Shown piece after piece: positions 1 through 64,000 of a DNA stretch of 64,000 nucleotides. How positions within the stretch are numbered: the first letter of the stretch is position 1; each line of letters opens with the position of its first letter. The notes under the pieces are model-generated. The model was not told the DNA's origin and did not search any database. It saw nothing but the letters and a program-made list of their open reading frames with translations. Source of the stretch: Tribonema minus. Lineage: Eukaryota > Sar > Xanthophyceae > Tribonematales > Tribonemataceae. Where the stretch lies: NCBI GenBank assembly GCA_017506865.1, contig JAFCMP010000035.1:868001-932000 (forward strand). The letters run 5' to 3'. Made by a program: the position numbers and the translations under genes.

Positions 1-924
1 CACTACCTGGGAGCTTTGCAACTCTACGAGGCATGTGTGGAACACGTGGCCAAGCACTGGGCAGAAGTGTTTGCAACCAGTGACACCGTGCATGCGGTGA
101 CGCCGACGCTGCTTGACGATGTGCTGCAAACGCTGCTGACGGCGGAGAACCAAGGGCGTCTCATGGCTACACTAAGGGTAAGCTGCCTGCACTTACAATG
201 TTGACACGCGTGCAGTGATGGCCATGCGTTGGGTTCCGCAGTGTACTTTTGGCCTTAAATCTGGAACATGAAGACAGTGGTAGCGCAGGGCTTTAAGCTC
301 GTACAGTATCATCAGCCAGGTGCTATGTATTTTCCACCGCAGTCGTTCAGGCGTAAACGCACCCAGTCTGGAGTTTCTCAGACTGCTGATGCCAAAAGAC
401 AAATGGCTTGTCATTTCAATGATACGCCGCTTGTCACCACCAGAAGGTGCAAGTTTTTGCACGCTGGCCTTGACTGCTTTTAATGGTGGTGCACTCATAA
501 CCTTCACCTAGATGACTAAGTGTATATTTCTACTGCACTTCACCTTGAAACCCCCTGGAATGTCTTCTTCGCCTTCGTCGACGATTTGCAGATGGTGATG
601 CGTTTCTTAGAGTAATATTGATGCTGTTTTTTTGCTCTCTCTTTTTAAGGGCACAGCAAGCACAAGGAAACCTGGAGTGTGCTCCTCAACAGTTTCCAGG
701 AGCACTTGCGTTCGCAGCAGTTCTCGGACAACTTGCCGTACAGCGTGCTCAGCCGATGGCTTTCAGGAACCGACGGCCCTGACCTCCAGGCAATCGCAGA
801 GCATATTCCTGCTGCGGCCGTGAAGGTCGTGTACAGTCGTGAAATTGCCCGCCTCGCCCACAACACAGCAGAGTTGAGCGGCACAATCTTGAGTCTGACT
901 AAAAGTATGGCACAGCAACCATAG
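1..924 (+). pseudogene. BTB/POZ protein copy A, 5'-truncated by window, broken tail
   Basis: Two exons of a three-exon BTB family are visible. The middle exon (1-177) reads HYLGALQLYEACVEHVAKHW onward and ends at an AGG/GTAAGC donor. The last exon (about 650-924) carries the conserved WLSGTDGPDLQAIAEH block. The BTB core exon lies left of the window. Two defects suggest a pseudogene. After the acceptor AG at 648-649 the exon starts GGCAC, while copy B starts GGGCAC, so the junction looks one base short. The frame then meets TAG at 922-924 and again at 958-960, just before and inside the CxxC zinc-binding tail that copies C and D keep intact. Past the first stop the same frame still reads RCTYCGKQFLA, so the stops look recent. 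A shortened, functional product is possible but less likely. Confidence 0.7.
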
Positions 925-2513
925 AGGTGCACATATTGTGGCAAACAGTTTTTGGCATAGCAGCAAAAAAACGCTACGGTGAAGAAGCATGTTCGGTGTC
1001 GCGACATCCTGGTGCCTTCCAGCGACTGTGCGGACCTGGCTCAAAGTGGAGTTGTTGCAACCGTGGCAATGAGGACGCGCCACCGTGCACGACCACGCGT
1101 TATGCTGCTCACAGCTCCGAGAGGCTTTGCGTAAAATGAGCGTACTGTACATATGAGGCCTAGACCTCTGGCTTCTGGTCCTTGCATCATGATTGCTGTC
1201 TTGCCAAACAGCGGTGAGTGACCGCCGGTGACTGTCGGACTTGTGCAGTCAACTCCCATATGACATATGATGCATGATGCTTCAAAGTAGCACCATTGCT
1301 GTCTTGCCACAATAAGATACTTCGAAGCAGTTGTTCTTGTACGAACAATTCCTGCACAGCATGTAATGCATATCATTGAACCATCCACTGTCACTTGTGC
1401 TCTGCTGTGTTTCAATTGCACGACCAGGCGAGTGCCACCGCCATACGCACTTACGCCAGTTTTCTTGTGCTCAGCAGCGCCTTCTTATCTGTTAGCTACC
1501 TGCTTCCTGCACCATTTGCCATTGAGGCCCCCAAATAAAAGTTTTCAGCGCTTGCTCCAGTATGGCAGCCATGAGTCTGCTCCATCGTGATGATGACCAG
1601 CAGCCGTACTTACTCAGCATGTGGGCAAGCTGCCAATCTCTCTTTTCGCTAAGCACTTGCATCTGCAAACCCCACGTCGCAAAAATGTGAATCCAGCTGT
1701 TGTGCGGGGAGCACTATGCTTCACGTCGCCGCAGAGCGGTTTTGCTGCCGGTTCCAAGTGGTACAAGTGTTTCGTGCACGAGCATTCACAGTCCGTTTGT
1801 GTGGACATCAAGCTGCTGGTCGCATCAGATGATGAGCTGCACTGGAGTAGGTCATTAACGCATGTTTGGCATTGCAATCTGCAGGCAAGTTGCCGCAATA
1901 GTTAGATACCGACACATGCGCTACTGCGACCGGCATGCCAGACATGCAATGCGCTGCCAGGGCTTGATGCGTGCCGGTGCTTGCAAATGTGCACGTGCGG
2001 TACAACAGGAGAAAAATACACGCAGTTCACATGGACAGTGGGCAAGTCCAGACTGCTGGGCTTACACCTTGACATCATATTGTTGTCTGGGTTCAAGCAT
2101 GATGTAGTGATGTACCTTATATGCAGGCAACCCCTACACATAATCATGGGCATGCGTATCAGATAATGCTGTGGCGCCAGTCTGTGGTGGCGGTTGGCTT
2201 AGTGCAGGCAATCCTAAGCAGCGCACAATGCATATTGTTACAAACCACATGCATAATGTTACGGAGCTATTTGGTCTCACTTGTGCTCCTCCGAGAGTCT
2301 CTTCTGCGTTGCGTGACTGGGGACAATAGCATGTCATACTTCCACGTTTTGTTCAAAAGCACTCAAGCTTTAATGCCAGCAGCTTTGCAGAGCTCCAGGG
2401 CTCTCACGTTGTCACCTTTCGCTGAGCAAGAACAAGAAAGAACCCGTGAACTTGTGGCGCGTCACTGGCAATGCAGATTGTGTGAGCAGGCCTTTTGATT
2501 TGAGTCCTTCAGG
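925..2513. other. Decayed tail and 3' flank of BTB copy A
   Basis: From 925 to about 1138 the frame of the broken zinc-finger tail continues after two stops. The rest is 3' flank. The stretch near 2170-2320 resembles 4620-4740 behind copy B, so the duplicated unit includes flanking DNA. I see no other gene. A leading exon of copy B could lie just before 2511, where an AG precedes the likely start codon, but I cannot define one. Confidence 0.5.
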
Positions 2514-3155
2514 ATGCAGGCGGCATGCGAGACGCAGAGGCGAAGGGACGCCGCTCAGGCTGTGCAGACAGTTTTGGAGCAGGCAGCTCTCGAGGGCTTT
2601 CAGATCATTGTAGCCGGCACCACTGCGATCGCTCTTGACCCCAACATTTCAGCCAGCAATCCCACGGATTGGACAGCGGAGGAAGCTCTGCTGCACTTCG
2701 GCGAGATCTCGACCTGCGACTGCGTGCTCCAGGCAGGGGATCATCAGCACTGGGTGCACAGTGACCGCCTTGCAAGCGCTTCTGAATTCTTTGACAAACT
2801 GCTCCATGGGCCTTTCAAGGAAGGCAGAGAGGCACTGGTTGCGCTGGACGGGCTCCCGTACCCAGACCCTCCCGCTGCCGTGGGTCGCGTGCTAGAGCAC
2901 CTGTACACCGGGCAGGTGTATCCCCATACACTCTACAATGACACTGTCATACAGGTAACGCATCATTCGTCGACCTGATGTTTTTCACAGGTCATCATAT
3001 CTTGGCGCTCATTGTATCAATGAAGACTTTGATAGCGGATTGGAGGTGCCGACACGCTCTTGTTCTGCAAATACCTACAAGTTGCCTTTGCATACCTATT
3101 AACCTCCAAACTCATGTATTTGACTCACATTGTTCAGGTCGCAGCAAACGCGCAC

Positions 3156-3205
3156 TACCTGGGAGCATCACCACTCTACCTACCTGGGAGCATCAACACT
3201 CTACA
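3156..3205 (+). repeat. 25-bp tandem duplication inside BTB copy B exon 2
   Basis: Positions 3156-3180 and 3181-3205 are the same 25-mer beginning TACCTGGGAGCATCA, with two mismatches. As 25 is not a multiple of three, it breaks the reading frame. Removing it gives exactly the 192-nt exon length of copies C and D. Confidence 0.95.
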
Positions 3206-3730
3206 ACGCATGCGTGGAGCACGCGGCAAAGAGCTGGGCGGATGTGCTTGCCTCCAGCACCGCCGCGTGTGCATTGACGACAGCGCTGCTTGAAGATGTG
3301 CTGCGAGCGCTGGCGACGGCCAAAGACCAAGTTCGATTCATGGCCGCAATACGGGTGAGCTGAATACAAGTGAACAACGTGGGCATATGTGCAACACTGG
3401 CCAACAGCTGTCAGGTGCTCTCTCTTAGGGCGCAAAACAGAGCATGCAGCTTGTACATGTGGCATCAGCAGCAATTGCTCTTGAAACAGAACGCTGTGAA
3501 ATCACGCGAGGTATACTGGTCATTTGTATTCCACAATTTATAAGGTATTGTTGGTTCAAGCTGCTCCTGGAACACCGCCTACAGCAGCCATGGCCTAGCT
3601 GAGCATAGGTAGCACTTGCTTCAAGCGGAGCGTACAACTGCGCTGTGCGTGTGCGCATTGCACAAGCTTCTACTAGTAGAGCCGCATGGTCTGAATATTT
3701 CATAGGGGGGTGCCCCTCAAGCGGAAGTGT

Positions 3731-3899
3731 CATGCAGTGCATATCCGCTATGGCTTGTGTTCAAACGATGATAGCTACATCCCTCTGCTCTGGCTGTTTC
3801 CAGGGGCACTACACTCATTGTCATGCAGTGCACATCCGCTTACCTGTGATCTTACAGCAATAGATCCATCCCTCTGCTCTGGCTGTTTGCAGGGGCACC
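3731..3899 (+). repeat. Duplicated acceptor region in BTB copy B intron 2
   Basis: Two related blocks, about 3731-3808 and 3822-3899, each begin CATGCAGTGCA and end in a CTCTGGCTGTTT tract followed by CAGGGGCAC. The second holds the acceptor used for exon 3. The first is a decoy copy of the same junction. Confidence 0.8.
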
Positions 3900-4261
3900 A
3901 CAAACAGCCCCAGGAGGAGAGTTGGTGCGTGCTCATCAACACCTTCAAGGAGCACATGTTTCTGCCACAATTTGCGGAGTCACTGAATTACACCATGCTC
4001 AACAGATGGCTGTCCGGAAAAGACGGCCCTGACATTCAGGCGGTTGCCGAGCATGTTCCTGCTGCGGTCCTGAAGGCTGTGTACGACACTGAGATCGCAG
4101 CCTTGGGTGACAAGGTCACAAGCTTGACCGCAAAACTGGATCAACGAGAAGCTTCGATAGAGCAGATTTGTGCACGCAAGTGCAAGAAGTGTGGCAATGC
4201 GGTTTTCAGTACGCATGAGCAAATGGCACTGAACCCCCCGTGGCGCGCCACATTGCGGTGA

Positions 4262-5945
4262 GTCTGCAACCGACCTTTTTGTTGGCACAAGCATCGCTGC
4301 CAGTCATGTTCAGCGAGCTGCGACAGCTACGGTTCGCATGCGCCAAAGTGGATATGTTGCAAAGGCAACCTTGAGGAGGCACCACCATGCTTGACTGCGC
4401 ACTGCTGCGCACAACATTTAACACCTTTCTCTGCCACTGGTATGGGCGTACTGCACAACGTCCAGACTTGGCTTGGACCATTGACATTATATTGCTGTCT
4501 GGCTCAGTTGTAGTGATCGATGGTGTATGCATACGACCGCTACACAGCACAAAATGCATGCTCAGAATAATGAAGAACAATGCATGCTCAGAAGCAGCAG
4601 CATGGTTGCTGGCTTGCCAAGATGGCGGCTGGCGCAGTGCAGACAACCCCCAAGCAGCGCATAATGCATGTTGTCAACCCACTTGCATGATGGTATGGGG
4701 CCATTCGGTCACACATGTGCTGTTCTCTGTTCTGCTTTGCTTGACTGGGCAAGTAAATAGTGTACGCTTCTTTAAGCGCTCAACCCATATTGCCAGAAGC
4801 AGCTTTGCGGTGCTCCAAGGCTCCATGTTGCCGGTGCCTCAGTGTGCTTGGTTAATCTTTGCTGTAGGTACCCGCACGTTTCCAGACTCAAACAAGTGCC
4901 AGGAACCGATGCACTTCTGGTCCTCAAGTGGTATAAGCAGTGCTGGGTGTGGTGTTTAGTATGGCGACGGCATGCACGCCTACTGGCCAAATCAAAGAGC
5001 ACATCATGACCTGAACGCAGCGTTACAGAAGTTGCCGGGCTTTAGCCAAGCCGGTCGTGTTCGAGCTGTTGAGCCATGGGGCAGATGAAATACTACGACA
5101 GTTCATGCATGTGTTTTGGTTTCATGTGTGCGTTAATCAGCTCAGACTATATGCACAGCGTTTATGCAACGGTTTTATCAGGTATTGCAATATTGCCATA
5201 CCTACGGGGTCATTTGAAGCTCAGCAGCCACAAGGAGATCATGACTTAGCAGAACATTGCAGTAGCATGACAGTAGTGTCGCATTACCACTGACGACTGG
5301 GTACCAAACGCTCGAACTATTGCAACCGGCACACCACGCTCTCCCAACTTCTGGCCCATGACTAAGCTCATGCGCGCGGTACCACATGAGAAACACACAT
5401 GCATATCACATTAAACAGTGCGCAACCCCCCCCCCCCCCCGCCCCCCTCCTTACAAATCCCCTTGCCACATCACATCACTCCTGGTAGAACCCCTGCTAT
5501 CCGCGAGAGATGCTGCTTTGTGCCTCCATGTCATGTCACTGCGCAGTGGCGGCGAGGTGACGAAAGGAGTGCGGACACCAACTCAACATCTGACTTGCAG
5601 CCGGAGATTAAAATCGTCCAACAGCAGGAGCATCCCTCTGTAAGCAAGTCTGGTGTGGTGAGGCACTCAAGCCCACCCCATCACTCGAGGACCTGATGCA
5701 GCGCTCACAACCAGGTCCCCGCCCATCGCATCCGACTGCTACCCGTGTGATGCGCCATACGACGCACTCACTGCACGTGCTTCGCAAACACGCACACAGC
5801 GCAACTGCCGCTCGCTTCCACTAGTAAACGTCGCTCCCGCAGCTGGCGGTGCCAAGCGCAGCCGCGCACAGCAGCACGCTGCTGTCTGGCTGACTGCACA
5901 GATGCAGCAAGGGTGGGGGGGGGGGGGGCGTGTCACGCGTATCGA
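4262..5945. other. Spacer between BTB copy B and the large cysteine-rich gene
   Basis: The 3' flank of copy B, a run of 15 C at 5426-5440 and a G run near 5914-5928. The downstream end of the large minus-strand gene, including its 3' UTR, probably lies at the right edge. I see no further reading frame I would defend. Confidence 0.5.
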
Positions 5946-6170
5946 TCACTTGCGGAGGCGGCGGCGGCCGTCAGCTGTTGGGGCGTCACCAGCTGCAGCA
6001 TCGCCGTCAGCAGGCGGAGCAGCACTTGCAGCAACTTCAACTTTGCTGTCGACGACGGGAGTGTCACCGACAACGGCCGGAGCGTCGGCGCTGAGCGCAG
6101 CGTCACCTCCCGCGCTTGCCCATGTGAAGGAGATCAGGCACGGCCCTCCGCCGACCCTGTCGTCGTTCGC
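5946..6170 (-). CDS. Large gene exon 38: Ala/Asp-rich C-terminus
   Basis: 225 nt, phase 0 start after CTGCGCAG. Reads ANDDRVGGGPCLISFTWASA, then Ala/Asp/Val-rich sequence, ending RRRLRK and TGA. Total coding length stays divisible by three with this exon. Confidence 0.5.
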   Translation of the reverse strand, partial: ANDDRVGGGPCLISFTWASAGGDAALSADAPAVVGDTPVVDSKVEVAASAAPPADGDAAAGDAPTADGRRRLRK

Positions 6171-9100
6171 CTGCGCAGCGGTGCACGTGAAGTGGCAGCA
6201 ACGGTCAGGTGCGGCACTACTTTGCCCTCACGTATGCTGTCCTTTCCCAGAGTCTGACGAGGGGTGCGCATGCGGTCGTGGCGCACGCAGCCATTCTGCC
6301 CTCGCCACACGCTGCACACACACACGTGCGCAGGCATGCTTGCATGTGGCTTCATGATGAACACCTACTCGTGTTTGCCATCAAAGCTTACGTGCACATC
6401 TGCGGCCCCACCGCCGTTGCGCCGCAATGGCTCCCATCGCGCACCGCCGCATGCCAGTGCTCCACTGGCAACTCTACCTTGTGCCAGGCCAGCTCCACAA
6501 GCATACGGCAAGGTTCTGCAAGCATGCATGCTTACTGCACGACATCCAATTCATTCCACACTGTTGCGACAGATTCAATAGACTTGACAGTCATCAGCGC
6601 CTGCGCGCGCCGAACGAGCATCGACCGAATGGCGCGCAACCCCGCACCTCCTTCCGCTCGAGCACCAGCGCGTGGCCGCCGTCCGGGCACACACTCGCGT
6701 CCGCGCTCTTGTCGCCATTCGCGCCCACCACCCACACCGTGCACTGCGCCGTGGCGGCGCTCCACTCCCACGCCACGCAACCCGCGCCGACGCCGCCGTC
6801 CGCCAGCAGCGCGCGGCTGTGGCAGACCGTGCAGCAGCGCTCGGCGGTGACGCCGGCGGCGTCGCGGTACGCGGGCTGGCTGGCGACGTCGGCGTTGGCC
6901 TGCGCCGCGACGCGCCCCATCGTCAGCAAGTCCACCAGCGCCTGCGTGCACGCTGCGCGGGGTACGCGGGTGCGTCGGGGGAGGGGGGGGGGGAGGGGGG
7001 GGTTGTCTGGGGTCAGGGCGGGCGCCGGTGCGCGGAGGTCATGTAGCTGTGAGCTTGGAGGTGGCTTCACGGGCGTGTGGACGCTGTGTGGCTCGTGCGC
7101 TGAGGTCTGGCGCGGTTGATGTTGAGTCGGTGACGGTCCATGGTTGCACTGCAACTTGAAGGTTGAATTCACAAAGGACTGGTGGGAAGTGCACCCGACC
7201 TGGGTGAATTGGAGCCTTGTGACCGTATGGAGCGTGCAAGAAGTTGTTGGACAGCAGTGGCAAACTGTTGGCCGACGAAGCAGATTGGCACCATGACCGA
7301 GTGCTGCTATAGGCGTGGTGCAAGGCAGGCAGGCAGGCAATGCACATATTGATGTATTGAAGTGTACCCATACTCGAGAGATCTGTCATGCTCTAACGTA
7401 CGTAGGAGAAGCCACCCACTTTGCAACCGGTACACAGCCACACATACTGGTATGTGTACTGGTATGTGTGGCTGTGTACTGGTATGTGTACTGGTATGTG
7501 TACTGATATGTGCGGCTGTGTACAGGTGGCACTGCCTGCATGCGACACGTAGTGCACATGCCAGCCTTCACGGCGCATACAGGTGTACAAGTCACATCTA
7601 AACTCACTGCAAACTCCGGCGACAGGCTCCAGACCAACGGGGCAGGAGGGTACCACGCAGCCATCCTTTGGCGATGCTTGCGGGTCCTTGCAGACTGCGC
7701 GCGCAAGACGATGACAGAAAATCTCGCGATTAAGCCTTACTGTGTGCACAGGGAACGGGCGAAGCTCATTTTCAATGTTCAAAAACGGTTCACTGGCAGT
7801 GAGGTTGTGTGAAGATGACGGCGTAGAGGTTTAGGGTTAGGGTTAGGGCTGCCTGGCGCACGTAGCGACAGAGCTGACGATTAGTGATGCAGACTCGCTA
7901 CACAGAAAGCGTGCTTCAGGTAGTTTGTACCGACGCAACTCATGCGACTTCTGGTGCTGCTTGCAGATCCTCGCAGACGATGCAAAGCAGCCATGAACAT
8001 GCTGTCAGGCATTTGATGACGACTAGGTAGAATTTCATGTGCGTGTGGATGCCATTTGACGCCATCAAGAGCTCGAATACTCGCATTGTCAACAAGAGGC
8101 GGGTGACCTGCTGTCGATTTTGACGCTGTCGCTTTTGACACGTGCTGTGTCTGACAGAATGAAGTGAACTCCAGTGACACTCCACTGGCTGGTACAGTCA
8201 CCATACCAGTGATCCACCAACTGTGACCTGCGCTGCTGTTTGCACTGAACAAAGAGGACTTGTGGCCTGCGCCAGGGCAAATGACATAAAGCATGTAGTG
8301 TATATATTTTGCTTATATTCACGCAAGATGTGCCTTATGCAACATTCACATGAGATGTGTGCTTCTACATGAACCTACTTTCATGCCAAAGTCTCCTGGC
8401 ATTGCCACATGAGTACGCACGCGGGCATGTCGAGCTTCTCAGTGCCTAGCAGGCTGATGGGGGGGAACGATACCCCCGCGTACGCTGAGATTGCGTCGAG
8501 GTGCTGGTACTTGAAGTTTCAAAACTTCTCACTGGCGTACTCACCGCACGAGGTGCCGCTCGCATCGGGCATCATGGTGTCGGGGCAGGCCTCGCAAGAG
8601 TGCGTTTTCTCAACGAAGATCGCCCCAGCATCCGAGCACTCTGAAGCGAGTCAGCACAAAAAAATGTACGGGTGGGCAGTTGCGCAAAGCCATCAGAATT
8701 TTTCCATGTACTTGGTTCGAACATGTACATCTCAAGTCATGCGCGTGGCGAGAGGTGACGCGAAGTGTTAGCACAGGGCATTGTAGAGCATACAGGATGA
8801 GCGACCTCATTTTCAACGCAGGTCGCCCGTCGTCCAGGTACATTGGGGGCATTGCAGCGGCATCGAGGCACTCTGTGTGCAGCAAGGCGGCAAATGCAGA
8901 CAATGGGGGGGGCGGGCAGTTGTGTTTGTCGCAGCATCAAATGATACACCACAGAGGGGCGTGCATGAGGTGAGAGGGCATATATTTGGTGTCTGGGCAA
9001 CAGCTGCACCTGGCCGAGGCGCTATGCACGCAGCCTGGGCCAGAGACTGGGTGTTGACCTGCCCTTCAGGGCTGAGCCCCAAATGACCATTAACAAAGGC

Positions 9101-12100
9101 CACAAAAATCAAGCTCCTGTTGGCCTGGCTCAGGCTCAGAGATTTTTCGCGTGCACTGACGCAGCTTTGCTCGTCGTTGAACTTGAACATGCGCTAGAGA
9201 ATAGCCCAGATCTGCCGGCAATATGCTCATGTGCATGCATGATGGAATCAGAGTTCCGTGAAACCTGCCACTTGGCAGGCAGTACCCGATGAACTCTCTT
9301 ACTCCTAGTGCTTGCTGCCAGCAGCCAGTGAACTTGCTGCTGCGAGCTGCAGTCAGAGGCTAACTGGCATCATCCATATGCGACCACTCACCGCAGCAAT
9401 CAATGGCTGCGAGTGATGTAGTGAGGCGAACCCTAGGTGCAGCAGTAGTTGAAGTAGGGCTGGCTATTCCCTTTTGCGATGTGCCTTTTTGTGCTTCACC
9501 AGACATCTGACACCACGACGGCCTGACAGCACTTCTACGGACAGGTACTGAACTACTTCTGTGTTGCATCGACCACCTGGGCGCACAGTTAATGCGGGCC
9601 CTCAAGAGGGCCCTCAAGACCTTAAAGGTAGTAATACCCCAAAGCAGTGCAGACCTAGTGTTTGTGTTTGCAGTACGTACAACAGCCTGAATATATGCCA
9701 CTCACCGCACTTGTCGCCGGCAGTGTTTGCGACCTGCGGATAGGGGCACTCCTGACACTTGCCGTGCAGCATGTACTCCCACTCCAACGAACACACTGTT
9801 GAGCATCAACGACACCAGAGTACAGCAGCGACAAAGGCAATATGTGTTGAGATTTGCGGTGGGTGGCTGACAAACAGTGGTCAGCAATGCTTGCACTCGT
9901 TTGGCGCGCGAACAGTAGCAGGACATTTGCGTGAGTGCAGCAGGCGAACGTTGGCTATTGCATGTACTCCCACTCCGACGAAGAACACACTGCTGAGCAT
10001 CATCGACACCAAAGCACAGCACCAACAAAGGCAATACGTGGTTAGTACTGTGGCATCGAGCTGCCAACAACTAGTGGTCTGCGATTGATGCGCAAAGAAG
10101 CTTTGGCGCAAACAGCGGCAGAACAAATGCACGCGCGGCGCAGGTGAACGTTGGTCATTGCACCAAACATTCTAGCTCCTGCCGCACACCACTCGGACGC
10201 ATGCACACTTGAGTACTGACACTGCCAGACTGCACATCCGCATTGGACGATGAAAAGCGGCTGTCCGTTTGTACCTTGTTGTGATTTGATTTATTGTTGA
10301 GTTCGTTTTCCTAATAACCCCTTATACGAAGCATAAATCACATAGTTGGTTTATACGAAGGCGGATGTGCTTTTACATTATGCTGGAGGTTGCGTGGTCG
10401 ATCATTGGTTGGCGCTGCAGACTACATTGGCTTGATGGTGAGCACTTAAAAAATGGGTGAACCATTGAAGGGCATGGTGGGGGCCATCGTGTCTTCTACT
10501 GTACTTCAAGCATGTACTTAGCCTGAACCCTGTGGTCGCCCAATGGCGTGAACCCCCACCCAGAAGCACACACTACTGGTTGTTGACATTACTAGAGCAG
10601 GCTGGAAACAGAGCATGTCGTTACCGCCGGACCCGGACGTCGTGCAGTGAACTGGACGGGCATTACACATGGTACCAGCTACAGTACGGCCAGTAGCGTT
10701 TTCGCAACGTGCCGGTCACCGCGGCTCTTATCGAGGCAACTCTCCCTTTCATCATTAGGAACTGAGCCCATCTGAACGACTATCCCACCCGTGCTGGCCG
10801 CAACAAGCTCGCTGATGTTATTTCCACCAATCAGCACACCGAAAAACCGCAACGCAGTCAGGCACGCCACTCACCGCACTTCCCGTTGACGTAGTCCTGC
10901 CCCTCGCCGCAGTGGCAGCCGACGCCAACTTCAAGTCCGCCCACAGTGGCCGTCATGAGCTTGCTGTTGGTGCAGACCTCGCACGTGGCCCACGGCCGCC
11001 AACCGCCGGGGCTCATCAGATCCATGCTGGCGAGGCAGGGGTCACAATTGCGGCCGGCAAAGCCGGGGGCGCAGACTGGAGTACAGCGAGGGTACAGGCA
11101 GGATACAGAGAGGGTTGCGGGGGGGCGGTGCGCGTCATTGCGAGACCGCGGTGTGCGACGTGAGGGGCAGAGTACGGTGTCAGCATGGTGTACACTACCG
11201 AGTACACTGTAAGTGCAGTGTTTGACACTGTAGCTGCATGAACTCTTCTTGTTGTTGCTGAAGCGCGAAAAACACGGGACACGCCGACGCTCATCAAAGT
11301 GTACAGCCGACCGGTCGGCTGTGTATGCACATGCATGCTTGTGAATGCTGCATCAAAGGATGCGCGGCCGTGACCTGCGTGGTGCTCAAAGCGAGGCAAA
11401 TCCATCATGTGCAGGTGGAGAGAGGGAGGGGTGGGGGCACTTTACCGTGCCAATGAAAGTACGGCTACTTGAAGTACATGACGAGTACACAAAAGTGTCG
11501 TTGGAGATGAACACTTCAAGTGTGCCGTCCACGTTTGATCATCATTGTATACATTGGTGCCTTCGCATCAACTGTATGCTGACGTCTGTGCACTGCCCCT
11601 TCAACGTGTGGTCGCGCCCTCCGCCCGCAATATATTGAGGGAATGCACCGTGCAGTTACACTTGAGCTTACCGCAGCGAGTTCGGTCCTTGTTGGCCTTG
11701 AAGTGGTCGCTGGGGCAGATGTGACACTCCTTTGACCCCTCCGCGTCTGCCACCTGAGAGTACACGAAGTCACATAGATTTTGTCTTGAGGCAGTGGTTT
11801 ATGAACACAATGGTGGTCAGATCATTGGAAGATGTCTATGTATCTGTACCAAACCACTGACATGCCTTCCACCTGACAGATTCACAGCCATCTCATTACT
11901 TGAATCGAGACTGCTCCTGGGCTTGCACTTGAAACCAATACTTCAAAGTACTTCAGTACTTCAGTATTACTTATAAGTCAGTCCTGGTGCGCATGTTTGA
12001 TCAGGGCCTACGGTACTGCTGTGCGCGCCGTCCAACGACGCCGTCGACGAACTGCATCATATCCTGCGCGTCTCATTGGGTTTCCGCTTCGAGCGGGTTG

Positions 12101-15100
12101 AATCATGCACAGCACGGCACTCGCATCAGCAAGACTGGCGGGCAAACTATGGTGTACATCTTGGCAGGGCGTGAGCTTACTACTGTGCTTTGCATCAGTT
12201 TTTGCTCTGTGCTACTGTGCTTTGCATCAGTTTTTGCTCAGGACAAATTGCTTACTTGAATCAGGTCAAGCGTGCTTACAAATGTGTCGACAATGTGCAG
12301 GATATGATACGGTAGTTTAGGATGTAATACAGTAGTTTTGAAGGTTGTTAGACACTCGCAACCACAAGTAACAGCACAACAATGAGGACGACAGCAGATA
12401 GCTGCAGCTGCCGAAGCTGACAACACGTGCAGCATCGATATTCAACAAACACGGCCCTCGTACTGCAGTTCATCCATCTGTGCTCTGACATGTACGTTGA
12501 ATTTCACCCCTGCTGCAGTTTTCTGAGACCCCCAAGCTGAGACACTCTTCTCGCTTTTTTTTTCGGATCGCATCTGCTTTGTGCTACTTTGAAGTTGACA
12601 ACAGGTTTACTGAGCAGTTGAGCTGGGCATGGGCTGCGCGAATACAGTAGAACCCACACGCGCACATACCCTTTGCTTCATGGACGCACTTGGGCTATCT
12701 TTCACATTGCGAATCAATGCAGATCATGAGGCGCGTGATCTGATGATGTCCGTCTTGCAAGCCTGCTTGCTAGACTGGCCAGCAGAGCCGCATTGCGTCT
12801 GATCTGTGTCGTAGGACTGAGTCATTCACTAAGTGAGTGCCTACCTGGCCCTCGGGGCAAGGCTTGCACGCCTCTCCGGAGCTGTTGAGCGAGAACGTGC
12901 CCTTGGGGCAGATGGAGCAGTCCCTGCCGCCGTAGCCCGCCTTGCACACTGCAGTGTACAGTTCACAGAGAGCACAAAAGAGTACAGAGAGGGTTCAGTG
13001 CAGTTCAGCGATGCGGTCATGGAACACACCCTTCCGCCATAGCCCGCACTGCACACTGCAAGTTCACTGAGCTTATGAAAATAGATAGAACGGATGTGCT
13101 GCTGCAACGGGGTGGTCGCGCTGACGCTGTTGCCACGATCCACAACTGCTATGCCGAGAGTTAATGCAGCAGTGCGTTCACAGGCAGGTGCAGCAGTGTC
13201 ATGCCGGCATGCGGACGGTCCCTGTGCGTCGCCGCTGGCTCGGCACTCATCAATAATCTTGGGGCTATCTTTTGCATGGAGGACCGACAGAGGTTGTGAG
13301 ATGTGTGATCGGTGTCATTGTTGCATGCCAGCTACTGGAGCAAGAACTCAAAAAGGCAGCTTCTATGAATTTTGCGCAAACAGCTGTCGCTGACGAGGCA
13401 AAGCTCGCAAATTGCGGTGCTGCGGGGATTGAAAGCAGGCACAGGAGTAAACCGTTATGCAGCAGCGCTCCACAGGTACCAACCCTGGCCGTTGGATGAA
13501 CGAACAACAACCTCCCCACCCCCAACCGCATCTCAGATGCTGCATCTCTGACGCCTGCTTTCCCGAGCTTGCTTACTCACTCATTCCAAGCTGCAACGCC
13601 TGCTGCACCCTTGAGGTCTCTTGCTCACTCACTCGCCCACTCATTCACTCACGTGTGCACTGGGTGCGGCGCGCGTTGGGCTGCCACGCGTGCCTCACAG
13701 CAGCGCTCGGCGCACCCGCGGCGCCGAACGGACCGCGCGACGGCCCCACGATGGGCCCCGCCGCGACGCCCTTGAAGTTGATGTTGAAGTTGCTGTCGAG
13801 GGGCAGCTCGCCTGGAATGTCCAGCGCCCTCCGCTTGCGCGAGGCCACGTCGAAACTGCTGGGCTGCGAGGTGATGGCGCTGGGGAACAAGCCCTGGAAC
13901 TGGCCGGGGACCTGTCCCGGGAACTGGCCGGGGAACGCGCCTGGGAAGCCGCCGCCGGGGTACATGTTGAGTAGGGCGTCTCGGCCGCTGCTGTTGTTGC
14001 AGTTGTCGCCGCACTCGGTCCACTCGGCGCAGCTGCGGCATTCGCAACAGGGCAGCGAACGAGACCGCGTATTGTTGGTCCTCATGCGCGCGCGTGGAGT
14101 TGACAGAGTGCGCGCTTCCGTGAACTGCCTGAACTGTTCTTGAACTGTAGCGGCGTCTGGTGTTGCGTACTCGAAGTGCTTCAATTTGTGGAGCAGCGTG
14201 CGCAAAAGTCAAGAGGCACGCGAGCACAACATCGTGTACTCACCTCATCTCCTCAGATACGTCGTCTTGTAGGCCAATGCCCCGGCCGTTGTGAAGCCCG
14301 CATTTGTCTCATGGCACTCGCGGAGGGCACGGCCCAAGCGGCGTGCCTTCATTCTTCACCACATGTGTCACGCTCTGCTATTGAGTCTTAAAAATAATGC
14401 ATTGCCCACTAACGGGCCAGTCCATGCGCGGCAAAACACACTGCCCACTGTTACAGCTCAATACATACCCCTCAACACCCCCCGTACCTGCGGCACTCCT
14501 CGAGCGCGCCGCCCGTCGAGAACCTGCCCGCGGGGCACACCTCGCACGTTGCGTTCACGCCCAGCTCCACCTCCTCCCCGTCGTGCGCGCCGCCGCTGCG
14601 GTCCGCGTACTCCTTGGCACTCGCGTGCTCGTGCTGGTGCTGCTGGTCGAGGGGCGCGTTGGCGCTGAGCAGCAGCGCTCGGCGGCGCGACGCCGCGGCC
14701 GCGCCCTGCGGCGCGCCCCACTGGATGCCGTGGCCCGCCGCGCACACTGCGCGAGGGTTAGGGTTAGGGTCAGTTAGGGTTGGAATTTGTTGCCGTAGCC
14801 CGCCACACACACTGCGTGTGGGTTGGGGTTAAGGTGGGGGTTAGGGCTAGGGTTAGAATCAGGTCCTGAGGGGCGCCCCACGGATCCTGTGGCCCGCCGC
14901 GCACACTGCACGTGGGTTAGCGTTAGGATTAGGGTTGAGGTTGTAGTTGGATGCCGTGGCCTGCAGTGCACACTGCGCGCAGGTTACGCTTAGTGTTAGA
15001 ATGAGATTTATGGCTATAATAGATGCCGTGGCCCGCCGCGCGCACTGCGCACGGCGAGGGTCTGTGTTAGGGTTAGGGTTTGGGTTTGACTTAGGTGGTG

Positions 15101-18100
15101 AAGAACCCCTCACTGCGTACCGTGGCCCACCGCGCACACTGTGTGAGGGTTAGGGTTAGTGCCAAGGTTAGTGTTAGGGTGGGGGTTAGGGTTTGCATTC
15201 GAATTAGGTCTTGGGGCACGCCTCACTGTAAGGCCAGGGCGAGCCAGGCATACTGCGCGGAGTAAGGCGCGTGCAGGACGGAATAGGTGGTGGGGCATCC
15301 GAGTGATGTAGCTGGAGGGCACGGAGGCCAAGCCCCACTTGCATCAACTCAAAGCTCAAGCGGCGCGCGGCGGTGGCGGCAGCATCCTCGGAGGTGCATC
15401 GCTGGACGCTATGGCTGGCCGTACACACTGGTGCGGCATGCATGACATGGACTGAGTTTGATGATAGCAGACATATACCTGGGTGTCAGCTTAAATGCTA
15501 GCACACGCGAATGGCGCTACGATTAATTAGCTGGGCGGCAGAGAGAGCGGCGGCGGCGGCGACGGTGGCGCTTTGATTCGTGTACATGGCAAGCACCGAG
15601 ACCGGTACGCCCTAAGAATGCCGAGTGCAGAAAACAGTGAATGCAATGAACTGTTCCCGACGCGGTCAGGCGCTGCTGAGGGTTGCAGAGCGTTGCTCAG
15701 CAACAGTGCCTTTTGGCGACGTGCGATTGGGCGTCAGAGCAAGTGAGCCGATGCATGCGATTCCGAAGTCCTGCAACAGCCCGCTCTGTCCTTCTATACA
15801 AGGCAACGACGAAAGCATACATTGGGTGCACACAGCTACACTTGCGTTGCGTTTTTGATTCGGTGCTACCTGAGACATGCCGCTGGACCTTGTGGCGTTC
15901 TTTGCATGAGATAATGTAGTTCAGTCAGCAGCGGAAACGACAGTAGCAGGAATGACCACACACGTGTGTTTCACAGCGATTATCAGCAAAACACTGCTTG
16001 ACGTGCGATTATGCAAATGACAGCTATCATGACGCACATGCACATGTGTCAGCGTTGGCTCTATGCTGGCATGATGCTAGAATTAGGGTTAAACTCACCG
16101 CAAGCCGTCTGGGTCTCGTTGGCGGTCTCTCCGTCGTTGCACTCTGCGCACGGGGGGGGGTAGGGGGGGGGGTTGGGGGGTCACGCGGTGAGCAGCGCGT
16201 TGGGCGAGGTGGCCAAGCACCATTCATTCGTCCGTTCTCGCATTGCATTGCCTTGCATTGCATCGCAAGACCGGCAGGGGATGGTGAATACTCGGGAGAA
16301 GAGGACACCGCATGGCCAGCCTGCTGCTGCTCAAGTCCACTGTGCTTCTCATTCACACATGTGACTGAACTGAAGTGCTGTCTGTATTGCTCAGAGGTAC
16401 TCACTGCGGCACGTGGAACTCCCGATGCTGGCCCCGACGTAGCCCTTGGGGCACGCGAGGCACTCCGCTTTCGCGCCGCCGGCGGAGAACGTTCCCTGCG
16501 GGCACTTGGCGCAGCCCTTGCCGCCGTGGCCAGGCAGGCAGGCTGCCAAAAGAGAAGTACAAGCGGAGTACAGTGGATCTCTTGTCATCCCACAGAGTCG
16601 CACAGATTTTACTGAAGGGCACTTTTTTTTTTGTCCAAACGCGCTAGGTATTGAGGCATGTTTGGCGGGAAAGCTCTGCTTGTGCTCCACAAGGGCAGAT
16701 CGTTCAGCACATATTTATGCAATTCCTGGAGTGTCCAGCATGGGTCCATGGCAGTCCAAGGATGTTCATTGCGAGTACCCACAGGTGCAAGAGTGCCTTG
16801 TGCATTGCGCTGCCATTACTAGACATTGTCATGGACACATGAAATGTTCCCGCTGCCAGGCAGGCACGGCGGTCAGAACCGTTGACAAAATGGGTACTTC
16901 CACTTGGAGCATGTGACAAGTAAGATTAAGGAAGGTCACATCTGCAGCTGCAGTACACAGGCACAGATGCCATCCAAGTACTGGCATACATCAGACAACG
17001 TGACAACTGCAGGAAAAACTTCTCGTCGGCAATGGCCGCTGGTGGTGCACAGCGCTCCAGCCGTGGGGCCCGTGCTACGTCACGTGTGCCCGGGCACGCA
17101 AAGCGAGTCCGACGAAGCGCGCACGTGTTGCACCCTCTGCACCAGTGAGCTCAACTGCTCCACGAACGCCTCCGAGTCGCAGGATTGCACTACCAACACC
17201 CTGGATATTTTCTGAGACAAAAATAAGAATACTTGAAGTAGTGATTTAGATGCATACTCTTCGAAGTACATACCATCACACGCAGTCCCCTCCGTGTTGG
17301 TGGTGAAGCCATGGCCGCACGCGGCGCACGCGTCGCGCGTGCCGCCCAGGCTGTAGCTGCCGCCGTCGCAGCGCGCGCACGCGCCATCCTTGAAGCCAAA
17401 TCCGGCAGCGCATACTGCAACCCAAGACAAATAGTTCAAATTTGAAGTTTTGTGAAGAGGAGGTCTCTTGTACGCATCATCAAACCATGACGACTACTTA
17501 TTGCAAGGTGGAGTCCGGTACAGAAGCTTTGAGCAGGCTGCAGTTGCCGCCGTCGCAGCGCGCACACGCACCGTCCTTGAGGCCAAACCCGGCGGCACAC
17601 ACTGTGATTGAGGAAGCAGCAACATTGAGGGTGAATATACAGAGCAGAGGCAGCCGGCACACACGCGGAGGACATGTGTACATATACGCAAAGTGGAGGT
17701 TCGGCACAAGGGGTTTAAGCAGGGTCACATCGGTGGTGCCCGAGCTGTGCTGGTACCCAGGCTGTAACTGCCACTATCGCAGCATTGCGGTCAACGCAGA
17801 CGCCGTGCAGCTTTGCGACAGCGCACATGTGCAGCACCAGGGGGGCGTGACAGCCATCCTGCCGACACAGTAGCATTGCTGCAAAAATCAGCACCACTAC
17901 CGCCTGGAGCACGTCACAATAGCATGTACACAGTTGGGCGCAGTTGAGGACGCGCAAATTATAGTCTGATGCTGTAAGTGCTGCAAGTGAAGGGTCTGGC
18001 CCATGCGGTGCACTCGTGTACTGTGTATTTATTTCGTGTGAGGGGGCGCAAAACGCTCATGCACCTCGATTGCTGCACGTGGCATGCATAAGGCAGGTAG

Positions 18101-21100
18101 CAAGCAGTGCACGCTCGGCCGCGGGTGCGGACTACTGTTGCAACTCTGGCCGCTGCCATTGGACTGCCTGGCCCCCTGAGAGCGCTGTGCGAGACGCGAC
18201 ATAAGATGCTGAACATGAACGACCTGAGTCAGCTCAAATTGCTCGTTTGCAGGGTTGCAGTTACTCACCGCAAGCATCGTGCGCGCCGTTTGACGTCTCC
18301 CCATAGCCGCACGCTGCAACAGCAGTGAATCAGCGGAGCATGGGATGATTGCAGTGTTGAGTCGAGAGAAGATCAAAGGGGCGCTGATCAAGCCTGACCC
18401 TATCTACCCCTAACCCTATCCTTTACCCGCGTCAGTGCATCGCAACGCCTCAAGCACACTCTTGATGCTTTGAGAAACGCAGTTGTTGTCAAAGAGGCAG
18501 CACGTGGCGGCTGTTCACGAAGCATATCGGCAAACAGTCTCACAAGGGCGTGGCGGGCACACATGGATGAACATTACAAGGCCGCCAATGCTGAAGTCGA
18601 CCAACAAATCATAGTGGCGGTCACAGGGCAGGTAGTCAGCGACAGCAGCATTGCAACGCGTTCATGGCATTGCTTGCGAGCATTAGGTGCCGTTGATGCG
18701 ACTGGTATCAGTGGACCATGAGATGATGTTCCCAAAATTATTATGCAGGGCACTTCGCAGCCCCGGCAGCGCCACTCGGCCTTGCATACGGCGCAGGTGC
18801 GCACACGCATTGTCGAGCAGTCTCAGCAAGAGTACATGGGTGTACTCGAGGGAATTAGGAGCTAGCCGCTCGCACGCTCTTACTCCGAGTATCTGCACCA
18901 ATACGCGTTAATGTATTCATGCAAACAATGTGTGCAGATGAATGAATAGTCTCAGACACAACCTCACACCTTGCCATGTCATTCTGCCTCTGCTGCTGGT
19001 GATGCAGCCCTCGTGGCAGCGCTCGCATCTAGGGCCCGTAGGCAGGTATACTGCAGCACACACATGTCATACATACCCATGCATGCTCGGCTGTACCCAC
19101 CTGCGCACGCCGTCTTCCCCGCGCCGCTGGTGATGAACCCGTCGCTGCAGTGCTCGCACTTGGGCCCCTCCCCGCCGCAGCAGTCGCGCTTGCCCCCTGG
19201 CGAATACGTGCCGGCAGGGCAGGTGTTGCAGTCCCTGCCGCCCGTACCGGGCTCGCAGACTGCGGTCCAGGGAGGGTTCACCGGAAGTGCGCAGTTCACC
19301 ATGAGTCCTTAATGAGCACACATGAGGCACTGCGGCAGAGGTGAGCTTGTGCCGCCTGCATACGCCTTTCAAGTCGAAGAATGGGTTCACGGGGAGTACA
19401 GAAGGTTATGTAATGGGCAACATTGGTGCGCTTTGCGGCGGGGCGTGTGCTGCAGTCGCTGCCGCCTACCCCCGGCTTTGTTGGTGTTCGACATGCGCTT
19501 CACAGGGAGTGCGAGCTTGTGCGGGCAATGCCGGACAGTACACACCTGTGGACAGTCGTGTAGTCTAGCTAGTGTATAGCATTCATCACGTCTGCGTATT
19601 GCAGCCGCTGCAGACACCATTGCACCAGCTGACCCCGCAGCACAAGCAGAACAGCTAATTGTATACACAAGTCAGGACGTTTTGTTGCCCTTGCTGGCAC
19701 CAGCTTTGGCGTGTTTGGTTCATGTTGAAGATCACACTCATGACATGAAAGCTCATGATCACGCTCACAACATCGAACAATGCCATACACCTGTCATAGC
19801 GGCTGTTGACGCCGCCGTCTTCGCGTCGTGCCTGCATGCCGCAGACGCTCTGGACTGTAAAAGTCCCACTTTGAAAAAATAAGGTCTACCTCCATTCACT
19901 CAACCAGGTCAAAGGTCAAAGCTCAAAATCACTAAACAGGCTGCGCAGTCCGAGGCCGTGGACGCAGACGCTCGCGCGATTCAGCCTCTGATTGGAACTT
20001 CAACATGACCGCTCGGATGCACACTCACCGTCGCACGCGGTGCGCGCATCGTTGGACGCCGTGCCTGCGGGGCACTTTGTGCAGGCGTCCCTGGTGCCGC
20101 CGGCGCCGTAGCTGCTGTCGGGGCAGCGCTGGCACTTGCCGTCCTGAAGGCCGTAGCCGGCAGCGCACACTGAGAGGGCGCAGGGGCGAGGGGGGGCAGG
20201 TAGGTATGTGCTGGCTCAGCAGTGCTCAGTTGAGAGCTGTAGGTGCAGCAGCAATCAGTCTGCAAGTAACCTGAGGCTGCAGCAGTGCTCAGCTATCGCG
20301 TGCTGCAAAGGTGTACAAGGGTGTGCTTCAACGCTGTCTTTGGGAGTATATGTTTTGATGCTACCGGTAGCAATCCATTCTGCATTGCTCGCTCTGCGCA
20401 TGCACGCTATAGTGCTTTTGCTCCAGGCAGGCATGCTCGTTTATGCAGGGTGTGTATGCTTTGGTGCCAGCTCTGGACTGGCAGTCGTGGAGTATGCTGC
20501 GAGCAGCTCTATGCAGAAGTGCATGGTGACACGTGGCGCTTGCTCATTCGCTCTTTGACAAGACGCTGACCCAGCTCTCGGCACAACTTACCGCAGCCGC
20601 TGCCGTCGCTGTCGGAAGTCTCTCCGCTGCCGCAGCCTGTGGGCAGCAGCAGTGAGCAATTACAGTTGCAAAATGTTATCGTCATTGAAAGTCCCCCATG
20701 GTTTCAGACATGGGTACTGTTCTTGAGCATATGTGTGGCTGCAGAGTACGCGCCTGGTGCAGCAGCGTCAAAGTCATACGCGTCTGGTGCGGCGGAGCAC
20801 TGTGCACGTCGCGGGCGGATTGTTGCACATTGGGGCCGGGCGACACGTTTGTGGCGGCATCAACTCTGAAATTATATGAACAAAAGTTGCAGGGACACGT
20901 CTGCAAGTGACGCTGGGATACGGTCTCCAGGACAAGGCATGTTCAAGTTTGACAGCTGGTCGACTCGATATCCGCGTGTGCCGCGCAGGGCAGGCACGCG
21001 TTTCCATGCTCTTACCCTTGCAGCTGCTCAGACCCGCGGCGTCCGCGTATGTGCCCTCCGGGCAGGCCTCGCATGCGGCGTTCTCGCCACCGGCAGAGCG

Positions 21101-24100
21101 GGTCCCCGGGGGGCACTTGTCGCAGTGGGGGCCGCCGTAGCCGGGGGCGCACACTGCCGTCGAAAGAGCGGAAAGCGGGGAATGACACAAGTTGTGGTTT
21201 ACGTGTGGTGGTGATCCAGTGCGTGCTGCTTGAACTTCGCCCCTCGATCAAGTGATAAGCATTAATGTATTTTGGAGGCAGAGTATGCTGCGCGGTACTG
21301 TGTCCTGACAGACAGACAATAGCCGCATCTATGCGCCATAGGTTTGGATCCTGCCATGCGTGTTGATGTGCGTGCGCAATGACCGCGTGTCGCTGCACGA
21401 GCTCAGAACCCTCAATCGCTCACTACAAGCCCGGAGCTACGCTTGAGAATGTGTGTTGCGCATGTGGGGGGGTGGCAAAAATCGCGTATGCGCTCACAGA
21501 CAGGCGTGCACGAGCGGGATATCATCATGGCTGCTGGCACTTCCTGCACACAACGGCCGCGCAACATGCGCCGCGCTGTCTCGTTGCAGTGCTCAGCAGT
21601 GCACTGCAGTTCTCAACACGAAGGTCACCTCCTGGCACTCGCAGGGCGCCATGCGCAGCATTGCAACCGCCTAGCGAGCGCTGACTGCCACGTACCGTCG
21701 CAGGCGGTGCGGTCATCGTTGGGGAGCGTCCCCTCTGGGCAGTCGTCGCACGCGTCGCGCATGCCCCCTGGCGCCGCCTGCAGCCCTCCGCAGCGGGCGC
21801 ATGTGGGGGGCGCAGCTGCCGCCGGCGCTGCCGTTTCGCCGTCGGCGGCGGCGGCGATCTCGGGCACGCCGTAGCCGCCCAGGCAGACGCACTGCGTGCG
21901 GCATGGGGAGGAGGTCTCTCCGAGGGGGCAAGCTTGGGGGGGGGGGGAAGGGGGGGGAGGGGGGGAGGGGGGGGAGGGGGGGGGGGGTACGGGGTAAGTG
22001 TTGATTCAGGCAGTGTCGCAAGTTTTAGGGTTGGGATACAAAGAGCTGGCCAGGCGCGTCAGTATGTTTGGGTCACGTGCCGCACGACAGTAGCTAGCGC
22101 TGCTGCTGGCAGTGGCAGCAGCCAACAGCGCAGAAGCGTATTAACCAGCGACAGTCGCAGCGGCGGTTGCGGCCGTATTTGTGGAAATGGAAGCCTTTGG
22201 TTCAGAACCACTGGAACGTGTACAGAAGGCAGGGGAATGGGGGCGCTGCAGTTGTTGATAGTCTGATGCAAGGCAATGAGCCAGGCAGAGTGATGCAAGG
22301 TTTGTCGCCCCAGCGCCAGGGTGCTACCAAAGCGCGACGTATGCATATATGGCTGAAAACACGCGTCATGCGATCGTTAAGACTCCACAACACCAGCACA
22401 CCTTTGCAGGTATGCAGGTGTGCTACTCACACGTGGTTTTTGTGCTGTGCCTTACTGCACCAGTGCTGGGCGCGCGGCGCCCCCGCGGCAGCGCTCATAC
22501 TCAGCGCCGACACGCACTTCTGCCCGCGCTAGTTTCACGATACCAGCGCAAACAATAAAAGCTTGTCCTCTTCGGCACTGCTACTGCGTTACTACACCCT
22601 GCCTGGTACGTGTCGTTGCCTATCGCCCCCCTGTGCAGTAACGCTGCGCCGGAACGGACACGGCGCCCACTGCCTCAGTGCTCAGACTCAGTGCCATCAT
22701 GTGCCTTCGCACACGCTCTGACTGCAGCTGAGAGCACTGCAGAGTCTGAATATGCTGCAACTGCATTGCCGCACCCAGCCTGGCACTTCTGGTTGCTCAT
22801 CCATGCAGTACTCTGCGCCAGATACGGGTTAGGGCTAGGATTAAAGTTAGGGCTAGGGTTAAAGTTAGGGTAAGGGTTAGGGTGGTCGCTCGCCCGTGCA
22901 GTACGCTGCGCCAGATATGAGTTAGGGCTAGGGTTAGGATTAGGATTAGGGTTAACGCAGGGTCAGTATTACGGTCAGTGTGAGGGCAGTCGCTCACCCG
23001 TGCAGTACGACGCGCTGGCGCCGGACACGGTGCCCTCGCGGCAGTGCTCGCACTCTGCGCCTATGCCGCCGGGCGAGAACGTGCCGTCCTTGCACTCATC
23101 ACACTGGCGGCCGCCGTGGCCGGGTGCGCAGGCTGCGGGTTCAGGAACAGTACACAAACGGTACATGCACGCAGGCGGGAGGTCAGGAACAGAGCCATTT
23201 TTCACCTGTGCTATAGTTCAAGAGCGCGCTGGTTTCAGAATCAGTTGCGACTGTGTGCTGGGACGGAAAGAATGCGTGGGTCGTGTTGTCGATGCCGTGC
23301 TTGTAGCGGCATCGGCAGCCGCCGCCGTGGCCGCAGCGCGTCTGGACGCGTAACGGGGTGCAGACGCAACGCACACGTCGTCGTTTGCGTACACCATTCG
23401 CTGTGGCAGCGCGTGCGCTTCGGGCCTGGCACTGCATTCGCGGCTGCAGCGTGCCGCCCGTTGAGCGTGAAAGAGCGCATCTTCCGCGCAGCAGGACTCG
23501 TGCAGCGGCCATGTCAATTGTGCAAACACCACACAAACACAGCACGGATCCTTCGTGCCTATCGTTCGGAAGCAGGCTGCACCCACTGTCGCGGCGCGTA
23601 CGCTCACGGTTTGAACCAATCTCAAGAGTACGAATGTACAGCCTTGCGTGTACGCTCTCTGTACTGTATTCGCTGGTGGCATCGAGACCCCGCAGCGCCT
23701 CTGCCATACCGCCGCCACGTTGGATTGCGCAACTGGGTTCATACAGAACAACAACGCAACTCGTCATTCGTCCGCGCACGCCACTCACCATCGCAGCGCG
23801 TGTGCTCGGGGTCCGGCACCCTGTTGTCACGGCACGTCTCGCACGGCGCCGTGGAGCCGCCCTTGCTGTACGTGAGCTTGTCGCAGGGCGCGCAGTCCGC
23901 TCCGCCGTAGCCCGGCAGGCACACTGCGGCAAGCACAACAAATGAGATTCGATGAGCTTGGTAAGGGGGTGGGCTGGTAAGATCTCATGATGGGTGTGGA
24001 ATTGTCGGATGGCACTGCTCCGCCAAAGCCGGCAGGCACACTGGAGCAAGCACATCAAATGGGATCTGAGCCTCAGCCAAGGGCATAGTTGGGGGAGCGG

Positions 24101-27100
24101 GTTCGTAAAATATGATAGTGGGCGCACAGTCGCTCCGCCGTAGCCCGGCAGGCACACTGCAGCAAGCGCGGCAAATGGGATCTGAACCTCAGCCAATGGC
24201 ATGGATCGGGGGGTGCCATATGATAGTGGGGGGGCAGTCCGCTCCGCCATAGCCCAGCAGGCACACTGAAGCAAGGACACGGTGTGTGGACGGTTCGAAG
24301 CTCGGCTAAGGGCATGATAAGGATAGGTTGGTACGCTCTCACGGTGCGTGCAGAATTGAACGGTGGCACTGCAATGCCATTGCCGGCAGGCACACTTGCA
24401 CCAACACAACGTGCGGGCATTTCAAGCTGAGCTAAGGCCGTGATCAGGGTAGGCGCAACCTGATGGCGGGTGTGCAGTTGCTGGGGTAGCAGTGCTCCGC
24501 CACTGCCAATGAGCCCGCTGCAACATGCCGTGGCTGGGCCTGAACTCAGAACTTCCACTTGTTGAATTTTGCGTACTCCAGGGCACTTCTCCACGTGCGA
24601 CGCCCGCCTGACACCGGCCGACCCCTCCGTAGGGCTAGGGTTAGCGGAAGCATTAGGGTTAGGGTCACACCGCCACTCACCGCACGCGGTGCAGCCCGCA
24701 CCGGTGATAAGTTTCCTTCCAGAAGTGCGCCTACTTAGCAGCGCGTGACACGACTCAGACACAATTGGGATGCGCGAATGCAGCACCCTCATCGCGACTC
24801 ACCGCACTCGGTGTGGCCCGCGCAGGCAACGGCTCTGCTCCCACAAGCACGCCTACTCTCCAGCGCGCGACACATGTCAGAACACAGACGGACAGCGCAA
24901 GCACAAACGCAGCACCCTCGTCGCGACTCACCGCACCCTTGTTGGCGCCGCGTTCACTTCCAGAAGCACGCCTTGTACTCGGCAGCGCGAAACGCACTTC
25001 AATGGGCAGTGCAACTGCAGCTCAGGTGGGCAGTGCAAGCGCAGCACCCGCGCCGCGACTCACCGCACTCAGTGTGGCCTGCGTTGGCGACGGCGTGCAA
25101 GCCGCACTCCGTGCACGTGCCGGCGATCTCGTCGGAGAACGCGTTGCCGCCGCACGCCGCGCACGCCGCGCCCGCGCCGCCAGACGAGAAGGTGCCGGGC
25201 AGGCAGCGCTGGCAGCCGGGGCCGCCGTAGCCAGGGGCGCACACTGAGGCGCCAAGGGAAGTTGCACGCGAGGGAGTTGAAGTTTGGCACTGACAATGTC
25301 TCGACGTGGATTTCTGTCAATGCGCCCGCGCTCACGTTGTACAAGGTCAAAGGGCAACATCTGACAGCGTCGGCACCAAGTCATGTAATCGTTACTAGGC
25401 CGCCCCCCCCCCCCCCTTGGTGTGCCGACACTTATGTTGGCTGTTCAACCACATCCCCTGCGTGCACTCTGCAAATACCTCACAGTACACCAATATGAGA
25501 GCGCATGCACAGCAAGAACTCGCTCGGCCGCGGCAGCAGCAGCGCTCACCGTTGCACTCGGTACGCTCGTGGCTGGCGGAGGCCCCGCATTGCAGGACGC
25601 TACGTTACAGTACATCAATATGAGAGTATACACACAGCGAGACCTCGCTCTGCCACCGCTGCAGCAGCGCTCACCATCGCACTCGGTGCGCTCGTGGTTG
25701 GAGGAGGCACCCGCATCGCAGGACGTGCAGTCGTCGCGCGTGCCGCCGAGGCTGTACATGGCGTCGCCGCACCGCTTGCACTCCAGTACCTGCTTGGCGT
25801 CGCCGCCGGCCTCTACCGGGTCGCCGTAGCCGGGCTTGCACACTGCGTGAGGTCGCAAAGATGGTGCGGTTTGAGGTCAGTCACAGTACAGTGTGAGGCA
25901 CTAGCAGTACACATGCACTCCAGCTCCTCCTTGCCGTCGCCGTCGGCCTCTGTCGGGTGGCCGTAGCCGGGCTTACATGCTGAGATTCAGCATGCAAAGG
26001 GGTGTACGGTGCGAGGTCACAGTCAGTACAGTGTGAGGTCACGAGCAGTACACATGCACGCTTGCACTCCAGCACCTACTTGCCGTCGCCGCCGGCCTCT
26101 GTAGGGTTGCCGTAGCCGAGCTTGCAGACTGAGGCAGGACTCAGCGCGCGACGGAAGGTCACAGGTGGCATGGTGCTTGGGGACCACCAGTGCAGTGTGA
26201 GGTCACAAGCAGTACGTAGGTAGAGTTAGGGTTAGGGTTAGGGTCAGGTAAGTGGTATTGCAGCTTGCTCACCAGTTCACACTTGCCATCGCTACTGTCG
26301 GAGGGTCGAAGATGACAGCTCACACCAGGAGAAAGCGCACAACTACCAGAGGTCATAGACGTTACAACTTCACACTTGGTACAGTGTCAGCAACACCCGT
26401 TGATACTGCACTTCTGGCATGTGCTGACTGCAGCGCGCGGAAAAAGGCTGGAATGAGCGGTGCACAATGCGAATCGACACACAGTACTTGAACGGTTCCT
26501 GACAGTATCATGGCACAAGAGCATTTTGCAGGCCACAGTGCGCGCATATGATGGCACTGCAAGGTGCATTTGCTGCAGCCGCCCCGCCGCTAGTGTGTTG
26601 CCGTGGCCAGCTCCCGTAGTTTCATACTGCATACTTTAAATGTTCATACTTCAAATGTTCATACTACATATCTCGTGCATACACGTGAAACGTTGATGCA
26701 TAGCACTAGGACATATTCATGTATGCAGGTCAAAGCCTCTCTTCACACCAATGACCTATATAAAAGTGCGGCACACTGACGCCACGTCACCATGGCAAAA
26801 CACTTACCGCATGCGTCGTGCCCGTTGTTGGAAGTCTCGTTGTCGGGGCACGCTGCCAGGCGACAATATACAGGGGGGTAGCTAGGGTCAGCAGCAGTTG
26901 CGAAGGTGCACTGCAGCGGAGCACTGTTGACAGCTCATGTTGTCGCATTGCATTGTTCAAAAGAGCAGTAGGTGCTCAGATGCATGCACATTGTGCCGTA
27001 CATATACAACTCAGAGACCCTGGTTGTAGCTGTGCAGAACATGGAGACTTCAGCAGATGTGAAAACCCTCGAGGGCAGCACGCATGCGCACATACACACA

Positions 27101-30100
27101 CCGCACCAATCTCGCGCAACTCATTCATACGAGTTGCGCCTTTGCAGAGCATAGAGGCTTGAGGGCACCGATCACAAGGGCAGTGCTCTCGCACGCACAA
27201 AAGCGCATCGCACCACAAGTAATACGATTCCACACACCGCACCTCAAGTATATAATTCAAGGCACAACCCATACGTACTGGCTGCACCTGTGCAGAGCAT
27301 GGAGCCTTCGATAGAGGTGAAGCCCTCGAGGGCAGCACTCGCACGCGCAGACGCGCACCGCACCGCAAGTATATACTGTACAATCACATACCGCACCTCA
27401 AGTACATGATTTGAAGCACAACCATACACACTGGCCGTACCTGTGCACAGCATGGAGCCTTCGGTAGAGACGAAGCCCTCGGGACAGCGCTCGCACTTGG
27501 GCCCCTCGCCCCCGCAGCAGTCGCGCTTGCCGCCCGGGGAGTACGTGCCAGCGGGGCAGGTGTCGCAGTTGCGCCCCCCGCGGCCGGGTTCACAGACTGC
27601 AGTACATATGGGTTCAAGGTTCAAATAGAGTACAGCTTGTCAGGTCAGAGCCAGGACGCGCATGAGAGGGCGTCATGGGGCCCTTGGCCGTAATAGCAGT
27701 GGGGCCAGTCTATACACCTGACTGCTACCTGCATCTATGTGTAGAATGCCGCGCTCGTGCACTGCAGAACGCTGCTGCACAAGGCAGTGCTCACCGTAGC
27801 ACACAGTACCGTCGCTATCACAGCCGGCACCGTTGCTGCCACAATCAACGGCACCTCTGTACATAGAGGAAGCCGCCTGCACACCTGAGTGCCACCCGAA
27901 TTGGTTCACTATTGCAGGGGGGCACATATGCTTGCGCAATGGAGCGTCACCACACGGACGGAGGCAGCGCTCACCGTTGCCCATACACTACGGTTGTCAT
28001 CAGAGCTGGCACGGTTGAACGGCAGCTCTGTTGATGGAGGAAGCACGCCTTGCACCCCCTCATTCGACCCAGGTTAGTTTGCTACGGCAGCGGGGAACGT
28101 GCTTGCGCAACGCAGCGTCACTGCGCAAGGCAGCGCTCACCGTTGCACGCAGCACGGTCGTCGTCGGAGCCGGTGCCATCGGGGCACTTGGCGCACTCCA
28201 CGTGCGCGCCCCCGGGGCTGCTGTAGCCGTCCTGGCAGCGCTCGCAGCTGTCGCCGCCGTAGCCAGGCATGCAGACTGCAGCGCTCAGCGGGACACGCAG
28301 AGTGCAACTGCGGTTCAGACTGCAGAATTCATGCAGTTCAGACGCGGGCCAAGCAAAGTGCACAGGCTGGTCAAGGGTGCGTCCGGTGGATGTCATTCAC
28401 TTGCCGCAGTGACAGTACCAACGGCCAGCTGTGCTTGCAGACCGCAGCGCTCAGCCAGTTCACACACAGTCCAGGCATGTTTTGCACAGAGTTCAAGAGT
28501 ACACGCCCAGCAGATGGCATGTAAATGTTGTGACGGCTGAGACGCTGCCATAGCCGGAAGTGTTTGTTGGCCTGTGCTCGGGGATCTATCAGAATGCGTA
28601 CCTACCTCAAGCACACTGTAGAAGCCATGTGATGTGAGCGTACCAGTCGGCAGAGCATGCAGGCAGCTCCACGGCAGATGGCTTGCGGATTGCAGTGTGG
28701 AATACTACACATGCAGTTCATGTGCAGTTTGATCAACTGCTCGTCTGTGTACACATGCAGCGCCATCACGGCAGTACTTGAAGTCACAGTATTGTATCCA
28801 AGCAAAAAAATAGTCACTTGAAGTTTTTTGTGCCGGCTTGCAGTCTTCGTGTGTGACCTTTGTGGAGTTCGATGTCACATGGCGGCATTCACAGACTTCA
28901 ACGATTACAGGCATGGTAGAAAACGAATTTGGTAATTCTGAACTAATTCAAAATGAAGTGTGATGCGCATCGCTCACCGCAGCCTGTGTTGTCGCCGTTG
29001 GCGATGGCGCCCTTAGGGCAGGCTGCGCGGAGACAACAAGAGCGGTCACGCATCGCAATGGTGACAATATGGCGCTTAGCATATTTCAAAGTTTATGTAC
29101 AAGTATCTCTGCCGGAGACGCCCCGTGCAAAGGTGAAGTACAGTACGTGGAACAGCGGAAGATGCGCGAGCGGTCTAGACACTTTTAAAAACTCGTGAGT
29201 CTCAGAGCTTGAGACTTGTAGTATACACTATTACTAGCAGGTGGCCCACAACTTTCAGAGCAGTGCGCTCAGTTTTTCCCAGAGTGTGGAGTCTTGCCTG
29301 GGCAAGTAAGAGTCATGAGCAAGTGACTCATTGACAAGTGACTCGCAGGCAAATGAATTGGCGCATGGACCAGAGTAAACATACGCACACTTTAATGTGA
29401 ACCAGTCACTTGTGTCTCCCGGACTTGACATCCATCCATACTCGCAACGGCTTCAAGACATCCAGCAACAGCAGCGCGTTGCGCATCAGACGCGACGACC
29501 AGCCTCCCTCAGCTTGCGCCTCAGCCCAGGCAGCATTGAACAACAACTTCAAGGTTTCTGGGCACTTTGCAACTTCAACCGCTAGCTAGCCCTTCCTCGC
29601 TCACCAGCGCAGCGCGGCGCGCCCGCTGCGGCAGCGACGCTGCCAGACGCACACGCCTCGCACTCTGCGCCGGCGCCGCCTGCGGAGGCGGTGCCTGCGG
29701 CGCACTGCTTACAGTGGGCCCCTCCATAGCCAGCCTCACAGACTGCGCGGGCAAGGGGACGTGGGTGGAATTTGGTGAGTAGTGCTGGTCTGTGGGGCTT
29801 GCTGCAGAGTGTGAATTGTCTGGTGTCACCTAGGGTGAAGGTAAGACTTGAGGTCAGGGTTGGTATGGAGAGGTGGGGTCAGAGATAGGGTTAGGGTTAC
29901 GAGTCGCAAGACCTGTTGGCTGTATGATGCACCGGGGAATGACCATAGCGGTCATTGCTACGGACACGGGCACTTCTTGAAGTGGGGCCAGCTTTGCGGA
30001 ATGCCAAAGCAAATGCCATTCTGACATGGGCAAGTTGAGTAACCCAGCCAATCTCTTGTGACACTCTGAGGGCGGTGCCTGTTTGGTGGAAAATCCACAC

Positions 30101-33100
30101 TGCGCTCTTGTGTACGGACAGGTTGCAACTTGAGCTGCTGCGAGACCTTGTATGAATTTGCTCAACATGGGATGATGGCTCTCTGCATACTTGCACAAGC
30201 GCAATGCATCTGTGTTTTGTGTAAGCATGCGTGCCTGCATCAACGCAGGTGCCACCAGACGCACGGGCTTGGGTGAAACAGATACGTGTGCTGTATCTCA
30301 GTAGTGCGCCGCCGCGGCGCCCGCATTTACAGACTGCATACTTCAACATATTCTTCAGGTATTTCGAACCATTACCTTCCCGCTTGCTAGTTGCTTTCGC
30401 CCAAGTAGCTAGCTGCACAACTAGGAACCACAATACACAAAAAGCCCCGCGGTCGTGCACCCTGCAAGTACGTTACTGGTACATCACTGTTTGCCTGAAA
30501 AGTCTTATTTGGCATCCAGGCTGCAACACCACAGTCGGCGTACCTCTGCGCAGGAAGCACTGAACACTGTCCATGACTCTACTCAAGGACTCTACTCGTC
30601 GCTTCAGGCAGCGCTCACCATCGCACGCCATCCCGTCCTTCCCCGGCAGCGTCCCTGCGGGGCACGCCTCGCAACCTGTGCGCGTGCCGCCGTACGCAAA
30701 CGCCCCCTGCGCGCACCTCACGCACGGCTTGCCCTCCGCCTCCGCGCCGTAGCCGCCGGCGCACACGCACTGCGCGCCGGCGTTGTTGGGCGCTTCACCG
30801 TCGGGGCACGCTGCGGGGGGGGGGCGGGGGGAGGGGGACGGTTGCGGATGAGCGCTGCTGCAAGTGTTACAGCTAGGGTTTACGGGGTGCAAACAGGGCA
30901 CGCTGCAGCGTCAAGGGGGTGGGGGGGGGGCGTCAAGGGTTATGGATGAGCGCTGCTGCAAGTGTTACAGTTGGGGTTTACGGGGTGCGGGCTGAGCGCA
31001 ATGCGGGGTTAAGGTTAGGGTTAGGGTTAGCGTGCTGGCGCGTGAGGCGCGCAGACGGCGTCTCATGTGCCGAGGGTGGGGTGCTGTGGCACAGCATAGA
31101 GGCACTCAGCTTTCTGATGATTAACACATGCGCCGGAGCAGTGATGCAATGGCGCTTGCGAAGTTTCCAGGGACACGAGCGCTGCTGGCACACCTAGCGC
31201 AACAATCAGCGGCAGCAGCGGGTAGCACGGCGCTTCCTCCGTTCACACATGTACATTCAGCTCTTGGCCTCCGCATACAGCCACTGCCTCCTCGGATCAG
31301 TCCGCCCCCCCAAGAACCAGTCCAGTTGCAAACAGCGGAGGCTGAGGGTTGGGGATTGTTACATGTGCACAAACAAAAATTGAAGCTATGACCCTTCTAG
31401 AGCAGCTCTCTTATTTATAAGTAATAAATTACAAAGAGAATTTAGAGGGTACTTTCAGGATTTTTATCATACGAAGAACTCTCAGTCAGGACTAGGGTTA
31501 GGATAAGGGTTACTCACGGGTGCAGCGTGCCTGGCCCTCCGCGCCCGCGACGGAGCCGAGTGGGCACTCCTGACAGAACACGCCGACGCCGCCGGGCGAA
31601 TATGTGCCCACCGTGCACACGGTGCAGTCGGGGCCCCCGTGGCCGGGGTCGCAGTGGTGAACTGCGCGGATGCAAGGGGGGTTTGGGGGTCACATCGTTG
31701 AGACACTGTCAGGTTAGGGTTAGAAATAGGGTTAGGGTCAGGGTTAAGGCAAGCCGGGTGGCATGAAGACAATTGAGCGGGCGTGACCGTCGTTCGCGCT
31801 GGCTTCCTTGCGCGCAAGGCTGCCTTTGAATAACATTTGACACTGCACTCCAAGAGTGCGCCCTTCGCTGCGCACGCACGGCGCAGTCCGGAATGCCAGG
31901 CACCGCGGCGCTTGCATGAATTGCTCGGTAGCACAGTTCACCGGCAGCGGGGGCAGTTGACATCGTGGCGGCGCAGGAGCCTGGAGAGAGCTGCGCACGA
32001 CCGCGCAACATCAAGGTGCTGCGGAGGCTGCCCTGGCTAGTGCACCACGATTGCAAAGCGCACACGCCTCGTCTTGGCCTCTCATGAATGCAACTCATTG
32101 AGCGCAAGCGACATGCATAATTTCTGCGGCTGGTATAATCGCAATAGTCACGGATTCAATCCTTCAGGCTCTGCATCTGCGCGTGCCGCCCGTTGAAAGG
32201 CCGCAGCCGCACTGACTGCACCTGAGTCATGCGCGTGCGTGCAATGTCGCTCATGTAACGCCTCTGCACACATGCCTTCGGGCATGTGGCCGCTGATATC
32301 TATGACGAGCAGCTTCAGCGACCGCTGTGTTTGAGCACTGCTGCCGCAGCGGACCCAGTGCCCCCAACGCACCAACAAGCGCGTCTGCACAATCTTGATC
32401 CAGTAATGGTCAGCATCACGATGGCTTACCATCGATGCATGCTTTACATGGGGCTCAAGGTTCTGTGGCAGCATCTGAGGGATGCAATTTGCAGCATCAA
32501 TGTGAAATGCATTGATTGTGCTCAAGTTCCGCGTACCTCCGCAGCCATCGTGGTTGAGCGTTGCCCCGAGGCCCCAGGGGCACTTGACGCACTTGGCGCC
32601 GGGCCCGCCAATGGAGTACGCATCGTGGTCACCGCAGGGCGCGCACTTGCCGCTCTTGCCGTCGTTCACCCACTCGTAGCCCGGGGCGCAGTCTGCGGCG
32701 GCGCAGCAAATGGTGCTTCATTAGTGGGGTCACGCGCCATTGCGAGCATGCGCACGCTGCAGGTGCCTATCGCACCATAATATAAACATGTTGTGATTGT
32801 TGACAGAGATGTTCTTGCAGGTCGACCAACTTGTAGCGGGGCGCAGTCTGCGGCGCGGCAGCAACGGTTGCAGTTGAGTGATGGGGCCAAGTGCCGTCGC
32901 AAGCATGCGCACGATGCAGGTGCCAGCTGTACCGTGATTTGTAAAGATGGTCATGAACATCGTCAGAGAGTTGCAAGTGGGCTGACCCAGTCGTAGCCCG
33001 GGCCGCAGTCTGCGGCGGCGCAGCAAATGTTGCTTTAGTAATGGGGCCAAGCGCTGTCGCGACATGCGTGCGCTGCGCAGGCGTAAGTTACTGTGGCTTG

Positions 33101-36100
33101 TGCGGTCCGTGACAGCAGGGCGCGCGCTCCTACGTGTGTGGCGCAGCGCAGGAGGAGTTTGAATGACCACATGTACATATTTGTGCGGTGATGGCATGGC
33201 AGCGTGCGCATTGATGCCCTGTGGAATGAACGTCTAGCATCAGTTTTCCAGTGCTGTGAGGAGTGCACATGCTGCACCCCTCACCCCGTGCCCTTCAAAA
33301 GCACGCAGCTATGACGGCAAGGTGAGAAGGCAAGTCACGTCTTGAGGGACACACCGAACATCAACATGAACTTGAGTGCTGCTGCTTCAATTGAGAAGCT
33401 GAATCACGTTTTGACGGACACTATGAATGTCAACATGACCACGCACAGCGCGCATCTGCCCCAGCAGCAAACACAGCGCATCCATACATACGTACCTGTG
33501 CACTTGCTGTGTAGCGCGTCGGGCTGGTACCCCGCGGCGCACACCTTGCACTCCTCAAACTGCGTGCCGTCCATGTCGTTGCCGCTGGGCGCGGGGGAGT
33601 ACGTGTTGCCCGTGCAGGCGTGGCAGTCCTTGCCGCCGTGGCCCGCCGCGCAGTCTGCGCGCGGCGCAGATGCAAGCAGCGCTCGACAATGGGTGCTTAA
33701 CTCTAATGCTTAATAAAGCGCGTTGCTTGTGCAGGCGTAGCAGTCCTTCTGCCGTGGCGCGCCGCGCAGCCTGCGTACGCTTGACTGGCGAGCAGTGCTC
33801 AGCAAGCAACCCACAGCGCGCGAAAAGTACCTTTTGCTGAACCCTAGCCCTAACGCTGACCTATAGGGAGCGGAGGCGGGCAGCGCTGGGTGCGCACGCC
33901 TCGCAGGGGAGCAGTCCTCAGCAATGCACACCATGCGCTACACCTTTGAGTCAGCCTGAACATTACAGGCAGACAGCGCTCAGGCGCGCTCTGCCGCCAA
34001 GGCAAGCGGCGCTCAGTGAGCGGCGCCCAGCGCGCGCACTTCGTCTAAACCCCAATCCACGCGTCGCGTGCACTGCATGCGGATGCCGCTGACGGTGCAT
34101 TATGCATCACACCTGCATCAAACCCTCGCATAACCCCTACCCACGCTGCCGCGCAAATGCTCCCCACTGCGGCACCGAGTGCGGTACCCAAACTGCAAGC
34201 CTTTTGTGCCGCGGACTCTACATCTAGCCTTTGACCGCACATTCATCCATATGTGTACTCTGTCAGGGACATGCCAACTACGAGCTGTCGCCACAATCTT
34301 CACAGCCCTCAACGCACCGCAGCGTGAGCGCAGCACCTGCCGCAGCAGGACCAGCCCGGTCACGGCATTCTCAATCAGGGAGAACAACGTCGACATTCAA
34401 GTTGCGGCCAGGGCACCTGAGCATTCGTCTCAACAGGGAGAGTAGCGCTGAGGCCAATAGTGTGGCCGGGGCACCTGAGCATTTGCTGCGGTCGGCGCTG
34501 ACTTGATAGCCCTCAACACACCGCAGCACCTGCCGCAGCTCGAGCACGCACGCAGTTCTAGCACAGACCGACATGGTCACGCAACCTCAATCAGCGAGAA
34601 CAGTACTGAAGTTGAAGTTGTGGCCGGGGCACCTGAGCATTCGCCGTGGTCGGCGCTGACTTGGTAGCCCTCGGGGCACTGCGCGCACTGCGAGCCGATG
34701 CCCCCCGCTGCATACGCGTTGCCGGCGCACGGCGCGCACACCTTGCCCTGGCACTCGTCGCAGCCGACCACGGGGCTGCCGTACCCGCGCTTGCAGCCTG
34801 GGAGCGTGCGGTGCCGGGGGGGGAATGGGGGTCATAATTTCAGCTCATGTATGTACAACATAGTATTACAGTATATGTGAGTGTTGGCGACAGGGCCCAT
34901 TCTAGCAAGAGGCTAATTGCCAGAAGACGGCAGGGGTCATCGTTGTGAGCTTTGGTAGTTGAAGTTATGGCATTGCATCCCCTGCGCAGCACTGCACATT
35001 GTTGATAGTTTATTACTGGTAGAAGAGTTCCAACAAAACAACAACGCGCCTCAGCAGTGCCCCGCGCACGTCATCGCGCGCTCTGCAACACCCCTGGCGC
35101 GCCCTGCAACGCGCGTACGCGCTTCGCCATACGCACTCACCCCTGCACTCCGTCTGATCGCTGTTGGTCCTGAACCCGTCGGGGCACTTCTTGCACGCCG
35201 CGGCGTTCCCGCCGTACGAGATCCAGTCCTCCTTGCAGCGCACGCACTTGGGGTCGCTGGGTGTGAGGGCCCTGTCGTCCATGCCGTAGCTGTCGGGGCT
35301 GCCGTAGCCGGGCAGGCAGTCTGCGCGAGTCCAAAGTGCAGAGGCACGGTACACATAGAGTTCACAATTGTTCACAAGAGTTCACAAGAGCTGGACCACC
35401 ATACAGCCCTGTCATCCATGCCGTAGCTGTCGGGGCTGCCGTAGCCGGGCAGGCAGTCTGCGCGAGTTCAAGTGCAGAGGCGCGGTACACGTAGAGTTCA
35501 CGAGGGTTCACAGCGGTCCACAAGAGGTGGGCAGGATACTGCCCCGTTGTCCAGGCCGTAGCTGTCAAGGTTGACGTAGGTAGCCGGCAGGCAGTCTGCA
35601 CGAGTACAGGTACGGTGCATGCTGAGTTCACGAGAGGTCATGAGAGTGCACCGAGCACACAAGCCCTTTGCAGCAGCGCTCATACAGGCGGCCGCAGCTG
35701 CTGCGAGCAGTGTTTGACTGGGGTCGCAAGACCAGGTGCCTGGCAAAGGGCATCTCCCCCCCCACTAAGCCCTCGTCCATCTGCCCAAGGGCCTTCATGC
35801 ACTTCTTATCAATTCTCGCTTAGGGCGCAAAAAGCCCAATATACTCCCAGGTATGTGTAACTGAGCGCTGCCTCAAATGACAATACATACGTACCTACGC
35901 AGGCGTCCTTCTTGTTGCTGGCGCGGTACCCCTCCGCGCACTTCTGGCAGTCGTCCTTGTTGGTGCCGGGGCTGAACGTCTCGCCGTAGCACGGCTTGCA
36001 ATCCGCTCCCCCGTAGCCCGGCAGGCACGCTGGGGCAAACACAATGTATGGGATTTGACAAAGCAAATAGGATCTGAAAGTCAGCTGAGGGCTTGGTGAC

Positions 36101-38601
36101 AGGGTGTAGACTCTGAGAGCAAGCTTCCACGTTGATCATGGAGGCTTTTGAGCCTTACCAGCAATAAATAGTGCAAGTATATGTGAGTAGTACAGAATGT
36201 GCGTGGCAGCGCTTCTTCGCCAGCAACAACCAGTAGGGATGGTGGCAGCAATGCTCAGTTTTGCGACAGCAGTTGACACTTGCTGCAGTCGCTGCGACCT
36301 ATATACCCCAAGGTGCATAAATTGATGCATGGGGTTGGCGGGTCACTCTCTGAAGAAAAGGCAAAAGTAAAAGTGGTTTCTGGTGCCTCTGCTGAAACCT
36401 TCCCCCTGGCAGGGCTCAAGACCGAAGGTAGGCATACCTACGAACTATTTAGGCAGTGCTCCACCATCCGCCAAAGACACCGCAAATCTTGGTAATGGGC
36501 GGCACTCTCTGTGAAACGTGTTAAACAATTGTTGGTTCCAGCGTGCTCGCAGACCTAAACTGATCTGTGATTGCTGAACTTCAGGGGACTGGGCAGCATC
36601 GCATCGGGTCAGTGCCATGGCACACAAGGCGACCTATCGGACGTTTTATGCGCATTGCAGCGGCCGATGCAACTGCTGGGTGACGCTATTAACACAGTTT
36701 GAGAAGCTTCCCTTTTGACCTACTCGCACAATTGAGTTGTCGCCTTGACCCCTCCAATGCCTACTCGCCCCTAGCAGCAGGCCTCTGCACTGCAGCTTCC
36801 GCAAAAATTAGACCTTTTCGAAGGGATTCTTTGTGAAGTGCATTGGACAATTCCGCGTTGGCGTACGCGTGTAAACAAGCCACAATCAGCAGACGCCATG
36901 ATGTGCCATGCACCGCATCTTGGGCCAGTGCGGTAAGCGCTGCTGTGCATGCTCACTCACCGTTGCAGTCTGTCTTCTCCTTGTTCGCCTGTCCCTCGTG
37001 CCAGTTGAAGAGCGTGCACACAACAAATTGGAGAAATATACAAGCGGCAACACAGACTGACAATCAGCGATTGGAGCAAAGTTGCGAGCCTGCGATAGTC
37101 AGCTTAAGCGGCGCTTGCCTCAGAATGCGTGCTCAAAATACATACTTCTGCTTTGGGGGCGTCAACATGGGCAGTTGATGTTGACGCAGGGCGCGCTGAG
37201 CACACTGCTTCCGATTCGTCAACGGCTGTTTTTGTACTCGCATCGCGGCCGCCGCGCATGATGCACATCAGAGTATGCGGGAGTGCTGTGTTCAAAGGGG
37301 GTGCAGCGTACTTCAACAGTTGTGTTCAAAGGGGGTGCAGCGTACTTCAACAGTTGGCTGAGGGGCGGAGCCACGTAATCACTGTCATTGACTATTGTCA
37401 ATTCAGACTACTGCACGCATTCAAACAGAGCGCTGCAATACAAATCCTTGTCGGCTCAGTATGGCTGCCGCAACTGCACGCATCACCGTGGCGTGTCTCG
37501 TGCCGTTGACTGCCAACGGCTTCTAACTCAGTGACGCTGGTGAGTTACCGCATGCAGTCTGGCTGCCGTTTGTAACTGCGGGCATATGCTGCGGCGTTGT
37601 ATGACAGCCAGGTACACTTGAAGTACTCCATTACACCGCGCATATGATTTTTTGACCGTGTCCGCCAACTATTCATGGGACTTGCTTGACTTGTGCCACA
37701 CACCGTCACATGATTTACACTCACATCTGCTGAAACCAGCAAGGGGGCCTCAACGGAGCTTCATATACATCATCAACGAGACAGGTTGTGTGTCGATGCC
37801 AGTGGCAGACATTAATGACGCTTCCGATCGCTTCAAAGCTTTGACCAAAGGCTGCTTGTTCACAGGAGCTGCTGCTACCATTATGCCTTGTTGATGGCAA
37901 GATGTCGGCGAAACACTAGATATTCTGGTACCACACCATCTGCACCTCGTGTAGACAATTTCCACAGTTCCACCACAGCTGAAGTCAGCAGCGCACAACA
38001 GCTGCCTTTGCATTGTGCCGAAGTGCTCAGTGAATGTCGTGATTGCTGGCGACGTGTAGCCGATGGACACGATAGTACAGCTGAAAGCAAGGAGAAGAAG
38101 AAAGAGAACTTGAAGCAATAGCTACAATAGCTACAAAACTAACATGACTGTGGGCCTCTGCCGGTCAATGGATCTACAACCTGGCATTGTGGATCCAAAC
38201 GGCACAGAGCTCGGCACCAACAAAGTTATCGCAGCAATTTTCGAGATGGTTACTCTGTCGAAGTAATCTATAGCTGAAAGACTGCCGCATCAGAACATGA
38301 TCATAGTGAAGGCACCAGCTTCAAGCAGTATGCGCACCTGTTGGCCACTCGGGCAGGGCTTGCACACGCTATCCCCTGCCCACGCCCTTTTGGATATGGT
38401 GTTGCCAGCGCAGAGTCTGCAGGGATTGCCAGCTTGGCCATCTGGGCATTTGGTGATAAGGTTCCTCTCTGCCGGAATGTCATCAACCTCGCTTACTGCC
38501 TCGGCGGCAACGGTTGCCTCGCTGCGGAGCTTGGCCTCCGCCAGGTGTGCCGCTGCTGCCAACAGAGGCAGCACCAGCCACGACCGGCACTGCCAGCGCA
38601 T
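5946..38601 (-). CDS. Very large secreted GCC2/GCC3-like cysteine-rich multimodule protein (38 exons)
   Basis: Joined by hand, 38 exons give 5,730 nt with no internal stop: 1,909 residues plus TGA. The start ATG (38601) opens a signal peptide, MRWQCRSWLVLPLLAAAAHL, likely cut after AEA. Residues about 70-1300 are modules of the form CxPGYGGxxC-xxC-GTYSPGG-CxxCPxG-CxG, the pattern of GCC2/GCC3 ephrin-receptor-like repeats of extracellular proteins. Residues about 1303-1461 are Pro/Gly/Gln-rich, 1462-1733 are further cysteine modules, and 1734-1835 look PAN/apple-like. The tail is Ala/Asp-rich and ends RRRLRK. No membrane helix is seen, so a secreted or cell-surface matrix protein is likely; ligand unknown. 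Exons are mostly phase 1-1, so modules can be duplicated without breaking frame. Least certain are exons 29, 34 and 38 and the 5' UTR. If the last splice is wrong, the gene ends at a TGA at 6594. Confidence 0.75.
6648..6952 (-). CDS. Large gene exon 37: PAN/apple-like region
   Basis: 305 nt, phase 1 to 0. CCTVCHSRALLADGG followed by CVAWEWSAATAQCTVWV has the CxxC...C-W...C-W layout of PAN/apple domains. It ends CGGAAGGAG/GTGCGG. If this donor is not used, the frame runs on to TGA at 6594. Confidence 0.65.
7441..7515 (+). repeat. 12-bp minisatellite in the intron before exon 37
   Basis: About six units of GGTATGTGTACT with GTGGCTGTGTACT variants. On the transcribed strand it is an AC-rich tract. 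Confidence 0.85.
7608..7694 (-). CDS. Large gene exon 36: short cysteine module
   Basis: 87 nt, phase 1-1. VCKDPQASPKDGCVVPSCPV to LEPVAGVC. Acceptor GCGCAG, donor GTGAGT. Confidence 0.7.
8545..8640 (-). CDS. Large gene exon 35: short cysteine module
   Basis: 96 nt, phase 1-1. ECSDAGAIFVEKTHSCEACP to DASGTSCG. A decayed copy of its start lies near 8840-8880. Confidence 0.75.
8840..8885 (-). repeat. Decayed copy of the exon 35 acceptor and start
   Basis: Acceptor CACACAG followed by AGTGCCTCGATGCCGC, matching the start of exon 35. Confidence 0.6.
9392..9547 (-). CDS. Large gene exon 34 (tentative)
   Basis: 156 nt, phase 1-1 if the acceptor TTCAG at 9549-9548 is used. It ends SLAAIDCCG before GTGAGT. 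It is poor in cysteine and low-complexity, so it is supported only by phase and donor. Confidence 0.4.
9706..9795 (-). CDS. Large gene exon 33: short cysteine module
   Basis: 90 nt, phase 1-1. VCSLEWEYMLHGKCQECPYP to NTAGDKCG. A decayed copy of its start lies near 9960-10000. Confidence 0.7.
9955..10005 (-). repeat. Decayed copy of the exon 33 acceptor and start
   Basis: Repeats CAGTGTGTTC and GAGTGGGAGTACATGC of exon 33 about 190 bp upstream of it. Confidence 0.75.
10875..11075 (-). CDS. Large gene exon 32: cysteine module variant
   Basis: 201 nt, phase 1-1. Starts VCAPGFAGRNCDPCLASMDL and ends CHCGEGQDYVNGKCG, closer to an EGF-type ending. Confidence 0.8.
11672..11753 (-). CDS. Large gene exon 31: second half of the module
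   Basis: 82 nt, phase 0 to 1. Reads VADAEGSKECHICPSDHFKA and continues to KDRTRCG. Acceptor TCTCAG, donor GTAAGC. Confidence 0.75.
12845..12948 (-). CDS. Large gene exon 30: first half of a cysteine module
   Basis: 104 nt, phase 1 to 0. VCKAGYGGRDCSICPKGTFS to CKPCPEGQ. The phase 0 break after CPEGQ matches exon 1, so module 1 and this one share the split-module design. Confidence 0.75.
13653..14128 (-). CDS. Large gene exon 29: Pro/Gly/Gln-rich segment
   Basis: 476 nt, phase 2 to 1, fitting exon 28. CCECRSCAEWTECGDNCNNS is followed by a PGQ-type run (FPGQFPGQVPGQFQG) and an acidic/Asn stretch, ending RRTQCT. It is unlike the modules around it and may be a flexible matrix linker. The acceptor was chosen by phase and is uncertain. 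Confidence 0.55.
14488..14746 (-). CDS. Large gene exon 28: long insert module, phase 1 to 2
   Basis: 259 nt. Starts VCAAGHGIQWGAPQGAAAAS, has a His/Gln/Glu-rich insert, then CEVCPAGRFSTGGALEECRR. Several decayed copies of its start, mixed with TTAGGG-like repeats, precede it (14747-15440). Read through without splicing it would stop six codons later. Confidence 0.7.
14747..15440 (-). repeat. Exon 28 acceptor copies mixed with TTAGGG-like repeats
   Basis: About seven truncated copies of the exon 28 start (GTGGCCCGCCGCGCACACTG on the + strand) lie near 14810, 14905, 14970, 15043, 15138, 15240 and 15430. Most are separated by degenerate GGGTTAGGGTTA tracts. Confidence 0.8.
16099..16143 (-). 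CDS. Large gene exon 27: 45-nt mini-exon
   Basis: Phase 1-1, 15 codons: CNDGETANETQTACG. A C-rich tract with many consecutive C lies just before the acceptor. Confidence 0.75.
16405..16542 (-). CDS. Large gene exon 26: cysteine module
   Basis: 138 nt, phase 1-1. Starts ACLPGHGGKGCAKCPQGTFS and ends SIGSSTCR. The split codon at its end is A + AG (Lys). Confidence 0.8.
17274..17414 (-). CDS. Large gene exon 25: cysteine module
   Basis: 141 nt, phase 1-1. Starts VCAAGFGFKDGACARCDGGS and ends TNTEGTACDG. A well-kept copy of its first half lies upstream at 17520-17605. Confidence 0.85.
17520..17610 (-). repeat. Copy of the exon 25 acceptor and first half
   Basis: Reads VCAAGFGLKDGACARCDGG after a CACAG acceptor, nearly identical to exon 25, then loses the module. 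Confidence 0.85.
18269..18313 (-). CDS. Large gene exon 24: 45-nt mini-exon
   Basis: Phase 1-1, 15 codons: CGYGETSNGAHDACG. Acceptor TTGCAG, donor GTGAGT. Confidence 0.75.
18965..19060 (-). repeat. Decayed copy of the exon 23 end and donor
   Basis: Reads GPRCERCHEGCITSS, matching the second half of exon 23, and runs into a GTGTGAGG donor-like site. Confidence 0.65.
19101..19259 (-). CDS. Large gene exon 23: cysteine module (CCGGEG subtype)
   Basis: 159 nt, phase 1-1. Starts VCEPGTGGRDCNTCPAGTYS, contains CCGGEGPKCEHC and ends GKTACAG. Near-duplicate of exon 13. Confidence 0.85.
20029..20169 (-). CDS. Large gene exon 22: cysteine module
   Basis: 141 nt, phase 1-1. Starts VCAAGYGLQDGKCQRCPDSS and ends ASNDARTACDG. 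Close to exon 25. Confidence 0.85.
20592..20636 (-). CDS. Large gene exon 21: 45-nt mini-exon
   Basis: Phase 1-1, 15 codons: CGSGETSDSDGSGCG. Acceptor CCACAG, donor GTAAGT. Confidence 0.75.
21016..21153 (-). CDS. Large gene exon 20: cysteine module
   Basis: 138 nt, phase 1-1. Starts VCAPGYGGPHCDKCPPGTRS and ends AAGLSSCKG. Confidence 0.8.
21696..21932 (-). CDS. Large gene exon 19: fused mini-module plus cysteine module
   Basis: 237 nt, phase 1-1. Starts CPLGETSSPCRTQCVCLGGY and ends GTLPNDDRTACDG. Like exon 9 it joins a mini-module to a type A module. Its acceptor follows a pyrimidine tract of about 60 nt that is almost all C. Confidence 0.8.
21933..21992 (-). promoter_or_regulatory. Very long C-rich polypyrimidine tract of exon 19
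   Basis: On the coding strand about 60 nt, almost only C with a few T, lie immediately before CCAAG/CTTGCC. Shorter C-rich tracts precede exons 9 (30811-30840), 27 (16150-16182) and 37 (6974-7008). The G-rich complement could form quadruplexes. Confidence 0.6.
22785..22965 (-). repeat. Exon 18 donor copies with TTAGGG-like tracts
   Basis: Two copies of the exon 18 end (GTGCAGTACG-type on the + strand) near 22892 and 22800, each followed by GGGTTAGGGCTAGGG-like sequence. Confidence 0.75.
22998..23132 (-). CDS. Large gene exon 18: cysteine module
   Basis: 135 nt, phase 1-1. Starts ACAPGHGGRQCDECKDGTFS and ends GASASYCTG. Two decayed donor-side copies follow, mixed with TTAGGG-like repeats. 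Confidence 0.85.
23789..23923 (-). CDS. Large gene exon 17: cysteine module
   Basis: 135 nt, phase 1-1. Starts VCLPGYGGADCAPCDKLTYS and ends PDPEHTRCDG. Five decayed copies of its start and acceptor precede it. Confidence 0.85.
24015..24540 (-). repeat. Five decayed copies of the exon 17 acceptor and exon start
   Basis: Blocks resembling the first 25-30 nt of exon 17 plus acceptor and adjoining intron recur with boundaries near 24041, 24157, 24266, 24394 and 24519, about 110-130 bp apart. The true boundary is 23923. Copies keep GCAGGCACACTG on the + strand and decay with distance. Confidence 0.85.
24670..24960 (-). repeat. Three decayed copies of the exon 16 end and donor
   Basis: Copies of the last 20-45 nt of exon 16 plus GTGAGT lie near 24933, 24803 and 24682, about 120-130 bp apart (true donor boundary 25064). 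The copy near 24803 still reads AVACAGHTECG before the donor. Confidence 0.85.
25064..25243 (-). CDS. Large gene exon 16: cysteine module
   Basis: 180 nt, phase 1-1. Starts VCAPGYGGPGCQRCLPGTFS and ends AVANAGHTECG. Three decayed copies of its last part follow in the next intron. Confidence 0.85.
25545..25610 (-). repeat. Decayed copy of the exon 15 end and donor
   Basis: Matches the exon 15 end, with CACGAGCG and TGCAACG before GTGAGCGCTGC. Confidence 0.75.
25675..25842 (-). CDS. Large gene exon 15: cysteine module
   Basis: 168 nt, phase 1-1. Starts VCKPGYGDPVEAGGDAKQVL and ends SSNHERTECDG. It is flanked by decayed junction copies on both sides. Confidence 0.85.
25900..26150 (-). repeat. 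Two decayed copies of the exon 15 acceptor and start
   Basis: Blocks near 25976 and 26131 repeat the first 60-80 nt of exon 15. The farther copy has a TAG in frame, so it is not a usable alternative first half. Confidence 0.8.
26223..26246 (+). repeat. Interstitial TTAGGG-like tract
   Basis: Three to four units of GGGTTA inside an intron of the large gene. Others lie at 7831-7850, 14754-14790, 15066-15085, 15146-15160, 22825-22960, 29885-29900, 31012-31032 and 31712-31745. Confidence 0.8.
26808..26852 (-). CDS. Large gene exon 14: 45-nt mini-exon
   Basis: Phase 1-1, 15 codons: CPDNETSNNGHDACG. Acceptor TGGCAG, donor GTAAGT. Confidence 0.75.
27000..27330 (-). repeat. Decayed copies of the exon 13 end and donor
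   Basis: Three copies of the exon 13 ending (GCATGGAGCCTTCG on the + strand) lie near 27300, 27150 and 27040. The nearest still reads EGFTSIEGSMLCTG. Confidence 0.8.
27441..27596 (-). CDS. Large gene exon 13: cysteine module (CCGGEG subtype)
   Basis: 156 nt, phase 1-1. Starts VCEPGRGGRNCDTCPAGTYS, contains CCGGEGPKCERC and ends CTG. Very similar to exon 23. Decayed copies of its last part lie at 27000-27330. Confidence 0.85.
27790..28030 (-). repeat. Decayed copies of the exon 12 end and donor
   Basis: Two copies of the last 40-60 nt of exon 12 with GTGAGC donors, near 27792 and 27972. The farther one reads GCDSDGTVCYG. Confidence 0.7.
28141..28275 (-). CDS. Large gene exon 12: cysteine module
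   Basis: 135 nt, phase 1-1. Starts VCMPGYGGDSCERCQDGYSS and ends CPDGTGSDDDRAACNG. Decayed copies of its last part lie at 27790-28030. Confidence 0.85.
28978..29022 (-). CDS. Large gene exon 11: 45-nt mini-exon
   Basis: Phase 1-1, 15 codons: CPKGAIANGDNTGCG. One of five mini-exons of identical length. Confidence 0.75.
29605..29742 (-). CDS. Large gene exon 10: cysteine module
   Basis: 138 nt, phase 1-1. Starts VCEAGYGGAHCKQCAAGTAS and ends AAAAGAPRCAG. Confidence 0.8.
30619..30810 (-). CDS. Large gene exon 9: fused mini-module plus cysteine module
   Basis: 192 nt, phase 1-1. Starts CPDGEAPNNAGAQCVCAGGY and ends CPAGTLPGKDGMACDG. It looks like a 45-nt mini-exon module and a type A module without the intron between them. 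Confidence 0.8.
31518..31661 (-). CDS. Large gene exon 8: cysteine module
   Basis: 144 nt, phase 1-1. Reads VHHCDPGHGGPDCTVCTVGT and continues to GAEGQARCT. The final split base is C, not the usual G, giving Pro at the junction. Confidence 0.75.
32537..32692 (-). CDS. Large gene exon 7: cysteine module
   Basis: 156 nt, phase 1-1. Starts DCAPGYEWVNDGKSGKCAPC and ends GATLNHDGCGG. Two truncated copies of its start lie upstream, near 32840 and 33010. Confidence 0.8.
32815..33030 (-). repeat. Two truncated copies of the exon 7 acceptor and start
   Basis: Boundaries near 32850 and 33012, about 160 bp apart. The adjoining intron is copied too (GCAGCAAATG on the + strand). Confidence 0.85.
33496..33654 (-). 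CDS. Large gene exon 6: cysteine module
   Basis: 159 nt, phase 1-1. Starts DCAAGHGGKDCHACTGNTYS and ends YQPDALHSKCTG. A truncated copy of its start lies at 33720-33780. Confidence 0.8.
33720..33785 (-). repeat. Truncated copy of the exon 6 acceptor and start
   Basis: Repeats the first 50-60 nt of exon 6 after a CGCAG acceptor, then diverges. Confidence 0.75.
34410..34540 (-). repeat. Decayed copies of the exon 5 end and donor
   Basis: Copies near 34474 and 34416. The first keeps EGYQVSADRSKCSG followed by GTGCCC, the donor of exon 5 itself. Confidence 0.8.
34633..34797 (-). CDS. Large gene exon 5: cysteine module
   Basis: 165 nt, phase 1-1. Starts CKRGYGSPVVGCDECQGKVC and ends CPEGYQVSADHGECSG. 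Decayed copies of its last part lie downstream at 34410-34540. Confidence 0.8.
35141..35320 (-). CDS. Large gene exon 4: cysteine module
   Basis: 180 nt, phase 1-1. Reads DCLPGYGSPDSYGMDDRALT and continues to CKKCPDGFRTNSDQTECRG. Two truncated copies of its first part lie upstream at 35395-35605. Confidence 0.8.
35395..35605 (-). repeat. Two truncated copies of the exon 4 acceptor and start
   Basis: Boundaries near 35461 and 35600, about 140 bp apart. The first repeats about 55 nt of exon 4 almost exactly, then diverges. Confidence 0.85.
35895..36029 (-). CDS. Large gene exon 3: cysteine module
   Basis: 135 nt, phase 1-1. Reads ACLPGYGGADCKPCYGETFS and continues to KKDACVG. Acceptor CCCCAG, donor GTACGT. 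Confidence 0.8.
   Translation of the reverse strand, partial: RACRATGERIASRATARRSAPAPTRTTARSARRGTAPATRRTPA
36961..36988 (-). CDS. Large gene exon 2: 28-nt micro-exon completing module 1
   Basis: Phase 0 to 1, encoding ANKEKTDCN. Joined to exon 1 it gives CPSGQQANKEKTDCNG, the normal end of a GCC2/GCC3-like module. The acceptor is GGACAG and the donor AACG/GTGAGT. Confidence 0.65.
36989..38337 (-). other. Intron 1 of the large gene
   Basis: Apart from the 34-bp duplication and scattered ACTTGAAGT words I see no gene or module in this 1.35-kb intron. Confidence 0.5.
37287..37354 (+). repeat. Exact 34-bp tandem duplication in intron 1
   Basis: 37287-37320 and 37321-37354 are identical, starting TGTGTTCAAAGGGGG. 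No exon boundary is involved. Confidence 0.9.
38338..38601 (-). CDS. Large gene exon 1: signal peptide and first half-module
   Basis: Residues 1-88. A hydrophobic leader is followed by CPDGQAGNPCRLCAGNTISK and CKPCPSGQQ. It ends CAACAG/GTGCGC in phase 0. This ATG was chosen because the signal peptide starts there; the open frame extends 43 codons further upstream without leader character. Confidence 0.75.
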
Positions 38602-39263
38602 GGTGCCAGACAGCAGCCTCCGTCTTTTCGCCCGTCTCGCTGCTCGATAGTCCAAGCTGCAGCTAGCTGAAAGATTGTGCAGACATCTATCGCTGAAAGG
38701 CAGGGTTGGGGAACAGGTGCTCAAACGCAACGGCTGACAGTTTCACCTGTTCGAAAGGTTGGCGAGTATGTAGTAGTTGGCGATGTATGTAGCTGAACAG
38801 TGGCGAAGCACTGGGCGGCTCGGCGAGTCGCTTGCAACGAGACTGCCGGCTGCTTTCCCGACAACTTGTGACACAAGATACGGATACGGACTGTCGGACA
38901 TCATTTCGACATGAAGTTGACGCAGAGAACAGTTTTCACAGTGCCAGATCAGTGTCCTACACTTGTGAAGTCAAGCTGGCGAGACAGGCTGCGCACAGAA
39001 AAGAGTCCAGTCATGCTCCAAACTAACTCAGGTCACCAAGTGCGCGAAAGTGCAAAAGTGTAAGATCTTCTTCTGACATTCACAGAAACATCCACACGCA
39101 ACATGTAGGCGCATGTACCCATTCCCTGGCCAGCACCAGTAACAGAGTCGGCGCACACTCCAGACGGCCAGTGAGCTGATGACAAAAACACAGTCTCACG
39201 CAGAATGAGCCACTTCCCCCCCTCTGTGCCCCCCCTCCCCCCCACATCAGTGATGGATCGTTA

Positions 39264-42167
39264 TCAAAAACACCAATCACGCTGCGATCCGGCCGCCGAC
39301 CCGCAGCAGCCGCAAGGTCGGAACACAGGACAGAGATTCAGGTGGGCCTGCGGTGGTGGTGAAGTACAGCGCGTTCCACGGCTGTCAGGCACACAGTTCG
39401 GGGGCGAACTGCCCTCGGCTGAGAATCGTTGCAGCGTACGCCAGGGGGTCCGACGCCCTCCGCCGGAAAACGGGCACATGTGCTGCGAGGGCGCTACACC
39501 CCCACTGAGTTGTGCGGCAGGTCCGCCTCACCGTCGTACTTGGTGGACGTGTTGGTGTCGGCGATGATGTCAGCCCTGCACACGCGCCAGAAGTCCAATC
39601 ACAGATTTGAGCTGAGAACTGAACTGGAGCTGTCGCATGCAATTTGAAAAAAATGTGCACGCGCGGAGGTGATCGAAGCGTTCCATTGTGTGAGCTCTCA
39701 ACGGAGTTTGAGCGTGCGCACGCGCGACTGAAGCATGCGCTGATGCTGGGCCCTGTGACATGGCCGGACATTCGCTGCTGAGCATCAGAGCACCCCCTGG
39801 CCCCCCTCCCCGTGTATATGTCATGATCACTTCACGTTTAGTTGAATAGGAGGCGACGCGTTTCTCACTGATCGCAGCCACAAAACATGCACATGAGTGT
39901 CCATGCAGCTGGGTGGCATCGCCGCCCCTCGACATGTCAACATTATTCTGTACGACTTGACCATGCAGTCCTGCACCTCTCTACGAAGGGCCGACAACAA
40001 TCATTTCAGAAGCTACCTCAGGGCGCCTACACGGAAGTAGAACGTGCAGGCGGCATGCATGGCACATCTCTGATACCTCAAAGTAATACAGTGTACTGAT
40101 ACTATACTTGTGGCACACACATGAACTGGCACTTACTTGATACTTCACAACTTATTGATTCAAAATATTTTACGGATGTTCTTGTGGTACATACCTGAAC
40201 ATGGCGAGCATGATGGCAAAGCCCGTGTAGACGACGAAGAGGAAGAAGCAGAACGCCGCAAACGCGCTGTCCGCGGGCTTCTCCGAGCTGCGCAGGGGAG
40301 AGTCACCGTCAGACAGCAACACTTGAAGTTGAGCTACGCGCGGAGAGCATGCATCTTGTTCAGCACCACAAGAAGATCCTGCTGTGCTCTCATTGTTGAC
40401 ACCCCAACTGGTCGACTGTAGCAAACATCTCCCAGTACCTCTGCTGCGGCAGACCAGCACCAGCAGAAGCATTGTTTCAATGTGCGCGAGGTGCGGTTAC
40501 GGAGCTGCAGCAACTGCTGCTGCACAGTCAGCGCGGCAAAGAGAATGAGCATGCGCACGGTGCAAGGTACATGACTCGAGGTATATACAGGAAGGAGGAG
40601 CATCTGCATGGTGCAAGGTGCATGCACGCCTCGAAGTACACACAAGAATAACTTCAGAGATCACTCACTCATTGGTGGTGTCCTCCGCCCTCCCCGCGAA
40701 CACGGCAAAGAGTGCCATCTGCAGTTGCACAGTACAAAACAGGGTTGCCGCCCCTCAAGCGGGAATAATATCAAGCAACACAATACTTCAAACACGTACC
40801 TCAACTGCTACTACTTGAAGTACTCTTGAAGGACAAAGACGCAATTTACGCGCGCGACTACTCACTCGTTGGTGGTGTCCTCCGCCCTCCCCGCGAAAAC
40901 GGCAAAGAGTATCAGCATCTGCTGGCTCATGATGATCACCACGCCCAGGAAGAAGCCCACCGCGAGGCTGGTGCGGTACCGCCGCATCACCATGGAGCCC
41001 CCGATGCACAGCAGAATTAGCAGCAGCGCCTGCACCGGAGCACAGTGCAAGTCAGTATTGATGTTATCAGATTTAGAATGTGACACGCTCGCAACACGCA
41101 ATGGCGCCAGCGTGTACATGTATACTTTTCAGCATGAACTAGATGTGCACTTCAACGAATCCACCCCCCTGCGCAGTCCGTACCACACGTAGGCCCTATA
41201 TCCACAGCTGCTATACTTTCATTTCATTATGTTCAGTCAAGCATTGGTGTGTAGAACAGGCGGAGAAGCAATGCCTCTGACAGCCCTGCAATGACTCTGG
41301 TCAGCTCGATGCACCCAGGTTCTATGAGCCAGGCCTGCACACGAGTCTTGACGCCTGCATAAACACATGCTGTCGGCGAGATATCTCGGAGTGCATTCGA
41401 TGTGTTTGCAGCATGTCCAGCAGGCAACTATAAAAACTGCAACTTTGGCTTGAAGTTCACACAGTGCGCGCCATCCATGCTGGCAAAGGCGAGGTGCCTT
41501 GCCGCCGTTGACAGCATCCGGCAACACGTGCACACAAACTTCACATTACAAGCACACTTCAACAACGACTACAACACGGCGTCAGAAAACGCAAAAACGT
41601 TTTTTAGACTGGAAATTCCAACAGGCAAATCCAGAAATCCCGCACATCACACGCACCATCCAGAATATTTCAGCGTTGTCTACAACACAATGTCAAAAAA
41701 AGGACAACCTTCACACTGGCATTTCTTACGGCCAAATCCATGAATTCTGCACAGATTACGCACCGTCCAGATGCTGGCGAACGCGAGCGACTTGCTGCCC
41801 TTGACGGCGTCCACGCCCTCCTGCTTGCTCGCGGCGACGCACGCGCACGCGAACTTCACATTGCAAGCACACCTCAACACATGACTTCAGCCTGGTGTCA
41901 ACAGGACACAAACACACTTCACGCGGGCAGTTCTTATAGACAAGATTTCAAGAATTTTCGAATCACACGTACCGTCCAAATGCTGGCGAACGCGAGCGAC
42001 TTGCTGCCCTTGACCGCATCCACGCCCTCCTGCTTGCTCGCGGCGACGCACGCGCACACGAACGCGATCGCCACCAGTATGATGGAGGTGAACCACGCGT
42101 AGGCGATGGCCTTCTGGGGGTTGCGCGCGCATGGCGCGCACACGTTGTCGCGTATGCCCATGACGCC
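39264..42167 (-). CDS. Four-helix membrane protein, five exons, 5' end uncertain
   Basis: Exons 42167-41973, 41029-40866, 40287-40195, 39575-39532 and 39418-39264 have matching phases (0/0, 0/2, 2/2, 2/1, 1/stop) and end at TGA. The first starts GVMGIRDNVCAPCARNPQKA and enters a helix (AYAWFTSIILVAIAFVCACV). Exon 2 adds ALLLILLCIGGSMVM and a second helix around GFFLGVVIIMSQQMLILFAV. Exon 3 has AFCFFLFVVYTGFAIMLAMF. Exons 4 and 5 form a short tail with many cysteines. I do not recognise the family. The CxxC before helix 1 could be the end of a cysteine-rich ectodomain, so this may be the 3' part of a longer gene whose 5' exons I cannot find. An in-exon ATG would make a 216-residue protein. It lies upstream of the large gene on the same strand. 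Confidence 0.6.
40660..40725 (-). repeat. Copy of the membrane gene second-exon end and donor
   Basis: Repeats LFAVFAGRAEDTTNE and its GTGAGT donor almost exactly, about 195 bp downstream of the real donor. Confidence 0.85.
41465..41860 (-). repeat. Copies of the membrane gene first-exon end and donor
   Basis: 41770-41855 repeats the last 75-80 nt of the exon (KQEGVDAVKGSKSLAFASIW) with a GTGCGT donor. A more decayed copy lies near 41474-41520. Confidence 0.85.
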
Positions 42168-42239
42168 CTGCGCAAGCGTGAACATACAGGAAGTTCAAAG
42201 GTGAACTTCTGTTGCTTCATGAATGATTCATGAATTGCA

Positions 42240-42735
42240 ATGCCTTGCACGGGTTGCGTGCGCACGGCGCGCATACGCTGTCGCGTATGCCCATGGCGCC
42301 CTGCGCGCAAGCATGAGCATACAGGAACTTCAAATGTGAACTTTTGCTGCACATGGCGCCTTGCTCGCAAGCATGAACATGGAACTTCAACTGTGAGCTT
42401 CCGTTGCAATCATATTGCCTTCTGAGGGTTGAGCGCGCACGGCGCGCACACGTTGTCGCGTATGCCCATGGCGCCCTGCGCAAGCGTGACCATACATGAA
42501 CTTCAAATGTGAAGTTTTACTAGAAGAAAGGCGCTTTGCTCGCGTGTGCGCCGCCTCCCGCGGGTTGCGCGCGCACAATGTACACACATTGTCACGTATG
42601 CCCATGGCAGGCACTTCAAGTGCAAACTTTAACATCATGAATGACACTTTGTGTGCAGTCTGTGGTCTTCTGCAGATTGCGCACGCACGGCGCGCACACT
42701 GCGTTGTTGTATATACATGGCCCATGACAGCTGCT
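42240..42735 (-). repeat. Four copies of the membrane gene first-exon acceptor and start
   Basis: Near 42300, 42475, 42608 and 42722 the first 50-60 nt of exon 42167-41973 recur (GGGCATACGCGACAACGTGT type), then diverge before the helix. The nearest copies are well kept. Confidence 0.85.
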
Positions 42736-45239
42736 GCAGAGCACGGCAGATGACCTGAATGTGAACTCCTACTCGTTTGCACCTCTATCACTGTTTCCAT
42801 TTATGAACCATGAATAAAGCAAAACCTGACCTGTGTGTCACACAGGCACACAAGGTTTTGCATATGTACATTGTGCCTGCAAGAGGCCGTGAGCACTTTC
42901 TTGCATTTTCAGGTGCATCAACAGGTCACGAAGCACGAAAATTACTGCAGTGCACGCATATTATGCTGTTCACGCAGTTCGTGGGCAGCGTGTGCTTTTT
43001 GCTGCCTTCTACGAGGCGTGGCCGCATGCGTGCGCACCTTTCAAAGGCCTTGTATATACTTCAAATGTGAACTTCCATGGCACTCATGCAGGGAGCCACC
43101 TACTTCAGTTGTACCTCATTGAAGCGATCGCGCCACGGGGTGCACAAGCACGAGGCATCTTGTATGTGTACTTCAAGACTGAGGTATTGGTGTTTCGCCA
43201 AACGTGTGGGGCTGCGTGTGTCAAGCCGCTCCTTCTGTGAGGCGTTCGCATACTTGAAGTTGAAGTACACAGAGTGCTTTTCTTTGCTAGCGGATTTGAA
43301 AGGCTGCGTACGACGCATTTTTTTGAGGGCATCCCACGTGCTAAAGCGTGCGGCAAAACGCACTCAGCGCCGCGGTGCGACTTCCCCCCCCCTATTTTTG
43401 CGCCTCAGCTGGCGCACGATTACGCTAGGGTTACGTCAGGTTAGGTTCAGGGCTGGAAGTTGCGGACTGAGCACTGCGATGCAGCGCTCAGCGATTGCGC
43501 GGCGCGAGACTGGCGCGCGTGTCCGCCAAGCGCCTGAACGGCACAACCCCACGTCTGGCACGCACTGACCAGCGTCGTTTTGGCAACAGCAGCGCGCTGC
43601 GGAGAGTGTCAAATGGTTTCAACTTGACTGCTGTAGGTGTGGATTGCCGTTCACGTGCACGCTCGTCATGCGGCACGGCGAATATGAATACTCATATTCT
43701 GTGGATGGCTCAAGGGCTACTGCATGCTCGCTGCTGAGGTTACTAACCCTAACCCTACTGCTGTCACCATGCTGGTCGCAGACGTGCGGCACGAGCAAGG
43801 CGTTTAAGGACATCAGGTGAACTGCTGTGCATATGGCCTACGAGTCCACCTACGGAGCGGTGCTGCGGGCGATCGTTGACAACGGCGCAGCGTGCGCGTT
43901 TAGGTGTACAGTAGTGGCGAGCTTACTAAGCAAGTGCACCCTGCCGGCGTCTACAGACCTCCATTCATCACAAGCATACGCTGAATACAGTAATTCAGCA
44001 GCCTCCCGTATCATAGACGGCGAGAAAGCTCTGTTGAAACTGTGTTGAGCTATGTTCGTGGGCTGAACAATGAGTAGCAAGTGGACCATGTGTGGTGTGT
44101 TGTTGCCCACACCACTAGGTCAGGCATCACTGAATCGCCCACTGAGAACTGCAAAAGCATATAAGCCGGCGAGCTACCTGCAGAGAAAGGTCTGCTCTTA
44201 CGCTGCCCTCAAAACCATTTCAGAGTCGAACATAGTCTCCAGAATGATCATCATTTAAAAAAAAAACTTGGCGATGCCACTATTGAGGTCGGATCTGGTG
44301 GCATATAAAAACCAACTGGTCCGTCATATCCCATCAAAGACGTGTATTGTGCATGGCAGGCGAAACGCGAAGGCGCCAGCAGTGCGAAGGCACGAGCAGG
44401 TGCTACTCTCGGCGGTAAATGTTGCTGGAATTGGCGGCTGAAGTCTGCAAACCGACAGCGATCTGCTGTAGCAAACCAATGTGCATGATGTTTGTATAAA
44501 TTGTACGCGGTGCGAGCATACGATTAACATGCTCACTTACCTATGTAGACCGTAGATTACCCTCAACTGCTGCTGCTCTCTCCTCGATTCCAGCGCGCCG
44601 TGCCGCCGCCGCCCCCGCCCCGTTCGCGCGCACTTGCCAGCAAGCCGATCAGTATTTTAGTAGCTCAGGAGAAGAAGCCCTCTCTGCTTGCTCTCTTCTC
44701 TTCTGTCCAGTGCTTGCCCTTGTTGCAATGTCGATCGAGCAGTTGCAAAAACCCCAGAGTCCACAGTAGTTCGCTCGTACTCCTCTTTGAAGTTTGTACT
44801 GGTGCAGCAGCACCTGAAGGTGATCGAGGGTGGGTGAGATGTCTAGACAACAGAGCGATGGATGAGGAACACACAAGGAATGTCAGCGAACACGACACCC
44901 TCAACACTTGGAGAATCGGAGGGGGGGATCCCCGCACCTCATTGAAATATACAAACATGTCCGTCCACGTTGGTCGCAGACAACGTCTAGAACGCTCATC
45001 ACTTTCAGGGACGCTTCTGCTGGTCAACGGATCCTGGACCCGGATCTAATTGGAGAATGAATACTGCTACCCATCAGGCCAATCGACTTCGTTTGCAAAT
45101 GATGCAACGCCCTACGTTTTCTGCAGCACAGAAACTCTTGTTTACACCACTACACCCACAGAGATTAGAGCTCGAGCAGTTCAATGCTGAACACCTCGCC
45201 TCGTCGGATTGAGTCAAACGTCGAGTAACAACCGCCAGC
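42736..45239. other. Spacer with no convincing gene
   Basis: Several short open frames, including 44600-45049 (+), show no domain, splice pattern or composition I would trust. A short CCCTAA-type tract lies at 43742-43756. Degenerate coding remains may exist near 44700-45050. Confidence 0.4.
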
Positions 45240-45694
45240 TCACAACGGAAAGGTGAGGCCAGTAGATGGGCGGCATGGCAGGGCTGGGGCTCACGTGGGA
45301 AGGGCGGTGAGGCGTGACGTATGCGAGGTGTCAGGCACTCTCGGCGCTACTCCCATCCCCTGAACACACTTCCTTGTCCAACTGCTGCTTATGAGGTTTA
45401 CTGTGGCACCCATCCTCTGTCGAGGCGCGTAACCGGTGCGGTAGTGGCGTAAGCTTGGGGACGGGAGACTTTCCCCAAGCTGTGAGTTCATGCGAGGCGG
45501 CGCGTGGATGCGATACATGGGTCATGCCTGCAAGGACATCGCATTTATGCATCTCAGGGGATCTCTGGTTATCCCCTGTGTTTGCGCGGTGATCTGTGTG
45601 GGGGCTCGTGGAGTTCTGCGTCAGCGACTTCGTGTGCTTGCTCTGCGCTGTATCGGTGGCTTCTGATGGAGGTGAGCGCCCAGTGACCCGACGG

Positions 45695-45950
45695 CAGGTG
45701 GTCATGAAGGAGCACGGCTCTGCCGTGCTTGCTTTGTGCGTCTTGGTATGCGCAACCGGGGTGCTGTTGAGGTGCAGGCACTGGCGTTGCTCCTCACTGC
45801 GCCTCTGGCACTGTGAAGGTGGGTGTAGGTCATCAGGGCGGAGCTGCCATGCTTGCGCTTGTGCGTCTTGGCATGTGCGACGGGGTGCTGTTTGGGGTGC
45901 AGGCATTGGCGTTGCTCCTCACTGCGCCTCTGGCACCGTGAAGGTGGGGT
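45695..45950 (+). repeat. Two 127-bp tandem units before the ribozyme
   Basis: Units about 45695-45822 and 45823-45950 share GTGCGTCTTGG, GGGGTGCTGTT and GGCGTTGCTCCTCACTGCGC. The second begins GTAGGTCATCAGGGCGGAGC, which repeats the ribozyme substrate strand without the catalytic core. Confidence 0.85.
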
Positions 45951-46011
45951 TAGGTCATCAGGGCGGAGCTGACCACGCTGTCCTGATCTGATGAGCCGAA
46001 GGCGAAACCTA
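45951..46011 (+). ncRNA. Type III hammerhead ribozyme
   Basis: All catalytic parts are present in order. Stem III 5' strand TTAGG (45950-45954 region), cleavage triplet GTC (45954-45956), stem I 5' arm ATCAGG (45957-45962), loop, stem I 3' arm CCTGAT (45982-45987), core CTGATGA (45988-45994), stem II GCC-GAA-GGC (45995-46003), core GAAA (46004-46007), stem III 3' strand CCTA (46008-46011). Cleavage is predicted after C45956. Stem I is 6 perfect pairs, extendable by four more with two G-U pairs. Stem III has 5 pairs including A46007-T45955. The short stem III and open ends match type III hammerheads of retrozymes and viroid-like RNAs. Confidence 0.88.
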
Positions 46012-46020
46012 CTCTCTAAC

Positions 46021-46576
46021 GTGGTCACCAAATTAACAGCACACCTGCTTGACGCAGCATTGCGTGGTGTTTGTTTGCGCAGCAGGCATATACGATGAGT
46101 CTAGTGTTCACTGGGGCTGTAAGTGCCCAGTAATTGAGTATGCCCACGGCCCTCATGTGGTTGTGCTGTTCGAGCTGCAACGACATATTTCCGGGGCATC
46201 ATCTGATAATGTGGCGTCGATCAATCTGAGGCAGGACTATAACCTAACTTCATCAGTTGCATGTGATGTGGATCTTCACCAGCCAAGCACAAGTCCCATC
46301 ATGACACCGCATTTGTCGTATACATTTCTGAAAGGCTTGTTCGCTGCATGCTGCCCCTGCACTGCTTACCTTTCACGATCATCCTGTCAACTACCTATCT
46401 GTAGTTCTACCGTGTGGTGTAGTTTTGCTCTTTTCGTCAGTCTGCCCACGTGAAAGCGGTTTCACTGCAACTGAGTCTCATATTCAACAGCAAAGAAGGT
46501 GCCTTTCCCTCGCATCAGGGACAGCAGTGCTCCCGATGCGTGTGTATGTACCAAGGACAGACGTGCTGTGCACTGG
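46021..46576 (+). other. Unassigned stretch with one open frame
   Basis: An open frame of 134 codons (46049-46453) has no motif I recognise and no clear splice context. It may be an exon of an unknown gene or chance. Confidence 0.25.
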
Positions 46577-46581
46577 CAGGG

Positions 46582-46760
46582 CTTTGTGAAATAAACCTGT
46601 CATCTGCTGCACTTCATTCATTACAGAACAGGATTCACTTGCTGTCAGGCCATGTGAAGAGCCACTTTTGACTTTGTAGAATAAACCTGTCACCTGCTGC
46701 ACTTTATTCATTACACAACAGGATTCACTTGCTGTCAGGCCTGGTGAAGAGCCAGTTTTA
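46582..46760 (+). repeat. Two 90-bp tandem units with AATAAA
   Basis: 46582-46671 and 46672-46760 are near-identical, each with an AATAAACCTGTCA and a GGATTCACTTGCTGTCAGGC segment. Confidence 0.9.
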
Positions 46761-47099
46761 GCGGTTTGACTGACTGCCTTATGTGCAGACGAGGAACAAT
46801 ATGTCAGCAAGCAGAGAGCCAGCAGCATTGCGTTGCAGTGGGTTTGTGCGGTTGAGGGGATGTCACTGAAGAAACTGCTGCGTGAAGGGAAAGCAAAGCT
46901 GTGTACGATGCCAGGTTAATGTCACCTACTCTGATGATACGTTCTATGCGGTCGCAGCTATCGCATCAAAGTTCCACATGTGTACTCAAAGGGTTTTTTT
47001 ATGTAGATTGCGTGCTTTTCTGATGGTTCAGTTGGGGACCATGGTTCGATGATGCCATGTAAATGCTGGCAGCGCACATTTCACAGTGCACAGCGTGCA

Positions 47100-47310
47100 G
47101 AGCAGCGCTCACGCTTGCTACATGTGTACATATGCCCCTGGTAAGGGCAGCGCTCAGCCGTGGGGAAGGCAGCGCTCAGTAGCGGTACGGCAGCGCTCAG
47201 CAGTAGAAATCAGTGCTCAACAGCAGTAGGAAGGGCAGCGCTCAGCAGCAGTACGGCAGCGCTCAGCAGCACTGAGGCAGTGCTCAACAACAGTGTACGG
47301 CAGCGTCGGC
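47100..47310 (+). repeat. GCAGCGCTCA minisatellite
   Basis: About ten irregularly spaced copies of GGCAGCGCTCAGCAG or GCAGTGCTCAAC. The reverse complement, TGAGCGCTGCC, is the extended donor context of several exons of the large gene. Confidence 0.8.
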
Positions 47311-47323
47311 ACGGCGGCGCGCC

Positions 47324-49404
47324 GTGACGCCGGAGCTGCGACTGCAGGACGTGCTGCTGTTCACGCTTGACCAGCGGCGCTGCGCGCCAGGCATCGCCGT
47401 TAGCCGCGACGGCCGCACCGCGCGCCTCATCGCCAACAACGGCCGCTGCGCCGTGTTTGGCAGCGTCGGCTTTGCGCAGGGCGTTTACTACTGGGAGGTG
47501 AAGGGGCAGCAGGCGGAGCCGGGGTGCGTGTTCATAGGCGTGTCGGAGGCGTCACCGCGCGGCGGCGGCAGCGAGCGGGCGGCGGCGGCCGTAGCGCGCA
47601 TGGCGCTGGCCCGGCAAGGGCTGTCAACTGCCGCGCGACGAACTGAACGCGCTGCGCCCGCCGTCCTCTTCCCCGTCATCGGCATGCGCAAGCCCGGCGA
47701 CAGCGTCATGCTCATGAACAGGTGGCTCGGCTGGCCCGGCGCGCATGCCGCCCCCGCCGCCGTTGACGACGCCGCGGCGACGGCGGAGCTCCTGCGCACC
47801 TGGGACTTGCCCACGCAAGCAGCGCCACCCGCTGCCACCACGCCACCGTCGGCGCTGCCGCTGCGGCGGTGGCTGCTGCGTGAGGCGTGGCAGGAGAGCG
47901 CGTGATGGCGCGAGGGGCGCTGGCGCCGCGGCATGACGCGCGCGAGACCCACGGCGCGCGTCGACTATGACTGATGCCCCATCACGTGCGCGGCGGCGGC
48001 GCTGCGCCTCCGCCTGCCGCGCGCGAGCTGTTTGCGGGCGACGGCGTGCGCGCGCGCGCTGAAGTCGCCGGAGCCGCTCCTGACTTTCGGCGCACACGCG
48101 CGGCGGCGTGCCAATGAGCTGCGCGGCGGCGGCAGCGGCGAGGCCGCCGGCGAGGCCGCCGGCGACAGCGCCAGCGGCGCCGCGTGGTGCTGGTGCGGGG
48201 GGGGACGCAGACAGCGTGGAGCTCGTGAGCGGCGCCGCCGGAACCCCCGCGTGGGCGTTCAATGTCCCCCTTGGAGCGCTGCTGTGGAGCGCGGGCGCGC
48301 GCCTCGAGGTGGCATACAGCGGCGGCACGGTCGTGCACGACAGCGCGGAGGGTGGAGGCCAGCGCGCAGGTCGGGGAGCTGGCGGCGGGCACCGTGGTGG
48401 ATGCGCTGGAGTCGCGGCGCAGCATGAGCAGCGCGTCGTGCGCTTGCGCGTCACGTGCGCCGGCGTCGAGGGCTGGATCAGCGAGCGCATCAACGGTGAG
48501 GGTGAGGAGCCCATCGTCAGGCGACTCCCGCCGCAGCAGCAGGCCGAAGGCGAGCCGCCACGCCCCACCGCCGCAGCGGACGCGGACGGCAGCGTCGTCG
48601 CCCCCGTGGCCGCCTGGGAGCAGCGCGTGCGCGCGGCGGGCGGCGCGGACGCGAAGCGCTGGCAGCGCTGCGGCAGCGCTGCCGGCGGCGGCGACGACGA
48701 CTACGCCAAGGGGGAGGGACTGATGACGCAGGAGGCGTTCGCGGCGCTGGCGTGCGACACTTGGGCGGCGGCGCAAAGTGGAGCGCCGAGGCGGACATAC
48801 ACGTGGCGGAGGCGCTCAATACGCTCGGCGACGCGCTCGGTGAGGAGCAGGCGAACCTGCCATGGCTTGCGGTCAAGGCAGCGGTGACCGCGACATCTGC
48901 CGGCGCCGCGGCCGCCGGCAAGCGCGCCGGTCTTGACGAGGCGCTGCTGCACGCCACCGTCGGCAATTTGATGGCGTGCATGAGCGTGCTGTTCAATGCG
49001 CGTGCCGCCTGCGCGCTGCCGCTTTTACGCCTCACGCTGCCGGAAGGAGGACTGGTGGCAGCACGGCAGCGGCGAGGGTGTCAACGACTACGGCGGCCAG
49101 CGCCGCGCGGTCTCGATCCGCGCGCGCTCGCACGTGCGCACGTTCTGGGCGTGAGGACCTCGCGCCCGCGGAGCGCGCCGCGCTGCTGCGCCTGCCGCGC
49201 AGCCGCCGCAACTCGTTCCGTATCCAGGGCGGCGCGCGCAATTGCTCCGATGCGTACCTGCCCCACGCGCAGACGTGCGCCTTCTCGCTGAGCCTGCCGG
49301 CGCACACGTCGTGTGGCGCGCTGCGCGAGTAGCTGCGCTTCGCCATCGCCAACAGCCAGAACGTGGACGTGGACGTGTGCCTGCACAACGCCAGGGGTTG
49401 GTGA
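47324..49404 (+). pseudogene. Intronless SPRY-HECT E3 ubiquitin ligase relic
   Basis: A SPRY-like segment opens the region (APGIAVSRDGRTAR, then FAQGVYYWEVKG and CVFIGVSEA, 47390-47550). Later come VVRLRVTCAGVEGWISERI (near 48440) and WSAEADIHVAEALN (near 48780). The last part is a HECT C-lobe: SHVRTFW (near 49120), then LPHAQTCAFSLSLP with the expected catalytic Cys codon at 49276-49278, and LRFAIANSQ. HECT enzymes pass ubiquitin through that Cys. The coding sense moves between frames at least four times (near 47630, 48355, 48420 and 48775, again before 49140). TGA closes the first frame at 47903-47905, and TAG at 49330-49332 stands where HECT proteins usually have Lys. Most of the HECT N-lobe is absent. 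The layout resembles very large SPRY-containing HECT ligases. Lack of introns suggests a processed copy, but sequence errors could mimic some frameshifts. Confidence 0.7.
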
Positions 49405-50919
49405 GGCTGGACAGAGTTCCCTGCTTGGGGGAGGGGGGGGGGAGGTGGAGGGGGGGGGGGGCGGGAGCGCTGAGCACATCAAACCCCCCGGTGCTCATCA
49501 GCAGCAGGAAGGTAGCGCTCAGCCTTGGATATGGTGATGATGATGAATGATGCCACGCTGCAGCCCACAATGAGACCAGTTCACTTCTACCTGCAATCCA
49601 AATTTTCGGGAATTTTCTTTGTGAAAGAGCCCCTGTCAGCGTGCAGGAAACGTTGAAGCTGCACGCTTTGTGTACTCTGGTGTTGTGCTATGAAGCCTCA
49701 TTTTTTCGTGCATCTTGCGCTTGCTCAGTCTGTTGGCTATTTCTGCCTCTTCGTATATGCTCTGACGCTCGCACCTGCGCTTGTGACAAAGACCATGAGC
49801 AACTGTTACAGGCGCTTCACTCATCGCTGCGTGACATGCCATGCTGATGAACTTCGCTTTCTGCTCTGCAGACTGGCGGCGTGCGTGCCCCATGGGGCAC
49901 CTGCTTTGCCACCCCCGCCTACCCGCGCCTGCACGTGCAGCACAGCCTCGTCTTGCACAAGGACACTATCCTAGGGCTCGTGTGAGTGCCCTTCAAGAAG
50001 TTATGTCGAGGCGTATCAAGCAATAGTGCGCAGTCGGATGAAAGTCGTAACCCTAAGCTGTGAGCTCACGCGAGGCGGCGTGTGTGAATGCGATACGTGG
50101 GGCGTGTACACACAATAAAGAAGTGTAAACGGCATGCTTCAGCTGGTTACTAGTAGTTGTGGATTTCGGTCTGACGAGGCCATGCGTATGCTGGCGGCGC
50201 AGCACTCACTCACAGGCCCTGCTACTTGCAAACAAGCTCTGAAGGGTGCAGTGCTCAACAGCAGCAATGCAGCGCTCAGCAACAGGAGGCAGCGCTCAAC
50301 AACTTGAAGCAGGAACTTCTTGAAGGCAGCGCTCACAACGGTGAAAAATTATCAAGCAGAGACTACTAGATCAGTACTGACCGCTGCCAAAATTGCGTAC
50401 CGCAAAGCTGCTTTCTGGCAAGCTGGCTGAGTGCAATCATAGATTCATAAATGGTGGACGTGGCACCTGAACCATCATGCAATTGGTTGAAATAAACAAA
50501 CAACAGCAAAATGACAGTTCATATGATGGCAATGGTATGCAATAATGCATTTTGTGCTGCTTACTGGCTGCCACCCAAATTCAACCATGAAGAGTTGGCA
50601 AATTTGCAAACTGCCCTGACATTGACATGACAATGACAGAAGTGTGGAGTCAGGACTTGATGCAGCATGCAAAATGTACTGTGGCCTCGTATTTTGAGCC
50701 AGCAACGCTCAGCTATGAAGCTGCCCACTAGCGTGTGGGTGGCAGTGTCGTTGTACATACATGGGGGCTATTATCCATCGGCATGCGCATCAGATGTGCT
50801 CAGCTGACGCTGTCGCATTGACCCTACGCCGTCTTCACCTTGGAATGGTGCACCTGATGAGGCAAGGCAAAGTGATCAAGAGCAGAGCTGAACAAAGTCA
50901 TGAGCATCATGGTGCGTAG
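49405..50919. other. Spacer: G tract and duplicated flank
   Basis: A G-rich tract lies at 49428-49462. From about 50030 to 50340 the sequence matches 53950-54270, and 50640-50960 matches 55150-55490, showing that the BTB C/D duplication includes 3' flanks. No gene seen. Confidence 0.6.
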
Positions 50920-52544
50920 TCATGCACGGCCGTGATTCCCTGGTGTCTTGGGTGCAGCAGGTCCACTTGTTTGCTTTGTAGCGAGTCTCAAAGCAACCTG
51001 TGTGCCGTGACACCGAACAGACCGCTCGCGGGCCTGCATTGCAGCTTTGCCAATAACCTGTTTGTCACAGTTCCTGCACTTGTATGGGGTGATGCTGTCA
51101 ATTGTAGCTGCGTGCATGGCAACAGTCTGGGTCGCCTGCGCAAATGCAGGGCTGAATACTTTGTGCACAACCGCAGCAGGCACCCGTTCTGCAACTGCCT
51201 GAATGTCAGGGCCGTCACTGCCCGAAAGCCACTTGTTGAGCAAGCTGTACGGCAGTGACGCTGCAAACTGAGGCAGAAGCGTGTGCTCCTTGAAGGTGTC
51301 GATGAGCACGCTCCAGCTTTCCTCATGCTTGTTATGCTCCTGGAAAGGACAAGAGCAAAAGACAAGGGCTGTCGTCATCATGAATCTTTCAAGACGTGAA
51401 CATGCCTCCTCTAGGATCCCTACACTGTGTGATGGCCCGATGATTTTACAATACGCAGATACTATGCCCTTCGTGTGGTTCCTACAAACATGACAGTCCA
51501 AAAGTTACGAGGTGAGTGTGTAGCACACATTTTTGTAGGCGGGGTGACGCAACTACCATCATGCAAAGCAGTCAATGCCAGTACAAGCATTGTACCAATG
51601 CTCTGTTCCCCCTACAGCCGCAAACAAATGCCAAGCCTAGCGCATGTGAGTGCATCCGTTTTGCAATGGCTACAGCTTACCCTGAGTGCGGCCATGAGGC
51701 CAACTTGGTCTTCGGCCAACGAAAGCCCTCGCAGCACATTGTCGAGCAGCATTGGCGTCACGGCACTCGTCGCACTGCTGGTGGTGAACACATCTGCCCA
51801 GTGCTTCGTCACGTGCTCCACGCATGCGTTGTAGAGGTCCAGTGCTCCCAGGTAGTGCGCATTCGCTGCGACCTGCAGGACGTAAGACACATAAGACTAC
51901 ATGAGTTGTGAAATGATGGACACAAAGGAAATCTGCGAGTTTGATATCGAAGCCTCAACACTGCACCAGATCGATCGCTATGCCACAAGAGCCATACTTG
52001 AAGTAATTCGGCACCGTGCTTGAAGTATTGCCATGACACCTGACAGTGAGCCATATCATCAAAAATCAAACAGCATATTGTGTAGGCTGCAGTGTCTGAC
52101 CTGAATGACAGCGTCGTCGTAGAGAGTGTGCTTATACACCTGCCCAGTGTACAGATGCTCGAGCACAAGCTTCAGTGTGGCGGGTGGGTCTAGGTACGGG
52201 AGCCCGTCCAGCGCCACCAGCGCCTGCTTGCTCTCCTTGAAAGGCCCATTGAACAGCTTGTCGAAAAACTCTGAAGCGCTTGCAAGGCGGTCAGTGTGCC
52301 CTCAGTGCTGGTGGTCCCCTGCCTGCAGCACGCAGTTGCAAATTGAAACCTCGCCGAAGTGCAGCAGAGCTTCCTCCGCCGTCCAATTTGTGGTGTCGAT
52401 GGCTGCCATTTTGGAGTCGAGAGCGATGGCGGTGGTACCAGCAATCACAATCTGAATGCCGTCGCGACCTGCTTGTTCCAAGACTGTCTGCACAGCGTGA
52501 GCGGCCTCCTCACGCCTCCGTGTCTCAAAAGCCACCTGTGTCAT
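50920..52544 (-). pseudogene. BTB/POZ protein copy C, nonsense codon in exon 1
   Basis: Exons 52544-52101, 51872-51681 (192 nt) and 51339-50920 align one to one with copy D. Exon 1 has CNCVLQAGDHQH and then TGA at 52304-52302 where copies B and D have TGG (Trp). After it the frame is open (RLASASEFFDKLFNGPF and VLEHLYTGQVY). Exon 3 holds KEHTLLPQFAASLPYSLLNK, WLSGSDGPDIQ and the zinc-binding CRNC with a later RCHG. All splice sites look sound, so this is either a young pseudogene or a gene read from a downstream start without the N-terminal part of BTB. Confidence 0.8.
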
Positions 52545-53232
52545 CACGGACACTTGGACCCACACGAGCTGTGAGAGAGTGGTGTGTACCGGCGAGCACG
52601 CGAATGCCATCAGGTCCTGACCTGTCACTTTCGGTGTATCTTCAGGACCGGGGCCAGTGACCCATCATAAGCCCCAAGGCCCAGGCCCCAACACACACAC
52701 ACCCGGTCATGATAATGACCCTCTGCCGTTCGTTAATCCACTTGAACTTGAAGTGTCTAGTTTTTTGCAAGAAAAACAATAGTAAGACAGCACCTGTTCC
52801 TGCAGGCGCTGCAGCAGGCGAGCCGGCGGAGAGTGCACCACCGCCGCCTGCCGCCGCTGCTGCTTGTGCTGTAGCTGTTTCGGAGTCTTGATCCCGGATC
52901 TTTCGATGTTCGCATTGCTCAGCCAACACATTGCGTTACTTGCTAATGCCAGTTCACAGTTCTGGGTAAGTGTATCCCCATCCTGCTTCCTGCGAGTCGC
53001 TGTACATTGGCAATGCCCTCACCATTGGAGCACCAACTTGATTACCCATGGGTCTGAGCCTGCCCCACACCCCTACATTCATAGCAGGATTCCTCTAGGC
53101 AACAGGTGATTACTGACCTGGAAAGAAGTATCAGTTGCTCCAGAGCGCCTTCACTTGCGCTGCACTTCAGGTTGCTGGTCAGCTGTCTGGCTTTGCTTGC
53201 CCCTGATCGCTTAAGCAATTCCCAGCTCAGCA

Positions 53233-53404
53233 GCACCCATGACATTCATTTGCCAAGCAAGACGGGATCGCACTCAGTAGGCTACCGGCACTTTGAGCAA
53301 GCAGCAATGCTTCCGCTGAGCTGCACCCATGACATTCATTTGCCAAGCAAGACGGGATCGCACTCAGTAGGCTACCGGCACTTTGAGCAAGCAGCAATGC
53401 TTCC
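53233..53404 (+). repeat. 90-bp tandem duplication, 82 bp identical
   Basis: 53233-53314 and 53323-53404 are identical and begin GCACCCATGACATTCATTTG. This points to a recent duplication. Confidence 0.95.
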
Positions 53405-53699
53405 ATGTCCACATCCATGTTGTATGCAGAGAGCGTCTATAGTATTCAGCACTTTGGGACGACACGCTCCTACTTGTCAGCAGAAGCTGACTCATTTTGG
53501 AGATTGAGCGCTGCCGCGGCGGCCATATGGAATATTAAGTCGGCTGCAGCATGATTAACGTTCATTAACGTTGAGGACACGAACACCGTGCCTGTGCTCT
53601 TGCAGCGCAGCATCCAACAAAAGTTCAATATTGAAGAACCCACCTCTGTCACCTTTGAACAAAGCAAAACTGACAGTTCACAGATGGCCTGAGCACGGC

Positions 53700-54045
53700 T
53701 TTCACACACACAAGGTGAGGACAGTGGTGTATACATGGGCGGCATGGAAGGACTGGGACTAACGTGGAACCTGCAATAATGAGGCGTGGCCTATGCACAG
53801 TGTGTCAGGCACTCTTGGTGCTACTCCCATCACTGAATAGACTACGTTGTTCGACTGCTGCCTATGAGGTTCCCTCGTGCCCCCCCCCCCGTCTCTTGAG
53901 GCATACCGATGCAATTGTTGTAGTGGCGTACCACGCTTGGGGATAAGGGACTTGACCCCAAGCTATGAGTTCATGCAAGGCGGCGCGCGGGTGCGATACG
54001 CGGGCCGTGAAAACGCCAAAAAGACAGGTTCAAGTCCTATTCTCT
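53700..54045 (+). mobile_element. Second copy of the 45.2-kb repeat element, no ribozyme
   Basis: Collinear with 45250-45530 (GGGCGGCATGG, GTGTCAGGCACTC, CTACTCCCATC, GTAGTGGCGTA, GAGTTCATGCAAGGCGGCGC). It then goes straight to CCTATTCTCTA, which resembles CCTACTCTCTA just after the ribozyme of the other copy. The tandem units and hammerhead are missing. Confidence 0.65.
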
Positions 54046-55405
54046 ATGCTTCAGCTGGTTTAGTTGCGTGGTGCGCACGGTCCGACGACGCCATGTGGAT
54101 GCTGATGGCGCACTCTGCGGAGCTCACGGCGCGCAGAGCAGCGCTCAGGTCTTGCTACATACATGCCTACCCTAATGGTGTGCAGCGCCAGACAGCAGTA
54201 AGGCAGCGTTCAGCAGCGGTAGGCAGCGCTCAACAAGCAGGAACTTGAAGGCCGCCGCGGTCACAAGCAGCAGGAAGGTAGTGCTCAGCAGCATGAACAC
54301 GTGTAGCGCTGCGATGCAGCGCCAGTGCTCAAAATGCAATGAGACTTGGTTGCTGCATCTATGTAAGTAGGAAGCAGAAGACACGGGACACCCGGCCTTC
54401 GTCAGAGCTTTCATCACACCTACACTAGAAGCTTCCGTGAGGACATGTGAACAGTTCAAGCGCAATATGCCTTGTGGCCAACCTTGTGGCAGCTCATTTA
54501 CTGTACAAACAGTGTGTGCTGCTCCACAATGAATGGAATTCGCAGAGTCCAGAATAAAAGCATTAATAAGAGCGCGCTACCAGAGTTGTGAACATTTGTG
54601 GGAAATGTCTTCAAAACAATCGTGCACCACCTCACAGCAGCACTGACCTGCAACAACATCAGTTTGCTACTTCCTGCCCTGTGTGCTGGCCACAAGTCAA
54701 AGTTCACGGGGACCCATCAGTTGGTGCAAAAACCACCCAGCAGATACTTGAATGCCAACTGAATATTTTGAAGCTGGTCCCTGGCCGGGCAAGCTGCCAG
54801 GCTGGCTAGAGTGCAGTCGTCGATTTAAAGAGGACATGGCACCTGATTCCTATGTGAAAAACGAATCAAAAAGATCGTTGAGCTCTAGGTGACAAGGGAT
54901 GGTTAGCCGCAAGCGCCTTCCACCAATAACCGTGGTCGCCGCTGCTGCAGTCATTGGCCACGAGTCAATTAGTGCCACCTATATCATGCAAATGGCTGAA
55001 CAGCAAAAATAACAGCAAACGATAGTAGATGTACATATGTTGGCCATGGTATATAACAATGCATTGTGTGCAGCTTGCAGCCTGCCTGCCCGAATTCAAC
55101 TACCAAGTGTTAGCAAATTGGCGAAACAGCCATGACAGCCACATGGTAATGACGGAAGTGTGAGGTCAGGACACGATGAGTATGCGCAAACCTGTGGCAA
55201 GTTTTGTGGCGTCAGCCACGCTCACGTAGAAGGCGGCCTATGCAAGTGGCCTGCCGGTGTCGTTGTACATACATTGGGGCCTTTGTCAGCATGTGTACAT
55301 GTCCATCAGTACACGCTCGGATTCGCTCAGCTGACACTGTCGCATTGACCTACGCCGTTTTGCCCTCGGAAATATGCACCTGGTGAGATAGGCGAGGCGA
55401 TTCAA

Positions 55406-57164
55406 TCAAGAGCAAAGCTGGACAAAGTCATGAGCATCATGGTATGTCGTCGTGCACGGTCGTGCTTCCCTGCTTTCTTGCTTGCAGCAGGTCCACTTGA
55501 CTGGCTCATGGTATCTGTCGAAGTAACCTTCATGCCGTGACACCGAACAGCGCTCGCGGGCCTGCATCTGAGCCTTTCCAAAAACCTGTTTGTCACAGTT
55601 CCTGCACTTGTATGCGGTAATTCTGTCAATCGTAGCTGCTTGTTGCACCACAAGTTTGGTCAGCCACGTAAACTCACGAGCAAACACTATGGTCAGAACC
55701 GCAGCAGGGACATGCTCTGCGATGGTGTGGAGGTCAGCGCCGTGTTTTCCTGTCAGCCACCCGGTGAGCGCCCTGTACTGCAGTGACTCCGCAAACTGAG
55801 GCAGAAGCATGTGCTCCTTGAAGCTGGTCATGAGCCTGCTCCAGCTTTCCTCGTGCGTGTTGTGCTCCTGACAACGGACAAACAAATGAGCTATCAATCA
55901 AAAGGTACTCAGGACGTAGATATGCCATTCACAGCAATTCTACAAAAGAGGACAGTTGGATAATCTCTTCAAGATGCGGATACCATGCCATTCATGTCAT
56001 CCCTATGAAAAGGACGTTCCAAGGGTTGCGAGCTGAGTGTGCAGCATATACTGTAGAAAGTGATAGGATGTACGATGCAGTCAATGCCAATATATATATT
56101 CTACTGCTGCTCTGTGCCCTTTTGAACATGCCATACACCGCAAAGTCTATAGTCTAATACTATATATATATCAGGTCAAGCACGAGGGTCAACATCACGT
56201 ACTTCCATGTATCATCATGATAGTAACTGCATCTGACTCGCAATTGCTTAAGCTTACCTTGAGTACGGCCATGAGTCGAACTTGGTCCTCCGCTGCTGGC
56301 ATCATTCGCAGCACATCGCTGAGCAGTGCTGGTGTCATTGCACACGCAGCGCCATTGGTCGCAAACACATCTGCCCAGTGCTCGGTCACGTGTGCAATGC
56401 ATGCGTAGTAGAGTGAAGACGCTCCCAGGTAGTCCGCATTCGCTGCAACCTGCACAATGTAAGCATGTGCCAGGATTAAAACTGACGGGGCTAGGCCATG
56501 TGTTTATCAATGACAAAGCATCGATACAGGCGTCATACTGTATGCGCTTTGAAGTCAAAGTGTCAATACAGGAGTCAACTGACAATTTCAACCAATTAAT
56601 TTACTAAACCACAACGCATGCTGCAGAAACTGACACAAGTTCGAGGTTTGCTATATAAACCTACAATGCCTGAGGTGTACCCAACGAGACAATGTGCTGA
56701 TGGGTGTTGGAGTGCCCTACCTGAATGACAGTGTCGTTGTGGAAGGTGTGCACTAGCACCTGTCCGGTGTACAGATGCTCGAGCACAAGCTTCAGTGCGG
56801 CGGGTGGGTCTGGATGCGGGAGCCCGTCCAGCGCCACAAGAGCCTCCTTGCCCTCCTCAAAAGGCCCATTGAAGAGGTTGTCGAAGAACTCTGAAGCGAC
56901 TGCAAGGCGGCCTGTGTGCACCCAGTGCTGATGACCCCCTGCTTGAAGCACGCAGTTGCAGGTTGAGACCTCGCCGAAGTGCAGCAAAGCTTCCTCAGCT
57001 GTCCAATCTGTGGGATTGCTGGCTGAAATGTTGGGGTCAAGAGCGATCGCAGAGGTACCGGTTACTATAATGTAAATGCCCTCGCGGGCGGCTTTCTCCA
57101 ACGCGGTCTGCACAGCCCGAGCGGCGTCTTGCTTACGTCGCTGTGCCTCGCACGCCGCCTGCAT
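55406..57164 (-). CDS. BTB/POZ protein copy D, apparently intact
   Basis: Exons 57164-56721, 56449-56258 and 55867-55406 are phase 0 throughout and give 365 residues. The BTB core lies at about residues 60-175 (CNCVLQAGGHQHWVH, ASEFFDNLFNGPF, VLEHLYTGQVL, VAANADYLGASSLY). Exon 2 adds a helical stretch with HVTEHWADVF. Exon 3 has KEHMLLPQFAESLQY, a coiled region, then CRNC (Cys about 300 and 303) and later Cys/His suggesting zinc binding. BTB domains dimerise and often recruit Cullin-3; the partner here is unknown. All donors are GTA and acceptors CAG. An extra upstream exon cannot be excluded, but the ATG is conserved in copies B, C and D. Confidence 0.8.
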
Positions 57165-57909
57165 TATTACAAACGTCAACCAAGCACACAAGGGCGAGGG
57201 CTGTGGTCTGCTTCAACAACACATCTGCGTTGTGGCAGTCATCATTGACGTGCCCAGATCACAAGGCCGTCATCATTGCTCCTTCGTCAAGTTCAACTCG
57301 CCGAGCAGAGCTCGCAGGGCAGCTACAATCTCGCGCAGCGCGTTGCCTTCTGGCGCCGCCGCGCCTCCCTCGCTCTACAGCGCGCGCTCACACGTGTCGT
57401 GATCGACAACTGGAACGCAGTCATTGCCCCTGATGGCGACGTCAGTGCTTACCGCCGCATCGCACTGTTGCAAGTGCCGCGGCCCTCGCCGGCCAGCGCC
57501 GAACCGCCGGCCCCTCCGTAGATTTCGTTATCGCCCGATTATCGTGTGCTCAACCCCCATGCGGTCCAGGACATAATATACAACTTCAAGTTGTCACCAG
57601 GTTCGAGGACACATGCCTTGGCTCGCACCAAGCTTGGCAGGGCGAATGTCGTGAGCGCTGCCTCAGCGCTCTATGTAACGCCGACTCTGGTATTGTGCTC
57701 TTGCAGCAAAGCGGAGCGACTTTGCATCGGTGTCAAACAAGATCGCAGCCTGTCAAACAAGATCGCAGCCGACAGGCTGCGAAGAGCAGCATAGCGCAAG
57801 CTTTTTTTGGCAACAGCAAGACAAACTGGGCTGCCTGGGGTCAACTGGGGCAGCAAGATTATTAAATGCGATTGAAAGCATCTTCACCCACAAGTAGTAG
57901 TCCGACCCA
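57165..57909. other. Spacer upstream of BTB copy D
   Basis: An open + strand frame at 57276-57521 (VAFWRRRASLALQRALTRVV to PAPP) has a coding-like look, but I cannot assign a family or exons. At about 57725-57770 there is a short direct repeat of ACAAGATCGCAGCC. Confidence 0.3.
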
Positions 57910-60004
57910 CGAAACAGACACCCGGAGTGACTTCGCCTTCGGGCAAAAAAGATAGCTGTTCATCGCCAGCGTCTTCGCGGAAGCAGGTGATTTGCACGGG
58001 CCAAGAAAGAGACATGTACATCATGCAGGGCTTCCGGAGCGTTGACAAGCTCAATCGTTTCGTCGATGGCTTGATTCCATCATTCAAGTCATCGTGAGTG
58101 CCGACTCTCCCTCAAAGCCCTCTGGCTGGCGATGCGCCTGGTAAGTCATCAGGTACCTGTGGTGTGTCAGCCGATAGGCGCAGCAAACTTTCCCGTGTAA
58201 TGTGGGCAAAAATATCATGCCATCTGCATTTGGGGCATGCATGTGCGTGTGCTTCAACATTTGCTTCTCTAATATTTCATGTCAAACTGGTTGCTTTGAG
58301 AGCTCAAATGGCTCATGTAAATGTCCAGTCTAGGCACCTGCATGCATGTTTTCAGTCTCATGTTCCTGGGAATGCAATTTGCTGTGCCCAGTAGCCTATT
58401 GTACTGTGTTGAATAGCTGCCGCTTGCCCTGTGTATGCGACGGTGGGTGGCCACAGTGCTAGCGACAGCTCAAACATGGCGGTGGCCGTCAGCCCGCTTG
58501 ACCATTCTCCGTAAACGAATGCACGCCCAGTCTCGTGTACATGCATGACGTCAAGTGCCAGTCGTCCACATTCGTACATGCTGTAATTTGTGACTGACAT
58601 AGAATTTTTCTCCTGATCTCTTGCTATGATAGATGCTTCGCAAGGCCAACAGCTCAACTTGAAGGAGACCGCAGACCGCGCGAGCAGCGACAACAAGGAT
58701 GAAGTCAGTTCAGATTGTGCATGCGATAGGGGGAGCCGGGATGACTCCGACGTCGTGCGCACCGAGGCAGAAAGCAAAGAAGAGACTTCGTTCATGGCGC
58801 GCAGCAAAGGCACGGACGACGGCGGTGCGGCAACTGCAGCCAGTGAGCCAGCGGCAACGGCGAGCCCATGCCTTCAAGTCAAGGGGACGCGAAGCACCAC
58901 ATGTAAATGAAAGTCGTTTTGTTGAGACAGCCATGGGGTCTCTGAGCTATTTAACGTGTTGGCCTGCACGGTTTGCGCCGTAATGTGCGGCTGGATTCAT
59001 GTGCGTGCGGTGTCAAGGTTCTGTTCTGTGTGCATGCACGCCATTGATGTGTGTGCCTGGCTGAATGTGGCATTATGACGAGGAACATGACTGATCCTCC
59101 ATTCTCTGTGTGCATCAGTACATTGTGAAATGACAACACGGTTGACACCACGCAAAATCGCAGAAACATGAATCTGCCACAAAGTACAAGGCTGGGGAAT
59201 GCATGTGCAGAGGTGACACTCCTCAACTTCATGTGAAGGTGAGCGCTCACAGCAACCAGCAACCGCCGTCACACACAGTACAAACATGTTGATGCTTCAG
59301 TGCAAGGTAAAAGTTGTTGGCTTTGCGTATTCTGTTGTTGGGCCGAGCCACTGGTCGTTGCCCTGCTTGTTCACACGCTCTGTTGGCTTTGTTGGTATGG
59401 CAGGCAGAGTTTGCTGTTGGTGTACAGCAGATGGTCCAGAATTAGGGTTTGCAGCTGTAGATACTCTCTACAGCCGGGCGTTGGCTGGATCGCTTGACTC
59501 ATGCACGCGCCGCAGCGTACGACAGCGGCATGCCTGCTGCAGCAGCGAGCACTGCCCTGTTCAGCAGCAGTGGTGCTGTTGGCGCTGCCAAAAACGTAGA
59601 GTGCGGCGGTTGTGCTGCGCACCCAGGCTGCATAATGCCGGGTGGACAGCTCAACGGGGCCGGGTCCCATATGTGTCAAGAATGTGGCGAGCCTGTGCAC
59701 AACCTTTGATGTCAGGAGGTCTTGATGCTAGCGGAGAACGTGTTCTTCTGCAGGGCCTGCCTGCCTGCAGAGCTCAATGCGAAGTTGAGCCCAAAACCAT
59801 TACCTGAGGTTGAATATCCTGAAGGTACAGCGTTTTCGGCTGGAGGTATTGATGAATGCTGATGTACCCGCACCAATTGGCACACAAAAAATGGCACACA
59901 ATTACCAACCATTCACATCTGACGCGTAGCTTTTACACTGGTGTTAGGGGCCCGGTGGAAATCGCATCAAGCAGCCTGGCTCTGATGTTGAGGCGCCTCA
60001 TTGC
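57910..60004 (+). pseudogene. Unknown gene, left-arm copy, interrupted
   Basis: An exon-like piece ends ERDMYIMQGFRSVDKLNRFV to LIPSFKSS (58000-58097). A second, 58626-58910, reads ETADRASSDNKDEVSSDCAC, then DDSDVVRTEAESKEET and MARSKGT, after a TGATAG acceptor-like site. The expected C-terminus (KQPGSDVEAPH) is found only beyond about 1 kb of foreign sequence, at 59945-60004, with one base missing. Family not recognised; the acidic Ser/Glu segment suggests a disordered region. The first piece also has frame changes relative to the right-arm copy. Confidence 0.45.
59494..59862 (+). pseudogene. Zinc-finger protein relic inside the palindrome insert
   Basis: The frame reads ECGGCAAHPGCIMPGG, then SHMCQECGEPVHNL and TGA at 59707-59709. 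Beyond the stop it continues CQEVLMLAENVFFCRACLPA to a second TGA at 59860. The CxxC...CxxC...HNxC...CxxC spacing is that of a PHD/RING-like or transposon-linked zinc-binding fold. I cannot name it. It sits within the insert of the left arm, so it may have come with a mobile element. Confidence 0.5.
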
Positions 60005-60216
60005 TCTTAGGGCATCCTGGTGCAGACAATTGAGAGGCTTGGTGTCAACAGCATTTCTCCCCTGTAGTCAGCGTCGTGCAACAAAGCGTCACAGTAACTT
60101 ACTTGAACCATGAGAACTTGAAGCTGAACTTGAAGCGCTCTCCGACAACAAAATGCCCCACCAGCTTCAACTTCAACCTCCAGAACGACACCAAGCCTAC
60201 TGCCTGCACCAGGATG

Positions 60217-61700
60217 CCCTAAGACGAATGAGGCGCCTCAACATCAGAGCCCGGCTGCTTGATTCGCTTTCCCACCGGGCCTCTCAGGCCCCTTGATGGC
60301 ATTGACTCGCCTCTGGCCACTGGCTCAGTGGCTGCACTGGCAGGTGCCGCCGCATCGCCGTCGGCCGTGCCTTCGCTGCGCGCCATGATCGGAGTCTCTT
60401 CTTTGCTGTCTTCCTCGGTGCGCACGACGTCGGAGTCATCCCGGGTCCCCGGACTGCACGCATCATCTGCACCGAGTTCAACATTTGTTGCTGCTCACGC
60501 GGTCCGCGGTCTCCTCAGTCTGTTGGTTGTGCGAAGCATCTGTCATAGCAAGAGTTCAGGAGAGGAATATTCAGCAAGAGCTCAGGCGAGAAATCCAACA
60601 AGAATTATGTCAGTCATAAACTACATCATGTGCAAATGCAAACCGCCTACGCTTTGTTGCATCGTGCATGAACACGAGACAGGGCGCGCATGCGTTCATG
60701 GAGAGTGGTCAAGCAGGCTGACGGCCACCGCCATGTTTGAGCTGTCGCTGGCCATCCACCGTCGTATACACAGAGCAAGCGGCAACAAAGCACAGTAGCA
60801 CACTGTGCACAAATCGCATTCCCAGAAACTTGAATCCGAAAAACGTGCATGTTGCAGGTGCCTAGACTGCACAAGGAAGGCCCGGGCCTCCCTTAATCCT
60901 CCGGAGGTAGGGGGCGAGGGACCCATACCCATAGTATAGAGGAGGCTAGCAAGGGGGTAAGCTGTGCTCAAAGCGGGTCAGCGACCATCGCTCCCACTTG
61001 TTCAATGTTTTTGTAACGTGCGTCAAAATGCTGCTTTGCGTTGAATCTGTGAGCATTGAATACGTATATGTTGCGAGCATGAGTTCTTCCTTCCTGTGAG
61101 ACCGTGTTAGTTTTACGTCAAGCACATCCAAAACAGCCAATATCTCAAGCAAGTTTACTCGCAAACTTCAAAGCCGGTAGGAGAATAGAATCGCGTGCGC
61201 CGAAATACTGATGAAGGCTTGCGGCCTGAAGGGTCCCTCGCCTACAATTACATGAGCCATGTGAGCTCTTCAAGCTATATTTGACATGAAATATTAGAGA
61301 AGCAAATGTAGAAGCACACACACATGCATGCACACACATGCATGCCCCGAACGCAGATGGTATGCATTTTCTGCCCACATTATAGAAGAAATGCTGCGTC
61401 TATCGGCTGACACACCACAGGTACCTGATGACTTACCAGGCACCTCGCTCGCCAGCCAGGGTGCTCTGTGGGGGGGAACGCATCCACGACGACTTAATAT
61501 GATGGTATGAACTCATCCACATAGCGTTTGAGCTTGGTGACGATCCGAAAGCCCTCCCAAGATGTGCACGTCTCTCTCCTGGCCCGTGCGATCACCCGCT
61601 TGCGTAAAGCTGCTGGCGATGACCGGGAGCTCGTCAGCAGCCTGCTGTAGCCCGAAGGCGAAGTCGCTCCGGGCGTCTGTGAAAGCACGCCAATATCGAA
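60217..61700 (-). pseudogene. Unknown gene, right-arm copy, frameshifted
   Basis: Reads DFAFGLQQAADELPVIASSF and ERDVHIL in one frame, then GFRIVTKLKRYVDEFIPSY in another (61690-61500). Further on come ETADRVSSNKC and a TGA, then in a shifted frame DDSDVVRTEEDSKEETPIMA through to KQPGSDVEAPHSS and TAG (60219). At least two frame breaks mark it as a pseudogene. Confidence 0.5.
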
Positions 61701-63950
61701 GGGAGGGCAGCGTTAGAGCGCAACAGAAAGCATTTAGAAGTACTTTGAAGTATAAAACGCCATGGCACTGCATAGGCGACAGTCGTCCTAGCCGCGTCAA
61801 TCCGAACAGGTGCAAACCAAACCAATTGCCAGTGCTCAGTCAGCTCACCATGTATGCGTCTTCTATTCTCACGCATGGTTCGTGTAGTCTGTGATAGAGT
61901 GCCAGCCGATGCATTGTCAACACCAACGTTGTCCTCTTCACAACATGATACTGTCCCAATTATAGACAGGTGCAGCCAGGCCTGATGCCAGACATCAGTA
62001 AAGCTTTTGGGCTGCAGGCCAGCATTCAAGTTGCCACCGCACTGTGTCACATAGTCGTGTGGGCTTGCAGCCCCGCACAGCTAGCTAGCATACTTCGAAG
62101 CACACCTCATTGAAGCACACCTCATACAAAGGTGCCGTTGGCTGCTTATATCGGGAAAATCATCTACTCTCCACATCAACACGTGGGCGCTCTCCGCTCA
62201 GATCATATACTGCTGTGCCAGACTTTGAGTGCACCGGTTTTTCTAGCTTCCATTCCATCCGATGCGTATCATATTCTCAATTTTTTTTCTGGGGGGGGGG
62301 GGCTCTCGCAGAGGACAAACACAAACACAGGAGGTTGATGTCGAGCTTCCTAGGAGTGCCCACAAGCATGCGTCTTGCGACAACTTGAAGCGTCTCGATG
62401 CTTTGACAATCACGTTGAGGAGATGGCAGCAGTCCGCGTAGGGGGTGAATGGCAGTGCTCACCCCGCATGCTGAGCGCTGCTGCAGCACTTATGTGGAAT
62501 GCGTGGGCTGCATCAGGCGTGGCGTGGCGTGGCGTGCGCTCTAACTGAGGGCAGCAGCCCAAGACGCAGCGGCCTGCCTGGGGCCCAGTCCACCACCCAC
62601 TCTCTGCACGGCGGCAGCAGCACAGCAAGTGGAGCCGTTCTGCTGCCGGCGCCGAGTGCCTTGTCGCTGCGCTTGCCCTCATCTGTTGAAGCGCAAGCAG
62701 GGAGCAGATGCTGCTCAGCTTGGTGCGGCTGGCAGCAGCACCCACACATGTGGGGCACGCGCCACCAACACCACGTGCAGAGCGCGCTGCCGCTGCCGCT
62801 GCCACTGTGGTCGCAGGCCTGGTGCCGTCGCCTTGGGTCTGCTCTCCACAGGTCAAGAGCCCGCAACAGCGCCGGCAGAGACGTGGGCGCCCACTTCACC
62901 ACAGCGCTCGACATTGAGCTGAGCGCTGTGCACGGGCAGCAGCGCTCGCCCGCTCATGCGCCACCTCCGCCTCCACCGCGGACCGCGCGGCGCAGTACAT
63001 CTTGAGTTGACTGATCAGATCAGCTGCACACGTGCGAAGCTCAACTGCAAAAAGACATGTACACAGGAATTTTCAGAGGCGCTCAATGTAGCAGCACAAG
63101 TCGCTTTCCTACACAGAGTTAGTTTTGGTCAAAAGGTGACATGAATTTAAGCACTCTTTTGTGAACATGGCATCCCAACGACCCGCAAGGCCTGGTAATG
63201 AAAACATTGCACATGTATGCAAATCAAATCACGCAGCTACCCTACGCAGACTCTGCACCGCAGCAGGACAGATGGTCTAACGCATCGGTTGTAGGTAAAG
63301 CATGCAACAGGCCACGTGCACAAGACATAGCAGGGCTGTTGCACATGACATTGCACATGAATACTGAGATGCGGCGTTGGCCACGCGTGCATACGATGCA
63401 GAATGGCCAGATGGCTACACGAGCAGGGCAAAGTGCATTTGCAGCGCGTACCCAACACACGGGCAGGCTAGGGGCTAAGGTGCATATGCAGCAGGCATCA
63501 AACGGTACAGCAGCAGATCGCAGAAGAGGAGACAGGGACGGGTAGTAGTTTTTCAAAGTAAGTCATCATTAAACAGATTTACACATGCACACAATGTTCA
63601 CGCAATGCATTGCACGTATGCAAAAGTCTCGACTAGCAGATCTGGTCAAGCGACAGAGAACACGCCTAAGCACAAGGGTAAACAACACGTCAAGCCGGGC
63701 CTGCTCTCTGGAGCAAAAACCAGCGTGAATGAGCACCGCAGGAATAGAATACACGCACGCAGGCTCTAAGGGTGTGTACTTCAACAGTGTATGGAAGAGC
63801 GGCTTGCGCCAGCGGTGCAGCGCGGCCGTGCCTCTCCGCAGGGCTCCGCTGCTGCGCAGCGCAGGATGCGCCACTGACCGCACGCGTCATGCAAAAACTT
63901 TCTACCTCAACTTGAAGCAGGTCTCTATGAAGGACGCAGCTGGTGGACGT
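61701..63950. other. Right end with no convincing gene
   Basis: A GC-rich open stretch at 62499-63005 has three overlapping open frames on each side, none with a motif. A run of 9-12 G follows ATTTTTTTTC near 62290. No splice pattern found. Confidence 0.35.
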
Positions 63951-63958
63951 TTACCAGC

Positions 63959-63993
63959 CGCTCTCTCTCTCTCTCTTTCACTCTCTCTCTGTG
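63959..63993 (+). repeat. TC microsatellite at window end
   Basis: CTCTCTCTCTCTCTC with short interruptions, followed by GTGTGTG. Confidence 0.9.
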
Positions 63994-64000
63994 TGTACTG

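Follow-up and report, generated by a model that had tools for sequence, protein, structure and literature searches.

Genomic hammerhead ribozymes of plants and animals are mostly tied to mobile elements, according to PMC7761336, and PMC4918200 also reports isolated hammerheads in algae. In the usual type III form, stem I has 6 bp and its 6-8-nt loop contacts a 4-nt loop II (PMC7936874). Pseudoknotted hammerheads have been described as well; PMC3088659 and PMC7936874 describe them as joining stem or loop I to stem or loop II or, in type II hammerheads, as joining loop I to a tail next to stem II. Plant LTR retrozymes, as described in PMC4918200, are 400-1000-bp units between ribozymes, with 300-400-bp LTRs, 4-bp target duplications, a primer site and a polypurine tract. 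Among the papers listed in literature searches, none was recognisable from its title or the opening lines of its abstract as a report on hammerheads in red-lineage algae.

Here we analysed a window, the whole stretch of 64,000 nucleotides of DNA, in which one site (45951-46011) is, judged by its predicted structure, a genuine type III hammerhead belonging to a family with two subfamilies, A and B. The family resembles the type III hammerheads of Rfam RF00008 in stem order, in the CUGANGA and GAAA core, in a GUC or GUU site and in an open stem III, and differs in its 3-bp stem II with a 3-4-nt loop, its 10-bp stem I and a tail beyond stem III that forms a pseudoknot with loop I. As in the hammerheads with pseudoknots, where it stabilises the fold, the pseudoknot is a Watson-Crick helix from loop I; going by the descriptions in the available texts (PMC3088659, PMC7936874), the family is set apart by a loop I partner that lies beyond stem III. 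Type III hammerheads, a noncoding nature and occurrence singly or as close pairs are shared with the plant LTR retrozymes of PMC4918200, whereas the units here measure 223-495 nt, the repeat in subfamily A is the ribozyme module only and no primer site was found. Metazoan non-LTR retrozymes are similar in their short units and in having no LTR, but according to PMC7761336 their hammerheads are of type I and sit in multicopy tandem repeats of ~150-300 bp.

Anatomy of the hammerhead

Inspection of the sequence identified a full type III hammerhead on the forward strand, with every core position present. Its parts, together with a fourth helix, are the following.

45951-45955 with 46007-46011, forward strand: stem III (UAGGU/ACCUA), read from the sequence; 5 of the 6 stem III pairs of the family are kept here
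45954-45956, forward strand: cleavage triplet GUC, read from the sequence; predicted cut between 45956 and 45957
45957-45966 with 45978-45987, forward strand: stem I, 10 of 10 pairs in the window copy
45967-45977, forward strand: loop I, within stem I (45957-45987)
45988-45994, forward strand: conserved core CUGAUGA, read from the sequence
45995-45997 with 46001-46003, forward strand: stem II (GCC-GAA-GGC), 3 of 3 pairs in the window copy
46004-46007, forward strand: GAAA, read from the sequence, followed by the 3' strand of stem III, ACCUA (46007-46011)
46021-46027, forward strand: 3' tail strand GUGGUCA, 7 of 7 pairs with loop I UGACCAC (45970-45976), forming the fourth helix, a pseudoknot

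The first-pass annotation had claimed a complete type III hammerhead here, with CUGAUGA, GAAA and GUC and with three paired stems, stem II being made of three G-C pairs, and all of these elements were found (GCC/GGC in stem II). The extent that it gave holds for the hammerhead itself but is short at the 3' border: the conserved module spans ~83 nt, comprising the three hammerhead stems and the pseudoknot, and reaches about 46031, including the tail strand.

A strict type III descriptor, defined by CUGANGA, a stem I of five or more pairs, a stem II of three or more pairs that closes onto GAAA, a UH cleavage site and a stem III, matched the window once, at this site, and matched none of 300 dinucleotide shuffles on both strands. 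Thermodynamic folding of the lone 61-mer was no better than that of shuffles (z = -0.77). When the module is folded in full, the hammerhead structure, taken without the tail, lies 2.6 kcal/mol above the nested minimum, the pseudoknot standing outside that calculation. Tandem Repeats Finder reported a 125-bp tandem duplication (2.1 copies, 45720-45979, forward strand), a direct repeat at 87%, whose first unit repeats the substrate (5') half of the hammerhead but lacks the core. Because the substrate half is thereby repeated upstream, the core might also pair with a second, distant cleavage site.

The Rfam covariance check proposed in the first-pass annotation gave a weak result. A permissive scan of 501 bases returned a weak RF00008 match (25.4 bits, E = 0.0037), which is below the gathering cut-off of 48.5; at the gathering score nothing was reported in the window, and in a permissive scan of 24,783 bases the window copy was absent at E ≤ 2. 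A genome-wide RF00008 search gave no match among the 68 of 21,833 candidates that were scored. Across the family, two of the 12 subfamily A copies appeared at E ≤ 2 and none of the five subfamily B copies at E ≤ 1; the best copy scored 29.5 bits, and no scanned copy reached the cut-off. The RF00008 gathering score is a curated threshold and does not define a structure. We rejected Rfam as the sole judge, since the structure is complete despite a score below that threshold.

A dispersed ribozyme family

The genome (158 Mb, 554 contigs) was searched with the window region, a relative and a divergent relative as queries, which gave 12 loci. The hammerhead had been described as part of a dispersed repeat, and homologous copies at 11 further loci bear this out. 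We built a family covariance model from nine copies and ran it over the window and 35 fetched loci, 36 sources in all. It returned 19 matches, two of them duplicates of the C164 places, leaving 17 distinct copies at the 12 loci; this number is a lower bound, the model having been run on the fetched loci rather than the whole genome. E-values were ≤ 2.3e-12 for 16 of the 17, nine of which had served to build the model, and 0.06 for one weak, decayed copy. The copies divide as follows.

Subfamily A, 12 copies at 8 loci: C35 (the window), C52a (two), C52b (two), C74, C146, C223, C532a (two) and C532b (two)
Subfamily B, 5 copies: C164 (two), C279, C268 and C91

At five of the 12 loci, two ribozymes lie close together, 223-495 nt apart. 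The second ribozyme is damaged in two of four cases in subfamily A: that of C52b is decayed, and that of C532a has no intact cleavage triplet. In the C223 copy, stem III is broken and the tail is unmatched (a truncated match). Among the 17 copies, CUGANGA and GAAA are each present in 16, the cleavage site reads GUC or GUU in 15, and 13 pass the strict descriptor; C146, C223 and the second copies of C532a and C52b fail it. Most copies are very likely capable of self-cleavage.

A loose core pattern occurs at 43 places in the genome, against 17 for the reversed pattern, and 10 of the 43 belong to this family. At 23 of the 33 other places, the family model found no match, and 20 of those 23 were also without an Rfam hammerhead. 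Further hammerhead families are possible in this genome, because the loose pattern exceeds its reversed form (43 places against 17) and the checks covered 23 of the 33 places outside the family. Three patterns searched in viral contigs gave no match. One pattern match in a bacterial draft genome, from the search of genome contigs, had no family-model match and was rejected as chance.

The earlier description of the genome as protist-like agrees with what can be read of the host. The genome holds 92 matches to chlorophyll-binding domains. One light-harvesting stretch, compared with solved structures, matched fucoxanthin chlorophyll a/c proteins best (FCP-D, E = 3.5e-31), and we take the matched FCP-D-type proteins to be those of diatoms. 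Because its best matches are fucoxanthin-type proteins, this stretch indicates that the host is an alga, probably a secondary alga of the red lineage rather than the green alga considered at first.

Covariation and a probable pseudoknot

To compare the copies independently of the model, 15 of them were aligned with MAFFT without a structure model, omitting the decayed second copy of C52b and the truncated C223 copy. Under the four helices, 96.9% of 389 cells pair, compared with 27-43% for slid versions. Both sides change in five pairs (20 cells), of which stem I contributes two, and stem II, stem III and the loop I-tail helix one each. In the five subfamily B copies, stem III shows a compensatory change from A-U to G-C, and the middle pair of stem II changes from C-G to G-C. 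Stem I has both-side changes in two pairs and one-side changes only in four. None of 500 shuffles of the 15-copy alignment matched the covariation score, the paired percentage or the count of double-change cells, whereas 127 of 500 reached the number of double-change pairs, which is therefore no excess over shuffles. The independent events are few, because most double changes come from the split between subfamilies A and B; for the nine subfamily A copies alone, 10 of 500 shuffles reach the covariation score, a modest support. Fitting all 17 copies to the model gives seven double-change pairs (24 cells), two of which come from the decayed second copy of C52b alone.

A chance resemblance without catalytic meaning would fit the Rfam score under the cut-off, but it is contradicted by the family and its covariation, that is, by 17 copies with compensatory changes, and by the 0 of 300 shuffles that matched the descriptor; we consider it hardly credible.

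The fourth helix was assessed separately, its pairs having been excluded from the family search model. All seven loop I-tail pairs form in 10 of the 17 copies, six in four, five in two and none in C223, so that at least five of seven form in 16 of 17. For the inner six pairs, all 54 cells are kept in the nine model copies and 89 of 90 in the 15 aligned copies; the outermost pair is kept in only 10 of 15. One pair changes from C-G to U-A in C74 and C146 and to U-G in the second C532b copy. The tail belongs to the module, because the similarity between paired subfamily A ribozymes stops close to it. It is likely that loop I forms a pseudoknot with the tail that follows stem III. With a loop II of only 3-4 nt, the tail helix would replace the contact between loops I and II, and we infer that it aids activity.

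Ribozymes and spacers compared

We compared the paired loci of subfamily A across their ribozymes and the spacers between them. Between C52a and C532b, identity over 83 nt is 92% for the first ribozymes and 96% for the second, and 81% across 600 nt of upstream sequence, whereas the spacers align only at shuffle level (z 0.6). Likewise, C52a and C532a have ribozymes at 93% and 90% identity and a spacer z of 0.5. C532a and C532b form a younger pair, and their spacer can still be aligned (z 8.4). The C52a and C532b second ribozymes are nearest each other (0.96, compared with 0.89-0.92 to first ribozymes), and the damaged second copy of C532a is nearest to these two (0.90, compared with 0.84-0.88); the second copy of C52b lies at 0.60-0.68 to all others. 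Because the second ribozymes group together, the two-ribozyme unit seems older than the spread of these loci.

At C52a and C532b, the ribozymes seem to have outlasted the spacer. The simplest reading of this contrast suggests selection on the predicted cleavage. Gene conversion between modules could mimic such selection. Selection is also countered by the damage in subfamily A, where two of four second ribozymes are affected, as expected of decaying repeats.

The same comparison bears on a retrozyme-like non-autonomous retroelement, whose paired hammerheads would excise the 223-495-nt unit for a ligase to circularise and for a retroelement reverse transcriptase to copy elsewhere. Dispersal over 12 loci, two ribozymes at five of them, the existence of damaged copies and the lack of a coding domain above the cut-off around the window site all speak for such an element, and reverse transcriptases are abundant, with at least 151 matches in the genome (150 of 1416 candidates scored). 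The best case is C164, where two ~220-nt units in tandem hold the ribozyme pair and remain alike beyond the ribozyme (76% over 232 columns). However, the C52a and C532b spacer, the part that would circulate, is unalignable where the ribozymes are conserved, the conserved upstream block is not part of the unit expected to form circles, only 12 loci were found, and two of these, C268 and C91, resemble paralogous loci (81% over ~1.8 kb). We therefore regard this explanation as unlikely.

Direct repeats of 300-400 bp around the ribozymes were absent: paired ribozymes repeat ~80 nt in subfamily A and ~220 nt in the C164 pair of subfamily B. Because the repeat common to paired ribozymes is the ~80-nt module only, subfamily A has no LTR. 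The borders of the elements are indistinct in these diverged copies. A tRNA-Met primer site, sought as a 12-mer, had a best match with 3-4 mismatches at all eight subfamily A loci, against a shuffle baseline averaging 3.24 mismatches (50 shuffles of one locus). Type I hammerheads in tandem repeats, the trait of metazoan retrozymes, were not found either, as the 17 copies fit a type III model and pairs occur at only 5 of the 12 loci. The first-pass annotation had taken the ribozyme as the mark of a retrozyme; this was not supported, with neither an LTR nor a primer site found in subfamily A and the spacer unconserved where the ribozymes are conserved (C52a compared with C532a and C532b). Since subfamily A has neither feature and conservation sits in the ribozymes and the upstream block, we do not file the family as a retrozyme. 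It may derive from a retrozyme, or work partly like one.

Genomic surroundings

Conservation extends upstream of the ribozyme into a block with no detected coding domain.

45453-45700, forward strand: upstream conserved block, with its most conserved core at about 45600-45637

The block is 73-76% identical to C146, C74 and C223 and is shared over 61 nt with C532a and C532b; among C52a, C532a and C532b, identity is 75-83%. In an alignment of seven loci, the upstream region extends up to ~600 nt before the first ribozyme, on the same strand, at seven of the eight subfamily A loci. It was found neither at C52b nor next to the five subfamily B copies. The block matched no Rfam family. Consensus folding places the whole block 2.9 s.d. 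below column shuffles, although its covariation term is unfavourable; the block has no covariation support, and two sub-blocks fold at shuffle level. Otherwise, the 10-kb surroundings of subfamily A copies share only short patches resembling dispersed repeats.

We searched 20 ORFs near the ribozymes, 10 of them around the window site and 10 drawn from 45 ORFs of at least 180 aa at ribozyme loci, and found no transposon domain; around the window site, no ORF had a coding domain above the cut-off. One forward-strand ORF there, at 47276-47902, has a weak SPRY match (E = 0.092, below the cut-off).

The neighbouring ORFs bear on whether the hammerhead is a regulatory ribozyme in an intron or UTR of host protein genes, cutting their pre-mRNA. 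The window copy lies ~1.3 kb upstream of the SPRY-like ORF, on the same strand, and C146 has an upstream same-strand ORF with a thioredoxin match. Yet the few neighbouring ORFs that bear domains differ from locus to locus, and the WD40 ORF at C223 is on the opposite strand, which makes such a regulatory role improbable. Even less probable is a UTR left over from an autonomous retroelement, for instance one of the Penelope-like elements. Hammerheads are reported in such elements in PMC7761336, which describes them, however, as type I; no RVT_1 match lies within 10 kb of a ribozyme among the matches listed (at least 151, from 150 of 1416 candidates scored), and the 20 ORFs above are devoid of transposon domains.

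The subfamily B loci have surroundings of their own. C268 (L079) and C91 (L080), alike over ~1.8 kb, carry tandem arrays of ~180-200-nt units upstream of the ribozyme; 19 of the 20 genome matches of this unit are at C91 (12) and C268 (7). At C91, the ribozyme and the downstream part of its locus are ~25 kb apart (C91:115697-140820). This interval contains a reverse transcriptase match and has the look of a large insertion immediately downstream of the ribozyme.

Downstream of the C164 pair, a histone stem-loop-like hairpin followed by ACCC was observed (L072:4686-4730, reverse strand; RF00032, 23.8 bits, cut-off 34), and C268 keeps a similar sequence with one pair fewer. Thirteen histone motifs were absent from the 10 loci scanned, and a strict hairpin scan found no histone-like hairpin beside the ribozymes of loci other than C164; a histone link was therefore dropped.

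Interstitial TTAGGG-type telomere repeats recur in the genome, for example at 22826-22883 of the window, and one such array lies ~600 nt upstream of the C164 ribozyme pair (L072). In addition, a ~92-nt repeat, 97-99% identical, is present at three ribozyme loci (L044, L045 and L049), at C532a between both ribozymes.

Discussion

The explanation that we favour is that the family gives rise to ribozyme-processed noncoding transcripts; taken as a whole, we give it an even chance of being correct. A noncoding transcript would be made through the upstream block, and the module would fold co-transcriptionally. The loop I-tail helix would lock stem I, in place of the usual contact between loops I and II, and the RNA would cut itself after GUC. 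The upstream RNA would be left with a 2',3'-cyclic phosphate, and the proposal is therefore that the ribozyme sets its 3' end. At the five loci with a second ribozyme 223-495 nt further on, this copy may serve as a back-up, or may release the spacer. Transcription, cleavage and function alike we infer from the DNA, and a putative role in 3'-end formation of noncoding RNA is accordingly a possibility that falls somewhat short of an even chance.

A more specific version of these ribozyme-processed transcripts is put forward tentatively: a noncoding RNA gene family maintained by its red-lineage algal host, whose 3' ends would be formed by one or two hammerheads in place of protein machinery, with a pseudoknot from loop I to beyond stem III, an architecture absent from the descriptions in the available portions of PMC3088659 and PMC7936874.

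If this is true, ribozymes that stayed intact while the intervening DNA was lost would represent a hammerhead retained to serve the cell. Should the loop I-tail helix aid catalysis, it would be another way to satisfy the need of hammerheads for a tertiary contact. As no scanned copy reached the Rfam cut-off, such forms would escape searches with type III hammerhead models.
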